Shown: positions 1-64,000 of the stretch, piece by piece
How positions within the stretch are numbered: the stretch's first letter is position 1
Layout of the letters: every line of letters starts with the position of its first letter
From: Cellulomonas cellasea
GTDB lineage: Bacteria; Actinomycetota; Actinomycetes; Actinomycetales; Cellulomonadaceae
DNA: 64,000 nt
Assembly: GCF_006538745.1 (NCBI RefSeq)
Contig: NZ_BJLR01000041.1
Coordinates: 39,081 to 103,080 of the forward strand
Direction: 5' to 3'
The notes under the pieces: generated by a model
Told to the model about the DNA's origin: nothing
Databases searched by the model: none
What the model saw: only the letters and a program-made list of their open reading frames with translations
Translations under genes and position numbers: made by a program

Positions 1-3000
1 AGCCGTACGCGTAGAGCGGCGCGTAGGTCGCGTCGCCGACGTTGACCGGGACCTGGTCGGCGCTCGCCGGCCACGAGACGGGCAGGCGCCCGGTGAACGG
101 ACGGGCACCGAACAGCGTGTCGGCGACGCCCGCGCCCTCGGTCCCCGGGAGCCATGACGCGACGAGCCCGTCGATCGCGTCCAGGTGGTCCGTGACGAGC
201 TGCGGGCGGCCTGCGACGACGAGCACGACGCACGGCATCGCGCCGCACACGGTGTCGATCGCGGCGCGGTCCGCGGCGGGCAGCGTGAGGCTGCGGCCGT
301 TGTTGCCGACGTCCCCGATGCCCTCGGCGTACGGCGGCTCCCCGACGACGACCACGCCCACGTCGGAGCCCTCGGTCGGTGCCGACGCGTCCGTGGACCA
401 CGTGACCTGCGCGCCCGGCGCGACCTCGCGGATGCCCTCGAGGATCGTCGTGCCCGTCGTGGTGTCGCCCGAGCCGCCCTGCCACGAGATGGACCAGCCG
501 CCCATCTGGTGGCCGAGGTCGTCGGAGTTCGACCCGGCGACGTAGACGCGAGCGTCGGGCGCGAGCGGCAGCACGTCGCCCGCGTTCTTCAGCAGCACCT
601 GCGACGCCGCCGCGGCCTCCCGCGCGACCGCCCGGTTCTCGGCCGAGCCGAGGTCGCCGGTGTGCGTGCGGTCCGCGAGGGGCTGCTCGAACAGCCCGAG
701 CGCGACCTTCTGCGTGAGGATCCGCCGCACGGCGTCGTCGACGCGGGACTGCGCGACCGTGCCGTCGACGACCTTCTCGGTCAGCGCCGTGATGAACGCC
801 CCGTAGTTGTACGGCGCCATCGCCATGTCGAGCCCCGCGTTCACGGACCGCGCCACCTTGTCGGCGTACGTGCCGCCGGGCAGCTTGTCGATGCCCTCCC
901 AGTCGCTGATGAGGAACCCGTCGAAGCCGAGCTCGCCCTTGAGCAGATCGGTGTTGAGCGCGCGGTGCTCGTGCATGCGCAGCGGGCCGTCGCCGGAGTC
1001 GACCGCCGAGTACGACGGCATGATCGAGCCCACCCCGGCCTCGAGCGCGGGGACGTACGGGTCGACGTGCAGGCGCCGGAGCTCCGCGTCCGACCCGACG
1101 TGCGTGACGCCCTGGTCGATCGGGTACCCGCTGCCCGCGAGCGACGGCTCGTAGCGCGTGCCACCGTCGCCGACCCAGTGCTTCGCGGTCGCGAGCACCT
1201 CCGTGGGACCCGACATGTCCGCGGCGTCGGCGCCCTGGAGCCCGACGACGGCCGCGCGGGCCATCGCCGTCACGAGCGCCGGGTCCTCGCCGAACGACTC
1301 GTAGCTGCGCCCCCACCGCTCGTCGCGCGTCACGCACAGGCACGGCGAGAACGTCCACGGCACGCCGGTCCCCCGGACCTCGAGCGCCGTGACCTCGCCG
1401 GCCCGGCGGACGAGCTCGGGGTCGCGCGCGGCGCCGAGCCCGGAGTTGTGCGGCAGGATCGTCGCGCCGACCACGTTGCTGTGCCCGTGCACGGCGTCCA
1501 CGCCGTAGACGAGCGGGATCTGCAGGCGGGTCGAGAGCGCCTCGCGCTGGAAGCCGTCGACCATGTCGGCCCAGCCGGACGGGGTGTTGTCGGCCGGGAC
1601 GGAGCCGCCGCCCGAGAGCAGGGACCCGAGCCCGAGGCTCGCGATCTCGCTGTCGGAGCGCAGCCCGAGCCGCTCGGCCTGCGCCATCTGGCCGACATTC
1701 TCCGCGAGCGTCATGCGCCCGAGCAGGTCCTCGACGCGCTCGGCGGCCGGCCGCGACGCGTCGAGGTACGGCGCGCCGGTCGCGTTGAGCACGACGCGCG
1801 GCGAGGCCTCGACGTCGGCGCCCTCGGCGGTCAGCGTGACCTCGACGGACCGCGAGTCGTCCTGCCCGGTCGTCGCGAGCGTGCGGACCTCGACCGTGCG
1901 CTCGGTGCCCGAGGGTGTCCCGGCGTCGAGGGTGAGCGTCCCGGAGAAGGGCTCGTAGTGCGTGCCGGCCTCGGCGGTGTCGGCCGTCCCCGCGTTCGCG
2001 TAGGCGACGGTGACGGGCTCGGGCAGCGGCTCGCCGTCGGTCGTCGTCAGGCGCACCGTGACCTGCCCGACCTCGCCGCGGTCGACGAGCACGACGTCCT
2101 GCGTCGCGGCGACCGTCGCGGTCGGCACGGGCGCGGGCGAGCCGTAGAGCTCGACGTCGTCGACGGCCCACGCGACGGGCTCCGCGGTGCCGGGCGCCAT
2201 CGTGAGCGCGTAGCCCCACGCGGACGTCAGGTCGAGCGTGCCGTTGCGGGTCGCCTCGTCGCCCGGCTGGTAGCCGCCGAGCCGCAGGTCGGTGAACGGG
2301 ATCTCGACGAGCTTCCAGCGGCTGCCGTCGGGCGACCAGTTGTCCTTGAACGTCGCGGCCCACAGCTCGGCGTGCTCGCCGTCGGGCCCGCCGTCCTTGA
2401 CCTCGACCTTGATGTCCGCGCCCGCGGTGGGCGAGGCCGGGCGGTTGTCCTGCGAGGCGTACCAGAGGAACCGCAGGCCGCGGAAGCTGCTCCAGTCCTG
2501 CGCGGCGGCGAGGTTGTGGCTGTAGCCGCCCCAGCCGCCCGAGGGGATGAGGTACTCGCCCGAGAGCACGTGGTTGCCCGCCGGGGCGCCGTCGCGGTCG
2601 CGCTCGGTGACCGCGAGGCTCACCTCCGCACCGTCGGAGCCCCACGTGAAGTGACCGACGGTCCCTCCGGGCTCGGCGACGGGGACGTCGCCCTCGAAGT
2701 CCTGGATCGTCGTGACGCGCTGGTAGACCGCGACGTCGTCGAACAGCCAGCTGCCCTCGCCGAGGTCGGTGAGCGTGACCGCGAAGCCCGTCGAGGCAGC
2801 GGGGTCGAAGCGCTCGTCGGAGGCCGGGTCGCCCTTGACCCGGAGCTGCGCGAACGGCACGGTCACGCGCCGCCACCCCGCGGCGTCGTCGACGACGGAC
2901 CGCTCGAACATGCGCCCGCCGCTCTTGAGCTCGTACCGCAGCGTCCCGCCGCCGCCCGTGCCGAGGAACCAGAAGCTGAAGCCGTCGTAGGCGGACCAGT

Positions 3001-4189
3001 CCGCGGCGGGGCTGAGGTCGTGCGTGAAGCCGAACCAGTCGCCCGGCGCCGGCGTCGCGCCGACGGTGGCGGCGAGCGCGTCGTTGCCCTCGCCCGCCCC
3101 CTCGCGCGCCGACTCGACGGTCGTGAGCACCGGGGTGACCGGGGCGCTGATCCCCCACGTCGTGTACCCGGCGGGCACGCCGTCCTCGAAGTCGTCGAGC
3201 ACCTCGCTCGGGCCGACGTCCGGCAGGTCGCCGTGCGGCGCGATCGTCACCGTGGTGGTCGTCCGGGCGCCGAGCACGAGGCCTGTCGGGTCGCTCAGCG
3301 TGAGGTGGAACGTCGTGACGGGCGCGAGCGGGCCGTGGTCGACCGTCGCGACGGTGACCTCCTGCGTCGTCTCGCCCGGGGCGAACGTGAGGACCTCGTC
3401 GACGGCCGTGTAGTCGGTCCCGGCGACGGCGGTCCCGCCCCCGGAGGTCACGCGGACGCGCGTCTCGTCGGCGGCGGGGGCGTTCAGCACGACGGGGACG
3501 GTCGCGGAGGCGCCGGCGGCGACCGTGGCGGTGGCCCGGCCGACCACGACCGCGGGCTGCTCGGGCGTGCCGTGCACCTCGACCGCGAAGAGCGAGTACC
3601 CGTACCAGTGCGGCCCGGCGGGGTCCCAGGTGAACGGCACGCGCTCGAGCATCTGCACGCGCAGGTGCCGCGCGTCGACGGGCGCGGCGAGCGCGATCTC
3701 GTCGACGCCGCCGTCGCTCGCGGGCTCGGTGTGCACGGTCGACCAGCTCGCGGGGTCCGCGGGGTCGCCCGTGGCGGCCTGGATCTCGTACGACGCCGCG
3801 TGCGCCGCCTCCCAGCGCAGCGTCAGGCCGTCCACCGCGGCCGGGGCGCCGAGGTCGACCGCGAGCCACGCGGTGAAGGGCACGTCCTCGTCGGGCCCGT
3901 TGCCGCTCGCCCACCGGGTCGCCGGGTCGCCGTCGACCGCGTTCGAGGCCGGGAACGAGCCGTCGGCGTCGTCCTGCGACTGCGAGGCCGTCGCCGTCCC
4001 CGCGATCGCGAGGTCGTCGCCGGCGGCGTGCGCGGGCCCGGCGGTCGCGAGCAGGACCAGCGGGGCGACGAGCGCGAGGGCGGCCGCCGCGGCGGTCGTG
4101 CGGCCGACGGACCGTCCGCCGCCGGGCCGCAGGATCGGGCCGGGACGTCGGCGTCGGGGCGGGACGAGGGCAAGGGTCGGACGCGTCAC
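1..4189 (-). CDS. Secreted multidomain GH3 beta-glucosidase/exo-beta-glucanase, 3' end outside the window
   Basis: Partial; about 1396 codons are visible with no stop. GTG at 4189 is chosen because AGGAG lies 7 nt upstream and an Arg-rich signal peptide with an Ala/Leu/Val core follows (residues ~1-50). Visible order: F5/8 type C (discoidin-like) module ~60-205, Calx-beta-like ~210-320, two CBM11-like modules opening with DDFE/DFEG (~330-487 and ~490-683), a second Calx-beta-like module ~685-803, then a GH3 catalytic region from ~815. GH3 hallmarks are KHWVGDGG, GSIMPSYS and the nucleophile motif ISDWEG with Asp1096; the GH3 C-terminal sandwich begins around 1200. The enzyme probably removes glucose from beta-glucans outside the cell. 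Exact linkage (beta-1,3, beta-1,4 or mixed) cannot be read from sequence. Divergent from the SDR gene, with a palindrome between them. Confidence 0.9.
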   Translation of the reverse strand, partial: MTRPTLALVPPRRRRPGPILRPGGGRSVGRTTAAAAALALVAPLVLLATAGPAHAAGDDLAIAGTATASQSQDDADGSFPASNAVDGDPATRWASGNGPDEDVPFTAWLAVDLGAPAAVDGLTLRWEAAHAASYEIQAATGDPADPASWSTVHTEPASDGGVDEIALAAPVDARHLRVQMLERVPFTWDPAGPHWYGYSLFAVEVHGTPEQPAVVVGRATATVAAGASATVPVVLNAPAADETRVRVTSGGGTAVAGTDYTAVDEVLTFAPGETTQEVTVATVDHGPLAPVTTFHLTLSDPTGLVLGARTTTTVTIAPHGDLPDVGPSEVLDDFEDGVPAGYTTWGISAPVTPVLTTVESAREGAGEGNDALAATVGATPAPGDWFGFTHDLSPAADWSAYDGFSFWFLGTGGGGTLRYELKSGGRMFERSVVDDAAGWRRVTVPFAQLRVKGDPASDERFDPAASTGFAVTLTDLGEGSWLFDDVAVYQRVTTIQDFEGDVPVAEPGGTVGHFTWGSDGAEVSLAVTERDRDGAPAGNHVLSGEYLIPSGGWGGYSHNLAAAQDWSSFRGLRFLWYASQDNRPASPTAGADIKVEVKDGGPDGEHAELWAATFKDNWSPDGSRWKLVEIPFTDLRLGGYQPGDEATRNGTLDLTSAWGYALTMAPGTAEPVAWAVDDVELYGSPAPVPTATVAATQDVVLVDRGEVGQVTVRLTTTDGEPLPEPVTVAYANAGTADTAEAGTHYEPFSGTLTLDAGTPSGTERTVEVRTLATTGQDDSRSVEVTLTAEGADVEASPRVVLNATGAPYLDASRPAAERVEDLLGRMTLAENVGQMAQAERLGLRSDSEIASLGLGSLLSGGGSVPADNTPSGWADMVDGFQREALSTRLQIPLVYGVDAVHGHSNVVGATILPHNSGLGAARDPELVRRAGEVTALEVRGTGVPWTFSPCLCVTRDERWGRSYESFGEDPALVTAMARAAVVGLQGADAADMSGPTEVLATAKHWVGDGGTRYEPSLAGSGYPIDQGVTHVGSDAELRRLHVDPYVPALEAGVGSIMPSYSAVDSGDGPLRMHEHRALNTDLLKGELGFDGFLISDWEGIDKLPGGTYADKVARSVNAGLDMAMAPYNYGAFITALTEKVVDGTVAQSRVDDAVRRILTQKVALGLFEQPLADRTHTGDLGSAENRAVAREAAAASQVLLKNAGDVLPLAPDARVYVAGSNSDDLGHQMGGWSISWQGGSGDTTTGTTILEGIREVAPGAQVTWSTDASAPTEGSDVGVVVVGEPPYAEGIGDVGNNGRSLTLPAADRAAIDTVCGAMPCVVLVVAGRPQLVTDHLDAIDGLVASWLPGTEGAGVADTLFGARPFTGRLPVSWPASADQVPVNVGDATYAPLYAYG

Positions 4190-4233
4190 CTGTCACTCCT
4201 TCGTGAGGTCGGCCTGCTCAGGGAACCATCGGT

Positions 4234-4251
4234 ACTTACCGGCTGGTAAGT
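4234..4251. promoter_or_regulatory. Inverted repeat ACTTACC-GGCT-GGTAAGT, probable repressor operator
   Basis: Two perfect 7-bp arms separated by GGCT lie in the 203-bp gap between the divergent GH3 (minus) and SDR (plus) genes. This size and shape are typical of TetR-family operators. Which gene it controls, and by which regulator, is not visible; no TetR gene is in the window. Confidence 0.55.
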
Positions 4252-4259
4252 GAAGAACA

Positions 4260-4279
4260 GGTCACGATTGGGTCACGAT
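4260..4279. repeat. Direct repeat of GGTCACGAT, 11 bp apart
   Basis: The 9-mer occurs at 4260-4268 and 4271-4279, one helical turn apart, just beside the ACTTACC palindrome. The phasing fits a second regulator site for the divergent promoters, but there is no independent support. Confidence 0.35.
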
Positions 4280-4392
4280 GCCCTGGTCGTCCGTCCAGCT
4301 GGCCGGCCCCCGTGGAGCGCGCTCGACATGCCGTGCGCGGTCGTCCGACCTAGCCTCGAAGGCACCGACCAGCCCCTCCCGGAGGTCATCCC

Positions 4393-5193
4393 ATGGACGT
4401 CACACCCCTGCCCCTCGCCGTCGTGACCGGCGGGTCGAGCGGCATCGGCCTCGAGCTCGTGCGCGAGTTCGCGGAGAACGGCTTCGAGGTGCTCAGCTGC
4501 GCCGAGGACGAGACCGGCCTGCAGATCGCCACCCAGATGCTCGTCGCCGACGGGCACCCCGTGCGCTCGGTGACCGCCGACCTCGCGACGCCCGAGGGCG
4601 TCGAGCGCCTCCTCGCGGAGATCGGCGGCCGGCCCGTCGACGCGCTCGCGCTCAACGCCGGAGTCGCCAACGGCGGCCCCTTCCTCGAGACCCCGCTCGA
4701 GGACGACCTGCGCGTCATCGCGCTCGACGTCGTCTCCGTGGTGCACCTCGCGAAGCGCCTGCTGCCGCGGATGGTCACGCGCGGGGCGGGCCGGGTGCTC
4801 GTCACGTCGTCGGTCGCCGCGCGCATGCCGGGGCCGTACTACGCGACCTACGCGGCGTCGAAGGCGTTCGTGCAGAGCTTCACCGAGGCGGTCCGCTACG
4901 AGCTCAAGGACACCGGCGTGACGATCACGGCGCTGCTGCCCGGGCCGACGGACACCGACTTCTTCGAGGCCTCGCACATGGAGGACACGCGCGTCGCCGA
5001 GCAGAAGAAGGACGACCCGGCCAAGGTCGCGCACGAGGGCTTCGAGGCGCTCATGGCCGGCAAGGACCAGGTCGCGACGAAGTCGCTCAAGACCAAGATG
5101 CAGACCGCGATGGGCGCGGTCCTGCCCGACACCGCGAAGTCCGCGGTGCACGCGAAGATGACCGAGCCCCGCCACAGCGACCAGGAGGCCTGA
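4393..5193 (+). CDS. SDR family NAD(P)-dependent oxidoreductase
   Basis: 266 aa, normal length for a classical short-chain dehydrogenase/reductase. Cofactor motif TGGSSGIG is at 12-19, NAG at 88-90, the active-site Ser near 139-140 and the YAASK pair at Tyr153/Lys157, so the Rossmann fold and catalytic triad are complete. The tail after ~200 resembles cytosolic SDRs that process fatty or xenobiotic alcohols and ketones, but the substrate cannot be assigned. The ATG is preceded by an imperfect purine-rich RBS (GGAGGTCATCCC). It is followed two bases after its stop by the DUF3072 gene, so the two are probably co-transcribed. Cytoplasmic. Confidence 0.88.
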   Translation: MDVTPLPLAVVTGGSSGIGLELVREFAENGFEVLSCAEDETGLQIATQMLVADGHPVRSVTADLATPEGVERLLAEIGGRPVDALALNAGVANGGPFLETPLEDDLRVIALDVVSVVHLAKRLLPRMVTRGAGRVLVTSSVAARMPGPYYATYAASKAFVQSFTEAVRYELKDTGVTITALLPGPTDTDFFEASHMEDTRVAEQKKDDPAKVAHEGFEALMAGKDQVATKSLKTKMQTAMGAVLPDTAKSAVHAKMTEPRHSDQEA

Positions 5194-5195
5194 GC

Positions 5196-5492
5196 ATGGC
5201 GAACGACGACACGACGAGCCCCGCGGACGAGACCGCGACGACCGGCACCGCGGGCGCACAGGGCTCGGGCACGGCCGCCGACGACGCACCCGGCGTCGGC
5301 AGCCCCGAGAAGGACCCGCAGGACTGGGTCACCGGTGACGAGCCGATGACCGGACCGCAGGGCAGCTACCTGTCGACCCTCGCGCGCGAGGCCGGCGAGG
5401 AGGTCCCCGACGACCTCACGAAGGCGCAGGCCTCGGAGCTCATCGAGGAGCTGCAGTCGCGCACCGGTCGCGGGCCCGGTCAGGGCGCCTGA
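5196..5492 (+). CDS. DUF3072 family protein
   Basis: 98 aa, starting 2 nt after the SDR stop; the GGAGG inside the SDR's last codons serves as RBS. The first ~45 residues are Thr/Ala/Asp-rich and look disordered. The conserved part (DWVTGDEPMTGPQ, SYLSTLAREAGEEVP, then a Lys/Ala/Glu helix ending SRTGRG) matches the short DUF3072 family of actinobacteria and some proteobacteria, whose function is unknown. Its strong acidity and small size suggest a soluble accessory protein. Assignment to the family is firm; no function is claimed. Confidence 0.8.
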   Translation: MANDDTTSPADETATTGTAGAQGSGTAADDAPGVGSPEKDPQDWVTGDEPMTGPQGSYLSTLAREAGEEVPDDLTKAQASELIEELQSRTGRGPGQGA

Positions 5493-5550
5493 CCCGCCCC
5501 ACTCCGCCGACGGGCCGCATCACGGCGACCGGTCGGCGAGCACGGCTCTC

Positions 5551-5588
5551 GGGCTCGTGCGTCACGCGGAGTCGCGACGCACGAGCCC
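5551..5588. terminator. Bidirectional stem-loop over the 3' end of the LacI gene
   Basis: GGGCTCGTGCGTC (5551-5563) pairs perfectly with 5576-5588 across a 12-nt loop. The left arm contains the first bases of the LacI stop codon (5562-5564 on the plus strand), so the hairpin lies partly inside coding sequence. It separates the convergent DUF3072 and LacI genes. No U-tract is evident. Confidence 0.6.
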
Positions 5589-6575
5589 GACGACGTCCGA
5601 GCCGGGACGCAGCGGCGCCTCCCGGCCCTCGAGGCCGTGCACGATCATCTGCGCGATGTGCTCCGCGATCGCCCGGTGGTCGGTCGTGACCGTCGTGAGC
5701 GGCGGGTCGGCCACCGCCGCACCGGGGATGTCGTCGAACCCGATGACCGCGAGATCGCCCGGGACCGCGAGACCCGAGCGCCGCACCCCCGTGAGGAGCG
5801 CGAGCGCGACGTCGTCGTTGTAGGCGCACACCGCCGTGACGCCCGCGTCCCGCCAGGTCGCGACGGCACCCTTTGCCGCCTCGATGTCGAGCGGCACCGT
5901 CAGGACGACCGGGTCGTCGAGCCCGAGGTCGGCGCACGCCGCGCGCACGCCCGCGAGCCGCGGCTCCGCGAAGCCGGCGACGCGGGGGTCGGCCGGGAAC
6001 GCGTAGCCGAGCCGGCGGTGGCCCGCGGCCGCGAGGTGCTCGGCCTGGAGCCGTCCCGCGCGCTGCTGCGGGATCTCGAGCGCGCCACGCCGGGCGCCCG
6101 CTCCCCCGCCGCCCCCCGCGAGCAGCGCGACCGTGACCTGGATGCCCTCGGCCCGCATCGCGGCGAGGTCCTCCTCGTCGGCGTCCTCGAACAGCACGAC
6201 GGCCGCGGGGCTGACGGAGCGCCAGGCGCCCGCGAGCGCGCGCGACGACCCCGCGCTCGGGTGCGCCAAGAGCGTGAGGCCCTGCTCGGTGAGCGCCGCG
6301 GAGAGGTGCTCGAGCGAGGCGCCGACGGCCGGTCCGATGGGCCAGTCCGGCAGCAGGCACAGCACCGTGTCGGAGCGTCCGCGCTGGAGCGTGCGGGCCG
6401 CGGCGGACGGTGCGTACTCGAGGCGCGCGACGGCGTCGAGCACCCGCCGGCGGGTCTCCTCGGGGATCTTCTGGTGCGGGGTGTCGTTGAGCACGTAGCT
6501 CACGGTCGTGCGTGAGACGCCGGCCTCGCGCGCGACGTCGGCGCTCGTGACCCGGCGGGTCCGGACGGTGGCCAT
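5562..6575 (-). CDS. LacI family transcriptional regulator of the MFS/GH3 locus
   Basis: 337 aa from ATG 6575, which has AGGAGG 6 nt upstream; an in-frame start further upstream (6671) lacks support. The N-terminal helix-turn-helix (VTSADVAREAGVSRTTVSYVLN, residues ~9-30) is a typical LacI headpiece with hinge, followed by a periplasmic-binding-protein-like sensor ending in VIGFDDIPGA and a C-terminal DVVGLVRRDSA. It is divergent from an MFS transporter and a GH3 beta-glycosidase, so it probably represses them until the transported glycoside or its product binds. The TGACACG repeats at 6684-6717 are the likely operator. Confidence 0.9.
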   Translation of the reverse strand: MATVRTRRVTSADVAREAGVSRTTVSYVLNDTPHQKIPEETRRRVLDAVARLEYAPSAAARTLQRGRSDTVLCLLPDWPIGPAVGASLEHLSAALTEQGLTLLAHPSAGSSRALAGAWRSVSPAAVVLFEDADEEDLAAMRAEGIQVTVALLAGGGGGAGARRGALEIPQQRAGRLQAEHLAAAGHRRLGYAFPADPRVAGFAEPRLAGVRAACADLGLDDPVVLTVPLDIEAAKGAVATWRDAGVTAVCAYNDDVALALLTGVRRSGLAVPGDLAVIGFDDIPGAAVADPPLTTVTTDHRAIAEHIAQMIVHGLEGREAPLRPGSDVVGLVRRDSA

Positions 6576-6651
6576 GGCGCCTCCTCGGTGCTCTGCGACG
6601 GTCCGGAGCAGGTGCTCACGGGTCCCGGGAACGTGCCCCTGAACTGGCCTG

Positions 6652-6681
6652 TTGCCAAACCGACATTCCACACCCTACCGT
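6652..6681 (+). promoter_or_regulatory. Candidate promoter of the MFS-GH3 operon
   Basis: TTGCCA (6652-6657) and TACCGT (6676-6681) are 18 bp apart and sit directly before the TGACACG operator array. The -35 falls within an imperfect inverted repeat (TGGC-ctgtt-GCCA, 6645-6657), so LacI or another regulator may also act here. Prediction by pattern only. Confidence 0.4.
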
Positions 6682-6683
6682 AC

Positions 6684-6717
6684 TGACACGCGCAAGTGAC
6701 ACGTGTCAGTGACACGC
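6684..6717. promoter_or_regulatory. LacI operator array: TGACACG at 13-bp spacing around a perfect palindrome
   Basis: TGACACG begins at 6684, 6697 and 6710, exactly 13 bp apart. The middle copy forms the perfect 12-bp palindrome TGACACGTGTCA (6697-6708) with a central CG, as LacI-family operators usually have. The site lies between the divergent LacI and MFS genes, just downstream of the predicted -10, where bound repressor would block the MFS-GH3 transcript. Confidence 0.65.
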
Positions 6718-6755
6718 ATCAGCCCGTTTTTCCGCCATCGCCAGCCGGAGCAGAC

Positions 6756-8105
6756 ATGAGCAGCGGAACGCCCCTCCACCCCCTCAGCCCTCCGACGCCC
6801 GACAGCCCCGGGCTGTCCGCGTCGGTCGTGACGTCCGGGATCCCGGGCCACGAGAGGCCCGTCCCCACGTCGGAGCACGCGCCACCGACCGAGCCCGTCC
6901 GGGCGCCGTTCATGGTGGGCTTCGCGTTCGCGCAGCTCGCCCTGTTCATCGCCCTGCTCGGTCCGGTCATGGTGAGCATGGCCATCAAGGTCATCCGCGT
7001 CGTCGGCCCCGAGAACGCCACGACCGCGCAGGGCCTCATCCTCGGCGTGGGCGCGTTCGCCGCACTCCTCGCCAACCCGATCTTCGGGCGGCTGTCCGAC
7101 CGCACGATGTCGCGGTTCGGCCGACGCCGCCCCTGGATGGTCGGCGGCAGCCTCGCGCTCGCCGCGTGCCTCCTGCTGATCGCGCTGGCCGACAACGTGC
7201 CGACGCTCGTCGTCGGCTGGTTCCTCGCTCAGCTCGCCGCCAACGCGTGCTTCGCCGCCTACCTCGCGACCATCGCGGACCAGGTCCCGAAGTCGCAGAC
7301 CGCGCGCATCAGCGCCCTCGCCGGCGTGATGCAGAACGTCGGCATCCTGGCCTCGATCTGGGTCGCCGGGCTCTTCACCACCGCGATGGTCCCGCTGTTC
7401 ATGGTGCCCGCCGCGATCGGCGTGCTCGGGATGCTCGTGTTCTCCCTCGTGCTCAAGGACACGCCGCTGACGCACCGCCCCGGTCCGCTCAACCTGCGGG
7501 CGTGGGCGAACACCTTCTGGATCGACCCGCGGCAGCACCCCGACTTCGCGTGGGCCTGGTGGTCCCGGTTCCTGCTGACGCTCGGCAGCTTCCTGTTCTC
7601 GACGTTCCGGTTCTTCTGGATGAAGGACAACCTGGGCCTGAGCGACAAGCAGGCGACCGACACCATCTTCACCGGCGTGCTCATCTACACCGTCGTGCTC
7701 GTGGTCGTCGGGCAGCTCGCCGGGATCGTGTCCGACCGGCTCGCGCGCCGCAAGGTGTTCGTCTTCGCCTCGACGGCCCTGTTCGCCGTCGGGCTCGGCC
7801 TGCTCACGCAGGTCACGACCGTCGGCGGGTTCTACCTCGTCGAGGTCCTGCTGGGCGCAGCGTTCGGCATCTACATGGGCGTCGACCTCGCCCTCGTCAT
7901 CGAGGTGCTGCCGAACCCGGACGACGCCGCCAAGGACCTGGGCGTCTTCAACATCGCCAACGCCGGCCCGCAGTCGGTTGCGCCGTTCCTCGGCGCGCTG
8001 CTCATCGCCGGTCCCGCGCTCGACTACGACCGGCTCTACATCGTCGCGGCGCTGCTGGTGTTCGTCGGCGCGCTCGCCATCATCCCCGTCAAGAAGGTGA
8101 AGTGA
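6756..8105 (+). CDS. MFS sugar transporter (SLC45/GPH-like)
   Basis: 449 aa from ATG 6756, with GGAG 5 nt upstream; the alternative start at 6696 would fall inside the operator and is rejected. About 50 Pro/Ser-rich cytosolic residues precede ~12 hydrophobic segments. The loop between TM2 and TM3 carries GRLSDRTMSRFGRRRP, the MFS motif A as found in the sucrose/glycoside (SLC45-like) branch; a weaker counterpart (GIVSDRLARRK) is in the second half. It overlaps the next gene by one base (TGATG), giving translational coupling to a GH3 glycosidase. It likely imports a beta-glucoside or oligosaccharide with protons for hydrolysis inside the cell. Confidence 0.85.
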   Translation: MSSGTPLHPLSPPTPDSPGLSASVVTSGIPGHERPVPTSEHAPPTEPVRAPFMVGFAFAQLALFIALLGPVMVSMAIKVIRVVGPENATTAQGLILGVGAFAALLANPIFGRLSDRTMSRFGRRRPWMVGGSLALAACLLLIALADNVPTLVVGWFLAQLAANACFAAYLATIADQVPKSQTARISALAGVMQNVGILASIWVAGLFTTAMVPLFMVPAAIGVLGMLVFSLVLKDTPLTHRPGPLNLRAWANTFWIDPRQHPDFAWAWWSRFLLTLGSFLFSTFRFFWMKDNLGLSDKQATDTIFTGVLIYTVVLVVVGQLAGIVSDRLARRKVFVFASTALFAVGLGLLTQVTTVGGFYLVEVLLGAAFGIYMGVDLALVIEVLPNPDDAAKDLGVFNIANAGPQSVAPFLGALLIAGPALDYDRLYIVAALLVFVGALAIIPVKKVK

Positions 8106-10594
8106 TGACCATGTCCCCCGTCTCCACGCAGACCGACGTGCAGGCCCTCGTCCGCACGCTCGACCTGCCCACGAAGGTCCGCCTCCTCACCGGGGCCACG
8201 GCGTTCACGCTCGCCCCCGACGAGTCGATCGGGCTCGGCGAGGTCCGGCTGTCCGACGGGCCGACCGGCGTGCGCGGCCTGAAGTTCACGGGCGGCCGCA
8301 AAGTCGCCCTGTTCCCGAACGCCACGCTGCTCGCCTCGGCGTGGGACCCGGAGACGACCCGCGAGGTCGGCCGGATGCTCGCCGAGGAGGCGCTCGCGCA
8401 GGAGATCCACGTCGTGCTCGGCCCGACGATCAACCTGCACCGCTCGGTCCTCAACGGCCGCGTCTTCGAGGCCTACTCCGAGGACCCGCTGCTCACCGGG
8501 CGGCTCGCGGCGTCCTACGTCGACGGCCTGCAGTCCCTGCGCGTCGGCGCGTGCCTCAAGCACCTCGTCGCCAACGAGTCGGAGACGCAGCGCAACACGA
8601 TGAACAGCGTGGTCGACGAGGCGACGCTGCGGGAGCTGTACCTGCTCCCCTTCGAGATCGCCACGCAGGAGTCCGACCCCTGGTCGATGATGGCCGCCTA
8701 CAACGACGTCAACGGCGTCGCGGCGACGGAGCAGGACCACGTCATCAACGAGGTCGTCAAGGGCGAGTGGGGCTACACCGGGCTCGTCATGTCCGACTGG
8801 TTCGCGACGAAGACCGCCGGCCCCGCGGCCAACGGCGGGCTCGACCTCGTGATGCCGGGACCGGACGGCCCGTGGGGCGACGCGCTCGTCGCCGCGGTGC
8901 GCTCGGGCGAGGTCGACGAGGCCGTGGTCGACGGCCACCTCACGCGTCTACTCGTGCTCGCGGACCGCGTCGGGGCGCTCGGCGGGCTGCGCGCGTACCC
9001 CGACGAGCTCCCGGCGCTGGACAGCGCGGTGCGCCGCGAGCAGCTCACGCGCCTCGCCGCCCGCGGCATGACGGTCCTGACCAACCGCGACGCCGCGCTC
9101 CCGCTCGGCCGCGGGACGTCGGTCGCGCTGATCGGGCGCCACGCGCTCGAGACGATCGACATGGGCGGCGGCTCCGCGCAGGTCAACCCGCCGTACCAGG
9201 TCAGCGTCGCGGAGGGCCTCACGGCGCTGCTCGGCGACGCGGTCACCGTGGTCGACGGCGTCGAGGTGCGCGAGCGCTCGGTCGCCGCCCGCCCGGAGTT
9301 CGTCACCGACCCGGTCTCGGGCGAGCCGGGCGTGCACATCACGCTCCTCGCGGAGGACGGCACGGTGCTCGACGAGCGCCACTCCGACACCGCGACGACG
9401 ATGGTCGGCTTCGACGACGACCTGCCGGAGGCCGTGCACACCGTGCGCTTCCAGGCCCGCGTCGCCCAGGCGGGCGCCGCCGAGATCGGCGTCATGGGCG
9501 TCGGCAGCTGGGTGCTCACGGTCGGCGACCGGACGCTGCGGCACGTGCTGCGTGCCGGCGGCGGCTTCGCCGAGGAGATGCTGGCGCCCCCAGCCGCGAC
9601 CGAGGTGCTCGACGTGGACACCGACGCAGTGATCGACGGCGAGGTGATGCTGCGCCCGCCGGCCGCGACGGACGTGCTCGACGTCGTCGCCGGTGTGACC
9701 GTCGAGGCGGACGCCGAGCCGATGGCCGGGGTTGGCCTGTTCGGGCTCGTCGCACGCCCGGCGCCGCGGCCCGAGGCCGACGTGATCGCCGACGCGGTGG
9801 CCGCCGCACGCACCGCCGACGTGGCGGTCGTCGTCGTGGGCCTGACCGAGGAGCGCGAGACCGAGTCGGTCGACAAGACGACGCTCGCGCTGCCGGGCGC
9901 GCAGGACGCGATGGTCAGCGCGGTCGCCGCCGCGGCGCGCCGCACGGTCGTCGTGGTGAACGCCGCGACGCCGGTGCTCATGCCGTGGCTCGACGAGGTC
10001 GACGCGGTGCTCTGGGCCGGGCTGCCCGGCCAGGAGGGTGGCCACGCCGTCGCCGCGGCGCTGCTGGGCGACATCGAGCCCGCGGGCCGCCTCGTCACGA
10101 CGTTCCCGGTAGCGGACGGCGCTGCGCCGGCGTGGTCGGTCACGCCCGTCGACGGCGACCTCCAGTACAGCGAGGGCACCTTCATCGGCTACCGCGGGCA
10201 CCACGCGGGCCTCGCGCCGGAGCCGGCATTCTGGCTCGGGCACGGTCTCGGGTACGCGACGTGGGACTACGCCGACGTGACGGTCGACGAGACCGGGGCC
10301 TCGCCGCGGGTCCACGTGACGGTGACCAACACGGGCACGCGGCCGAGCCGCGAGGTCGTGCAGGTCTACCTCGACCCGCAGACCGCCGACCAGCCCGTGC
10401 GGCTCGTCGGCTGGGCGTCCGCGAGCGCCGAGCCGCGCGAGGCGGTGCGCGTCGAGGTCGCGACCGACGCACGGCTGTGGCGGCGCTGGGACACCGCGTC
10501 GGGCACGTGGGGCCGGCTCGCCGGGGGCGGGCGCCTGCTCGTCGCCCGCGGACTCGGCGACGTCCGCGCGGAGGTCGCGCTGACCGAGGTCTGA
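8105..10594 (+). CDS. Cytosolic GH3 beta-glycosidase with PA14-like insert
   Basis: 829 aa, no signal peptide. It begins at ATG 8105, overlapping the MFS stop; ATG 8111 is a weaker alternative. The GH3 (alpha/beta)8 domain spans ~15-310, with LSDGPTGVRG, KHLVANESETQR and nucleophile motif VMSDWF (Asp231). The beta-sandwich follows, interrupted by a PA14-like region (~395-500), as in BglB-type beta-glucosidases, and the protein ends with a fibronectin III-like domain (HVTVTNTGTRPSREVVQVY). It should cleave the terminal beta-linked sugar of imported oligosaccharides; glucose is most likely, but GH3 also includes xylosidases. Followed by a strong hairpin terminator. Confidence 0.9.
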   Translation: MTMSPVSTQTDVQALVRTLDLPTKVRLLTGATAFTLAPDESIGLGEVRLSDGPTGVRGLKFTGGRKVALFPNATLLASAWDPETTREVGRMLAEEALAQEIHVVLGPTINLHRSVLNGRVFEAYSEDPLLTGRLAASYVDGLQSLRVGACLKHLVANESETQRNTMNSVVDEATLRELYLLPFEIATQESDPWSMMAAYNDVNGVAATEQDHVINEVVKGEWGYTGLVMSDWFATKTAGPAANGGLDLVMPGPDGPWGDALVAAVRSGEVDEAVVDGHLTRLLVLADRVGALGGLRAYPDELPALDSAVRREQLTRLAARGMTVLTNRDAALPLGRGTSVALIGRHALETIDMGGGSAQVNPPYQVSVAEGLTALLGDAVTVVDGVEVRERSVAARPEFVTDPVSGEPGVHITLLAEDGTVLDERHSDTATTMVGFDDDLPEAVHTVRFQARVAQAGAAEIGVMGVGSWVLTVGDRTLRHVLRAGGGFAEEMLAPPAATEVLDVDTDAVIDGEVMLRPPAATDVLDVVAGVTVEADAEPMAGVGLFGLVARPAPRPEADVIADAVAAARTADVAVVVVGLTEERETESVDKTTLALPGAQDAMVSAVAAAARRTVVVVNAATPVLMPWLDEVDAVLWAGLPGQEGGHAVAAALLGDIEPAGRLVTTFPVADGAAPAWSVTPVDGDLQYSEGTFIGYRGHHAGLAPEPAFWLGHGLGYATWDYADVTVDETGASPRVHVTVTNTGTRPSREVVQVYLDPQTADQPVRLVGWASASAEPREAVRVEVATDARLWRRWDTASGTWGRLAGGGRLLVARGLGDVRAEVALTEV

Positions 10595-10623
10595 GCCCAC
10601 CGCCGCCCCTCCGCGGCACCCAC

Positions 10624-10661
10624 GGCGCAGCGTCACCGGGCTCCCCCGGTGGCGCTGCGCC
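10624..10661 (+). terminator. Intrinsic terminator of the MFS-GH3 operon
   Basis: GGCGCAGCGTCACCGGG pairs with CCCGGTGGCGCTGCGCC (17 positions, one mismatch) over a 4-nt loop, 30 nt after the GH3 stop. No clear T run follows, as is common at this GC content. Confidence 0.7.
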
Positions 10662-10715
10662 GTCGCGCGGGCCGACCTACAGTCGAAGGACCGACGCCGA
10701 CGACGAGGAGGCACG

Positions 10716-11069
10716 ATGAGTGACCAGACGTCCGTGGAGCGCGACGCGCTGCCCATCCCGGACTACGACCACCTGCCCGTGACGGGCCTCGGCCACCGCA
10801 TCCGCTCGCTGAGCGCCGAGCAGCTCGGGACGCTGCTGACGTACGAGCAAACGCACGGCAACCGCCTGCCCGTCGTGCAGGTCTTCCAGGCGCGGCTCAC
10901 CGAGCTCGAGGACGGCGCCGAGCCGTCGGACGGCGACGCGTCCGGCCTGGCACCCGAGCTCGCCTCCGGTGGCGCGGAGGGTGGCAGCGTCGTGAGCCCG
11001 CAGACGCAGGGGCCGAAGATCAACCCGCCGTCGCACGGCGACCCGACCAACCCGGCGCAACCGCGCTGA
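10716..11069 (+). CDS. Short conserved actinobacterial protein
   Basis: 117 aa with an ideal AGGAGG 5 nt before the ATG. Residues ~12-65 (LPIPDYDHLPVTGLGHRI, then a Leu-rich helix containing EQLGTLLTYEQTHGNR) form a compact helical motif seen at the N-terminus of small actinobacterial proteins, possibly the DUF8129 type. The remainder is Gly/Ser/Pro-rich and probably disordered. No signal peptide or membrane segment. It stands alone between two terminators. Function unknown. Confidence 0.7.
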   Translation: MSDQTSVERDALPIPDYDHLPVTGLGHRIRSLSAEQLGTLLTYEQTHGNRLPVVQVFQARLTELEDGAEPSDGDASGLAPELASGGAEGGSVVSPQTQGPKINPPSHGDPTNPAQPR

Positions 11070-11133
11070 ACCCTCCGCGGGTCGAGCGGCTCGGCGCCAC
11101 CGGCACCGCACGGACCGCTCACCCGGGACGCAC

Positions 11134-11171
11134 GGCAGGGCCACCACGCACCCCCGCGTGGTGGCCCTGCC
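11134..11171. terminator. Bidirectional terminator between a small gene (+) and nirD (-)
   Basis: GGCAGGGCCACCACGC at 11134-11149 pairs perfectly over 16 bp with 11156-11171 around a 6-nt loop. It lies between two convergent transcription units. Confidence 0.75.
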
Positions 11172-11221
11172 GGCTCGGGCCTCGCACACCCCCTGCGCGA
11201 CGCCCCCCGTGCCGCCGGCGG

Positions 11222-11557
11222 TCAGCCGGCGACCCGCACGCGGCCGTCGGCGTCCACCACGACGCCGAACGTCCGCAGGTCCTGCGGCTCCTTGCCTGCG
11301 GGGTCCAGGCACGCACCGGTGCGCAGGTCCCAGACCTGCTTGTACATCGGCGAGGCGAGCGTCGCCGCGTCGCCCGCCGAGCCGACGATCCCGCGCGAGA
11401 GCACGTTGGCGCCGGAGAACGGGTCGCGCTGCTGCACCGCGACGACCTCGTCGCCCTGCAGCCGGAACACCGCGACCTGGTGCTCGCCGACGAGCGCGGC
11501 CGCACCGCGCTCCGGGAGCAGGTCCTCGACGTGGCAGACGGTCGTCCAGGCGCTCAT
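11222..11557 (-). CDS. nirD: Nitrite reductase (NADH) small subunit
   Basis: 111 aa; ATG 11557 overlaps the nirB stop by 4 nt. It is a Rieske-like beta fold with Trp-rich core and DPFSGANVLSRGIVG, ending in a short strand (VVVDADGRVRVAG). Like other NirD proteins it has no Cys/His cluster ligands in the usual CxH positions, so it should not bind a 2Fe-2S centre. It associates with NirB in the cytosol to reduce nitrite to ammonium. Confidence 0.92.
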   Translation of the reverse strand: MSAWTTVCHVEDLLPERGAAALVGEHQVAVFRLQGDEVVAVQQRDPFSGANVLSRGIVGSAGDAATLASPMYKQVWDLRTGACLDPAGKEPQDLRTFGVVVDADGRVRVAG

Positions 11558-14130
11558 GAGCGCACCTCCAGCGTGCGGGCGATGACGGGGTTGCGGTCGG
11601 CGACGTCGTCGCCGGCGCGGGCGGGGCGGACCTGGCCGCGCACCGGGGCGTAGACGAGGTCCGGGTCCGGGGTGTCCGGGGCGTTCACGAAGGACACGAA
11701 CTGCCGCAGCTTCGCCGGGTCGTCGAGCGTCGCGCGCCACTCGTCGGTGTACTGCGCGACGTGCTCGGCCATCACGGCGTCGAGCTCGGCGCCGATGCCA
11801 CGGGAGTCCTCCACGACGACCCGGCGCAGCTCGGCGAGCCCGCCCGGGTACTCCGCGACCCACGGCGCGGTGCGCTGCACCCGGTCCGCGGACTGGATGT
11901 AGTGCGCCAGGAACCGGTCGATCACCTGCACGAGCCGGTCGTCGTCCAGGTCCTCGGCGAGCAGCTCGGCGTGGCGGGGCGTGAAGCCGCCGTTGCCGCC
12001 GACGTACACGTTCCAGCCCTTCTCGGTCGCGATGACGCCGACGTCCTTGCCGCGCGCCTCGGCGCACTCGCGCGCGCAGCCCGAGACGCCGACCTTGAAC
12101 TTGTGCGGCGAGCGCAGCCCCCGGTACCGGAGCTCGAGGCGCACGGCCATGCTCGCGGAGTCCTGCACGCCGAACCGGCACCACGCCTGCCCGACGCAGG
12201 ACTTCACCGCACGCAGCGACTTGCCGTACGCCTGGCCCGACTCGAAGCCGGCGTCGACGAGCCGGCGCCAGATCGCGGGCAGCTGGTCGATGCGTGCGCC
12301 GAACATCGCGATGCGCTGTGCGCCCGTGATGCGGGTCGCGAGCCCGAACTCGGCGGCGACCTGGCCGAGCACGACGAGCTTCTCGGGGGTGATCTCCCCG
12401 CCCGGCACGCGCGGGACCACCGAGTACGTGCCGTCCTTCTGCATGTTCGCGAGCACGTGGTCGTTGGTGTCCTGCAGCGCCGCGTGCTCGCGCTCGAGCA
12501 CGTGCCCCGCGTTGGTCGAGGAGAGCATCGACGCAACGGCGGGCTTGCAGACCGCGCAGCCGCGGCCGGTGCCGTGCGCCTCGACGACCTGCGTGAACGT
12601 GCGCAGCCCGTCGCGGCGGACGAGCGCGAACAGCTCGGCGCGCGGCATCGCGAAGTGCTCGCACATCGCGTTCGAGACGGTGACGCCCGCGCTCTCGAGC
12701 GTCGAGTTCACGATCTTGGTGAGCAGCGGGACGCACGAGCCGCAGACGGTGCCGGCGCGCGTGCACTTCTTGACCTCGCCGACGCTCGTGCAGCCGTGCT
12801 CGGTGACCGCGGCGCGCACGGTGCCCGCCGAGACGTTGGAGCAGGAGCAGACGACGACGTCGTCCGGCAGGTCCGGGCCGGGCGCCGGCGCGCCGCCCTC
12901 GGGTGCGAGGAACGCGGACGGGTCGGCGCCGAGCGGGCGGCCGAGCATCGGGCGCAGCGAGGAGTACAGCGACGTGTCGCCGACGAACACCCCGCCGAGC
13001 AGCGTGCGCGCGTCGTCCGACACGACGAGCTTGCGGTACGTCTGGGCGACCGGGTCGGCGAACATGACCTCGAGCGCGCCCGGGGTCAGCGCGAACACGT
13101 CGCCGAAGCTCGCGGCGTCGACCCCGACGCCCTTGAGCTTCGTGCCGTCCGCCGCGGGCCGGTACGTCGCGGACCCGCCGAGCAGCTGGTCGACGACCAC
13201 GTCGGCCATCGCGTTGCCCGGCGCGACGAGGCCGGTGCACTCGCCCTCGAACGACGCGCACTCCCCCACGGCCCAGATCGACGGGTCGGACGTGCGGCAC
13301 GTGGGGCCGACGACGACGCCGCCGCGCTCGCCGATCGCGAGCCCGGACTCGCGGGCCACCCGGTCGCGCGGGCGCACGCCGGTCGAGAACACGACGACGT
13401 CGGCGGGGACCGACGAGCCGTCGGACAGGTCCATCGTCGCGACCGCGCCGTCGGCCGCGGCACCGAGCCGCGTCGCGCCGGTCGAGGTCCGCACGTCCAT
13501 GCCGAGCCCGGTGACCAGGACGCGCAGCGCTTCGCCGCCGCCATCGTCGAGCTGGACGTTCATCAGGCGGTCCGCGAACTCGACGACCGTCGCGCTCGTG
13601 CCCAGCTTCTGGAGGGCCGCCGCGGCCTCGAGCCCGAGCACCCCGCCGCCGACGACCGCACCCGCGAGCGGCCGGCCGAGCTCCTCGGTGCGCCGGGCGA
13701 CCCAGTCGCGCAGCGCCTCGACGTCGGCGAGCGTGCGGTACGTGAACACGCCGGGCAGGTCGGTGCCCTCGGTGCGCGGCGTCCAGGCCCACGAGCCGGT
13801 CGCGAGCACGAGCTGGTCGTACGCCTCGACGCGGCCCGAGCGGGTCGTGACGGTGCGCGCGTCCCGGTCGACGCTGCGCACCGGGTCGCCCGTGCGCAGC
13901 TGCACGCGCGGGTCGAGCCACGGCGTCCCGGGCAGGGTCAGCGCACGCGCGTCGCTCCCGCTGAAGAAGTCGGACAGGTGCACGCGGTCGTACGGCGCGG
14001 CGTCCTCCTCGCCGAGCACGGTCAGCTGCCACGCGCCCTCGGGCGAGCGGGTGACGAGCTGCTCGGCGAGGTGGTGGGCGACCATGCCGGCGCCGACGAC
14101 GAGGACTCGGCCGGGGGATGTCAGGCTCAT
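11554..14130 (-). CDS. nirB: Nitrite reductase (NADH) large subunit
   Basis: 858 aa, typical length. ATG 14130 is picked because the FAD-binding GAGMVAHHL follows at once; an in-frame start at 14232 gives an implausible tail. Domains: FAD/NAD(H) reductase ~5-320; a BFD-like 2Fe-2S unit with Cys428, Cys430, Cys463 and Cys466; a second Cys pair (GCAVCKP); then nitrite/sulfite reductase half domains with the 4Fe-4S/siroheme ligands Cys645, Cys651, Cys685 and Cys689. It transfers electrons from NADH to siroheme for six-electron reduction of nitrite to ammonium. No nitrate reductase or transporter gene lies alongside, so nitrite must come from elsewhere. Confidence 0.95.
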   Translation of the reverse strand: MSLTSPGRVLVVGAGMVAHHLAEQLVTRSPEGAWQLTVLGEEDAAPYDRVHLSDFFSGSDARALTLPGTPWLDPRVQLRTGDPVRSVDRDARTVTTRSGRVEAYDQLVLATGSWAWTPRTEGTDLPGVFTYRTLADVEALRDWVARRTEELGRPLAGAVVGGGVLGLEAAAALQKLGTSATVVEFADRLMNVQLDDGGGEALRVLVTGLGMDVRTSTGATRLGAAADGAVATMDLSDGSSVPADVVVFSTGVRPRDRVARESGLAIGERGGVVVGPTCRTSDPSIWAVGECASFEGECTGLVAPGNAMADVVVDQLLGGSATYRPAADGTKLKGVGVDAASFGDVFALTPGALEVMFADPVAQTYRKLVVSDDARTLLGGVFVGDTSLYSSLRPMLGRPLGADPSAFLAPEGGAPAPGPDLPDDVVVCSCSNVSAGTVRAAVTEHGCTSVGEVKKCTRAGTVCGSCVPLLTKIVNSTLESAGVTVSNAMCEHFAMPRAELFALVRRDGLRTFTQVVEAHGTGRGCAVCKPAVASMLSSTNAGHVLEREHAALQDTNDHVLANMQKDGTYSVVPRVPGGEITPEKLVVLGQVAAEFGLATRITGAQRIAMFGARIDQLPAIWRRLVDAGFESGQAYGKSLRAVKSCVGQAWCRFGVQDSASMAVRLELRYRGLRSPHKFKVGVSGCARECAEARGKDVGVIATEKGWNVYVGGNGGFTPRHAELLAEDLDDDRLVQVIDRFLAHYIQSADRVQRTAPWVAEYPGGLAELRRVVVEDSRGIGAELDAVMAEHVAQYTDEWRATLDDPAKLRQFVSFVNAPDTPDPDLVYAPVRGQVRPARAGDDVADRNPVIARTLEVRS

Positions 14131-14280
14131 GGTGGGTCTTTCGCTCGGGTTGCGGGTGTGGTGGTCCCGCACGAGCCATACTCCCGGCCGGCTCCGGGCC
14201 AGGTCCGGGCCCTTGGACCCAGAGGACCTCACAACGCGCGGCGCTGACCTGTGAGAACGCGGTCTGCGGGCGGCGACGCC

Positions 14281-15009
14281 TCAGGCGGCGAGGAAGCGTC
14301 GCAGGGTCTCGGCGTTGCGGACGGCGTGCGCGTGGCCGTCGTTGTTGAAGTACGCGAAGACCTCGGTCCCCGCCGACTCCCACTCCCGGATCCGGTCGGC
14401 CCACCAGCGCAGGTCGTCGTCGGAGTACGAGCCCGCGTACAGGTGCTCGTGGTCGGGTCCGTGCAGGCGCACGTACGCGAACGGTGCGGTCACGCGCAGC
14501 CGGCACGGGAGGTTTGCGCCGCTCAGCACGCAGTAGGCGGCGCCGTGCCGCTCGAGGAGGCGCAGCACGTCCTCGTGCTCCCACGAGGGGTGCCGGAGCT
14601 CGACGCACACCCGGATCCACGGCGGCACCTGGGCGAGGAACCAGTCGAGCCGGGCGTCGTCGTGTGCGTGCAGCGGCGAGGTCTGCACGAGCAGCACCGC
14701 CCGCTTGTCCCCGAGCTCGTGCCAGCCCGCCGCGATGCGCTCGATCCACACCTCGGGGTCGTACAGCTTCTTCGCGTGCGTGAGCCCGCGCGGGGCCTTG
14801 ACCGTCATGAGGAAGCCGGGCGGGAGCCGCTCGCGCCACCCCGCGAACGTCGCGGTGCGCGGCCAGCGGTAGAAGCTCGCGTTGAGCTCGACGGTCGAGA
14901 ACCGCCGCACGTAGTGCCCGAGGCGGTCGCGGCTCGGGGTCCCCGGCGGGTACACCTCGCCCTCCCAGTGGTCGTAGCTCCACCCCGAGGTGCCGACGTG
15001 CACGGTCAT
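14281..15009 (-). CDS. DUF72 family protein (YecE-like)
   Basis: 242 aa, a usual length. The start MTVHVGTSGWSYDHWEG is diagnostic of DUF72, as are VELNASFYRWP (~40-50), FLMTVKAPRGLTH (~66-78) and the C-terminal VFAYFNNDGHAHAVRNA. These proteins adopt a TIM-barrel fold resembling endonuclease IV/xylose isomerase; their activity is not known. It ends 150 nt before nirB and starts 10 nt after the NDH-2 stop, so it may be the last gene of the ChaB-NDH-2 transcript. Confidence 0.88.
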   Translation of the reverse strand: MTVHVGTSGWSYDHWEGEVYPPGTPSRDRLGHYVRRFSTVELNASFYRWPRTATFAGWRERLPPGFLMTVKAPRGLTHAKKLYDPEVWIERIAAGWHELGDKRAVLLVQTSPLHAHDDARLDWFLAQVPPWIRVCVELRHPSWEHEDVLRLLERHGAAYCVLSGANLPCRLRVTAPFAYVRLHGPDHEHLYAGSYSDDDLRWWADRIREWESAGTEVFAYFNNDGHAHAVRNAETLRRFLAA

Positions 15010-15019
15010 CGGGGCCCGC

Positions 15020-16402
15020 TCACGACGCCGCCGCCGTGGCCGGCCCCGGGTCGGGTCGCGGCTGCGTCGCGGGCTGCTGGTCCCCGAGCGCCCGCTCGTG
15101 CTCGTCGAGCGCCCGCCGCGCGAGCACCTGCTGCAGCGTCGCCGTGCGCTCGGACCGCCCCCGCCCGACGAAGCTCACCGTCCAGTGCAGCAGCGTCGTG
15201 AGCCGGTTCTTGAACCCGACGAGGTAGACGAGGTGCACCGCGAGCCACAAGACCCACGCGACGAGGCCGGCCGTCTGGAACGACCCGACCTGGGCGACCG
15301 CGTGGAACCGCGAGACGGTCGCCATGCTGCCCTTGTCCCGGTACGCGAACGCCTGGCCGGTCGGCTCACCCGCCAGGCGCCGGCGGATCTGCCCCGCCGC
15401 GTGCTGCCCGCTCTGCATCGCGACCTGCGCGACGCCGGGCAGGTCGAGCGCCATGAGGTCGCCCACCACGAACACCTCGGGGTGCCCGGGCAGCGAGCAG
15501 TCGGGCTCGACGCGCACGCGCCCCACCCGGTCGGTCTCGGCACCGCTCTGCTCCGCGAGCAGGGCACCGAGGGGCGACGCGGCGACGCCGGCCGCCCAGA
15601 CCTTGCAGCGCGCCTCGACCCGGCTGCGGGACCCGTCGGGGGCCTCGAAGTCGACACCCGTCTCGTCGAGCCCCACGACCTTCGCGTCGAGCATCACCTC
15701 GACGCCCAGCTCCTCGAGCCGCCGTGCCGCGGCGCGCCCGAGCCTCTCGGCGAACGTCGGCAGGACGGCGGGCGCCGCGTCGGCGAGCACGATGCGCGCG
15801 TGCGCGGGGTCGATGTGCCGGAAGTTGCCAGCGAGCGCCCGGTGCGCCAGCTCGGCGATCTGGCCGGCCATCTCGACGCCGGTCGGTCCCGCGCCCACGA
15901 CGACGAACGTCAGCAGGCGGCGGACCTCCGCGGGGTCGCGGCTCAGCTCCGCGAGCTCGAACGCGCCGAAGATCCGCCCGCGCAGCTCGAGGGCGTCGTC
16001 GACGCTCTTGAGCCCGGGCGCGTGCTCCGCGAACCCGTCGTTCCCGAAGTAGGACTGCCCGGCGCCGGCGGCCACGACGAGGCTGTCGTAGGACGTCGTC
16101 GCGGTGCCGCCCGGTGAGCGCGAGGTCACGACCCGGGCCTGCAGGTCGATGTCGGTGACGGTGCCGAGGAGCACCCGTGCGTTGCGCTGCCGGCGCAGGA
16201 CGTCCCGCGTCGCCGGGGCGATCTCGCCCTCCGAGAGCACCCCGGTCGCGACCTGGTAGAGCAGCGGCTGGAAGAGGTGGTGGCCCGTGCTGGCGAGCAC
16301 GGTGACCCGCACCGGGTCGCGCGCGAGGGCCTTCGTCGCGAACAGCCCGCCGAAGCCCGAGCCGATCACCACGACGTGGTGCGGGGCGGGCGCGTCCGTC
16401 AC
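15020..16402 (-). CDS. ndh: Type II NADH dehydrogenase (NDH-2)
   Basis: 460 aa from GTG 16402, overlapping the preceding ChaB-like gene by 4 nt. Two dinucleotide motifs are present: FAD site GSGFGG (14-19) and NAD(P)H site GAGPTGVEMAG (~170). YFGNDGFAEHAPGLKS and VFVVGDLMALD are typical of NDH-2. The C-terminus carries one hydrophobic helix (VAWVLWLAVHLVYLVGFK) that anchors these monotopic enzymes to the cytoplasmic face of the membrane. It would oxidise NADH and reduce menaquinone without proton pumping. Close FAD-dependent quinone reductases are the alternative. Confidence 0.88.
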   Translation of the reverse strand: MTDAPAPHHVVVIGSGFGGLFATKALARDPVRVTVLASTGHHLFQPLLYQVATGVLSEGEIAPATRDVLRRQRNARVLLGTVTDIDLQARVVTSRSPGGTATTSYDSLVVAAGAGQSYFGNDGFAEHAPGLKSVDDALELRGRIFGAFELAELSRDPAEVRRLLTFVVVGAGPTGVEMAGQIAELAHRALAGNFRHIDPAHARIVLADAAPAVLPTFAERLGRAAARRLEELGVEVMLDAKVVGLDETGVDFEAPDGSRSRVEARCKVWAAGVAASPLGALLAEQSGAETDRVGRVRVEPDCSLPGHPEVFVVGDLMALDLPGVAQVAMQSGQHAAGQIRRRLAGEPTGQAFAYRDKGSMATVSRFHAVAQVGSFQTAGLVAWVLWLAVHLVYLVGFKNRLTTLLHWTVSFVGRGRSERTATLQQVLARRALDEHERALGDQQPATQPRPDPGPATAAAS

Positions 16403-16827
16403 GAGCCCTCGCGGGCCCGGCGGGACGCGCGGTCGTTCGCCCTCTGGATCGCCTCGACGAGCTCGGCCTTCGTCATCGACGAGCGCCCGGGCACGTCGAG
16501 GCGCTTCGCGACGTCGTAGAGGTGCTGCTTGCTCGCGTTCGCGTCGACGCCGCCCGCGGTGGGCCGGTCCGTGCCGGCGCCGCCCTCGGCCTGCGGGTCG
16601 GACGGCCCGTACTCGTCCTTGGGCTCCCAGTGGTCGCCGACCTTCTCGTACGTGTGCTTGAGCGCGGCGTACGCGACGCGGTGCGCTCGCTCCTCGTCGC
16701 CGTCGTACTCCTCGGCCGCCGAGTCGTAGGTCTTGGTGAACGTGCGCTGCGCCTTCGCGTCGGAGCGCTTGAGCGTCTCGGGGAGCTCGCTCTGCTTGGG
16801 CTTGCCGGCGCGGGTCGTCTTCGGTAT
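16399..16827 (-). CDS. ChaB family protein with Rho-N/SAP-like tail, apparent AUA start
   Basis: 142 aa when read from ATA at 16827. The family normally opens MPKTT followed by SELPETLKRSDAKAQRTF; here the first codon is ATA, with AGGAG exactly 6 nt upstream and no ATG, GTG or TTG at a sensible position, the in-frame extension being an Arg-rich non-conserved stretch. ChaB domain ~1-75 (AHRVAYAALKHTYEK) and a C-terminal Rho N-terminal-like motif ~100-140 (LYDVAKRLDVPGRSSMTKAELVEAI). ChaB was once linked to cation transport, but small ChaB/Rho-N proteins are of unknown role. Overlaps the NDH-2 start by 4 nt. Confidence 0.8.
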   Translation of the reverse strand: MPKTTRAGKPKQSELPETLKRSDAKAQRTFTKTYDSAAEEYDGDEERAHRVAYAALKHTYEKVGDHWEPKDEYGPSDPQAEGGAGTDRPTAGGVDANASKQHLYDVAKRLDVPGRSSMTKAELVEAIQRANDRASRRAREGS

Positions 16828-16979
16828 CCCGGTCTCCTCTCGTCGGGGTCCCCGTCGTCGGGACCGCGTCGCGTGCGTCCGTCTCGTCCCAGCGTGCCGC
16901 GCGCGCCGTCGATCCGCGCGGCGGGACCCCGCGGAACGCTGCCGCAGGCCGCGTGGGTGGCGGGTGTGACGATGGGTCG

Positions 16980-17381
16980 ATGACCGACGACGCGGCACGG
17001 ACCGGTGAACGCGGCGCGGCGGCCGACGCCCCGGCACCGGCGGAGCCGTTCGACGCCCGCGCGGTGCTCACGGACCTGCGCGCCGAGCTCGACGGGCGGC
17101 TGCGCGAGCTGACGGGCTCGTTCGACGAGCTCGTCGCCGCGTCGGCGGACTCCAACGCGGACGACGAGCACGACCCCGAGGGCGCGACCATCGCGTTCGA
17201 GCGCTCGCAGCTCGACACGATCGTCCGGCACGTGCGGCACCAGCTCGCGGAGACCGACGCCGCGCTCGGACGCGTCGAGGCGGGGACCTACGGCGTGTGC
17301 GAGGTGTGCGGGCGGCCGGTCCCGGTGGCCCGGCTCGAGGCGCGCCCGGTCGCGCGGACGTGCGTGGGGTGCGCGGCCTGA
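16980..17381 (+). CDS. TraR/DksA-type zinc-finger protein
   Basis: 133 aa from ATG 16980. A helical coiled-coil-like region (~20-95) rich in Glu/Arg/Leu is followed by a C4 zinc finger, CEVC and CVGC separated by 17 residues, with the GTYGVCEVCGRPVP signature. In E. coli DksA the coiled coil enters the RNA polymerase secondary channel. Short actinobacterial homologues lack experimental proof of this, so a role in transcription or stress response is inference. Divergent from the ChaB-like gene, with a 152-bp shared promoter region. Confidence 0.82.
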   Translation: MTDDAARTGERGAAADAPAPAEPFDARAVLTDLRAELDGRLRELTGSFDELVAASADSNADDEHDPEGATIAFERSQLDTIVRHVRHQLAETDAALGRVEAGTYGVCEVCGRPVPVARLEARPVARTCVGCAA

Positions 17382-17435
17382 GCGGGTGGCCGAGCGTCGA
17401 CGTCCGGCTGCAGCCGGTGCGTCGGGGGCGAACCG

Positions 17436-18341
17436 TCAGGTGTCGTGCGCGCGCCGGGGCGGGAGCGGGACTCGGTCGAGGTCGTCGGCGGCGGTGATCT
17501 GCGCCCCGGGCGCCGCCGCCCGGGCCTCCTCCAGCAGCGGCGCGACGTCCACGTAGCGCGACGAGAAGTGCGTGAGCACCGTCGTCCGCGCGCCGGACCG
17601 CGCCGCGAGCGCGCCCGCCTGCGCCGCGGTCAGATGCAGGTACGTCTCGGCGAGCTCCGCGGTGTCCGCCCCGAACGTGCTCTCGACGAGCAGCAGGTCG
17701 ACGCCGTCCGCGAGCTGCTCCGCGCCCGCGCACTCCGCGGTGTCCATCACCACCGCGACGCTCTGCCCGCGCCGCGCGACGCTCACGTCCGCGAGGCGCA
17801 CGCCGCGCAGCTCGCCCTCGCGCTGCAGCCGGCCGACGTCCGGACCGCTGATCCCCGCGGCGGCGAGCCGCTCCGGCACGAGCGACCGGCCGTCGGGCTC
17901 GATCAGCCGGTACCCGTAGGTCTCGATCCGGTGCCGCAGCGCGACGACCTCGAGCCCCTCGGCGATCTCCCCCGGTCCGCCGTGCGGGCGCAGCCGCAGC
18001 TCGAGCCCGGGGGTCGCGAGGCCCACGAGCGCGCGCACGACGTCCTCGCCCGACGCCGGGTAGTGCAGCTCGACGGGACGCTGCACGCCGTCGAGGACCA
18101 TCCGCGAGAGCACGCCCGGCAGGCCGTAGCAGTGGTCGCCGTGCATGTGTGTGAGGCAGATGCGCGTGATGGCGGTGGCCGGGACGCCCGCGTGCGTGAG
18201 CTGGCGCTGGGTCCCCTCGCCCGGGTCGAACAGGATGCCGTCCTGGTGCGGCGCGCCGTCCCAGCGCAGCAGGTAGCCGTTGTGGTTGCGGGTCCGGGTC
18301 GGCACGTTCGACGACGTGCCCAGGACGACGAGCTCACGCAC
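17436..18341 (-). CDS. rnz: Ribonuclease Z
   Basis: 301 aa from GTG 18341, which has GGAGG 6 nt upstream; an in-frame ATG at 18455 would add a Pro-rich tail and is rejected. Metallo-beta-lactamase fold with zinc motif HMHGDH (His65, His67, Asp69, His70), PGEGTQRQ near 40 and C-terminal THFSSRYVD. RNase Z cuts the 3' trailer of tRNA precursors to create the end for CCA addition. Members vary in substrate (arylsulfatase-like proteins share the fold), but motif set and length favour RNase Z. Confidence 0.88.
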   Translation of the reverse strand: MRELVVLGTSSNVPTRTRNHNGYLLRWDGAPHQDGILFDPGEGTQRQLTHAGVPATAITRICLTHMHGDHCYGLPGVLSRMVLDGVQRPVELHYPASGEDVVRALVGLATPGLELRLRPHGGPGEIAEGLEVVALRHRIETYGYRLIEPDGRSLVPERLAAAGISGPDVGRLQREGELRGVRLADVSVARRGQSVAVVMDTAECAGAEQLADGVDLLLVESTFGADTAELAETYLHLTAAQAGALAARSGARTTVLTHFSSRYVDVAPLLEEARAAAPGAQITAADDLDRVPLPPRRAHDT

Positions 18342-18441
18342 GGGTTCCTCCGGGGTGCGGCCGGACGGGACCGGCACGGGGTGGGTCGAGGTGTGATCGG
18401 GCGGCGGTGCGGTGCGGGCGCCGCTCGGCCGGGACGGGCGA

Positions 18442-18475
18442 GGGGCCCGGCGCACCTGTGTGCGCGCCGGGCCCC
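18442..18475 (-). terminator. Terminator downstream of rtcB
   Basis: GGGGCCCGGCGC (18442-18453) pairs perfectly with 18464-18475 over a 10-nt loop that can itself pair further. It lies 21 nt after the rtcB stop and before the rnz start. Confidence 0.65.
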
Positions 18476-18496
18476 CTCATGATGCTGCGTGCCGGT

Positions 18497-20668
18497 TCAG
18501 CCCTTGACGCAGACGATCGTCCGCAGCCGCGCCACGACCTCGACGAGGTCGGTCTGCGCCGCGATGACGGACTCGAGGTCCTTGTAGGCCCCCGGGATCT
18601 CGTCGACGACCCCGGCGTCCTTGCGGCACTCGACGCCCGCCGTCTGCGCCGCGAGGTCCTCGACCGTGAACCGCTTCTTCGCCGCGGTCCGCGACATCCG
18701 CCGCCCGGCCCCGTGCGACGCCGACTGGAACGACGCCGGGTTGCCGAGGCCGCGCACCACGTACGAGCCCGTCCCCATCGACCCGGGGATGAGCCCCATC
18801 TCGCCGGAGCCGGCGCGGATCGCACCCTTGCGGGTGACGATCAGCTCCGCGCCGTCGATCTGCTCGGTCTTGACGTAGTTGTGGTGGCAGTTCCGAGTCA
18901 GGATGTTGTCCTCCAGCGTGAAGGCCTCGGTCTCCGGCACAACGGCGCAGTACACCTCCTCGACGTCATCCGTGATCTCCACGCTTCGGACGGTCCACCC
19001 CTTGCGCTCGACCGCGCCGCGACCCGTGGCGAAGCGCGCTCGATGCTCGTCCTGGACGAAGAAGTCGAGGTCGAGGTCGCTCCGCATGAACCCCATGACG
19101 TGCAGCTCCGAGTCGCGCCCGTCGATACCGCGACGAACCCGTGTGCGGATGCCGTAGGTGCCGACACCGATCGAGGTAGCCAGCGCTTTCACCGCCTCCA
19201 GGTGGTCACGTCGCGACGAGGACAGCGACGGGCGGCCGCTCTTGTCTACGTCACCGTCTGCTGCGAAGTAGCCCGCCAACCAGCCGTAGACGATGTCGGG
19301 GTGTGAACTCGTCGCGACCGGCGCAGTCTTCCACTCCGCGGGGAAGCCGTTGAGCACCTTCACCGAGCCGTAGTCCCGCACGCAGTTCGTCGTCAGACCC
19401 TCGAAGTACGGCAGGAGGGACTCGTCCTTGTCACCGCAGAAGATGGCTCGGGCGCGGGTCTGCTTGCCGCAGAGCGAGCCGTCGCCGAACACGAAGCCGC
19501 GAGCTACCGAAGCTCTGTCGACCTTCATCCCGGAGACCCGCGCCGGAAATGCGTAGGCGAGCCGGTCGCCAACACGAAGGTCCTGAGTCGTCGCCTCATC
19601 ACGCGCATGGGCGACCTTCGCTCGCAGGAGCCACCGGTGGTTCCCCGTGGCACGGATCACCTTCTCCTCGCCGTAGCGCCCCACCGTCACCTCGTAGACC
19701 CGCTGCTTGCCGAAGGACATGATCGGCGCCTTGACCCATCGGCCGCCTGTGGTGAGGAGTTCGTGAATGCCGCCCGCGAGCTCGGCGATAGGGAAGATCC
19801 CGGCTCCTGTCAGCACACGCGTCTCGCCCGCGAAGCAGTTCACACCCTCGTCGAACGTGATCTCCCGCTCCGGGAACGAGTCCCGCACGGCCTGCACGAC
19901 GAGCGCCATCATCACCGCACGCGAGCGCGCGGCGTACTCCTGCGCCCACCACAGGTCGTTCAGGTACGCGTCCATCTGCGGCGTCCCGGCCAGGAACACC
20001 GCGAGCTCGCGGTCGACGATCCGCTGGTTGTGCTCGAGCGTCTTGGCGATCGCGACGTGCCGCTCCGCGAGCTCCTTGCCGATGTTGCGCGAGCCGCTGT
20101 GCAGCTGCAGCCACACCTGGTCGGACTCGTCGAGGCAGAGCTCGATGAAGTGGTTGCCGCCGCCGAGCGTCCCGAGCTGCTTGCGCGCCCGGGCCTCGAG
20201 CTGCTGGACCGTGCGGTGCAGGCCGCCGAAGCGGTCCCAGAACGCGTCGGCACCCTTGAGCCGCTCCCGCCCCGCCGAACCGTTCACCGGCCGGAGCCGG
20301 CGCAGGTCGACGGGCTCGTCGTGCGCGTGGAAGCCCACCGGGACGGCCTGCTCGATGCGCGTGCGGATCGCGTGCAGGTCGTCGGGCAGGTCCGCGGCCG
20401 TCAGGCTCGTGCGGACACCGATCATCCCGCAGCCGATGTCGACGCCGACGGCGTTGGGGCTGACCGCGTCGCGCATCGCGATGACGCTGCCGACGGTAGC
20501 CCCCTTGCCGAGGTGCACGTCGGGCATCACGCGCAGGCCCTCGACCCACGGCAGCGACGCGATGTTGCGCAGCTGCTGGAGAGCCTGCGGCTCGACCTCG
20601 TGCTCGTGGGCCCACATCAGGGTGGGCGCGGCGGTTCCGGCCAGGGCGACCGGGAACGGGCTGGACAT
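18497..20668 (-). CDS. rtcB: RtcB 3'-phosphate RNA ligase precursor containing an intein
   Basis: 723-aa precursor; removing residues 278-593 leaves a 407-aa RtcB of usual bacterial length. Start 20668 is preferred over the adjacent ATG 20671 because AGGAGG then sits 5 nt upstream. RtcB motifs in order: MPDVHLGKG, VDIGCGM (Asp77, Cys80, Mn ligands), GGGNHFIE, LHSGSRNIG, VN|CHHNYV (interrupted at the bar) and SHGAGRRMSR with the guanylylated His. RtcB joins 2',3'-cyclic phosphate or 3'-phosphate RNA ends to 5'-OH using GTP, acting in RNA repair or tRNA splicing. The interruption lies beside a metal-binding His, so the enzyme should be inactive until the intein is spliced out. No archease gene is nearby. 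Confidence 0.93.
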   Translation of the reverse strand: MSSPFPVALAGTAAPTLMWAHEHEVEPQALQQLRNIASLPWVEGLRVMPDVHLGKGATVGSVIAMRDAVSPNAVGVDIGCGMIGVRTSLTAADLPDDLHAIRTRIEQAVPVGFHAHDEPVDLRRLRPVNGSAGRERLKGADAFWDRFGGLHRTVQQLEARARKQLGTLGGGNHFIELCLDESDQVWLQLHSGSRNIGKELAERHVAIAKTLEHNQRIVDRELAVFLAGTPQMDAYLNDLWWAQEYAARSRAVMMALVVQAVRDSFPEREITFDEGVNCFAGETRVLTGAGIFPIAELAGGIHELLTTGGRWVKAPIMSFGKQRVYEVTVGRYGEEKVIRATGNHRWLLRAKVAHARDEATTQDLRVGDRLAYAFPARVSGMKVDRASVARGFVFGDGSLCGKQTRARAIFCGDKDESLLPYFEGLTTNCVRDYGSVKVLNGFPAEWKTAPVATSSHPDIVYGWLAGYFAADGDVDKSGRPSLSSSRRDHLEAVKALATSIGVGTYGIRTRVRRGIDGRDSELHVMGFMRSDLDLDFFVQDEHRARFATGRGAVERKGWTVRSVEITDDVEEVYCAVVPETEAFTLEDNILTRNCHHNYVKTEQIDGAELIVTRKGAIRAGSGEMGLIPGSMGTGSYVVRGLGNPASFQSASHGAGRRMSRTAAKKRFTVEDLAAQTAGVECRKDAGVVDEIPGAYKDLESVIAAQTDLVEVVARLRTIVCVKG
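18890..19837 (-). mobile_element. In-frame intein with LAGLIDADG homing-endonuclease domain
   Basis: 316 aa, precursor residues 278-593. Block A is CFAGETRVLT with nucleophile Cys278; block B is RATGNHRWLL. Two LAGLIDADG-like helices are GFVFGDGSL and WLAGYFAADGDVD, both keeping the acidic residue, so the endonuclease may be active. Block F reads EVYCAVVPETEAF and block G NILTRN followed by extein Cys594. The usual penultimate His is Arg and the usual block F His position is Glu. By eye, base composition is less GC-rich than the flanking rtcB halves, consistent with horizontal arrival. Confidence 0.9.
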
Positions 20669-20757
20669 CATGACCTCCTTGGGAGAGGCCGACAGTAGGG
20701 CGCGGCGCCCACGGGGTCGACGTCAATATCGTCCGTCGGCGGCCCGCTGCCCGCGCG

Positions 20758-21126
20758 TCACCCGGTCGGCTCCAGCGGGGTGAGCACCACGATCTGCCAG
20801 GCGTCCGCGGCGCGCAGCAGCTGGTAGCAGAAGCGCTCGCGCGGCTCGCCGCCGTAGGTCCACGTGACGTCCGCCCAGACGCTTGCGGGTCCGCGGGCGA
20901 GGAGCGCGATGCGGGGCTCCGCGGTGTCGACGCCCGCGTACTGCTCCCACGCGGACGCGAAGAACTGCTCGGTCTGCCGCGCGTCCGTCACCGGGATCGT
21001 CGTCCCCGGGAACACGATCAGGGCGGGCACCGCGTACAGCCGCGCGACGGCGGCCTCGTCGCGGGCCAGCAGGGCGGCCGCGTAGCGGTCGAAGAACTCG
21101 TGCACCTCGTCGTCGATGGTCGTCAT
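20758..21126 (-). CDS. SnoaL/NTF2-like protein
   Basis: 122 aa from ATG 21126; an in-frame start at 21147 is not needed. The pattern of an N-terminal helix (DDEVHEFFDRYAAALLARDEAAVARLYAVPA), a central strand pair and a final WQIVVLTPLE strand is that of the NTF2-like/SnoaL fold, which serves hydrolases, isomerases and binding proteins. No catalytic residues can be assigned. Divergent from a small HTH gene with only 55 bp between starts, so that protein may control it. Confidence 0.7.
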   Translation of the reverse strand: MTTIDDEVHEFFDRYAAALLARDEAAVARLYAVPALIVFPGTTIPVTDARQTEQFFASAWEQYAGVDTAEPRIALLARGPASVWADVTWTYGGEPRERFCYQLLRAADAWQIVVLTPLEPTG

Positions 21127-21181
21127 GGCTCGACGGTAGGAGCGCAAGCGGACACGCCCGTGTCGTGATTACCGTGGTCGC

Positions 21182-21604
21182 GTGGACCGACGGGAACGGC
21201 TCGCCGCGGCCTCGCGTGACGGGCACCTCGCGCTGCGCCGCGTCGAGCGCCAGCAGGCGATCGTCGAGCGGCTGCACGCCACCCGGGGCCTCCCGGTGCG
21301 GCTGGGGCTGCTCGCCGAGGAGCTCGACGTGTCGACGCGCACGGTCGCGCGCGACCTCGAGCGCCTGCGCACGAGCGGCGTCCCGCTCGAGGTGCGGCGC
21401 GGGCGGTCCGGCGGTGTCCGGCTCCCGCTGGTGCGCTCCCCCGTGCAGGTCGAGCTCGACGTCGCCGAGGTCGCGGCGGTGCTGGCGAGCCTCGCCGCCG
21501 TCGGGCCGAACGCGAGCCTCAGCGCCGCGTCGGTGCTGCGCAAGCTCGCCGACGCCGTCCGGCCCCCGTCGGACGGCTCGTCGCGCCCCCGGCCGCGGAC
21601 CTGA
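21182..21604 (+). CDS. Small HTH (HTH_11/WYL-regulator-like) DNA-binding protein
   Basis: 140 aa from GTG 21182. Residues ~20-80 form a winged helix-turn-helix (AIVERLHATRGLPVRLGLLAEE, then DVSTRTVARDLERLRTSGVP) with wing RRGRSGGVRLP, like the N-terminal domain of YafY/DeoR-type WYL regulators. The helix following (EVAAVLASLAAVGPN) also matches those proteins, but the chain ends in Pro/Arg before any WYL ligand-binding domain. It may be a natural short form or a remnant. Probable target: its own promoter and the divergent SnoaL-like gene. Confidence 0.75.
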   Translation: MDRRERLAAASRDGHLALRRVERQQAIVERLHATRGLPVRLGLLAEELDVSTRTVARDLERLRTSGVPLEVRRGRSGGVRLPLVRSPVQVELDVAEVAAVLASLAAVGPNASLSAASVLRKLADAVRPPSDGSSRPRPRT

Positions 21605-21625
21605 CCCCGGACGCGACGGCGGAGC

Positions 21626-21651
21626 CGACGCCCGGCGCGCGCGGGGCGTCG
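21626..21651. terminator. Short hairpin between convergent HTH and LacI genes
   Basis: CGACGCCC (21626-21633) pairs with GGGCGTCG (21644-21651) over a 10-nt GC loop in the 57-bp gap. Plausible bidirectional terminator, but short. Confidence 0.45.
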
Positions 21652-21661
21652 CCAGGCCCGC

Positions 21662-22681
21662 TCAGGCGGACGCCCGCCACACCACCTCGGTGTCGAGCAG
21701 CGCGCCGCCGGGCTCGACCTCGGCGCCCTGGATCTGCCCGAGCACGATCTCCGCGGCCCGGCGTCCCATGAGCCGCGCCGGCTGGCGCACCGTGGACAGT
21801 GCGGGGACGCAGCGCACCGCCCACGCGCTGTCGTCGAAGCCGACCACGCCGACGTCGCCCGGGACGGACCGCCCCGCCTGGCGCAGCGCCTCGAGCACGC
21901 CCGCCGCGACCGCGTCCGACGCCGCGAAGATGCCGTCGATCGCGGGGTCGCGGCGCAGCAGCTCGCGCGCGCCGTCGAGCCCGCTCGCGTAGGAGTACAG
22001 CGGGTGGTCGACCACGAGGCGGGGGTCGAAGCGGTCGCCGAGCGCGTCGCGGAACCCGGCGAGCCGGTCCGAGCCCGAGTCCCGGTCGAGCGCGCTCGCG
22101 ACCATCGCGACCCGCCGCCGCCCGGTCCGCAGCAGCTCCTCGGTGACGGAGCGCGCCGCCGAGCGGTTGTCGATGCCGACGTACGGGATCGTGGGGTGGC
22201 CGGGCGGGTGGCCGATGAACACCGCGGGCAGGCCGAGCCGCTCGACCGCGCCGGCGATGGTGTCGTGCTGGCGCGCGGACACGAGCACGGCCCCGTCGAC
22301 GAAGCCGCCCTGGAGGTAGTCCGCGACACGCTGGCTGTCGCGCTCGGAGTCGAGCACGAGCACGACGAGCTGGAAGTCGGCCTCCGAGACGACCTCGTTG
22401 GCGCCGAGCAGGATCGCGCCGATGTTGGGGTCGTCGAGGAATAGCTCGTGCGGCTCGTGCACCACGAACCCGACCGCCCGCGAGCGCCGCGTCACGAGGT
22501 TGCGTGCCGCGGTGTTCTGCACGTACCCGACCTTGGCGATGGCCTTCTCGATGGCCTCGCGCGCGTCCGACGAGACGTACGACGTGCCGTTGAGCAGCCG
22601 CGACACCGTGCCGCGCGAGACGCCCGCCTCGGCCGCGACGTCGTGGATCGTGGCGCGGCGACGGCCCGGAGGAGGAGTCAT
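21662..22681 (-). CDS. LacI family regulator of the galactoside operon
   Basis: 339 aa; ATG 22681 overlaps the GH36 stop by 4 nt, with GGAGGAG just upstream. The headpiece ATIHDVAAEAGVSRGTVSRLLNG (~10-32) is followed by a hinge and a sugar-binding domain (YVGIDNRSAARSVTEELL, VVGFDDSAWAV). As the last gene of the operon it should repress its own transcription through the two palindromes at 30144-30205, with a galactoside or galactose as inducer. Ligand is inferred from the neighbours (GH42, GH36). Confidence 0.9.
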   Translation of the reverse strand: MTPPPGRRRATIHDVAAEAGVSRGTVSRLLNGTSYVSSDAREAIEKAIAKVGYVQNTAARNLVTRRSRAVGFVVHEPHELFLDDPNIGAILLGANEVVSEADFQLVVLVLDSERDSQRVADYLQGGFVDGAVLVSARQHDTIAGAVERLGLPAVFIGHPPGHPTIPYVGIDNRSAARSVTEELLRTGRRRVAMVASALDRDSGSDRLAGFRDALGDRFDPRLVVDHPLYSYASGLDGARELLRRDPAIDGIFAASDAVAAGVLEALRQAGRSVPGDVGVVGFDDSAWAVRCVPALSTVRQPARLMGRRAAEIVLGQIQGAEVEPGGALLDTEVVWRASA

Positions 22682-24837
22682 GCGCCGAATGTAGCCGCGG
22701 GGGCCGGCCGGGCCGCCTCGGCCGCCTCGGCCGCACCGTGCGGCGCGACGGCCTCGACCGCGAGCAGCACGGCGTTCTCGGGAGCGAGCAGCGGCGCCGC
22801 GAGCCCCACCTCGACCAGCAGGCGCCCGGGGAGCGTGACCTCACCGCGCGCGAACCACGGCGCCGGCGCGGCCTGGACCTGCAGCGGCGCTGGGGCGACC
22901 GTCCGCACGCGGTACGTCCGGTCCGGGTCGAGGCCCGGGAGCCGCACCGGGGCGGGCAACGCGGCCTCGGCCGACGCGAGCGCGACGACCGCGAACAGCG
23001 CCTCGCCGCGGTCCTGGGCGACGACGCCGTGCACGAGCACGCCGGGGTCGGCGGTGTCCGCACGAACCACACGCCCCGAGTGCAGCAGCGCGCGCCGTGC
23101 CACGTGCTCGGCGACCCACTCGCGGACCTCGGCGAGCTCGTCGGCACGGGCGGAGGTGAGGTCCCACTCGATGCCCGCGCTGCCGAACATCGCGGTCGCG
23201 CACCGGAAGCCCGTGCTCGCGGTGCGCCCGGTGGTGTGGGCGCGCGGTGCGCCGAGGTGTCCGCCGAGGTACTCGGGCGGCACGAGGACCCCGGTCCAGC
23301 GCTGGATGTGCTGGCGCTCGAGCGGGTCGTTGGTGTCGGACGTCCAGACGCGGTCGACGCGCTCGAGGATCCCGAGGTCGATGCGGGCACCGCCCGAGGC
23401 GCACGACTCGATCTCGACGCCCGGGAACCGGGCGCGGAGCTCGTCGAGCAGCCGGTACAGCGCGGTCGTCTGCCGGTGCGCCGAGCCGTGCAGCAGGTCC
23501 CGGTTGTGGTCCCACTTGAGGTACGCGATCGGGTACTCCTCGAGCAGGGCCGCGAGCGCGTCCCGCACGTGCGCGTAGGCTCCCGGGTCACCGAGGTCGA
23601 GCGTGCGCTGGTCGCGCCAGGTCGGCAGCCCGTCCCCGCCGACGACCCACTCGGGGTGCGCGCGCGCGAGGTGGGAGTCGGGGCTGACCATCTCGGGCTC
23701 GACCCACAGCCCGAGCTCCATGCCGCGGGCGTGCACGCGCCGGGCCAGCGGGTGCAGGCCGTCGGGCCACGTGACGGGGTCGACCGTCCAGTCCCCGAGC
23801 GCGCGCGTCGCGTCGGTGCGCCCCCGGAACCAGCCGTCGTCGAGCACGAAGCGCTCGACGCCCACGTCGGCGGCGAGGTCGACGAGCCGGTCGAGCGTCG
23901 CCGCGTCGTGGTCGAAGTAGACGGCCTCCCACGTGTTGAGCACGACGGGCCGCGCGCGCCGGATCGTCGACCAGGAGCGCACCCAGGGGTGGAACCGGTC
24001 GGACAGCCCGTCGAGGCCCACGTCGGACCAGGCCGCGACGAGCCACGGCGCGACGTACCGCTCCCCTGGTGCGAGGCGCACCTCGCCGGGCGTGAGGAGC
24101 TCGCCGCCGCCGAGCACCGCGGGCCCGAGCGCCTGGCGCTCGACCCACTGGCGCTTGTCGCCGCTCCACGCCACGTGCGTCGCCCACACCTCGCCGGACC
24201 GGAAGCCGAAGCCAGGGGTGCCGGCGACCACGAGGTACGGGTCGTCGTGCCCGGGCCGGCCGTGCCGGGTCTCGCGGGTCCAGGCGCCGTGGCCGAGCGT
24301 CGTGCGCTGCGGGCGCCGCTCGTGGGCCCACAGCCCGGTGAAGTCGAGGACCTCCCGCGCCCGGTCAGGCACAGGCAGCGTCGCGTCGAGCGACGCGACG
24401 ACGAATGTGTCTCCCCCGCGGTTCTCGACCGCGTGGCGGACGCGCAGGACACCGTGCTCGGACAGCTCGACGTCCGTGACGACGGCGAGCCGGCCGCCGG
24501 CACCCACGAGGTGCAGCCGCACCGCCCGGTCGCCGACGCGCTCGACCTCCCCGAGCGCGAACCCCGCGGCCGGCTCCCCCGAGCCGGGCCAGAAGCCCTC
24601 GACCCCGGGCCGCCCGGTCCAGCCCTGCTCGCGCGTCGGGAGGACCGACAGGCGCAGCGGGGTGTCGATCGCGCTCGGCGGGACTCCCGGTACGAGCGCC
24701 CCGGCCAGCGCCGCGAGCACGTCGTCGTCGAGCGGCCCGAGGTCACGCCCCCAGTGCAGGACGGCGGGCAGTCCGCCGTCCTGCACCGGGGTGTCGAGCA
24801 GCAGGCTGGTTCCCGCCGCGCGCAGGTGGACGATCAC
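22678..24837 (-). CDS. Alpha-galactosidase, GH36
   Basis: 719 aa from GTG 24837, normal for bacterial GH36. N-terminal beta-supersandwich to ~280, then a (beta/alpha)8 barrel beginning RARPVVLNTWEAVYFD. Nucleophile Asp443 is in KWDHNRD and the acid/base Asp501 in WTSDTND; CASGGARIDLGILERVD lies between. A C-terminal beta domain follows. There is no signal peptide, so it removes alpha-1,6-galactose from imported melibiose/raffinose-type or galactomannan oligosaccharides in the cytosol. It starts 4 nt after the binding-protein stop. Confidence 0.93.
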   Translation of the reverse strand: MIVHLRAAGTSLLLDTPVQDGGLPAVLHWGRDLGPLDDDVLAALAGALVPGVPPSAIDTPLRLSVLPTREQGWTGRPGVEGFWPGSGEPAAGFALGEVERVGDRAVRLHLVGAGGRLAVVTDVELSEHGVLRVRHAVENRGGDTFVVASLDATLPVPDRAREVLDFTGLWAHERRPQRTTLGHGAWTRETRHGRPGHDDPYLVVAGTPGFGFRSGEVWATHVAWSGDKRQWVERQALGPAVLGGGELLTPGEVRLAPGERYVAPWLVAAWSDVGLDGLSDRFHPWVRSWSTIRRARPVVLNTWEAVYFDHDAATLDRLVDLAADVGVERFVLDDGWFRGRTDATRALGDWTVDPVTWPDGLHPLARRVHARGMELGLWVEPEMVSPDSHLARAHPEWVVGGDGLPTWRDQRTLDLGDPGAYAHVRDALAALLEEYPIAYLKWDHNRDLLHGSAHRQTTALYRLLDELRARFPGVEIESCASGGARIDLGILERVDRVWTSDTNDPLERQHIQRWTGVLVPPEYLGGHLGAPRAHTTGRTASTGFRCATAMFGSAGIEWDLTSARADELAEVREWVAEHVARRALLHSGRVVRADTADPGVLVHGVVAQDRGEALFAVVALASAEAALPAPVRLPGLDPDRTYRVRTVAPAPLQVQAAPAPWFARGEVTLPGRLLVEVGLAAPLLAPENAVLLAVEAVAPHGAAEAAEAARPAPAATFGA

Positions 24838-24841
24838 CGGC

Positions 24842-26179
24842 TCACTCGGCGACCGGGATCGACTGCGACTCGAGCGTCGAGATCGTCGACCCCTGCGCGG
24901 ACTCGAGCGCCTCGAGCAGCGTCCCCGAGCCGGAGACCGCGCCCTTGAAGCCGTCCGAGACGTCGGCGTAGACCTGCGTCATCGTCGGGCCCCACGTGAA
25001 GCCCGCGGGGACCTGCGTCGAGGCCTCGGCGAAGACGTCGTAGATCGGCTGGCCGCCGTAGAACTCGACGCCCTCCGCGAGCGCGGGGAGCTCGGCGCCG
25101 GCCTTCGTCGCCGGGTACAGGTTCGCGGCCTCGTTGAGCAGCGTGAGCGCCTCGTCGGACGTGTTGAGCCACAGCGCGAACTTCGTGGCCTCGTACACGT
25201 GCTCGGAGCCGCGGAAGACTGCGGTCGACGACCCGCCCCAGTTGCCGGCGACCTCCTCGCCCTCCTCCCACTGCGGCATCGGGGCGACGGCCCACTTCCC
25301 GGAGGTGTCGGGCGCGCCGCTCGCGATCGAGTTGGCGCCCCAGACCGCGGAGACCCAGGTCCACGCGGCGCCGATGTTGTAGGCGTTGTCCCACTCGCTC
25401 GTCCACGGCGGGACGCTCGAGACGAGGTCGCGGTCGACGAGGTCCTGCCAGTACTCGGCGACCTCTGCTGACTCCTCGCCCGCGAGGTCGACGCCCCACG
25501 CGTCGCCGTCGTTCGTGAACCAGGTCCCCCCGGCCTGCCACACGAGCCCCGCGAACTGGTTGACGTCGCTCTGCGAGAAGTTGGTGATGTACCCGCCGGC
25601 GGCCTTGACCTGCTCCGCCGCCGCGGCGTACTCCGCCCACGTCGTCGGGACCGGGATGCCGTTCGCCTCGAACAGGTCCTTGCGGTAGAAGAGCGCCATC
25701 GGGCCGGCGTCCTGCGGGATCGCGTAGGCGTGGCCGTCCTCGCCGAAGCTCACCTGGTCCCAGGTCCAGTCGACGAAGTCGTCCTGCGCGGCCATGACGT
25801 CGGCGCACGCCCCGAGGTCCGTCAGGCCGTCCTGCACGCGGAAGTTCGGCAGCGCGTCGTACTCGATCTGGCCGAGGTCGGGCGCGTTGCCGGCCTTCAG
25901 CTGGTTGAAGAAGTTCTGGTACGTGCCGCCGTTGCCGTTCGGGCCCGTCTGGACGGTCACCTGGATGTCGGGGTTCGCCGCGTTCCAGACGTCGACGACC
26001 TCCTCGATCCCGGGGATCCACGTCGTGAACGTGAGCTCGACCGCGCCGTCGGACGGCTCGCAGGCACCGGCGGCGTCGCCGCCGGCGGGGGTGTCGTCGG
26101 CCGACGACGAGCAGCCGGCGACGAGGAGGGCGACCGCCGTGAGGGTGCCGACGCTGGCAGCCTTCGAGGTGAGACGCAT
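24842..26179 (-). CDS. ABC transporter sugar-binding lipoprotein
   Basis: 445 aa from ATG 26179, with AAGGA upstream. Type II signal peptide with lipobox VAGC; Cys23 would be lipidated, then a Ser/Asp/Gly linker. The body is a family 1 solute-binding protein (VELTFTTWIPGIEEVVDVWN, KAGNAPDLGQIEYDALP, YAIPQDAGPMALFYRKDLFE), with many Trp residues for stacking sugars. It delivers galactosides to the two adjacent permeases. No ATPase gene is in the operon, so a shared MsiK-like ATPase encoded elsewhere is expected. An intercistronic hairpin precedes it. Confidence 0.92.
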   Translation of the reverse strand: MRLTSKAASVGTLTAVALLVAGCSSSADDTPAGGDAAGACEPSDGAVELTFTTWIPGIEEVVDVWNAANPDIQVTVQTGPNGNGGTYQNFFNQLKAGNAPDLGQIEYDALPNFRVQDGLTDLGACADVMAAQDDFVDWTWDQVSFGEDGHAYAIPQDAGPMALFYRKDLFEANGIPVPTTWAEYAAAAEQVKAAGGYITNFSQSDVNQFAGLVWQAGGTWFTNDGDAWGVDLAGEESAEVAEYWQDLVDRDLVSSVPPWTSEWDNAYNIGAAWTWVSAVWGANSIASGAPDTSGKWAVAPMPQWEEGEEVAGNWGGSSTAVFRGSEHVYEATKFALWLNTSDEALTLLNEAANLYPATKAGAELPALAEGVEFYGGQPIYDVFAEASTQVPAGFTWGPTMTQVYADVSDGFKGAVSGSGTLLEALESAQGSTISTLESQSIPVAE

Positions 26180-26206
26180 GGTTGTCCTTTTCTGTGGGGG
26201 GACGGC

Positions 26207-26224
26207 TCGGCAGGGGGCTGCCGA
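26207..26224 (-). promoter_or_regulatory. Intercistronic hairpin upstream of the binding-protein gene
   Basis: TCGGCAG and CTGCCGA (7-bp perfect arms) flank GGGG in the 83-nt gap between the second permease and the binding protein. It is the only sizeable gap in an operon whose other genes overlap or nearly touch. It may end part of the transcripts, or protect the 5' end of the binding-protein message so that more lipoprotein than permease is made. Confidence 0.45.
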
Positions 26225-26262
26225 ACGGGAGGGGGTCGGTCGACGCGTGCTCGTGCCGGCGG

Positions 26263-27159
26263 TCACTTGACGGCGCCGGCGCCCAGGCCGTTGCGCCAGA
26301 AGCGCTGCAGCACCAGGAAGACGAGGATCAGCGGGACGATCGACAGAAGGGCCCCGACGAGCACGTAGCCGCGCAGCTCGGGGATCTGGTTCACCTGCGT
26401 GTTCCAGGAGTAGAGGCCGAGCGTCACGGGGAAGACGGCCTCGTCGCGGAGCATGATGAGCGGGAGGAAGAAGTTGTTCCAGATCGCGACGAACTGGAAC
26501 AGGAACACGGTCACGAGCGCCGGGAACATGAGCCGGACCGAGACGGTGAAGAACGTGCGCACCTCGCTCGACCCGTCGAGGCGCGCGGCCTCGAGCAGCT
26601 CGTCGGGCACCGACGCCGCGGCGAAGATGCGGGTCAGGTACACCCCGAACGGGCTCACGAGGCTCGGCAGGAACACTGCCCAGAACGTGTTCGTCAGGTT
26701 GACCTGGCTGAAGATCAGGAACAGCGGCAGCGCGAGCGCGGTCGCCGGCACGAGGACGCCGCCGAGGACGACGTTGAACAGCATGTCCCGGCCCGCGAAC
26801 CGGTACTTGGCGAGCGCGTACCCGCACATCGCGGCGAGGACGGTGCCGAGCAGCGCGCCACCCGCGGTGTACGCCACGGAGTTCCCGATCCACCGCACGA
26901 AGATCCCGCCGTCGTAGCGCAGCAGCGCCCCGACGTTCTCCACGAGGTTCATGTCCGCGAACCACAGCGGGTGCGTGCTGGTGAACTGCCCGCGGTCCTT
27001 GGTCGCGGAGACGAGCAGCCACCAGATCGGGACCAGGAAGTAGAGCGTGAAGACGCCCATGACGAGCATCGCGCCGACGCGCGACAGCGGGTTCTCCCGG
27101 ACGCCGCGCGACCCCGTCGAGGCGGTGGCGGCGGGTGCGGTGCGGACGGCGGCGCTCAC
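26263..27159 (-). CDS. ABC sugar permease, MalG-type
   Basis: 298 aa from GTG 27159, overlapping the first permease by 4 nt. Six membrane segments are visible, starting with VMGVFTLYFLVPIWWLLVSA. The ATPase-coupling EAA loop reads EAARLDGSSEVRTFFTVSVR (~200), and the C-terminus FWRNGLGAGAVK matches the MalG family. It pairs with the MalF-type protein to form the channel for galactosides presented by the binding lipoprotein. Confidence 0.92.
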   Translation of the reverse strand: MSAAVRTAPAATASTGSRGVRENPLSRVGAMLVMGVFTLYFLVPIWWLLVSATKDRGQFTSTHPLWFADMNLVENVGALLRYDGGIFVRWIGNSVAYTAGGALLGTVLAAMCGYALAKYRFAGRDMLFNVVLGGVLVPATALALPLFLIFSQVNLTNTFWAVFLPSLVSPFGVYLTRIFAAASVPDELLEAARLDGSSEVRTFFTVSVRLMFPALVTVFLFQFVAIWNNFFLPLIMLRDEAVFPVTLGLYSWNTQVNQIPELRGYVLVGALLSIVPLILVFLVLQRFWRNGLGAGAVK

Positions 27160-28082
27160 TGGACGCCCTTCTTCTGGGTCAGCTTGAGGAACGCGAACGA
27201 CAGCACGAACGTCGCGAGCGCGAGGACGACGGAGAACGCCGCGGCGAGGTTGAAGTTCGGCACCGACGACGTCGAGTAGACGGTGAGGTTCGGCGTGAAC
27301 GTGCTCGTGACCGCCGAGCTGAAGGAACGGAAGACCTGCGGCTCGGCGAGGAGCTGAAGCGTCCCGATGATCGAGAACACGGTCGTCAGCACGATCGCCG
27401 GCAGGACGAGCGGGATCTTGACCGACCACGCGATGCGCAGCTGCCCGGCACCGTCGAGCCGCGCCGCCTCGTACACCTCGGTCGGGATCGCGAGCAGCGA
27501 GGAGTAGATGATCAGCATGTTGTAGCCGACGTAGACCCACGTCACGACGTTGGCCATCGCCCACAGCACGAGGTCGGCGGAGAGGAGGTCGACGTTGCTC
27601 GTGACCGCCGTGAACGGCGAGAGGTTGGGCGAGTACAGGAAGCCCCACATGATCGCCGCGACGACCCCGGGCACCGCGTACGGCACGAAGAACGCGAGCC
27701 GGAAGAACCGCTTGCCGCGCAGCAGCGGGGAGTCGAGCAGCAGCGCGAACACGAGCGCGAGCAGCAGCATGACGGGGACCTGGACGGCCCCGAAGAGCAG
27801 CACCCGCCCGACCGACGTCCAGAACGGGCCGTTCTGGAACACCTGCTCGTACTGCGCGAGACCGCCGAAGACCTGCCGGGCCGGCCCGAACGTGCCCTCG
27901 CGCTCGACGACCAGCAGCGACTGCCACACGGCGTAGCCGACGGGCAGCGCGTAGAACAGCGCGAACAGCGCGCCGAACGGCAGCACGAAGAACGCGATCG
28001 CGCGCTTGTGCGGGACGGGGAGCCGGCGCGCGGGCTGGGTGCTTCGCGCCAGCACCGGTGCGACGACCTGGGTGCTCGTCAT
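27156..28082 (-). CDS. ABC sugar permease, MalF-type
   Basis: 308 aa from ATG 28082, overlapping the GH42 stop by 4 nt. The cytosolic N-terminus ends in a Lys/Arg turn before the first of six hydrophobic helices ([19 protein letters not shown]). The coupling loop is [20 protein letters not shown]. The large periplasmic loop after helix 1 contains [11 protein letters not shown], typical of these oligosaccharide transporters. Partner of the MalG-type permease. Confidence 0.92.
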
Positions 28083-30100
28083 GGTGTGTCCTCCCGGACG
28101 ACCCGCACGCTTCCGGCGGGCACGTGGACGTGGCCGGCGACCGGCCGGTCGGTGACGAGCTCGTGCCCCGTGGCGGGGTGCTCGAGGTCGCGGTGCGCGT
28201 GGTTGATGACGAAGAGGTAGCTGCGGCCGTCGCCCGTGCGGCGGACGACCTCGACCGAGCCGTCGCCCTCGGGCCCGGTCGGGCTGACGCCCGCGCCGAG
28301 CACCGCGGAGCGCAGCACGTCGCGCAGGTCGGGGGCGTCGAGCGCCGTCGCGACGTACCAGGCGACGCCGTCGCCGCGCTCGGCGCGGGTCACCGCAGGG
28401 ACCCCCGCGAGGGGCCCGTCGGCGTAGGACGCGACCGCGGTGGCGTCGGTCGTGCGCAGCCGCTCGGTCCACAGCGACGCGTGCGCGCCGGTGTCGAGCG
28501 TGACCCGCACACCGGGCAGGAGCGGCGCGACCTCCTCGGCGACGACGCCGAGCAGCTCGCGGAACGCGCCCGGGTAGCCGCCGAGCCGCACGCGGTCGTC
28601 CTGGTCGACGATCCCGGACCAGAACGTCACGAGCGCGTGGCCGCCGGCCTGGACGTAGGACGCGACCCGCGCCGCCTGCGCGTCCGTGACCATGTGCAGC
28701 GCGGGCACGATGACGAGGCCGTAACCGCTCAGGTCGCTGTCGGGACCGACGACCTCGACCGTCACGCCGAGCTCGTGCAGCGCGCGGTACGCCGCGTGCA
28801 CCTGGTCGAGGTAGCGCACGGCGTGCGACGGGCGCGCCTCGCCGTCGGCGGCCCACCAGGACTCCCAGCTGAAGACGAGCGCGGCGTCCGCGACGACGCG
28901 CGTGCCGGCGACCTCGTCGAGGCGGTCGAGCGTCGCGCCGAGCTCGACCACCTCGCGCCACACGGCCGTGTCGGTCCCGGCGTGCGGCACGAGCGCCGAG
29001 TGGAACTTCTCGGACCCCTGCGCCGAGGCGCGCCACTGGAAGAAGCAGACCCCGTCCGCGCCGCGGGCGACGTGCGTCAGGGAGTTGCGGGTCATCTGGC
29101 CCGGCTCCTTCGCGACGTTGACGGGCTGCCAGTTCACGGCGCTCGTCGACTGCTCCATGAGCAGCCACGGCGCTCCCCCAGCGAGCCCGCGTGTGAGGTC
29201 GGCGGCGAAGGACAGCTCGGAGCGCGGGTCGTCGAGCCGGTGGTCGAGGTAGTGGTCGTTCGCGACCACGTCCATCTCGGGCGCCCAGGACCAGTAGTCG
29301 AGGTTCCGGATGTGCGCGGTGACCATGAAGTTCGTGGTGACGGGTGCGCTCGAGTGCCGGCGCAGCACGTCGGCCTCGGCGCGGTAGTGGTCCAGGAGCG
29401 CGTCGGAGCTGAACCGGTGGAAGTCGACGGCCTGCGCGGGGTTGCCCAGCGAGATCGTGGCCCGCGGCGGGAGGATCTCGGCCCAGTCGGTGTAGCGCTG
29501 GCTCCAGAAGCTCGTGCCCCACGCGGTGTTGAGCGCGTCGACCGTGCCGTACCGGCGCTCGAGCCACCCGCGGAACGCCGCGGCGGACTCGTCGCAGTAG
29601 CACAGCGCGTTGTGGCAGCCGAGCTCGTTGGACACGTGCCACAGCGCGACGGCCGGGTGCTCGCCGTAGCGCTTGGCGACCTGCTCGACGAGCCCGAGCG
29701 CCCTACGGCGGAACTCGGCCGAGCTCGGGCACCACGCCTGGCGCCCGCCGGGGAACCGGGTCGTCCCGTCGGCCATCACGGGCAGGATCTCGGGGTGCAG
29801 CGTCGTGAGCCACGGCGGCGGCGACGACGTGCCCGTGCCGAGGTTGACCCGGATGCCGTGCGCGTGGAGCAGGTCGACGACCTCGTCGAGGCCGGACCAG
29901 TCGTGCTCTCCCGGCCGGGGCTCGACGTGCGACCACCCGAAGATGTTCACGGCGACGAGGTCGACGCCCGCCTCCTGCATGAGGGCGACGTCCTCGCGCC
30001 AGACGTCGCGGTCCCACTGCTCGGGGTTGTAGTCGCAGCCGTACGCGATGCCCCGCGTGGTGGCGCCCCCGGTGCGGAGACCTGCTTCCGGCGAGTCCAT
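28079..30100 (-). CDS. Beta-galactosidase, GH42
   Basis: 673 aa. ATG 30100 is chosen over an in-frame start at 30202, which would lie inside the operator region; the RBS is GGGAG. GH42 catalytic TIM barrel ~15-390: [10 protein letters not shown] opens it, the acid/base is Glu159 in WHVSNELGC, and the nucleophile Glu316 in LLMEQSTS. Metal-site-like Cys residues (CHNALCYC) follow the acid/base. A trimerisation domain ([10 protein letters not shown]) and a C-terminal beta domain close it. No signal peptide. First gene of the galactoside operon; it cleaves beta-galactosides such as galactan oligomers or transgalactosylated sugars. Confidence 0.94.
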
Positions 30101-30143
30101 GAGCTCCCTGCCCGTCGTGCGGCGGGAGCCGGTCCAGCGCGTG

Positions 30144-30157
30144 TGTGCACGTGCACA
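30144..30157. promoter_or_regulatory. LacI operator 1 of the galactoside operon
   Basis: TGTGCACGTGCACA is a perfect 14-bp palindrome with central CG, between the promoter and the GH42 start. It is 46 bp centre to centre from operator 2. Confidence 0.72.
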
Positions 30158-30187
30158 TACGTCGCCATAACGTCTCGCCGTCGAGAA

Positions 30188-30205
30188 TGTGTGAACGTGC
30201 ACACA
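30188..30205. promoter_or_regulatory. LacI operator 2, overlapping the -10
   Basis: TGTGTGAACGTGCACACA is an 18-bp palindrome with one mismatched pair. Its upstream edge overlaps the predicted -10 (30203-30208), so a bound LacI protein would block open-complex formation. Confidence 0.72.
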
Positions 30206-30232
30206 CTAAACAGCGCGCGAAAAACCTGTCAA
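30203..30232 (-). promoter_or_regulatory. Promoter of the galactoside operon
   Basis: Consensus -35 TTGACA (30232-30227) and -10 TAGTGT (30208-30203), spacer 18 bp, on the minus strand ahead of the GH42 gene. This is the most sigma-70/HrdB-like promoter seen in the window. Confidence 0.65.
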
Positions 30233-30280
30233 CACGCTGTCCCACGCCCGGCGCCGGTCACGGGCGCGCCGCGGTGCGGC

Positions 30281-31528
30281 TCAGTGCCGCGCGCCGGCGC
30301 TCACCAGGGCGGTTGCCCGAACGGGCGACGTCGGCGTGGGCCGGCGGACCGGCTCGTCCGGGCGACGCCCGGACCGCGTCAGCGCGCGCTCCACCGCGCG
30401 GCGCATCGGCCTCTGCAGCGGCCGCTCGACCCAGCGGTGCAGCACCCACGCGAGCGCGAGGCACACGCTCACGACCACCACGAGCGTCGTCACGCGGCCC
30501 AGCGCGGGGTGCAGCGCCTGGATGAGCGCCCACCCGTAGTACTCGTGCGTGAGGTACAGCGGGTAGGTCAGCGCCCCCGCCGTCGTGAGCACCGGCAGGT
30601 CGAGGTCGCGCACCGCCGGCACGAACGCGACGGCCGCGACGGCCGCGACGGCCCCGACCACCGCGAGCGCGAGCAGCGGCGGCCACACCGGCGCACCGGT
30701 CGTGAGCGCGTCGATCGCCGGTGCCTTCTGGTCGACCGCGACGACGACGCCCTGGAGCGTGTTCAGCCCCACGAGCGCCCAGGTCCCGCGCGTGTGCCCC
30801 TCGCGGTAGATCACGAAGAGCACCATCCCGACGCCGAACATCGACGCCCACGGCAGCCCGGTCAGCACCCCGCGCGCGTCCGGCACGGCGAGCGTGAGCG
30901 CCGTGCACACGAGCGGCCCGGCGCCCGCGAGCAGCAGCACGCGGCGCCGCGTGATCCCGACGAGCAGCAGCAGCAGGACCGCGGCGTAGAACTGGATCTC
31001 GACCCAGAGCGTCCAGTAGACCCCGTCGACCGCCGGCACCCCGAAGGGCTCGGACAGCATGGTGAGGTTCGCGAGCACCTCGCCGGGCGTGCGCGTCTCG
31101 AACGTCGGCCACGCCCAGCGCAGCGCGGCGGTGAGCAGCACGGCCGCCCAGAACGCCGGGTAGAGCCGGCTCACGCGCGACGCCACGAACTGCGGGACCG
31201 AGCGGCCCCACGCCGACATGAGGATGACGAACCCGCTGATCACGAAGAACAGGTGCACGCCCGTGTACCCGTACGGCGTGACCTCCGACAGGCGCGGGAA
31301 GGCCTCGTCCGGGGCCATCCCCCAGCGGTGCTGCTCCCGCGCCGTGAAGTGGAAGAGCACGACCGACAGCGCCGCGAGCAGGCGCAGCGCGTCCATCGCC
31401 CGCAGCCGGGGCGTGTGCGCGGTCGCGGGCTGCTCGACGGGCGTCCGCGGCTCGCGCGCGGCGGCTCCCACGTCGCGCGGACCGGGCCCGGGCGCGCCGG
31501 AGCGGGGTGTCGCCGGTGCACGGGTCAT
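30281..31528 (-). CDS. Membrane acyltransferase (acyltransferase 3 / OafA-YrhL type)
   Basis: 415 aa from ATG 31528; an in-frame start at 31549 adds little. After a Pro-rich N-terminus, about ten hydrophobic segments are visible. The family motifs are [17 protein letters not shown] (~50-66; conserved His) and [15 protein letters not shown] (~90). These enzymes O-acylate sugars of surface polysaccharides, antibiotics or lipids using a cytosolic acyl donor. Substrate cannot be predicted. The gene lies between the galactoside operon and prpD, divergent from the latter, and looks monocistronic. Confidence 0.88.
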
Positions 31529-31581
31529 CGTTCGACCATAAGCAAGCACTGCCGGCTCCGCGCGCGGAGGCGGGCCGGGGA

Positions 31582-31587
31582 TAGCCT
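31582..31587 (+). promoter_or_regulatory. Candidate -10 for the methylcitrate operon
   Basis: TAGCCT about 40 nt upstream of the GTG at 31626, in the 97-bp gap after the divergent acyltransferase start. The -35 is not recognisable. Weak prediction. Confidence 0.3.
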
Positions 31588-31625
31588 GGCGGGGCCCGCG
31601 ACGAGGCGGGTCGCGAGGAGGTCAC

Positions 31626-31751
31626 GTGCGCACGACGCAGCAGCCCACGACGCCGCAGGTCCCGGCCGGCCCGAACCACGCCGCCGGCGGTCCGGGAGCC
31701 CCCGACCCGGAGGCCGTGACCAGCGTCACCCCGCCGGCGGTGGGCGCATGA
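31626..31751 (+). CDS. Small 41-aa reading frame translationally coupled to prpD
   Basis: GTG 31626 has an ideal AGGAGG 4 nt upstream, whereas prpD itself has only a poor RBS. The 41-aa product is Pro/Thr/Ala-rich ([15 protein letters not shown], ending TPPAVGA) with no recognisable domain. Its stop overlaps the prpD ATG (ATGA), so ribosomes finishing it could start prpD. It may be a leader frame whose role is coupling. Alternatively, prpD has a longer unrecognised 5' arrangement. Confidence 0.5.
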
Positions 31752-33277
31752 GCGTCCGCCACGAGGTGCGGCCCCAGGCGGCCGACGTGCCGCTCCCCCG
31801 CGAGCGACAGCTCGCCTGGGCGCTCGCCGAGCTCGCGTGCGACCCCGTCGCGGCCGACCCGGACGTCACCGAGATGGTCGTCAACCGCGTGCTCGACGAC
31901 GCCGCCGTCGCCGCCGCGTCCCTCGTCCGGGCCCCGGTCGTCGCCGCGCGGGCCCAGGCCCTCGCGCACCCGCCGTCGTCGGGCGGGCGGGGCGCGCTCG
32001 TCGCGGGCGTCAAGGCGGCCCGGCGCACGAGCCCCGGGTGGGCCGCGTGGGCGAACGGGGTCGCGGTCCGCGAGCTCGACTTCCACGACACCTACCTCGC
32101 CGCCGACTACTCCCACCCGGGCGACACGATCCCGCCGCTGCTCGCGGTCGCGCAGCACGTCGGGTCCAGCGGCGCCGACCTCGTGCGCGCGGTCGTCACG
32201 GCGTACGAGGTGCAGGTCTCACTCGTGCGCGCGATCAGCCTGCACCGGCACAAGATCGACCACGTCGCGCACCTCGGCCCGGCCGTCGCCGCCGGGCTCG
32301 GCACGCTGCTGCACCTCGACCCCGGTGTGGTGTTCCACGCGATCGGCCAGGCGCTGCACACGACGACGGCGACGCGGCAGTCGCGCAAGGGCGAGATCTC
32401 GACGTGGAAGGCGTACGCCCCGGCGTTCGCCGGCAAGGTCGCGATCGAGGCGGTCGACCGCGCGATGCGGGGCCAGACGTCCCCCACCCCGATCTACGAG
32501 GGGGCCGACGGCGTGATCGCGTGGCTGCTCGACGGGCCCGACGCGCGGTACGAGGTCGACCTGCCCGGGCCGGGCGAGCCCCGGCGCGCGATCCTCGAGA
32601 CGTACACGAAGGAGCACTCGGCGGAGTACCAGTCGCAGGCGCTCATCGACCTCGCGCGGCGCCTGCACCACGAGCGGCCCGAGCTCGCGGACCCCGAGCG
32701 CGTGCGGTCGGTCGTGCTGCACACGTCCCACCACACGCACCACGTGATCGGGTCAGGCGCGGACGACCCGCAGAAGTACGACCCGCACGCGACGCGCGAG
32801 ACGCTGGACCACTCGATCCCGTACATCCTCGCGGTCGCGCTGCAGGACGGCGCCTGGCACCACGAGCGCTCCTACTCCCCCGAGCGCGCGGCCCGCCCCG
32901 ACACCGTTGCGTTGTGGCGGCGCATCACGACGCGCGAAGACCCGGAGTGGACCCGCCGGTACCACGCCGACGACCCGGCCGAGAAGGCGTTCGGCGGCCG
33001 GCTCGAGATCGAGCTCGTCGACGGGAGCCGGGTCGTCGAGGAGATCGCCGTCGCGGACGCGCACCCGCTCGGGGCGCGCCCGTTCGGTCGCGACCAGTAC
33101 GTCGAGAAGCTCCGCACGCTCGCGACGGACGCCGTCGGCGACGCCGAGCTCGACCGGTTCCTCGGCGCCGCGACCGCCCTCCCGGACCTCGACGCGGGTG
33201 GCGGCCTCGACGCGCTCCACCTGACCGCCCGGCCGGGCCTGCTCGACTCCGTCACCACACCCGGAGGGCTGTTCTGA
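31748..33277 (+). CDS. prpD: 2-methylcitrate dehydratase
   Basis: 509 aa from ATG 31748. MmgE/PrpD fold: a helical part to ~280 with [51 protein letters not shown] and [15 protein letters not shown], then a small alpha/beta domain with [17 protein letters not shown]. The enzyme dehydrates 2-methylcitrate to cis-aconitate analogue in the methylcitrate cycle that removes propionyl-CoA. Overlaps prpB by one base; no dedicated transcription regulator sits beside it. Cytosolic. Confidence 0.93.
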
Positions 33278-34170
33278 TGCTCTACTCGACCCGCACGGCG
33301 CAGGCCAAGCGCGCGGCGCTGCGCGAGCGGCTCGCGAGCGGGGAGCTCCTGCGCGTCCCCGGCGCGTTCAACCCGCTCTCGGCCCGGCTCATCGAGGCCA
33401 AGGGCTTCGACGCCGTCTACGTCTCGGGCGCCGTCGTCGCGGCCGACCTCGGGCTGCCGGACATCGGGCTCACGACCGCGACCGAGGTCGCCCAGCGCGC
33501 CGGCCAGATCGCCCGCGTCACCGACCTGCCGACGCTCGTCGACGCCGACACTGGCTTCGGGGAGCCCATGAACGTCGCCCGCACCGTCCAGGCCCTCGAG
33601 GACGCCGGCGTCGCGGGCTGCCACATCGAGGACCAGGTCAACCCGAAGCGCTGCGGTCACCTCGACGGCAAGCAGGTGGTCGACGAGGCGACGGCCGTGC
33701 AACGGATCCGCGCCGCCGTCGAGGCGCGCCGCGACCCCGGCTTCCTCATCATGGCCCGCACCGACGTGCGCGCCGTGCACGGGCTCGACGCCGCGATCGA
33801 GCGGGGCCGGGCGCTCGTCGAGGCGGGCGCGGACGCGCTGTTCCCCGAGGCGCTGCTCGGCGAGGACGAGCTCGCGGCGTTCCGCGCCGCGGTCGACGTG
33901 CCGCTGCTCGCGAACATGACCGAGTTCGGCAAGGGCGAGCTGCTCACCACGAGCAGGCTCGCCGAGCTCGGGTACGCGATCGCGCTCTACCCGGTCACGC
34001 TGCTGCGCCTGGCGATGGGCGCCGCCGAGCGGGGGCTCGACGAGATCCTCGCGACCGGGACCCAGGCCGGCGTGGTGGGCTCCATGCAGACGCGCGCCGA
34101 GCTCTACGACCTCGTCGACTACGCCGGCTACGGGCGCTTCGACGCGGGCGTGTACGACTTCACGCTGTAG
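33277..34170 (+). CDS. prpB: Methylisocitrate lyase
   Basis: 297 aa; ATG 33277 shares its A with the prpD stop. TIM-barrel of the isocitrate lyase/PEP mutase superfamily: RVPGAFNPLSARLIE, LVDADTGFGEP (metal site), the catalytic loop NPKRCGH with Cys126, and ARTDVRAV. It splits 2-methylisocitrate into pyruvate and succinate. The KRCGH loop separates it from oxaloacetate decarboxylases and PEP mutases. Confidence 0.95.
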   Translation: MLYSTRTAQAKRAALRERLASGELLRVPGAFNPLSARLIEAKGFDAVYVSGAVVAADLGLPDIGLTTATEVAQRAGQIARVTDLPTLVDADTGFGEPMNVARTVQALEDAGVAGCHIEDQVNPKRCGHLDGKQVVDEATAVQRIRAAVEARRDPGFLIMARTDVRAVHGLDAAIERGRALVEAGADALFPEALLGEDELAAFRAAVDVPLLANMTEFGKGELLTTSRLAELGYAIALYPVTLLRLAMGAAERGLDEILATGTQAGVVGSMQTRAELYDLVDYAGYGRFDAGVYDFTL

Positions 34171-34257
34171 CACCGCACGACCCGCACCACCCCGCAGGCC
34201 GGACACCCCGGCGCGACGCACGACCCCGACCCCGTCAACGACGATGGAGGCACCCGG

Positions 34258-35433
34258 ATGACGAGCGACCCGACCACCGCCCACCAGGCACCCGAGCACC
34301 CCGCACCCGACCACCCCGCCCCGCCCGAGCTGCACCGCGGCCTTGCCGGCGTCGTGGTCGACGCGACCGCGATCTCGTCGGTCGACGAGGCGAGCAGCTC
34401 GCTGCTGTACCGCGGCTACCCCGTCCAGGAGCTCGCCGCGTCGTGCTCGTTCGAGGAGGTCGCGTACCTGCTGTGGCACGGCGAGCTGCCGGACGCCGAC
34501 CAGCTCGCGGCGCTCGAGGCGCAGGAGCGCGCCGCGCGCGAGCTCCCCGGTCCGCTCGTCGACCTCGTGCGCTCGCTCCCGCTGAGCGCCCACCCGATGG
34601 ACGTCGTGCGGACGGCCGTGAGCGTCCTCGGCGCCCACGACCCGGAGCCGGACGACCGCTCGCCCGACGCCGACCTGCGGCGCTCGGTACGCCTGCTCGC
34701 CCAGCTCCCCGGCGTCGTCGCGCTCGACCAGCGCCGCCGCCGCGGCCGGGAGCTCCTCGACCCGCGCGACGACCTGGGCTGGTCCGCCGACTTCCTCGCG
34801 CGCACGTTCGGCGACGTGCCCGAGGACGTCGTCGTCGACGCGTTCGAGACGTCGATGGTCCTGTACGCCGAGCACTCGTTCAACGCCTCGACGTTCGCCG
34901 CGCGCGTGATCGCCTCGACGCTGTCCGACCTGCACTCCGCCGTCACGGGGGCCGTCGGCGCGCTCAAGGGCCCGCTGCACGGCGGCGCGAACGAGGCGGT
35001 CATGGCCACGTTCGCGGAGATCGGGACCGCCGACCGGGTCGGGCCGTGGCTCGACGAGCTCCTCGGCGCGCACCACAAGGTCATGGGGTTCGGGCACCGC
35101 GTGTACCGGCACGGGGACTCGCGCGTCCCGACGATGAAGCAGGCGCTCGACCGCCTCGTCGCGCACGCCGACCGGCCCGACCTCCTCGCGCTGTACGACG
35201 CGCTCGCCGACGGGATGCGGGAGCGCACCGGGATCCTGCCGAACCTCGACTACCCGACCGGGCCCGCGTTCCACCTCATGGGCTTCGACACCCCGACGTT
35301 CACGCCGCTCTTCGCCGCGAGCCGCGTCGTCGGCTGGACCGCGCACGTCCGTGAGCAGCTCGCGCACAACGCGCTCATCCGCCCGCTGAGCCATTACACC
35401 GGCCCGGCGCTCCGGCACGTCCCCGCGCGCTGA
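34258..35433 (+). CDS. prpC: 2-methylcitrate synthase / citrate synthase II
   Basis: 391 aa from ATG 34258 with GGAGG 7 nt upstream. The first ~25 residues are His/Pro-rich and variable. Citrate synthase fold with GPLHGGANEAVM and GFGHRVYRHGDSR holding the two catalytic His, and NLDYPTG holding the Asp. Following prpD-prpB by 87 nt, it most likely condenses propionyl-CoA with oxaloacetate; use of acetyl-CoA as well is common in this family. A perfect 18-bp hairpin ends the operon. Confidence 0.9.
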   Translation: MTSDPTTAHQAPEHPAPDHPAPPELHRGLAGVVVDATAISSVDEASSSLLYRGYPVQELAASCSFEEVAYLLWHGELPDADQLAALEAQERAARELPGPLVDLVRSLPLSAHPMDVVRTAVSVLGAHDPEPDDRSPDADLRRSVRLLAQLPGVVALDQRRRRGRELLDPRDDLGWSADFLARTFGDVPEDVVVDAFETSMVLYAEHSFNASTFAARVIASTLSDLHSAVTGAVGALKGPLHGGANEAVMATFAEIGTADRVGPWLDELLGAHHKVMGFGHRVYRHGDSRVPTMKQALDRLVAHADRPDLLALYDALADGMRERTGILPNLDYPTGPAFHLMGFDTPTFTPLFAASRVVGWTAHVREQLAHNALIRPLSHYTGPALRHVPAR

Positions 35434-35454
35434 CGGGCCGACCGGCGCCGGACG

Positions 35455-35494
35455 CACCGCGGGCCCCGGAGGTGATCCTCCGGGGCCCGCGGTG
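35455..35494. terminator. Bidirectional terminator between prpC and pyk
   Basis: An 18-bp perfect stem (35455-35472 with 35477-35494) around a TGAT tetraloop separates convergent prpC and pyk. The longest perfect hairpin seen in the window. Confidence 0.8.
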
Positions 35495-35509
35495 TGCGTG
35501 GTGAGAGCG

Positions 35510-36946
35510 TCAGGCGATGCGGCCCGACGTCGACTCCTCGTCGCCGATCTTGTGCACGACGATCGAGTTCGTCGAGCCGACGACGCCGACGGGCGCGCCC
35601 GCGACGACGACCACGTAGTCACCGAGCTCCGCGAGCCCGTTGGCGCGCAGCGTCGCGTCGACGAGCTTGACCATCGCGTCGGTGCTCTCGACCTGCGAGA
35701 CCTCGTACGTCTGCACGCCCCAGCTCAGCGACAGGACGTTCCGCACCTGCGTCTCCGGCGTGAACGCGAGCAGCGGGATGCCCGAGCGCAGGCGCGACAT
35801 GCGCCGCGCCGAGTCACCCGACTGCGTGAACGTCACGAGGTACTTCACCCCGAGCGTCTCGCCGATCTCGGCGGCGGCACGCGTGATGGCGCCACCGCGC
35901 GTGTGGGGCGTCGAGCCGAGCGGCGCGATGCGCTCACGGCCGAGCTCCTCGGTGTTCTCGATGATCCGCGCCATCGTGCGCACGGCCTCGATCGGGTAGT
36001 CGCCCACGCTGGTCTCGCCCGAGAGCATGACCGCGTCGGCGCCGTCGAGCACCGCGTTGGCGCAGTCCGAGGCCTCGGCGCGCGTCGGGCGCGGGGCCGA
36101 GATCATCGACTCGAGCACCTGCGTCGCGACGATGACCGGCTTCGCCGCGCGGCGGGCCAGCTCGACCGCACGCTTCTGGACGAGCGGGACCTGCTCGAGC
36201 GGGAGCTCGACGCCGAGGTCGCCGCGAGCGACCATGATGCCGTCGAACGCGTCGATGATCTCGACGAGGTTCTCGACGGCCTGCGGCTTCTCGATCTTGG
36301 CGATGACGGGGAGGACGCGGCCCTCCTCCTCCATGATGCGACGGACGTCGTCGTAGTCGGAGGCGTTGCGGACGAACGACAGCGCGATGATGTCGGCGCC
36401 GGTGCGCAGCGCCCACCGCAGGTCGGCCTCGTCCTTGTCGCTCATCGCGGGCACCGACACGGCGACGCCCGGGAGGTTGAGGCCCTTGTTGTTGGAGACC
36501 GGGCCGGCCACCTCGACGCGCGTGACGACGCGGGGGCCGTCGACGTCGGTGATGCGGACGAGCACGCGGCCGTCGTCGATCAGGATCGGGTCGCCGACGC
36601 GCGCGTCGTTCGGCAGGCCCTTGTGGGTCGTGGAGACGAGCTCCTTGGTGCCGGGCACGTCCTCGGTCGTGATGGTGAACGTGTCGCCGACGGCGAGCTC
36701 GTGCTTGCCCTCGGCGAAGCGGCCGAGACGGATCTTGGGGCCCTGGAGGTCGACGAGGACAGCGACCGACCGGCCGGAGGCCTGGGCGGCGGCACGCACG
36801 TTGTCGTACACGCGCTGGTGCACCTCGGTGTCACCGTGGCTCCGGTTCAGCCGGGCCACGTCCATGCCGGCGTCGACCAACGCCTGGATCTGCTCGGGGG
36901 ACTCGGTCGCGGGACCGATGGTGCAGACGATCTTCGCTCTACGCAT
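35510..36946 (-). CDS. pyk: Pyruvate kinase
   Basis: 478 aa. MRRAKIVCTIGPATES is the usual start; TIM barrel with the small B domain inserted (~70-170), catalytic Lys in IAKIEKPQAVENL, Mg-binding MVARGDLGVELP and the TQVLESMI signature, then a C-terminal allosteric domain with SGDSARRMSRLR. It converts PEP and ADP to pyruvate and ATP in glycolysis. No Shine-Dalgarno sequence precedes the ATG; a -10-like TAGGCT ends 6 nt before it, suggesting a leaderless mRNA. Confidence 0.96.
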   Translation of the reverse strand: MRRAKIVCTIGPATESPEQIQALVDAGMDVARLNRSHGDTEVHQRVYDNVRAAAQASGRSVAVLVDLQGPKIRLGRFAEGKHELAVGDTFTITTEDVPGTKELVSTTHKGLPNDARVGDPILIDDGRVLVRITDVDGPRVVTRVEVAGPVSNNKGLNLPGVAVSVPAMSDKDEADLRWALRTGADIIALSFVRNASDYDDVRRIMEEEGRVLPVIAKIEKPQAVENLVEIIDAFDGIMVARGDLGVELPLEQVPLVQKRAVELARRAAKPVIVATQVLESMISAPRPTRAEASDCANAVLDGADAVMLSGETSVGDYPIEAVRTMARIIENTEELGRERIAPLGSTPHTRGGAITRAAAEIGETLGVKYLVTFTQSGDSARRMSRLRSGIPLLAFTPETQVRNVLSLSWGVQTYEVSQVESTDAMVKLVDATLRANGLAELGDYVVVVAGAPVGVVGSTNSIVVHKIGDEESTSGRIA

Positions 36947-36952
36947 GGCTGA

Positions 36953-36958
36953 AGCCTA
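36953..36958 (-). promoter_or_regulatory. -10 box for leaderless pyk mRNA
   Basis: TAGGCT followed 6 nt later by the pyk ATG, so transcription should begin at or next to the start codon. No convincing -35. Confidence 0.5.
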
Positions 36959-37041
36959 GGCCTTTCCTTCGGGACAGGGTGTGGACCGAACGTCCCGCCG
37001 CCCCGGACGGAGCAGCGGTAGCGACGACGGTCGCGGAGGGG

Positions 37042-38514
37042 TCAGGGGCGGAGCGCCACCGTGCTCGCGGTGACGGGTGCGGGGAGGTCGGTGCTCCCCG
37101 AGAGGTAGGCGTCGACCGCGGCGGCCGCGGCGCGGCCCTCGGCGATCGCCCACACGATGAGCGACTGGCCGCGGCCCGCGTCGCCGGCGACGAAGACGCC
37201 CGGGACGTCGGTCGCGAAGTCCTCGGACCGGGTGACGACGCCGCGCGGGGTCAGCGTGACCCCGAGCTGGTCGAGCAGCGGCCCCTGCTCCGGGCCGGTG
37301 AAGCCCATCGCGAGGAGCACGAGCTGGGCCGGGACCTCGCGCTCGGTGCCCTCGACGGGCCCGAAGCGCCCGTCGACGAGCTCGACGTCGACGAGCCGGA
37401 TCGCCCGCACGTCGCCGTCCTCGTCGCCCACGAGCTCCTGGGTGCTGACGGCGTAGACGCGCTCGCCGCCCTCCTCGTGCGCGCTCGCGACCCGGTACAG
37501 CATCGGGTACGTCGGCCAGGGCTGGGCCTCGGGGCGCTCGTGCGGGGGCCGCGGCATGATCTCGAGCTGGGTCACGGAGCGGGCGCCCTGGCGGATCGCG
37601 GTGCCGACGCAGTCCGCGCCGGTGTCGCCGCCACCGATCACGATGACGTCCTTGTCCGTCGCCAGGACCTGGCCCTCGACGGTGTCGCCGACGGCGGCCC
37701 GGTTGGCGGGCGGCAGGTACTCCATGGCCTGCAGCACCCCGCCGAGCGCGCGGCCGGGGACGGGCAGGTCGCGCGGCGTCGTCGAGCCGACCGCGAGCAC
37801 GACCGCGTCGTAGCTCTCACGCAGCTCGGTGCCGGTGACGTCCACGCCTACTTCGACGCCCGGGCGGAACCGGGTGCCCTCGGCCTCCATCTGCGCGAGC
37901 CGCCGGTCGACGTGCTTCTTCTCCATCTTGAACTCGGGGATCCCGTAGCGCAGGAGCCCGCCGATCCGGTCGGCGCGCTCGTACACCGCGACGGTGTGCC
38001 CGGCCCGGGTCAGCTGCTGCGCGGCCGCGAGGCCCGCCGGGCCCGAGCCGACGACCGCGACGGTCTTGCCCGTGAGCCACTGCGGGACCTGCGGGGTCAC
38101 GTACCCGCGGTCGTACGCCTCGTCGGCGATCGCGACCTCGATGTTCTTGATCGTCACGGCCGGCTGGTTGATGCCGAGCACGCAGCTCGACTCGCACGGC
38201 GCCGGGCACAGGCGGCCGGTGAAGTCGGGGAAGTTGTTCGTCGCGTGCAGGCGCTCCGCGGCCTCCTCCCACCGCCCGCGCCAGACCAGGTCGTTCCAGT
38301 CCGGCACGAGGTTCCCGAGCGGGCAGCCGTTGTGGCAGAACGGGACCCCGCAGTCCATGCAGCGACCCGCCTGGCGGTGCAGCATCCCGAGGTCCTCCGG
38401 GTCGCCCGCGCGGTGCTCGTGCACCTCCGCCCAGTCGAGGATGCGCACCGGCACCGGCCGGTTCGCCGGGAGCTCGCGCTCGCGCGTCTTCAGGAAGCCG
38501 CGGGGATCAGCCAC
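37042..38514 (-). CDS. gltD: Glutamate synthase small subunit, second paralogue
   Basis: 490 aa from GTG 38514, with GGAGG 7 nt upstream. An N-terminal Fer4-type region carries [19 protein letters not shown] and CPAPCESSC (4Fe-4S ligands), followed by FAD site [15 protein letters not shown], the NADPH site VIGGGDTGADCVG, and C-terminal [18 protein letters not shown]. It passes electrons from NADPH to GltB. A close relative of the gene at 38752-40242, from which it differs most in the C-terminal third. It is separated from that gene by 237 nt with its own probable promoter, so independent expression is likely. Confidence 0.92.
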   Translation of the reverse strand: MADPRGFLKTRERELPANRPVPVRILDWAEVHEHRAGDPEDLGMLHRQAGRCMDCGVPFCHNGCPLGNLVPDWNDLVWRGRWEEAAERLHATNNFPDFTGRLCPAPCESSCVLGINQPAVTIKNIEVAIADEAYDRGYVTPQVPQWLTGKTVAVVGSGPAGLAAAQQLTRAGHTVAVYERADRIGGLLRYGIPEFKMEKKHVDRRLAQMEAEGTRFRPGVEVGVDVTGTELRESYDAVVLAVGSTTPRDLPVPGRALGGVLQAMEYLPPANRAAVGDTVEGQVLATDKDVIVIGGGDTGADCVGTAIRQGARSVTQLEIMPRPPHERPEAQPWPTYPMLYRVASAHEEGGERVYAVSTQELVGDEDGDVRAIRLVDVELVDGRFGPVEGTEREVPAQLVLLAMGFTGPEQGPLLDQLGVTLTPRGVVTRSEDFATDVPGVFVAGDAGRGQSLIVWAIAEGRAAAAAVDAYLSGSTDLPAPVTASTVALRP

Positions 38515-38662
38515 GGGTGCACCTCCACAGGTCGGGTCCCCGCACGCCGCACGGCGCCGTCGCCGCGCTCGGGCGCCGCGCGCAGGCCGACGGCCCGGGC
38601 GCACGCGTGGACGGTTCAGGGGTCACGCAGGCGCGCGTCGCCGGGCGGCGGTCAGCGCGCAT
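38507..38662 (-). CDS. Candidate leaderless 51-aa upstream frame before the second gltD
   Basis: ATG 38662 follows a -10-like TAGGTT by 5 nt and has no RBS, the same arrangement as pyk. It reads MRADRRPATRACVTPEP and continues Arg/Pro/Ala-rich with five Cys, ending LWRCTRG; its TGA falls inside the first codons of gltD (8-nt overlap), and the gltD RBS lies within it. It could be a regulatory leader that couples or represses gltD translation, or a chance open frame in GC-rich DNA. Protein-level function is not claimed. Confidence 0.4.
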   Translation of the reverse strand: MRADRRPATRACVTPEPSTRAPGPSACARRPSAATAPCGVRGPDLWRCTRG

Positions 38663-38667
38663 CGGGA

Positions 38668-38673
38668 AACCTA
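38668..38673 (-). promoter_or_regulatory. Candidate -10 for the second gltD
   Basis: TAGGTT, preceded by GAAGGGCC, resembles the pyk element (GGCC-TAGGCT), and lies ~155 nt upstream of the gltD GTG. Prediction from pattern and from the resemblance to the pyk upstream region. Confidence 0.4.
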
Positions 38674-38751
38674 GGCCCTTCGTGGGGTACGGGATGGGGA
38701 CCGACGTCCCGGGCCCGCTCCGTGAGCACCGCGGCGACGTGGACGGGTGCT

Positions 38752-40234
38752 CTAGGGACGCAGCGCCACCGTGCCCGCGGTGACCGGCGCATGGAGCTCC
38801 GTGCCGCCCGAGAGGAACCGGTCGACCGCTGCGGCCGCGGCACGCCCCTCCGCGATGGCCCAGACGATCAGGGACTGCCCCCGGCCGGCGTCGCCGGCCA
38901 CGAAGACCCCCGGGACCGACGTCGCGAAGTCGTCCGTGCGCTGCACGAGCCCGCGGGAGGTGAGCTCGGTCCCGGCCTGCCCGACGAGCGTCTCGGTCTC
39001 GGGCCCCGTGAAGCCCATCGCGATGAGCACGAGGTCGGCCGGGATGTCCCGCTCCGTGCCGGACGCGGGGACGCGGCGGCCGTCGGGCAGGTACTCGGTC
39101 GTCGCGAGGCGCAGCCCGCGCACGTGACCCGCGTCGTCGCCCTCGCCGCCCACGAACGCGACGGTCGAGGCCAGGTAGGTGCGCTCGCCGCCCTCCTCGT
39201 GGGAGCTCGAGACCTCGAAGACCAGCGGGTCCGTCGGCCACGGCTGGTTCTCGGGGCGCTCCGTGGGCGGCTGCTTGCCGATCGCGAGCGTCGTGACCGA
39301 CGCGGCGCCCTGGCGCAGCGCGGTGCCGAGGCAGTCCGAGCCGGTGTCGCCGCCGCCGATGATCACGACGTGCTTGCCGGTCGCCGTGATCTGGTCGACG
39401 ACCTCCTTGCCCGCGACCACGGCGTTCGCCTGGTGCAGGTAGTCCATCGCGACGTGCACGCCCTCGAGCTCGCGACCGGGCAGGGGCAGCTCGCGCGGGA
39501 CCGTCGCGCCGGTCGCGACGACGATCGCGTCGAACCGGCTGTGCAGCTGGTCCCACGTGATGTCGCGGCCGATCTCGACGCCCGGGCGGAACCGGGTCCC
39601 CTCGGCCTTCATCTGCTTGAGGCGCCGGTCGATGTGGTGCTTCTCGAGCTTGAAGTCGGGGACGCCGTAGCGCAGGAGCCCGCCGATCTCGTCGTCGCGC
39701 TCGTACACGGCGACCGTGTAGCCGGCGCGCGTGAGCTGCTGCGCGGCGGCGAGCCCGGCGGGGCCCGAGCCGACGACGGCGACCGTGAAGCCCGTGAGCC
39801 GCTGGGGCACCTGCGGCGTCACGAAGCCGCGGTCGAACGCCTCGTCGATGATCGAGACCTCGACGTTCTTGATCGTGACCGGCGGCTGGTTGATGCCGAG
39901 CACGCAGCTCGACTCGCACGGCGCCGGGCAGATGCGCCCCGTGAACTCCGGGAAGTTGTTCGTCGCGTGCAGGCGCTCGGACGCGTCGGCCCACTGGCCG
40001 CGCCACACGAGGTCGTTCCACTCGGGGATCAGGTTCCCGAGCGGGCAGCCGTTGTGGCAGAACGGGATGCCGCAGTCCATGCAGCGACCCGCCTGGCGGT
40101 GCAGCATCGCCTCGTCGACGGCGGTGCCGTCGGCGGTGCGGTGCTCGTGCACCTCGCGCCAGTCCATGAGCCGGACGGGGACCGGGCGGCTCGGCGGGAG
40201 CTCGCGGTCCCGGGTCTTGAGGAAGCCTCGCTGG

Positions 40235-40242
<8 letters not shown>
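38752..40242 (-). CDS. gltD: Glutamate synthase small subunit, gltB-linked paralogue
   Basis: 496 aa from GTG 40242, overlapping the gltB stop by 8 nt with GGAGG upstream, so it is translated from the gltB message. Same architecture as the neighbour: 4Fe-4S motifs [19 protein letters not shown] and [34 protein letters not shown] and [19 protein letters not shown]-oxidising subunit of glutamate synthase, feeding electrons through its clusters to GltB. Because of the coupling, this copy is the probable stoichiometric partner. Confidence 0.95.
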
Positions 40243-44806
<4,564 letters not shown>

Positions 44807-44891
44807 CAGTACCGTCCTCACGAACCCCGAGACCGGGGTGTAGCACGAACATGGGGGAAACGTGGGACGTCGTTGGCCCAAACGCGTGGCG

Positions 44892-44897
44892 ACGATA
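44892..44897 (-). promoter_or_regulatory. Candidate -10 of gltB
   Basis: TATCGT on the minus strand, 85 nt before the gltB start. The CRP-like palindrome is centred roughly 53 bp upstream of the start point this would imply. The -35 is poor, which fits an activator-dependent promoter. Confidence 0.35.
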
Positions 44898-44930
44898 CCC
44901 GCCGCTTTCCCAGGCGGACTCGTCGCGCAG

Positions 44931-44946
44931 TGTGAGGTGGCTCACA
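44931..44946. promoter_or_regulatory. CRP/GlxR-type palindrome upstream of gltB
   Basis: TGTGA-GGTGGC-TCACA matches the CRP/FNR-family consensus TGTGA-N6-TCACA exactly in both half sites; actinobacterial GlxR/Crp use the same consensus. It lies in the gap between the lgt stop and the gltB start, so gltB is the only likely target. Confidence 0.6.
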
Positions 44947-44959
44947 CACCGGACCGCGG

Positions 44960-45859
44960 TCAGCGGTCGGTCTGCGGTGAGCTCTCCTCGTGCTCCTGCG
45001 GCGCCGGTGGATCCAGCAGGAGAGTCGTCTCGCGTCCGGGATGCCGGCGTCCGACCACGACGAACGCTACCAGCGCCCCGAGGCCCACGATGATCGACGT
45101 CCAGACGTTGAGGCGGAACGGTCCGATCGTCTCGGCGGGGTCGATGCGCAGCAGCTCGATCCAGAGCCGTCCTGCCGTGTAGAGGACGACGTAGAGCCAG
45201 AATACGCGACCGTGACCGAGCCTCAGACGCCGGTCCAGCACGACGAGCACCGCCGCCGCGCCGAGGTTCCACAGCAGCTCGTACAGGAACGTCGGGTGGA
45301 ACAGCGTGCCGGACTCGTACCCGGCCGGGAGGTGCAGGTCGTCGATCTGCAGGCCCCACGGCAGCGTCGTCGGGCCGCCGAACAGCTCCTGGTTGAACCA
45401 GTTCCCGAGCCGGCCGACCGCCTGCGCGACGAGCAGCCCGGGCGCGAGGGCGTCCGCGAACGGCGCGAGGCGCACGCCCTGGCGGCGGCACCCGATCCAC
45501 GCACCGACGGCGCCGAGCGCGACCGCGCCCCAGATCCCGAGGCCGCCCTCCCAGATCGCGAGAGCGCGCCACGGGTCGCCGCCGGGCCCGAAGTACGCGT
45601 CCGGCGAGCTCAGCACGTGATAGACCCGGCCGCCCACGATGCCGAACGGCACCGCCCAGAACGCGATCTCCAGGACGTCGTCCGGCGCGCCGCCGCGCTC
45701 CGCCCAGCGCCGCCGGGTGATGAGGACGGCGGCGACGATGCCCGCGAGGATCGCGAGCGCGTACGCGCGCAGCGGGAAGGGGCCCAGGTACCAGACGGAC
45801 TCGGGCGGGCTCGGGATCGACGCAGGGATCGCGGCGAGCACCGACGCGACCGAGGTCAC
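44960..45859 (-). CDS. lgt: Prolipoprotein diacylglyceryl transferase
   Basis: 299 aa from GTG 45859, overlapping trpA by 4 nt. About seven membrane helices; the Lgt signature GRLGNWFNQELFGGP (~140-155), preceded by GGRVYHVLSSP and followed by LYELLWNLG. The tail is polar and acidic. It moves diacylglycerol from phosphatidylglycerol to the lipobox Cys of prolipoproteins such as the sugar-binding and FKBP lipoproteins here. Placement after trpA is a common actinobacterial arrangement. Confidence 0.95.
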   Translation of the reverse strand: MTSVASVLAAIPASIPSPPESVWYLGPFPLRAYALAILAGIVAAVLITRRRWAERGGAPDDVLEIAFWAVPFGIVGGRVYHVLSSPDAYFGPGGDPWRALAIWEGGLGIWGAVALGAVGAWIGCRRQGVRLAPFADALAPGLLVAQAVGRLGNWFNQELFGGPTTLPWGLQIDDLHLPAGYESGTLFHPTFLYELLWNLGAAAVLVVLDRRLRLGHGRVFWLYVVLYTAGRLWIELLRIDPAETIGPFRLNVWTSIIVGLGALVAFVVVGRRHPGRETTLLLDPPAPQEHEESSPQTDR

Positions 45860-46692
45860 GCGCGCGCCCCGCGCACCCCGGCTGCGATCGTCGAGGTGGC
45901 CGCGGCGAGCGCGTCGAGACCGGACGTGAGGTCGGCTGCCTCGACGAGCGGGCGCACGAAGGCCGACCCGACGATCACCCCGTCGGCGTAGCGGGCGACC
46001 TCGGCGGCCTGCTCCGCGGTCGAGACGCCGAGGCCGACGCACACGCGCTCGGCGCCCGCGGCGCGGGTGTCCGCGACGAGCCGCTCGGCCTGCGAGCCGA
46101 CGCTCGCCCGGACGCCCGTGACGCCCATGGTCGACGCCGCGTACACGAAGCCGCGCGACGCGGCGACGGTCGAGACGAGCCGCTCGGGCGTCGAGCTCGG
46201 GGCGACGAGGAACACGCGGTCCAGGTCGTGCGCCTGCGACGCCGCCATCCAGTCGGCCGCCTCGTCGGGGATCAGGTCGGGCGTGATGAGCCCGGCTCCC
46301 CCGGCGGACGCGAGGTCCCGGGCGAACGCCTCGACGCCGTAGCGCAGCACGAGGTTCCAGTACGTCATGACGAGCACCGGTGCGCCGCGACCCGCGACCT
46401 GCTCGAGCGCGTGCAGCGTGTCCGTCACGCGCGTCCCGTGCGCGAGCGCGTGGCCGACGGCCTGCTGGATCAGCGGGCCGTCGAGCACCGGGTCGGTGTA
46501 CGGCATGCCGAGCTCGATGACGTCAGCGCCCGCGTCGATCAGCGTGCGCACGGCCTCGACCGAGCCGGGCACGTCGGGGTAGCCGACCGGCAGGTACCCG
46601 ATCAGCGCGGCCCGCCCCGGCGTCTCGGATGTGCCGGCGGCGAGCTCCGCGAGGCGCGGGGCCGTCGTCGCACGGACGGTGGTCTCGCTCAC
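45856..46692 (-). CDS. trpA: Tryptophan synthase alpha chain
   Basis: 278 aa; GTG 46692 overlaps trpB by 4 nt. TIM barrel with [10 protein letters not shown], catalytic Glu in [16 protein letters not shown], and phosphate-binding [20 protein letters not shown] then VGSAF. It cleaves indole-3-glycerol phosphate to indole, which passes through a tunnel to TrpB. Confidence 0.96.
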
Positions 46693-48044
46693 GGCGCCAG
46701 CCCTCCCCTGCCCTCGTTCAGTGCCTGGTCCTTGCCCGAGTAGCCCGACGCCGTCGTGTCGTCGAGCAGGCCGAACCAGCGCGCCGCGGTCGCGACGTCC
46801 TTGTCCCCGCGGCCCGACAGGTTGATCAGGATCACCGGGTCGGCGCCGTCCGGCACGTCCCACCTACGGGCCTCCTGGCCGAGCTTGATCGCCCCGGCCA
46901 GGGCGTGCGCCGACTCGATCGCGGGGATGATCCCCTCGGTCCGGCACAGCACCCGGAACGCGTCCATCGCCTCGACGTCGGTCACGGGGCGGTACTCGGC
47001 GCGGCCGATGTCGTGCAGCCACGAGTGCTCGGGGCCGACGCTCGGGTAGTCGAGCCCCGCGGAGATCGAGTGGCTCGGCAGCGTCTGGCCGTCCTCGTCC
47101 TGCAGGAGGTAGGACTTCGCGCCGTGCAGCACGCCCGGCACACCGCCGTTGAACCGCGACGCGTGCCGGCCGGAGTCGACGCCCTCGCCGCCCGCCTCGA
47201 AGCCGAACAGGCGCACGTCCGCGTCGTCGAGGAACGCGTTGAAGATGCCCATCGCGTTCGAGCCGCCGCCCACGCACGCCGCGACGGCGTCGGGCAGCCG
47301 GCCGATCTCCTCGGCGAGCTGGAGCTTGGCCTCCTCGCCGATGACCTTGTGGAAGTCGCGCACCATCTCGGGGAACGGGTGCGGACCGGTCACGGTGCCG
47401 AGCAGGTAGTGGGTCGTCTCGACGTTGGCCACCCAGTCGCGCAGGGCCTCGTTGATCGCGTCCTTGAGCGTGCGGGCACCGATCGTCACGGGGACGACCT
47501 CGGCGCCGAGCAGGCGCATCCGCGCGACGTTGAGGGCCTGGCGCTGCGTGTCCTCCTCGCCCATGTACACCGTGCACTCGAGGTCCATGAGCGCGGCGGC
47601 CGTCGCCGTGGCGACGCCGTGCTGGCCCGCGCCCGTCTCGGCGATCACGCGCGTCTTGCCCATGCGCTTGACCAGCAGCGCCTGCCCGAGCACGTTGTTG
47701 ATCTTGTGCGAACCGGTGTGGTTGAGGTCCTCGCGCTTGAGGAAGACCCGGACGCCCTCGCCGACGTGCCGGGCGAACCGGGGGACCTCGGTCAGCGGGC
47801 TCGGGCGGCCCGTGTACGTCTTGTGCAGGCGCGCGAGCTCGGCGCCGAACGCGGGGTCCGCGAGCGCCTTGTGGTACGCCGTGTCGAGCTCGTCGAGCGC
47901 CGCGATCAGCGCCTCCGGGACGAACCGGCCGCCGAAGTCGCCGAAGTACGGTCCCTGGTGCGTGCTGAGCGGGCCGGCGATCGCCATGGCCTCGCGCAGC
48001 GCCTGCGCCGCGCCACCCTCCGGCAGCCCCGGGCGCCCGGTCAC
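46689..48044 (-). CDS. trpB: Tryptophan synthase beta chain
   Basis: 451 aa from GTG 48044, overlapping trpC by 4 nt. The fold is PLP type [14 protein letters not shown] at the start, the PLP Lys114 in [26 protein letters not shown], and the phosphate-binding [10 protein letters not shown]. It joins indole with serine to yield tryptophan. The C-terminus after ~400 extends slightly beyond that of E. coli TrpB. Confidence 0.96.
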
Positions 48045-48853
48045 TGGCGCACCGCCCGCAGCGAGGGGTGCGACCCGGCGGCGACGAGGTCGGCGACCGA
48101 CTCGCGCGGCGCGTCGTCGGTCACCAGGGCCTCGCCCACCAGCACCGAGTCAGCGCCGGCGCGCGCGTAGTCCATGACGTCGTGCGGGCCGCGCACGCCC
48201 GACTCGGCGATCTTGACGATGCCGGCCGGGATCGAGGGGGCGACGCGCGCGAACGTGCCGCGGTCGACGTCGAGGGTCTTGAGGTCACGGGAGTTCACAC
48301 CGATGATCTTCGCCCCCGCGTCGACGGCGCGCGCGACCTCCTCGGCGTCGTGCACCTCGACCAGGGCCGTCATGCCGAGGGAGTGCACGCGCTCGACGAG
48401 CGACTCGAGCACCGTCTGCTCGAGCGCCGCGACGATGAGCAGGACGAGGTCGGCGCCGTGCGCGCGCGCCTCCCACACCTGGTACGGCGTGACGACGAAG
48501 TCCTTGCGCAGCACCGGGATGTCGACGGCGGCACGCACCGAGTCGAGGTCCGCGAGCGTGCCGTTGAACCGCCGCTGCTCGGTGAGCACCGAGATGACGG
48601 ACGCGCCGCCCTTCTCGTACTCCGCCGCGAGCTTCGCGGGGTCCGCGATCGACGCCAGCGCGCCCTTGCTCGGGCTCGAGCGCTTCACCTCGGCGATCAC
48701 GGTGACCGCGTCGGCGACGCGCAGCCGGTTCACGCACGCCTTGGCCTCGGGGGCACGCGCCGCGCGCTCCTTGAGTGCGGCCAGGGGCGTCGCGGCCTCG
48801 CGCTGGGCGAGGTCCTCCCGGACGCCGGCGACGATGTCGTCGAGCACGGTCAT
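48041..48853 (-). CDS. trpC: Indole-3-glycerol phosphate synthase
   Basis: 270 aa from ATG 48853. TIM barrel with [12 protein letters not shown] (catalytic Lys), [38 protein letters not shown] and [12 protein letters not shown]. It is monofunctional: no TrpF domain is fused. It closes the indole ring from CdRP. First of the overlapping trpC-trpB-trpA-lgt run. Confidence 0.96.
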
Positions 48854-48982
48854 CGTCTCGTCACCTTCCCTCGAGCCTCGTCGCCGGGGCGACCGGTGGT
48901 CTTGGGCTCATCGTAGAGGGGCACACGGGACGAAAGGACCACGCGCCAGGTCGTGGGACCGTGCGGGGCCGTACCCGGTCCC

Positions 48983-49642
48983 TCAGTACCCGGTCCCGTT
49001 CGAAAGGAAGGACAGCCCGAGGACCCCCGCGACGCCCACCACGTAGAGGACGACGAAGCCGAGGGCGACCACACCGAGCGCGATCGAGATCCACCCGAGC
49101 ACGATCCCCGCCTGCGCCATGCCGAGGTTGTTCGCCTCGCCCGCCGCGACCGCGCGCTTGGCGTTGTTGCCGAGGATGACCGCCGGGATGCCCGTGACGA
49201 ACACGCAGCCCACGACGATGCCGACGATCCCGAGCACGAGCGACCAGACCCCGAGCTGGTTCTTCGGGTACACGTACGCCGGCGCGTACGGCTGGCCGGG
49301 GTACGGCTGACCGGGGTACGGCTGACCGGGGTAGGGCTGACCCGCGTAGGGCTGGCCCTGCGCGTACTGCCGTGCGTACGGCTGGGCCGCGGGCTGCGCG
49401 GCGCCGGGCTGGCCCTGGGCGTACGGCTGAGCGACGGGCGGCTCGCCTGCGGCCGCCTGGCCGGGCGCAGCGGAGGCCGGTGCCGGTGCGCCGGACGCCG
49501 TCTCGGTGCCGCGGGGCTTCGTGAGGTCGATCGGCGCGTGCCCGGCGGCGGGCGGTGTCCCCGTGCCGTCGGGCGTCGGTGCCGACCGGCCGTCGCGCGC
49601 CGTCGCGGGGTCCTGCGGCGTCGGGTCGCCGGGCGTGGTCAT
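48983..49642 (-). CDS. DUF4190 membrane protein with QPYPG repeats
   Basis: 219 aa. The N-terminal ~125 residues are Pro/Ala/Gln-rich and cytosolic, ending in tandem pentapeptides (QPYPG and variants) encoded by 15-bp DNA repeats. Two or three hydrophobic helices follow (LGVWSLVLGIVGIVVGCVFVTGIPAVILG; then the AQAGIVLGWISIALGVVAL region) linked by AKRAVAAGEANNLGM. This is the DUF4190 arrangement of actinobacteria; function unknown. It lies upstream of trpC in the his/trp block and is homologous to the gene at 50267-50734. Confidence 0.82.
   Translation of the reverse strand: MTTPGDPTPQDPATARDGRSAPTPDGTGTPPAAGHAPIDLTKPRGTETASGAPAPASAAPGQAAAGEPPVAQPYAQGQPGAAQPAAQPYARQYAQGQPYAGQPYPGQPYPGQPYPGQPYAPAYVYPKNQLGVWSLVLGIVGIVVGCVFVTGIPAVILGNNAKRAVAAGEANNLGMAQAGIVLGWISIALGVVALGFVVLYVVGVAGVLGLSFLSNGTGY
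49291..49350. repeat. Four tandem 15-bp units within the DUF4190 gene
   Basis: GCTGACCGGGGTACG and near copies at 49291, 49306, 49321 and 49336 encode QPYPG/QPYAG pentapeptides on the minus strand. The unit length keeps the frame, so copy number can change by slippage without disrupting the gene. Confidence 0.85.
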
Positions 49643-49724
49643 CTCGGGGTCCTCACGGTCGTCGGAGCGGTGCGCGCGAGTGTATCGACGCGGAGCCCTG
49701 CCGGTGAGCCGCTCGGGCTCCGCC

Positions 49725-50252
49725 TCAGGGGGCCAGCGCCGGGCCGAGGCCGGGGAGGTTGCGCGCGAGGGAGTACAGCAGGACGAGGGACAGCACCGCC
49801 CAGGGCAGGGCGCGCCGCGCCGCGGAGCCCGTCGACCGGGCGGAGCCGGCCGCGGCGAGCGCCGGTGCGGCGCCCTCGGGGTCGGGGAGCGCCCATCGCC
49901 GGGCCAGCCACGCGGCCCACAGGGCGACGACCACCGGGACGAGCAGGACCCACACGGGGTTCATGGCCCAGGCACCCGTGAGGTCGCCGTGCGCGAGGTC
50001 GTACGTGGCCCGCAGGCCGCCGCACCCGGCGCAGTACAGCCCGGTCAGGGCGTACAACGGGCAGACGCCGTAGCTCCCCGGCCGGTGGGGGTCGACCGTC
50101 GCGACCAGCGTGACGGCGGCGACGGTGACGCCGCCGGCGGCGAGCGGCGCGGCGGCTGCACGCAGGCGGGCGCGGGTGCGGTCGGCCCGGGACGGCGCAC
50201 GGCCCGACCCCGGGAAAGGGGTCGGGCCGTGCGTCCGAGCGGTGCCGTGCAC
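49725..50252 (-). CDS. DUF2752 membrane protein
   Basis: 175 aa from GTG 50252, with GAGGA 7 nt upstream; the precise start is uncertain because the frame stays open further. The DUF2752 signature CPLYALTGLYCAGCGGLRATYDLAHGDLTGAWAMNP is present with the CxxC-like pair (longer than quoted context at ~70-105), with hydrophobic helices on both sides. The function of this family is unknown. It is sandwiched between two DUF4190 genes. Confidence 0.8.
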   Translation of the reverse strand: MHGTARTHGPTPFPGSGRAPSRADRTRARLRAAAAPLAAGGVTVAAVTLVATVDPHRPGSYGVCPLYALTGLYCAGCGGLRATYDLAHGDLTGAWAMNPVWVLLVPVVVALWAAWLARRWALPDPEGAAPALAAAGSARSTGSAARRALPWAVLSLVLLYSLARNLPGLGPALAP

Positions 50253-50266
50253 CAGCAGGTCCTCGC

Positions 50267-50734
50267 TCAGTAGGTGCTCGTGCTGAGCTGGTCGATGCTC
50301 TCCATGTACGCCGCGAACCCACCGAGCGCGAAGAGCCAGATGAGGACGAGCACCGACAGCGCGATGGCCACCCAGCCGAGGATCACGCCCGCAAGCGCCA
50401 TACCACCGTTGTTGGCCTCGCCTGCAGCCGCAGCCTTGCGGGCCTTGTTGCCGACGATGACGGCGGGGATGCCGGTGAGGAACCCGCACTGGAGGACGAT
50501 GCCCACGAGGCCGAGCACGAGGGCCCACACGGCGAGGTTGTTCTTCGGGAAGTTCTGCCCGTAGCCGCCGCCGTACCCCGGCGCGTTGCCGTACTGCGGC
50601 GCCTGCGGGTAGCCGCCGCCCTGGGGCGCGCCGTACTGCGGAGCCGACGGGTACTGGGGCGAGCTGGGGGTGCTCGGCTGCTCGGGCTGGTTGCCGGCGG
50701 CGTACGGGTCCTGCGGCTCGTTCGGGGTCGACAT
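50267..50734 (-). CDS. DUF4190 membrane protein
   Basis: 155 aa from ATG 50734. A Gln/Tyr/Gly/Pro-rich N-terminus (SAPQYGAPQGGGYPQAPQYG) resembles low-complexity tails that promote clustering. It is followed by two helices, NNLAVWALVLGLVGIVLQCG and the GGMALAGVILGWVAIALSVL region, with conserved KARKAAAAGEANNGGM between. A paralogue of 48983-49642; function unknown. Confidence 0.85.
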   Translation of the reverse strand: MSTPNEPQDPYAAGNQPEQPSTPSSPQYPSAPQYGAPQGGGYPQAPQYGNAPGYGGGYGQNFPKNNLAVWALVLGLVGIVLQCGFLTGIPAVIVGNKARKAAAAGEANNGGMALAGVILGWVAIALSVLVLIWLFALGGFAAYMESIDQLSTSTY

Positions 50735-50801
50735 CTCTATCTCCAGGGGTCAGGCCGGTCGGGAGGTCCGCCGGTCGGGGTCGTGCGCGGGCGCGTGGGG
50801 G

Positions 50802-51119
50802 TCAGTGACCCGAGCCGGACTGCTTCGCGAGCGTCGCCTTGCCGCCCTGCCCGTGGCCCATGGCCTGGAGGACCTTGCCGACGACGATGCCGAGGAGGCA
50901 CACCGCGAGGCCGGCCCAGAAGAGCCAGACGACCGCGAAGGTCACGGCGAGCGCCGAGATCGTGAATCCGACGACGACGAGGACGACGAGCGTCCAGGCG
51001 GCGGTGGTGTGACCGTGGTTGGTCGGAGGGGTGCTCAGCGGGAGGTACGCGACCTCGTTGGAGTGCGTCCCGTTGGGGGTCGAGCCGGTGTGCCGGCGTT
51101 CGACGGAGTGCTCGGCCAT
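50802..51119 (-). CDS. HGxxPAAW-type small membrane protein
   Basis: 105 aa from ATG 51119. The motif NHGHTTAAW (~34-42) stands before two hydrophobic helices (TLVVLVVVGFTISALAVTFAVV and FWAGLAVCLLGIVVGKVL), the layout of the actinobacterial HGxxPAAW family that recurs between trpE and trpC. Function unknown; the conserved position suggests co-expression with trp genes. Confidence 0.8.
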   Translation of the reverse strand: MAEHSVERRHTGSTPNGTHSNEVAYLPLSTPPTNHGHTTAAWTLVVLVVVGFTISALAVTFAVVWLFWAGLAVCLLGIVVGKVLQAMGHGQGGKATLAKQSGSGH

Positions 51120-51205
51120 GTGGCAGCGCCTTTCGATCGTGTTCTGCGGTTAACCCTAGCGGAACGCCGCTGATCAGCAGGCTCGGGGCGGTGCTGCCCA
51201 GCCGG

Positions 51206-51907
51206 TCAGGTCGGGTCGTCGCCCCTGCTGAGGGCGTCCCACGCGGAGCGGTCGTCGTCGGGGTCGGGATGCGCGGTGCCCGTCCCCCGGCCACCGGCGG
51301 CCCTGGCGGCGCCGTACCGGCTCGTCGGCGCGGCCCAGCGTCGCGAGGACACCACGACGGCGACCGCTGCCAGCACGTCGAGCGCGCCGACCGCGACGGT
51401 GACGGCAGGCCACGCCGTCGGCGCAGCCGGCCCCGCGAGCGCACCGACGCCGGTGACCGCGGCGACGACCGTGCGGGCGGCACCCTCCGGGTCGGCGAGC
51501 ACCGCGAGCGCGGAGACGACGACGGTCGCCCCGGCGGCCGCGACGACGGTCGCGACGACCCACCGGCCGACGCGGCCCACGAGCCCGACGGCGGCGGCGG
51601 CCGCGAGCAGCGCGACGGCGGCCGCGAGCACCGCCGGGGCGGCCTGCGTGCCGGTGACGGGGACGTCGACCTCACCCCGGACGGCGCTCGAGCCGGTCGC
51701 GCGGAGCCACACGGGCACGCTCGACCCGGCCGTGACGAGCGCCGCGAGGACGAGCAGGCCCGCGGTGCGCCCGCGTCGTCGGCCACCCGACGTCCCGGCT
51801 CGCGCCGCCGCGTCCGGGCCACCGGGGACCGCCGGCGTCCGGCGTCCCGCGTCCCGGTCGCCCCCGGTCCCGCCGCCCCCGGTCGCGCCGGGGTCCGCGT
51901 CAGCCAC
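51206..51907 (-). CDS. Trp biosynthesis-associated membrane protein (TIGR02234-like)
   Basis: 233 aa from GTG 51907, which overlaps the trpE stop by 8 nt (GTGGCTGA). A Gly/Arg/Pro-rich N-terminus is followed by about four hydrophobic helices, with PVTGTQAAPAVLAAAVALLA between the first two, and a polar acidic tail. The family is known only for its place downstream of trpE in actinobacteria; function is not established. Confidence 0.8.
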   Translation of the reverse strand: MADADPGATGGGGTGGDRDAGRRTPAVPGGPDAAARAGTSGGRRRGRTAGLLVLAALVTAGSSVPVWLRATGSSAVRGEVDVPVTGTQAAPAVLAAAVALLAAAAAVGLVGRVGRWVVATVVAAAGATVVVSALAVLADPEGAARTVVAAVTGVGALAGPAAPTAWPAVTVAVGALDVLAAVAVVVSSRRWAAPTSRYGAARAAGGRGTGTAHPDPDDDRSAWDALSRGDDPT

Positions 51908-53471
51908 CGGTCGCCGGTCGCAGCCGGGCCGCGACCTGCACGGCACGCACCGCCGCCGCGGCCTTATTGCGCGACTCCTCGTACTCCAGCGCGGGCACCG
52001 AGTCCGCCACGATGCCGCCCCCGGCCTGCACCGAGGCGCGGCCGTCGCGGATCAGCGCGGTGCGGATCGCGATGGCCATGTCCATGTCGCCCGCGAGGTC
52101 GAAGTACCCGACCGTCCCGCCGTAGATCCCCCGCCGGGCGGGCTCGATCTCGTCGATCAGCGCGATCGCCCGCGGCTTCGGGGCCCCCGAGAGCGTGCCG
52201 GCGGGGAACGTCGCGACGAGGGTCTGCAGCGCGGTGGCGCCCGCGCGGAGCTGCCCCACGACCGTCGAGCAGATGTGCATGATGTGGCTGAAGCGCTTGA
52301 CGGCCATGAACTCGACGACCTCGACGCTCGCCGGCTCGCAGACCTTGACGAGGTCGTTGCGGGACAGGTCGACGAGCATGATGTGCTCGGCGCGCTCCTT
52401 GGGGTCGGCGAGCAGCTCCTCGCCGAGCTCGCGGTCGGCCTCGGGCGTGGCGGCGCGCGGCCGGGACCCGGCGATGGGGAACGTCACGACGCGCCCCTCG
52501 GTGACCTTGACGAGGGTCTCGGGGCTCGAGCCGACGACCGCGAAGTCCCCGCCCTCGGCGTCCTGCAGCTGCAGGTAGTACATGTACGGGCTCGGGTTGA
52601 TCGTGCGCAGCACCCGGTAGACGTCGATGGGCTCCGCGGGGCAGTCGAGGTCGAGGCGCTGGGAGAGGACGATCTGGAACACCTCGCCGTCGCGGATCGC
52701 CTCCTGGCCGACGCGCACGGCCTGCTCGAACTCCTCGCGGGTCGAGCGGAACTCGAGCTCGGGCTCGCCCTCCTCGACGAGCACCGCGGTCGCGGGCGGC
52801 GCCGGGGTGGCCAGCGCGGTCTGCATCGCGTCGAGGCGCGCGACAGCGTCCGCGTGGGCCTCGTCGACGCGCTCGTCGGTGTCGTCGAAGTTGATCGCGT
52901 TCGCCACGAGCCAGACCGAGCCGTCGACGTGGTCGACCACCGCGAGGTCGCTCGCGAGGCACAGCGTGAGCTCGGGGACGCCGAGCTCGTCGGGCGCCTT
53001 CGCGGGCAGCGTGGGCTCCCACTGCCGGACGATGTCCCAGCCGAGCGCGCCGACCAGCCCGCCCGTGAGGGGCGGCAGGCCGGGGACGGCGGGCGTGCGC
53101 AGGACCTCGAGCGTCTCGGCGAGGACGTCGAGCGGTGCGCCGTCGAGCGGCACGCCCACGGGCACGTCGCCCGTCCACACGGCGCGGCCGTCGCGCGAGG
53201 TGAGTGTCGCGCGCGAGCGGACCCCGACGAACGAGTAACGCGACCACGTGCCGTCGGACTCGGCGGACTCGAGCACGAACGTGCCCGGGCGGCCCTGCGC
53301 GAGCGTGCGGTACAGGCCCACCGGCGTCACGTCGTCCGCGAGCAGGCGCCGCACGACGGGGACGACCCGCCGGTCCGCGGCGAGCGTGCGGAACTCTCCG
53401 AGCGCCGGCCACGTCGTGCCCCACGGGACCTGGACCGCAGGTGCCTGGGGCGGGGTCGTGGCGGTGCTCAT
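51900..53471 (-). CDS. trpE: Anthranilate synthase component I
   Basis: 523 aa from ATG 53471, overlapping the hisI stop by 4 nt; an in-frame start at 53549 is rejected. The N-terminal domain has the Trp-feedback element FVLESAE. The chorismate-binding domain carries [54 protein letters not shown] and [20 protein letters not shown]. With a TrpG glutaminase (not in the window) it makes anthranilate from chorismate. Confidence 0.95.
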
Positions 53472-53902
53472 CGCGCTCCTTCGGTGCTCGGGGTGGACTC
53501 GGGGCGGACCCCGACGACGGCGGGCAGCGGTCCGCCCGCCTCGAAGCACGTGCGGGTCCCGGTGTGGCAGGCGGCGCCGACCTGGTCGACCTGGACGAGC
53601 AGGGCGTCGCCGTCGCAGTCGAGGCTCACGGACTTCACGTACTGCGCGTGGCCGGACGTGTCGCCCTTGCGCCAGTACTCCTGGCGTGACCGGCTCCAGA
53701 ACGTCACGCGACCCGACGTCAGCGTGCGGGCAAGCGCCTCGTCGTCCATCCAGCCGACCATGAGGACGTCACCGGTGTCGTGCTGCTGCACGACGGCCGC
53801 CACGAGACCCGCGCCGTCACGGCTCAGGCGCGCGGCGACCTGCGGGTCCAGCGCGGACGGGGGGACGGGGGCGCCGACGGACGGCGCGGACGAGGCGACC
53901 AC
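53468..53902 (-). CDS. hisI: Phosphoribosyl-AMP cyclohydrolase
   Basis: 144 aa from GTG 53902. The core holds [39 protein letters not shown] and the metal site [11 protein letters not shown] plus [12 protein letters not shown], with the three Cys that bind zinc. It is monofunctional: no HisE domain is fused. Third enzymatic step of the histidine pathway; in the usual actinobacterial place between hisF and trpE. Confidence 0.95.
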
Positions 53903-53970
53903 GCCGGAATCCTCCCACGACGCCGCGCGCCGCCGCCGCAGCGGTCACGCCCGCGGACGCACGGTGCGGG

Positions 53971-55806
53971 TCAGCGGGTCTGGGACACCCAGGAGCCGTG
54001 CATGCCCGCGTAGACGCCGCCGAGCGCGAGCAGCTCGGCGTGCGACCCGGTCTCCACGACGCGGCCCGCGTCGACCACGACGACGAGGTCGGACGCCTCG
54101 GCGGTCGAGAGCCGGTGCGCGATCGTGAGGGTGCTGCGGCCGTGCGTGAGCGAGTCGAGCGCGCGCGCGATGCGGACCTCGGTGGCGGGGTCGACCGCCG
54201 ACGTCGCCTCGTCGAGCACGAGCAGGTCCGCACCCGCGAGGTAGGCCCGCGCGAGCGCGACGAGCTGGCGTTCCCCTGCCGACAGCGACTCGCCGCGCTG
54301 ACCGACCGGGGTCGCGAGCCCCTGGGGCAGCTCCGCGAGCCAGTCCCGCAGCCCGAGGTCGTCGAGCGCCGTGAGCAGGTGCACCTCGTCGACGCCGTCG
54401 GGCCCGGAGCCGCCGCGCCAGCCGTACGCGAGGTTCTCCCCGAGCGTCGCGTCGAACAGGAAGCCCTCCTGGGGCACCATCACGACGCGCTCGCGCAGGC
54501 TCGCGGACCGGATGCGGCGCAGGTCGACCCCGTCGAGCAGGACCTCGCCCGTCGTCGGGTCCATCAGCCGCGCGACGAGCTTCGCGACCGTCGTCTTGCC
54601 CGAGCCGGTCGCGCCGACGACCGCGACCGACGTGCGCGCCGGGATCGTCAGGTCGATGCCGTGCAGGACGGGCGGGCCGTCCGGGTAGGCGAAGCCGACG
54701 CCCCGCAGCTCGACCGTCGCCGGGCCGCGCGGGGAGTCCACGCCGTCCTCGCCGGGGTCGGGAACCAGCACGGGCGTCTCGATCACGGCGAGCACGCGGC
54801 GCCAGCCGGCGACCGCGTTCTGCAGCTCGTTGAGGATCTCCGTCGCCATCTGCACCGGGCCGGTGAAGAGCTGGACGAGGAAGAGGAACGCGAGCAGCCG
54901 CCCGACGGTCAGGTCGCCCGCGACGCCGAGGTACATGCCGGCCACGACGACGACCGCGAGCACGAGGTTGGCGACGAGGACGCCGCTCGAGAACACGACG
55001 GCCACGACGTTCTGCGCGCGCACCATCGCCTGACGCGTGGCCCGGACCGACTCGTCGATCCGCCGCCCGGTGCGCTCCTGGACCCCGTAGGCCCGGACCG
55101 TCTCGGCGCCGACGACGGCCTCGGAGACGGCCCCGAGCATCGCGCCGACCCGCGCGCGCACGAGCGTGTACGCGGCGTTGACCCGCTTCTGCAGCGGGCG
55201 CAGGACGAGCACGAGCGGCAGGAACGACAGCCACACGAGGATCGTGAGCTGCCACGAGTACACGGCCATGAGCACCGTCGCGACCGAGATCTGCAGCAGC
55301 GAGACGAGCAGCATGATGCCGCCCCACTGCACGAACATCGAGATGGTGTCGACGTCGGACGTGACGCGCGAGACGAGCGAGCCGCGCCGCTCGGCGTCGA
55401 GGGTCAGCGCCGACAGGTCGTGCACGTGCCGGAACGCGCGCACGCGCAGCGCGACCAGACCCCGCTCGCTCGCGCGGAACAGCCGCACGTTGACCAGGGC
55501 CGAGCACGCGGCACCGAGCAGCAGGCCCGTCGCCGCGACGACGACGAGCGTGACGACGCGCCGCACGTCGGGGCCGCCGGACGCGAGGATCCCGGTGTCC
55601 ATCGTCTGCTGCACGGTCACGGGCACCAGCACGCGGCCCAGCGCCGCGAGGACGGCGAGCACCACGGTCAGCGCGAGGCCGTCGAGCAGCTGCGGCGAGA
55701 CCTGGACGCCGCGGCGCAGGGTCGCGAGGACCCCGAGCTCGGTCGCGGAGATCCCGCGCGCCGACGCCTCCGGACCCGGCTCGGGCGTGCGCCCCCGCCT
55801 GCTCAT
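53971..55806 (-). CDS. ABC exporter half-transporter, subunit 2 (consensus Walker B, variant signature)
   Basis: 611 aa; ATG 55806 overlaps subunit 1 by 4 nt. Type 1 exporter membrane domain (six helices, ~55-330), then the ATPase with Walker A GATGSGKTT, Walker B LLVLDEATSAVD with the catalytic Glu and H-loop TIAHRLS. The signature is LSAGE instead of LSGGQ. Together with subunit 1 it forms a heterodimer. Such exporters move drugs, lipids or peptides outward; the substrate is unknown. Confidence 0.9.
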   Translation of the reverse strand: MSRRGRTPEPGPEASARGISATELGVLATLRRGVQVSPQLLDGLALTVVLAVLAALGRVLVPVTVQQTMDTGILASGGPDVRRVVTLVVVAATGLLLGAACSALVNVRLFRASERGLVALRVRAFRHVHDLSALTLDAERRGSLVSRVTSDVDTISMFVQWGGIMLLVSLLQISVATVLMAVYSWQLTILVWLSFLPLVLVLRPLQKRVNAAYTLVRARVGAMLGAVSEAVVGAETVRAYGVQERTGRRIDESVRATRQAMVRAQNVVAVVFSSGVLVANLVLAVVVVAGMYLGVAGDLTVGRLLAFLFLVQLFTGPVQMATEILNELQNAVAGWRRVLAVIETPVLVPDPGEDGVDSPRGPATVELRGVGFAYPDGPPVLHGIDLTIPARTSVAVVGATGSGKTTVAKLVARLMDPTTGEVLLDGVDLRRIRSASLRERVVMVPQEGFLFDATLGENLAYGWRGGSGPDGVDEVHLLTALDDLGLRDWLAELPQGLATPVGQRGESLSAGERQLVALARAYLAGADLLVLDEATSAVDPATEVRIARALDSLTHGRSTLTIAHRLSTAEASDLVVVVDAGRVVETGSHAELLALGGVYAGMHGSWVSQTR

Positions 55807-57698
55807 CGGGCCACCCCGCGCGCGGCGTCGGCCTCGTCGTCGAGCGCGTCGGCGGCCACGCGCGCCCGGCGCAGCGACTCCTGCTCGTACGCCGTCGCGA
55901 GCGCCCGGTAGCCGGGGTCGCGCGCGAGCAGCTCGTCGTGGGTCCCCTGGTCCACGACGCGGCCGTTCTCGAGGTGCACGACCTCGTCGGCGAGCAGCAC
56001 CGACGACATGCGGTAGGCCACCATGAGCACGCTCACCGAGCCGGGCGCGCCGCCGTCCCGCGGGCGCAGCCCGGTGAGGATCGCCTGCTCGATGCCGGGG
56101 TCCACCGCGGACGTCGCGTCGTCGAGCACGAGCAGTCGCGGGGACCGCACGAGCGCGCGGGCGAGGGCGATCCGCTGGCGCTGGCCGCCCGAGAGGTTGG
56201 ACCCGCGCTCCCCGAGCCGGGCGTCGAGCCCGCCGGGCAGCGCGCGCACCACGTCGTCGACGTGCGCGGCGGCGAGCGCCTCCCACACCTGCGCGTCGGT
56301 CGGCGCCTGCGGGTCGTCGTCGTCGCACAGCGTGACGTTGGCGCGCACCGAGTCCTCGAAGACGAACGTCGACTGCGCGACGAGCGCGACCTGCGCCGCG
56401 ATGTCGGCGGGCCGCACGTCGCGCAGGTCCTGGCCGTCGAGCAGCACGGATCCCGCCGTCGGGTCGGAGAGCCGGCTGAACAGCGACACGAGCGTCGTCT
56501 TGCCCGCACCCGTCGAGCCGACGACCGCGACGGTCCGGCCCGGCGCGACGTCGAGGTCGACGTCCACGAGCAGGTCCGCCGCGGTGTCCCCCGAGCCGAC
56601 CCGGACGCCGACGCCCCGCATCTGCGCGTGCGCACCGGCCGCAGCCCGGGGCAGCGTCGCCGTGCCGTCGACGGGCACGGCCGAGGAGTCGAGCACGCGC
56701 GCGACGCGGTCGTGGCCGACGAGCGAGCGCGGGAGCTCCCCGAGCACCCAGCCGAAAGCCCGCACCGGGACCCCGAGCATCGTCAGCAGGTATGCGGCGG
56801 CCACGACGTCGCCCGTGCCCACGGCGCCGTCGGCCACGCGCACCGCGCCGACGAGCAGCACGAGCAGCGTCCCGATGCCGGGCAGCACGTCGATCACCGG
56901 GTCGAACAGCGCGCGCACGACACCCACCCGGATGTTGGCGTCCCGGAGCTCGCCCGCGCGCTCGGCGAACCGCACGACCTCGCGGTCCTCGGTGCCCAGG
57001 GACTTGACCAGCACGCCCGCCTCGAAGCTCTCGTGCGCGATGTCGGAGACCTCGGAGCGCAGCTGCTGCGCGCGCGTGATCGCCGGGGACATCCGCCGCT
57101 GGAACACGACGTTCGCGACGACCGCGAGCGGGATGACGACGAGCGCCGCGAGCGCGAGCCACACGTCCGTGCGCAGCAGCCCGACCGCCGCGACGAGGAT
57201 CATCACGACGACCCCGAGCGCGAACGGCAGCGGGTTGAACACCGACGTCGAGGCCTCGACGTCCGAGCTCGCGTTGGCGAGGAGCTGGCCGGTGGGGTGG
57301 CGGCGGTGCCACGACATCGGCAGGCGCAGGTACTGGCGGGTCACCCGGACGCGCTGGTCGGCCTGCTGGTCCGCGACGCCCATCCCCGCGAAGATGCGGC
57401 GGCCGGCCACAGCGAGCGCGAGCGCCAGGGCCACCGCGGCGAGCGCGAGGCCCGCCTGCCAGATCCGGTCGCGCGCGTCCGCCGAGCCGTCGATCGCCGG
57501 GACGACGACGCCGTCGGTCACCCAGCCGAGCACGCGGCTCACCATGACGGTGAGCGTGCCGAACGCCGCGGACAGCAGGACGGCCCACGTATAGGTCCAC
57601 GGCTGGGACACCATGCCCCGGACGAGGAGCTGGACCGACCGCCGGGCGACGGAGCCGGTCAGGGCGACCCCGGCGGGGGGTCGGGCACGCGTGGGCAC
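55803..57698 (-). CDS. ABC exporter half-transporter, subunit 1 (degenerate ATP site)
   Basis: 631 aa from GTG 57698, with an AAGGA-type RBS. Membrane domain ~25-330 has the conserved coupling element FEAGVLVKSLGTED. The ATPase has Walker A GSTGAGKTT and a perfect LSGGQ signature, but Walker B ends LVLDDATSAVD (Asp in place of catalytic Glu) and the H-loop reads VAYRMS (Tyr for His). These changes mark the non-hydrolysing site of heterodimeric exporters such as TM287/288. Inserted between the histidine genes hisF and hisI. Confidence 0.9.
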   Translation of the reverse strand: MPTRARPPAGVALTGSVARRSVQLLVRGMVSQPWTYTWAVLLSAAFGTLTVMVSRVLGWVTDGVVVPAIDGSADARDRIWQAGLALAAVALALALAVAGRRIFAGMGVADQQADQRVRVTRQYLRLPMSWHRRHPTGQLLANASSDVEASTSVFNPLPFALGVVVMILVAAVGLLRTDVWLALAALVVIPLAVVANVVFQRRMSPAITRAQQLRSEVSDIAHESFEAGVLVKSLGTEDREVVRFAERAGELRDANIRVGVVRALFDPVIDVLPGIGTLLVLLVGAVRVADGAVGTGDVVAAAYLLTMLGVPVRAFGWVLGELPRSLVGHDRVARVLDSSAVPVDGTATLPRAAAGAHAQMRGVGVRVGSGDTAADLLVDVDLDVAPGRTVAVVGSTGAGKTTLVSLFSRLSDPTAGSVLLDGQDLRDVRPADIAAQVALVAQSTFVFEDSVRANVTLCDDDDPQAPTDAQVWEALAAAHVDDVVRALPGGLDARLGERGSNLSGGQRQRIALARALVRSPRLLVLDDATSAVDPGIEQAILTGLRPRDGGAPGSVSVLMVAYRMSSVLLADEVVHLENGRVVDQGTHDELLARDPGYRALATAYEQESLRRARVAADALDDEADAARGVAR

Positions 57699-57762
57699 AG
57701 CAGGTCCTTCCGGGGCGGGCGGGGATCGCACCATCGTCTCACGCACGTGCGACGATGCCCGG

Positions 57763-58410
57763 ATGACGTGGCACACCCTCGAACGACGCGAGCTCGCGCA
57801 GGCCCTGACCGACGCCGGCCCCGACGCCCCGACGCTGTGCGAGGGCTGGCAGGCGCGCCACCTCGCCGCGCACGTGGTGCTGCGCGAGGGCTCGCTGGTC
57901 GTCCCCGTCGGGCTCGCGGTGCCGCCGCTCGCCGGCCGCGCGGAGCAGGCGATCGAGGACCTCGCGCAGGCCGGGCTGAGCGAGGGCGGGTTCCGCGACC
58001 TCGTCGCGCGCGTCGCCGCCGAGCCGCCCGCGTGGCACCCCATGACGTGGGCGGGCGACGCCGCGAACCTCGTCGAGTTCTTCGTGCACACCGAGGACGT
58101 GCGCCGCGGCGCCGGGACGGGCGAGGACCGCGCGCTCGAGCCGGAGCGCGAGCAGGCGCTCTGGTCGCAGCTGCTGCGCGCGGCCCGGCTGACCTACCGC
58201 AAGGTCGCCGCGGGCGTCGTGCTCGTGCGCCCCGACGGTGTGCGCCGCGTCGTCAAGCGGCCCGCGCGCGGGTTCGGGACCGTCGTGGTGCGCGGGTCCG
58301 TCGCGGACCTGCTGCTGCACGGCTTCGGCCGAGGCGCCGCCACGCGGGTCACGGTCGAGGGCGCGGCGTCCGACGTCGACGCGGTGCGCGAGGCGCTGCC
58401 GTTCCGCTGA
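57763..58410 (+). CDS. TIGR03085 family DinB-like protein
   Basis: 215 aa from ATG 57763. N-terminal mycothiol-dependent maleylpyruvate isomerase-like/DinB domain: ERRELAQALTDAGPDAPTLCEGWQARHLAAHVVLRE, with His residues able to bind metal (His48, His52 region), then WAGDAANLVEFFVHTEDVRR. The C-terminal part resembles SCP2-like domains. Function unknown; thiol-dependent chemistry is a family-level guess. Divergent from the ABC exporter and convergent with hisF; the genome neighbourhood beside hisF is a common one. Confidence 0.82.
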   Translation: MTWHTLERRELAQALTDAGPDAPTLCEGWQARHLAAHVVLREGSLVVPVGLAVPPLAGRAEQAIEDLAQAGLSEGGFRDLVARVAAEPPAWHPMTWAGDAANLVEFFVHTEDVRRGAGTGEDRALEPEREQALWSQLLRAARLTYRKVAAGVVLVRPDGVRRVVKRPARGFGTVVVRGSVADLLLHGFGRGAATRVTVEGAASDVDAVREALPFR

Positions 58411-58412
58411 CG

Positions 58413-58426
58413 GCCCGGCGCCGGGC
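58413..58426. terminator. Short palindrome between TIGR03085 gene and hisF
   Basis: GCCCGGCGCCGGGC, a 14-bp perfect palindrome, occupies the 18-nt gap between the convergent genes. It could form only a short stem; a terminator role is tentative. Confidence 0.35.
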
Positions 58427-58428
58427 GC

Positions 58429-59199
58429 TCAGCGGACGGTGACGCCCGCGTCGCGCAGCGCCTGCTTGACGTCGCCGACCGTGAGCGCCCCGAAGTGGAA
58501 GACGCTCGCGGCGAGCACCGCGTCCGCGCCCGCCCGGGCCGCCTCGACGAAGTGCTCCGGGGTGCCCGCGCCGCCGCTCGCGATGAGCGGGACCCGGACC
58601 TCGCGGCGCACGGCGCCGAGCATCTGCAGGTCGAAGCCGGCGGTCGTGCCGTCGGCGTCCATCGAGTTGAGCAGGATCTCCCCCGCGCCGAGCTCCGCGG
58701 CCTGCGCGGCCCACGCGACGGCGTCGATCCCCGTCCCCTGCCGTCCGCCGTGCGTCGTGACCTCGTACCCCGAGTCGGTGCGCGTGTCGCCGGTCACGCG
58801 GCGGGCGTCGACCGACAGCACGAGGACCTGGCTCCCGAACCGCTCGGCGATCTCCGCGATGAGCTGCGGGCGGGCGATCGCCGCGGTGTTCACTCCCACC
58901 TTGTCCGCGCCGGCGCGCAGCAGGCGGTCCACGTCGTCGGTCGACCGGACGCCCCCGCCGACCGTCAGGGGGACGAAGACCTCCCCGGCGGTCCGGCGCA
59001 CGACGTCGTAGGTCGTCTCGCGGTTGCCCGACGACGCCGACACGTCGAGGAAGGTGAGCTCGTCGGCGCCCTCGGCGTCGTACCGGTGCGCGAGCTCGAC
59101 CGGGTCGCCGGCGTCCCGCAGGTTCTCGAAGTTGACGCCCTTGACGACGCGGCCCGCGTCGACGTCGAGGCACGGGATCACGCGCAGTGCGAGCGACAC
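58429..59199 (-). CDS. hisF: Imidazole glycerol phosphate synthase cyclase subunit
   Basis: 256 aa from GTG 59199. (beta/alpha)8 barrel with catalytic Asp12 ([15 protein letters not shown]) and Asp131 (VLSVDARR), and phosphate sites [15 protein letters not shown] and ASGGAG. It joins ammonia from HisH to PRFAR, making imidazole glycerol phosphate and AICAR. HisH is not in the window. It follows the frameshifted FKBP gene by 3 nt. Confidence 0.96.
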
Positions 59200-59202
59200 G
59201 GC

Positions 59203-60130
59203 TCAGCCCTCCGTCGTCGGTTCGGTGCCGTCGCCGGCGGGTGCGGTCGCGTCGGGCGCCGGGGCGTCCGCGGGGGTCGTGGCCGCGCGGCTCGCGAGCA
59301 GGTCGATCACGAACACCACCGTCTGGCCCTGGAGCTCCTCGCTCTGCGTCACGCCGAGCGGGTACGACGGCGGGACGACGAGCATGACCTGGCTGCCGAC
59401 GGGCTGCTCGACGAGCGCCGACCACGCCGGGACGCTGTCGAGGGAGAACCACACCGGGCTCCCGCTCGTCCACGTCGACTCGAACGGCGCGCCCGTGGTC
59501 CACGAGAAGCCCGTGTACTGCACCGTGATGACGTCGCCCTCGGCGACCTGCTCGCCGGTGCCGCGCAGGAGCTGCTGCGTCACGAGCTCGGTGGGCGGCT
59601 CGGCGGCCGAGGGCGTGATCGACGGGGAGCCGTCGTCGGCGAGCGCGACGGCGGGGAGCCCCTCGCGCGGCGTCATGACCTCGCCGGCGGCGCGCGTGGG
59701 CAGCACGTCGAGGACCGTCACGGTCGGGAAGTCCGCGGCGCCGTTGCCCGGTGCCGGGCTCACCTTGCAGCAGCCGTGCCCCGACGCGCTGGCCGCGCAG
59801 CGTCTCGTAGAGGTCCTCGCCGAGGTCCTCGGCCGACAGGATGCGTGCGGTCGGGTTCGTGGAGTAGCTCTCCTTCACGACCGTCGCGTCGGTCGCGTCC
59901 TCGAGCCAGAAGTCGACGAGCGCCGGTCGCCCCTCGACGAGCTCCGGCCCCGAGCCCGGCCAGATCACCGTGGAGACCGTCTCGTCGACGCTGAGCGGGG
60001 TGCGGTAGGTGATCGTCGGGCGCTCCCCCGGCTCGCCCGAGACGACCACGTCGAGCGTCTCCTCCTCGGGTGCCGTGCACCCGGTGACCAGCAGCGCGAC
60101 CGCCACCGCCACGGCTCCCAGACGTCGCAC
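59203..60130 (-). pseudogene. FKBP-type peptidyl-prolyl isomerase lipoprotein broken by a single-base frameshift
   Basis: The N-terminal half (from GTG 60130, AGGAG upstream; ATG 60151 is the alternative) has a signal peptide with lipobox VTGC (Cys18) and an FKBP-like domain up to GQRVGARLLQ. Reading then continues in another frame: from 59763 the second half carries VSPAPG, PPTELV, GDVITVQYTGFSWTTGAPFEST and PVGSQVMLVVPPSYPLG, a full FKBP domain. Removing one C:G pair at 59763-59764 fuses LLQ to VSPAPG. As given, the product would lack the second FKBP domain. The protein would be an extracytoplasmic foldase. Confidence 0.85.
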
Positions 60131-60295
60131 GACGCTCCTCTCCGCTCGCATGTCGGCCCACACTGTACGGGGACGGGCGGCGCGCCCGGGAACGCATTCG
60201 CGCCCCGGCGGCACCCGCGCAGGACCCAGCGGGCGCCGCGCGGGGGCGCTCCGCGTGCGCGTCGGCTGCCGGTCGGGACGGGTGCCGCCGACGCG

Positions 60296-61657
60296 TCACA
60301 TCGACTCGATGAGCCTCTCGACCCGGTCGTCGACGCTGCGGAACGGGTCCTTGCACAGCACGGTCCGCTGCGCCTGGTCGTTGAGCTTGAGGTGCACCCA
60401 GTCGACCGTGTAGTCCCGGCGGGCCTCCTGCGCCCGCCGCACGAAGTCGCCCCGGAGCTTGGCGCGCGTGGTCTGCGGCGGGACGGCCGTCGCCTCGAAC
60501 ACCTCGAGGTCCGTCGTCACGCGCTCCACGAGACCGCGGGCGGCGAGCAGGTTGTACAGCCCCTCGGTGCGGGAGATGTCGTGGTACGCCAGGTCCATCC
60601 GCGCGACCCGCACGTCGGACAGCTCGAGGCCGTGCTTGGCGCGGTACCGCTCGATGAGCCGGTACTTGATGACCCAGTCCAGCTCGCGCTCGACGAGCGA
60701 CAGGTCCCCCGTCCGGATCGCGCGCAGCCCGCGCTCCCACAGGTCGAGGACCTGCTTGACGACCGGCGTCGCGTCGACCTCAGAGTCGACGAACTCCTTG
60801 ACCCGCGCGAGGTACTCCTCCTGCAGGTCCACGGCCGTCATCGACCGCCCGTTCGCCATCGCGACCGGTTGCGTGCCCGTCATGTCGTGCGAGATCTCGC
60901 GGATCGCCCGGATCGGGTTCTCGAGCGCCATGTCGCGCATGGGGACCCCGGCCTCGATCATGCGCAGGATCAGGTCGGTCGAGCCGACCTTGAGCATCGT
61001 CGTCGTCTCCGACATCGACGAGTCCCCGACGATGACGTGCAGGCGCCGGTAGTGCTCCGCGTCGGCGTGCGGCTCGTCGCGCGTGTTGATGATCGGCCGT
61101 GACCGCGTCGTCGCGCTCGAGACCGCCTCCCAGATGTGGTCGGCGCGCTGCGAGAGGCAGTACACCGCGCCGCGCGGCGTGGAGAGGACCTTGCCCGCGC
61201 CGGTGAGGACCTGGCGCGTGATGAGGAACGGCACGAGCACGTCGGACAGGCGCGAGAAGTCGCCCTGGCGGCGCACGAGGTAGTTCTCGTGGCAGCCGTA
61301 GGAGTTGCCGGCCGAGTCGGTGTTGTTCTTGAACAGGTGGATGCGCCCCGCGAGGCCCTCGTGCTCGAGCCGCTGCTGCGCGTCCGCGACCAGCCCCTCG
61401 AGGATGCGCTCGCCGCCGCGGTCGTGGGTCACGAGCTGGCGCACGTCGTCGCACTCGGCGGTCGCGTACTCGGGGTGCGAGCCGACGTCGAGGTACAGCC
61501 GCGAGCCGTTGCGCAGGAACACGTTCGACGAGCGTCCCCACGCCACGACCTTGCGGAACAGGTACCGGGCGACCTCGTCCGCGGACAGGCCGCGCCCGTC
61601 GTCCGACGCGCACGTGACGCCGTACTCGGTCTCGAGACCGAAGATGCGACGGTCCAT
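60296..61657 (-). CDS. pafA: Pup-protein ligase
   Basis: 453 aa from ATG 61657, with GAGGAGG upstream. [16 protein letters not shown] holds the Mg-binding Glu9, and [15 protein letters not shown] the catalytic Asp57. [18 protein letters not shown] and the [17 protein letters not shown] region are characteristic, and the C-terminal domain binds Pup ([13 protein letters not shown]). It phosphorylates the C-terminal Glu of Pup and joins it to lysines of target proteins, marking them for the proteasome. Dop is shorter on this motif set and differs in the loop near residue 40, so PafA is favoured. Confidence 0.95.
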
Positions 61658-61754
61658 GGGTGCCTCCTCGTCGTCAGTGTCCCTCAGGGTGCGCCGCCGG
61701 TGCTCGGCGGGCCGGTGCGCCGTGCGCCCCGCGGACGGGTGCCGGCCGGCGCCC

Positions 61755-62459
61755 TCAGGGCTGCGGGACCGCTCCGAGCAGGTCCTCGAGCGCGACCCCG
61801 GAGAGCCGGCGGAACGCGCGACGGGGACGGGTCCGGTCGAGCACCGCGACCTCGAGCTGGCTCGCGGGAATGCGCCGGGGGTCACCCTCCGCGGGGGTGC
61901 CGAGGACGCGCACCGCGAGCTCGAGCACCTCGGCGAGCGGGAGCCCGGGGCGCCAGCCGTCCGCGAGCAGCACACCGAGGCGCTCGGCCTCGCCGCCCAT
62001 CACGACGTACCCGTGCTCGTCCGCGACCGACCCGTCGTACGACAGGCGGTACACCTGGTCGGCCTCGGCGCGGTCCCCCACCTCGGCGACGACGAGCTCG
62101 ACCTCGAGCGGCTTGGACTCGGTCGTGAAGACCGTGCCGAGCGTCTGCGCGTACGCGTTCGCGAGCCCGCGCGCGTTGACGTCCTGCCGGTCGTAGGAGT
62201 AGCCGCGCAGGTCGGCGTACCGGACGCCCGCGACGCGCAGGTTCTCGAACTCGTTGTACTTGCCGACCGCGGCGAACGCGATGCGGTCGTAGATCTCCGA
62301 GATCTTGTGCAGCGCGCGCGAGGGGTTCTCGGTGGCGAACGCGATGCCGTCGTCGTACTGCAGCACCACGACCGACCGGCCGCGCGCGATGCCCTTGCGG
62401 GCGTAGTCCGCGCGGTCCTTCATGAGCTGCTCGGGCGAGACGTAGAACGGCATGCTCAT
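61755..62459 (-). CDS. prcA: Proteasome subunit alpha
   Basis: 234 aa; ATG 62459 overlaps the prcB stop by 4 nt. [25 protein letters not shown] is the gate-forming N-terminus, followed by [31 protein letters not shown] and [21 protein letters not shown]. There is no catalytic Thr, as expected for an alpha ring. The family C-terminus is rich in Asp and Pro here. It forms the outer rings that control entry into the chamber. Confidence 0.95.
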
Positions 62460-63313
62460 CGCTGCTCACCTCCTCGTGCGAGACGGCTCCGGTCGTGCTC
62501 GGCCCGGCGCGCGGTGGTCACGTCGCCCACGACACGCGCGAGGTCGTCGTCGGGGACACGGACGTAGCCCGCCTCGGTCACGGTCGCCACGACGGGCCAG
62601 ATGCGCCGGCTCTCGTCGGGCCCGCCCGTCGCGGAGTCGTCGTCCGCGGCGTCGACGAGCGCCTCGACCGCGACGCGCACGCCGCCGGCGACGTCGAGGC
62701 CCGGGCGCCACAGCTTCTTGAGCGAGCCGCGCGCGAACACCGAGCCCGAGCCCACGCTGTGGTGCTCGTGCTCCTCGTAGCGCCCGCCCGTGATGTCGTA
62801 GGAGAAGATCCGCCCGCGGTGGCGGTCGAGGTCGAAGCCGCAGAACAGCGGGACGACCGCGAGCCCCTGCATCGCGAGCCCGAGGTTGCTGCGGATCATC
62901 GTCGCGAGGCGGTTGGCCTTGCCGTCGAGCGAGAGCAGCGTGCCCTCGATCTTCTCGTAGTGCTCGAGCTCGAGCTGGAAGAGCCGGACGAGCTCGACCG
63001 CGAGGCCCGCGGTCCCGGCGATGCCGACGGCGGAGAACTCGTCGGCCGGGAAGACCTTCTCGATCTCGCGGCTCGCGATCGTCGGGCCCATCGTCGCGCG
63101 GCGATCGCCGGCCATGACGACGCCGCCGTCGAACGTCAGCGCGACGATGGTCGTCGCGTGCGGGGCGGACGGTGCGTCCACGGATGGCAACGGGCGGTTA
63201 CCGGGCAGGAGCGAGGGGGCGTGGCCGGCGAGGAAGTCGACGAAGGACGGCGACCCGGGCGTGAGGAACGCGCTCGGGAGCCGCCCCGGGGAGGCTGCGT
63301 GATCCGGACCCAT
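62456..63313 (-). CDS. prcB: Proteasome subunit beta
   Basis: 285 aa from ATG 63313. The propeptide covers residues 1-53; self-cleavage before Thr54 ([14 protein letters not shown]) exposes the catalytic N-terminal threonine. AGDRRATMG, then [18 protein letters not shown] and [15 protein letters not shown], belong to actinobacterial PrcB. It degrades Pup-tagged proteins. Six nt separate it from the pup stop. Confidence 0.96.
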
Positions 63314-63319
63314 CGAGGC

Positions 63320-63514
63320 TCACTGACCGCCCTTCTGCACGAACCCGCGCACGAACTGCTCCGCGTTGGACTCCAGGACCTCGTCGATCTCCTCGAGCAG
63401 CGCGTCGACCTCCGCGTCGCGGGCCTGCGCGGCGGGCGTCGCGGGTGCGGGCTCCGGGGCGTCGACCGGCTCGTCGTCCTCGCGACGGGCCCGTCCGTGT
63501 TCCTGACCAGCCAT
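63320..63514 (-). CDS. pup: Prokaryotic ubiquitin-like protein Pup
   Basis: 64 aa from ATG 63514. Mostly disordered and acidic; the helical central part (DAEVDALLEEIDEVLESNAEQFVRGFVQKGGQ is the family hallmark, residues ~33-64) binds the Mpa/ARC coiled coil. It ends in GGQ, so Dop must first deamidate the terminal Gln to Glu before PafA can use it. First gene of pup-prcB-prcA-pafA; no dop is adjacent within the window. Confidence 0.96.
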   Translation of the reverse strand: MAGQEHGRARREDDEPVDAPEPAPATPAAQARDAEVDALLEEIDEVLESNAEQFVRGFVQKGGQ

Positions 63515-63719
63515 CGTGACCTCCCGTGTGTCGTCGGTCGTGCCTCGGACGGACGCGCGTGCAGGTGCCGAAGCGCCCCGCGTGCGGCCCGCTCACTCCA
63601 CCCTAGGCCCTGCCCCGGACGTGCGACGGCCGGGGCGACCGCGGCGCGGACGGGTGAGTCGCGCGCCCGCTCCTGTGCACAGCGGCGGGCGGTGACCCGG
63701 CATGGGCCAGGATGCCGCC

Positions 63720-64000
63720 ATGCCTCTCGCGCAGGGCCCGAGCCCGAGCCCCGACCCGTACGCCGCCGTCCGACGCCTCCTGGCCGACGCGACCGCGTGC
63801 CCGTCGTGCGCCGCGGCGCTCACGACCGCGCGCTGCGCCCGCTGCGGGCTCGATCTCACCGGGCCCGACGCGCGCGAGCTCTGGTCCCTCTCGCAGCGCG
63901 CCGTCGGGGCGCTCGACGCCCGGCAGGCGCACCTCGCGGGGATGCGCAGCCGTCAGGGGGCCGCGGCCGGCGCGCAGCGGCGGGCCGCCGCAGCACCCCC
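63720..64000 (+). CDS. N-terminal part of a protein with a zinc ribbon, 3' end outside the window
   Basis: Partial. ATG 63720 (an in-frame ATG at 63702 is also possible; AGGA sits 7 nt before the former). The first ~90 residues show CPSC and CARC pairs (CPSCAAALTTARCARCGLDL), a ribbon resembling those at the start of large multi-spanning actinobacterial membrane proteins, followed by an Ala/Arg/Gln-rich helix (ELWSLSQRAVGALDARQAHL). The remainder would decide the identity. It is divergent from pup and separates it from any dop gene further right. Confidence 0.6.
   Translation, partial: MPLAQGPSPSPDPYAAVRRLLADATACPSCAAALTTARCARCGLDLTGPDARELWSLSQRAVGALDARQAHLAGMRSRQGAAAGAQRRAAAAP

Follow-up and report, generated by a model that had tools for sequence, protein, structure and literature searches.

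We describe here an intein in the RNA ligase RtcB of Cellulomonas cellasea that combines residues of two intein classes. Cys1, in the nucleophile position of class 1, occurs alongside the complete Trp-Cys-Thr triplet of class 3, which an earlier sequence-only reading of the same DNA had missed. The interest of this intein lies in its two-class signature, neither in its splice end nor in a regulatory switch. The account that we judge probable is that of a homing intein, mobile and likely to start splicing at Cys1, in which Cys297 replaces the block F Asp and probably participates as a relay. Positions refer to the window, the 64,000-nucleotide stretch of DNA that was analyzed.

The RtcB intein and its insertion site

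The rtcB precursor is encoded by a single frame that runs from an ATG at 20671 to a stop at 18497-18499 and specifies 724 amino acids (Table 1), and it is the sole RtcB match in the 4.73-Mb host genome. Pfam matched RtcB (1.2e-120) and LAGLIDADG_3 (1.1e-7, above cut-off) on the precursor. The insert is in frame, and its removal gives a continuous host protein in which the exteins together comprise 408 amino acids; the insertion point is VN/CHHNYV, where the slash marks the junction. The 316-residue insert lies exactly where it was first noted, as intein-less relatives and homologues of the insert agree. Likewise, the extein junctions DEGVN / CHHNYV were borne out by RtcB relatives that are continuous there, and the features read earlier from the letters were all present: the CFAGETRVLT start, the ILTRN end, the penultimate Arg315, Glu304 in block F, and two LAGLIDADG helices that keep their acidic residues, Asp119 and Asp194. 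The numbering of the first C-extein residue as Cys594 and of the ligase as 407 residues is right when counted from the second start Met; from the first ATG these become Cys595 and 408.

Table 1. Features of the C. cellasea rtcB precursor gene and its intein, with positions in the window
Feature	Positions	Strand	Basis or remark
rtcB precursor gene, 724 codons plus stop	18497..20671	minus	open frame; PF01139 RtcB 1.2e-120
N-extein, residues 1-278, C-terminal end TFDEGVN	19838..20671	minus	joins C-extein directly in intein-less relatives
Intein, residues 279-594, 316 aa	18890..19837	minus	in-frame insert; homologues; predicted structure
Cys1, class 1 nucleophile position (block A)	19835..19837	minus	sequence
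Block B: Thr64, His67 (TxxH), Trp69 (B:12, first letter of the WCT triplet)	19631..19648	minus	sequence
LAGLIDADG motif 1, GFVFGDGSL, Asp119	19472..19498	minus	sequence; inside PI-PfuI-matching stretch, outside Pfam hit
LAGLIDADG motif 2, WLAGYFAADG, Asp194	19253..19282	minus	PF14528 E 1.1e-7, precursor residues 462-510
Cys297, block F position 4 (second WCT letter), usually Asp in class 1	18947..18949	minus	HMM alignment
Glu304, block F position usually His	18926..18928	minus	sequence
Thr314 (G:5, third WCT letter), Arg315 (penultimate), Asn316 (terminal)	18890..18898	minus	sequence
C-extein, residues 595-724; Cys595 (+1 nucleophile) then HHNYV	18500..18889	minus	

Blocks A, B, F and G are all present together with a HINT fold. 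The predicted model of the intein has a mean pLDDT of 95.1 and matches PI-PfuI over 302 residues; it is a high-confidence prediction of a HINT domain plus an endonuclease. A single-sequence search of solved structures with the intein gave no match, and a profile search gave seven, the best an intein endonuclease (4.8e-4) and the others weak or unrelated. Both LAGLIDADG helices carry acidic residues, as a LAGLIDADG homing endonuclease requires, and the endonuclease and splice residues appear intact as judged from the sequence. We conclude that 18890-19837 encodes a real, well-formed intein that is probably mobile. The Pfam model Intein_splicing (PF14890) scored 21.2 bits on the precursor, below its cut-off of 35.8, and the same profile found no match in the host genome at E 0.001, though the intein is present. 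Since PF14890 reaches only 21 bits here, surveys relying on it may overlook such inteins.

His597, the second His of CHHN, aligns with the His of the HN pair in the solved RtcB chains 2epg and 8odo, and the insertion site adjoins this conserved active-site His, which we take to be a metal ligand. A same-strand gene immediately downstream of rtcB (17439-18377) encodes a protein of metallo-beta-lactamase fold, which resembles RNase Z only through a weak PF13691 match under the cut-off.

The sequence-only reading had suggested a look for an empty site in related strains, and such a site was found. The nearest relative found, the same-genus genome G107, has a near-identical, uninterrupted RtcB whose two halves are 97% and 98% identical to those of C. 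cellasea. In a search of 221 genomes of the host's taxonomic family with the precursor (E 0.001), 122 matched, the host's own included, and all 29 other family loci that were fetched (L002-L030, G107 included) lack an intein at the site. Directly after the site, 27 of these 29 loci have Val and two (G107 and L006) have Cys, so host alleles differ in their capacity to support splicing. Because a nucleophile is required at +1, most family alleles would be unfit for a working copy unless the codon were co-transferred.

The DNA of C. cellasea and G107 differs at 16 of the 120 bases within 60 of the site and at 37 of 1107 elsewhere (p 1.7e-5). This peak of divergence beside the site fits the pattern expected from co-conversion, and either strain could have changed; the C. 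cellasea flank, DEGVN, resembles the family more than does DEATN of G107. Across a 396-genome sample of the phylum, seven genomes match the intein: the host's own, one with a primase intein (42%), one with a deaminase-like intein (36%) and four with partial matches. The presence of the intein is sporadic.

Residues of two classes in one intein family

The hallmark of class 3 inteins is the triplet of Trp at B:12, Cys at F:4 and Thr at G:5 (PMC3196547, PMC7891396, PMC6195587), and the C. cellasea intein has all three as Trp69, Cys297 and Thr314. It also has the Cys, Ser or Thr at residue 1 that characterizes class 1, as Cys1, and lacks the usual class 1 traits of Asp at F:4 and a penultimate His, with Cys297 and Arg315 in their place. 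The class 3 definition in PMC7891396 excludes Cys at position 1, and since Cys1 is present the intein falls outside that strict definition. By the definition in PMC5222942, a Cys at residue 1 would make it class 1, with a predicted linear thioester on Cys1. An HMM alignment pairs Cys297 with Asp in 1mi8, the Ssp DnaB intein, and in a 37-row alignment Thr64, His67, Trp69 and Cys297 are invariant.

For comparison, two reference sets were extracted locally, 11 DnaB inteins of class 3 and 28 inteins of class 1, by patterns that imposed Ala first and THN last (class 3) or Cys first and HN last (class 1), which makes those end features uninformative. All 11 class 3 references have DxxH, Trp and the block F Cys, and all 28 class 1 references have TxxH and block F Asp and are without the B:12 Trp. 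Cys1 and TxxH link the C. cellasea intein to the class 1 set, whereas its Trp, Cys and Thr link it to class 3. A tree of 68 of 140 rows was built from 110 splice-domain columns, with the eight diagnostic columns excluded and the bootstrap not settled. It placed the 11 class 3 references apart on a long branch (2.81, 100/100). Another branch (94/94) had the class 1 set to one side of it, and around this branch the family did not resolve. We rejected this tree as a test of class 3 placement or descent because it is unrooted, covers 68 of 140 rows and few columns, and contains one class 3 lineage. Ranking by fold was also rejected for class assignment, since class 1 and class 3 structures tie.

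When only the intein region was used as query, 1401 proteins matched, of which the best 120 were examined; 100 of these, C. cellasea's own included, carry the RtcB motif. This label rests on CHHN, and the partial RtcB rows P0011, P0102, P0106 and P0109 were classed as other. Among the 100 RtcB rows, Cys1 occurs in 98 of the 98 aligned (two more are gapped), Thr B:7, His B:10, Trp B:12 and Cys F:4 each in all 100, and Thr G:5 in 89 (Val 8, Ser 2, Leu 1); residue 1 of P0004 is Cys in one alignment and His in another. A second search, with the Ser1 viral member L168 as query, gave 473 matches. Its best 120 included 114 new rows, counting L168 itself, with Cys1 in 113, Thr B:7 in 114, Trp B:12 in 113, Cys F:4 in 114 and Thr G:5 in 106. 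As the homologues are the best 120 of 1401 and the best 120 of 473, remote members are under-sampled.

A scan of named genomes found 80 loci, mostly Actinomycetota by their titles. The RtcB motif is present in 16, and 58 have a junction of primase type, a label that rests on the residues following the junction. Cys1 is present in 78 of the 80, the exceptions being a stand-alone copy (L053) and a fragment (L114), and Cys F:4 in all 80. A scan of viral contigs found 79 loci, including repeats of one intein, with Cys1 in 78, Ser1 in one and Cys F:4 in all 77 evaluable. Each scan used two patterns, one of which contained the block F Cys, and the loci found by the other pattern (44 viral, 58 genome) all have this Cys. 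The one virus-borne member seen with Ser1, L168, has a terminase-like host and Gln at B:12 and keeps the block F Cys. L053 (Rhodococcus sp. Leaf247) is a 358-residue frame that is almost entirely intein; its first residue is Gly, Ala replaces the Thr of TxxH, Asp replaces the final Asn, and a +1 nucleophile is lacking, yet His and Trp of block B persist, as does the Cys of block F. It is apparently a stand-alone, decayed relative.

After pooling, 393 rows yielded 356 distinct inteins readable at both ends, with end-cut rows left out. Cys1 is found in 353 of these, Thr B:7, Trp and Cys F:4 in 354 each, and Thr G:5 in 324 (Val in 18). Cys1 and Cys F:4 occur together in 351, all five residues in 323, and the two rows without Cys F:4 are records with incomplete ends. 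The position of Thr314 is less strict than the others (324/356), a point against our preferred account. The hosts of these inteins include RtcB, DNA primase, ribonucleotide reductase and others. Together they form a large intein family, phage members included, that we did not find described in the literature: our literature search, with most subscription papers outside its coverage, returned no title about an RtcB intein or this family.

The closest counterparts are RtcB inteins at N/CHHN (P0053, P0002; L038-L051), which share the site, Cys1, TxxH and a non-His penultimate residue, have W-C-T in most cases and are of LAGLIDADG-type length, mostly 311-343 residues. The block F Glu of the C. cellasea intein recurs in only three of the 99 other RtcB rows among the best 120 of 1401. 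DNA primase inteins (58 of the 80 genome loci by junction; P0114-P0118 and P0120 by Pfam) have the same residue signature at 36-48% identity, but sit in a different host at N/CFGC or N/CHGC. Class 3 inteins such as mycobacterial DnaBi1, Catera Gp206 and AceL NrdHF share Cys F:4 and Thr G:5 with the C. cellasea intein, and Trp B:12 as well, except that AceL NrdHF has Met. In contrast to the C. cellasea family, which conserves both, class 3 inteins are without Cys1 and mostly without TxxH. Gp206 of phage Catera is said to have Ser1 together with WCT, and its Ser1 to be dispensable.

The idea of a two-class intein is partly in print already. The class 1 intein gp41-1 resembles class 3 in some features, as the C. 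cellasea intein does, and on other grounds it has been proposed as a possible transition between class 1 and class 3 (PMC12245125). It keeps Asp F:4 and the penultimate His, whereas the C. cellasea intein has Cys F:4 and Arg. Class 1 inteins with Cys F:4 were noted earlier as scattered and polyphyletic (PMC3196547).

RtcB inteins exist in archaea. The NCBIfam model NF052663 (RtcB_rel_intein2) also describes an RtcB intein, but at a different site. The C. cellasea precursor scored 419.6 bits, below the cut-off of 1050, and so falls outside this family; against NF038162 it scored 110 bits, with a cut-off of 1150. Intein-less RtcB proteins match positions 311-626 of NF052663 unbroken, and the intein of that model must therefore lie before profile position 311. 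We thus rejected NF052663 as an existing model of the N/CHHN site, its intein lying earlier in the protein. The best-scoring genome for NF052663 (L247) has an intein at VDI/.../C whose first residue is Pro and whose block F carries a Cys. Four RtcB precursors (P0029, P0058, P0089 and P0108) contain two inserts, at VDIG/CG (VDGG in P0108) and at N/CHHN, both of which are conserved active-site motifs of RtcB.

A proposed splicing mechanism and the origin of class 3

The sequence-only reading had called the splice end non-canonical, but comparison with relatives shows that it is no oddity of the C. cellasea copy. The penultimate residue is Gly in 47, Arg in 36, Ser in 14, Gln in two and Lys in one of the 100 RtcB rows (best 120 of 1401), and His in none. 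It is mostly Gly in the genome loci (Gly 72, Arg 4, Ser 2, His 2) and in the viral loci (Gly 50, His 8, Ser 7, Met 6, Arg 5, Lys 1), and in the 114 rows of the L168 search (best 120 of 473) it is Gly in 65 and His in 36; overall, 41 of the 356 distinct relatives have a penultimate His. Nor is Glu distinctive at the block F position, where the RtcB rows have His in 92, Glu in four, Ala in two and Gln and Arg in one each, and the viral loci His in 30, Glu in 22, Gln in 14, Gly in six, Asn in three and Tyr and Ala in one each (the two viral tallies each leave two loci without alignment). We therefore rejected a histidine loss private to C. cellasea, as it is widespread among RtcB, viral and other relatives. 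Loss of both histidines is common in the family and is no mark of damage or regulation.

Published work points the same way. Mycobacteriophage class 1 inteins are often without the penultimate His, and a phage intein with Gly there spliced completely and, when given His, spliced more slowly with accumulation of precursor (PMC5050341). The RDF intein of mycobacteriophage Bethlehem, treated as class 1, likewise has a penultimate Gly and splices well (PMC5050341), and AceL NrdHF, a class 3 intein in which both histidines are absent, splices within minutes (PMC7891396). Given these reports, Arg315 and Glu304 suggest no defect. In InBase, the penultimate His is strongly conserved among actinobacterial class 1 inteins (PMC5050341), and the family studied here thus differs from the InBase set. 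That Glu304 and Arg315 mark a decaying intein, one that splices poorly after losing both assisting histidines, is hardly credible: the frame, Cys1, TxxH, Asn316 and Cys+1 are intact, the same double loss is seen in 37 of the 64 viral inteins that are distinct and complete and in 87 of the 356 distinct relatives, and the precursor is the only RtcB found in the host genome.

In the mechanism that we propose, the intein would have reached rtcB by homing. Cys1, activated by Thr64 and His67 of TxxH, would form the first thioester, and Cys297 would pass or position the acyl group en route to Cys+1. Asn316 would then cyclise unaided by a penultimate or block F His, with predicted self-excision of the intein from the RtcB precursor, and the endonuclease would cut intein-less rtcB, for which the site in G107 is a candidate target. 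The near-invariance of Cys1 and Cys F:4 is our reason for giving both a probable role. As far as conservation goes, either cysteine could act first, and a class 3 start at Cys297 would fit too.

Two readings dispense with one or the other cysteine. It is possible, if somewhat doubtful, that this is a plain class 1 intein in which catalysis rests with Cys1, while Trp, Thr and the block F Cys have a structural role only, Cys297 being non-catalytic. The conservation of Cys1 and TxxH agrees with this, as does the known polyphyletic group of class 1 inteins with Cys F:4 (PMC3196547). The decayed stand-alone copy L053 also retains its block F Cys, which cannot be kept for ordinary splicing there, as Cys1, the last Asn and the +1 nucleophile are lost. 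However, if the residue were just structural, one would expect Asp, Ser or Ala to have replaced it somewhere among relatives as distant as 28% identity, and Cys is found in 354 of 356. Conversely, the intein could be a class 3 intein with a vestigial Cys1, in which Cys297 attacks the N-junction directly as in Catera Gp206. The complete Trp69-Cys297-Thr314 triplet at class 3 positions, the HxW and block F Cys of all 11 extracted class 3 DnaB inteins, and the working class 3 intein AceL NrdHF, likewise without both histidines (PMC7891396), speak for this reading. We consider it unlikely, as Cys1 would then be free to vary, yet is almost invariant; block B has TxxH rather than the DxxH of 11/11 class 3 references; and those references sit outside the family on their own long branch (2.81, 100/100), though few columns went into that tree.

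Before splicing, the RtcB precursor would be without RNA ligase activity, and it can fairly be inferred that the unspliced form is inactive. The sequence-only reading went further and proposed a regulatory switch, in which slow or conditional splicing keeps the ligase off pending a signal. The insertion beside the conserved active-site His is in keeping with this, and oxidation blocks splicing of a mycobacterial class 3 intein via its catalytic Cys (PMC6195587). Nevertheless, we find a switch very improbable: the near-twin G107 and the other 28 family loci live without the intein, the endonuclease motifs are intact, and the Gly-penultimate phage intein spliced completely and accumulated precursor upon His substitution (PMC5050341). 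There is no sign that a splicing delay is exploited for control. An insert that occurs sporadically, keeps its endonuclease motifs and is missing from a near-twin instead suggests a homing element.

One proposal traces class 3 to a phage intein whose first residue was lost (PMC3196547). A rival proposal, that class 3 did not arise directly from class 1, was made because the triplet grafted onto a class 1 intein minus Cys1 gave almost no splicing (PMC7664689). The coexistence of Cys1, TxxH and the triplet in a large, phage-containing family makes this dispute testable. A further speculation, to which we give little credence, is that Cys1 and the block F Cys are each able to open the N-junction, that such a two-nucleophile family bridges class 1 and class 3, and that the paired cysteines form a redox latch. 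If two nucleophiles did operate, Cys297 would already work and Cys1 would be dispensable, answering the objection of a dead intermediate; if the latch were real, oxidation would retain the RNA-repair ligase as RtcB precursor.

Spread of the intein

Several observations are compatible with lateral spread of the intein by homing, short of proof. The GC content of the intein is 66.4% and that of the exteins 71.6%, with GC3 values of 84.5% and 97.6%. In the 68-row tree the intein falls in a group of RtcB copies that includes Micromonospora, Amycolatopsis and Nocardia (4 rows, 100/97); the closest intein by identity among the best 120 of 1401, P0002 (60%), is outside the tree. Over 82 RtcB precursors, its own included, the median identity to C. 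cellasea is 55% for inteins and 48% for exteins, a comparison biased toward an appearance of lateral spread since these precursors were chosen by intein similarity.

A close phage donor was rejected, as the best match in an annotated phage is 31% identical (the ribonucleotide reductase of Thermobifida phage P318). The best viral-contig match to the intein is 44% identical. A related intein (39%) lies in a plasmid MobF relaxase of Skermanella rosea (NZ_CP086115.1, 48372-49298), and members at 36 and 37% identity were found in a Woesearchaeota MAG (L106) and a Clostridia MAG (L107), respectively.
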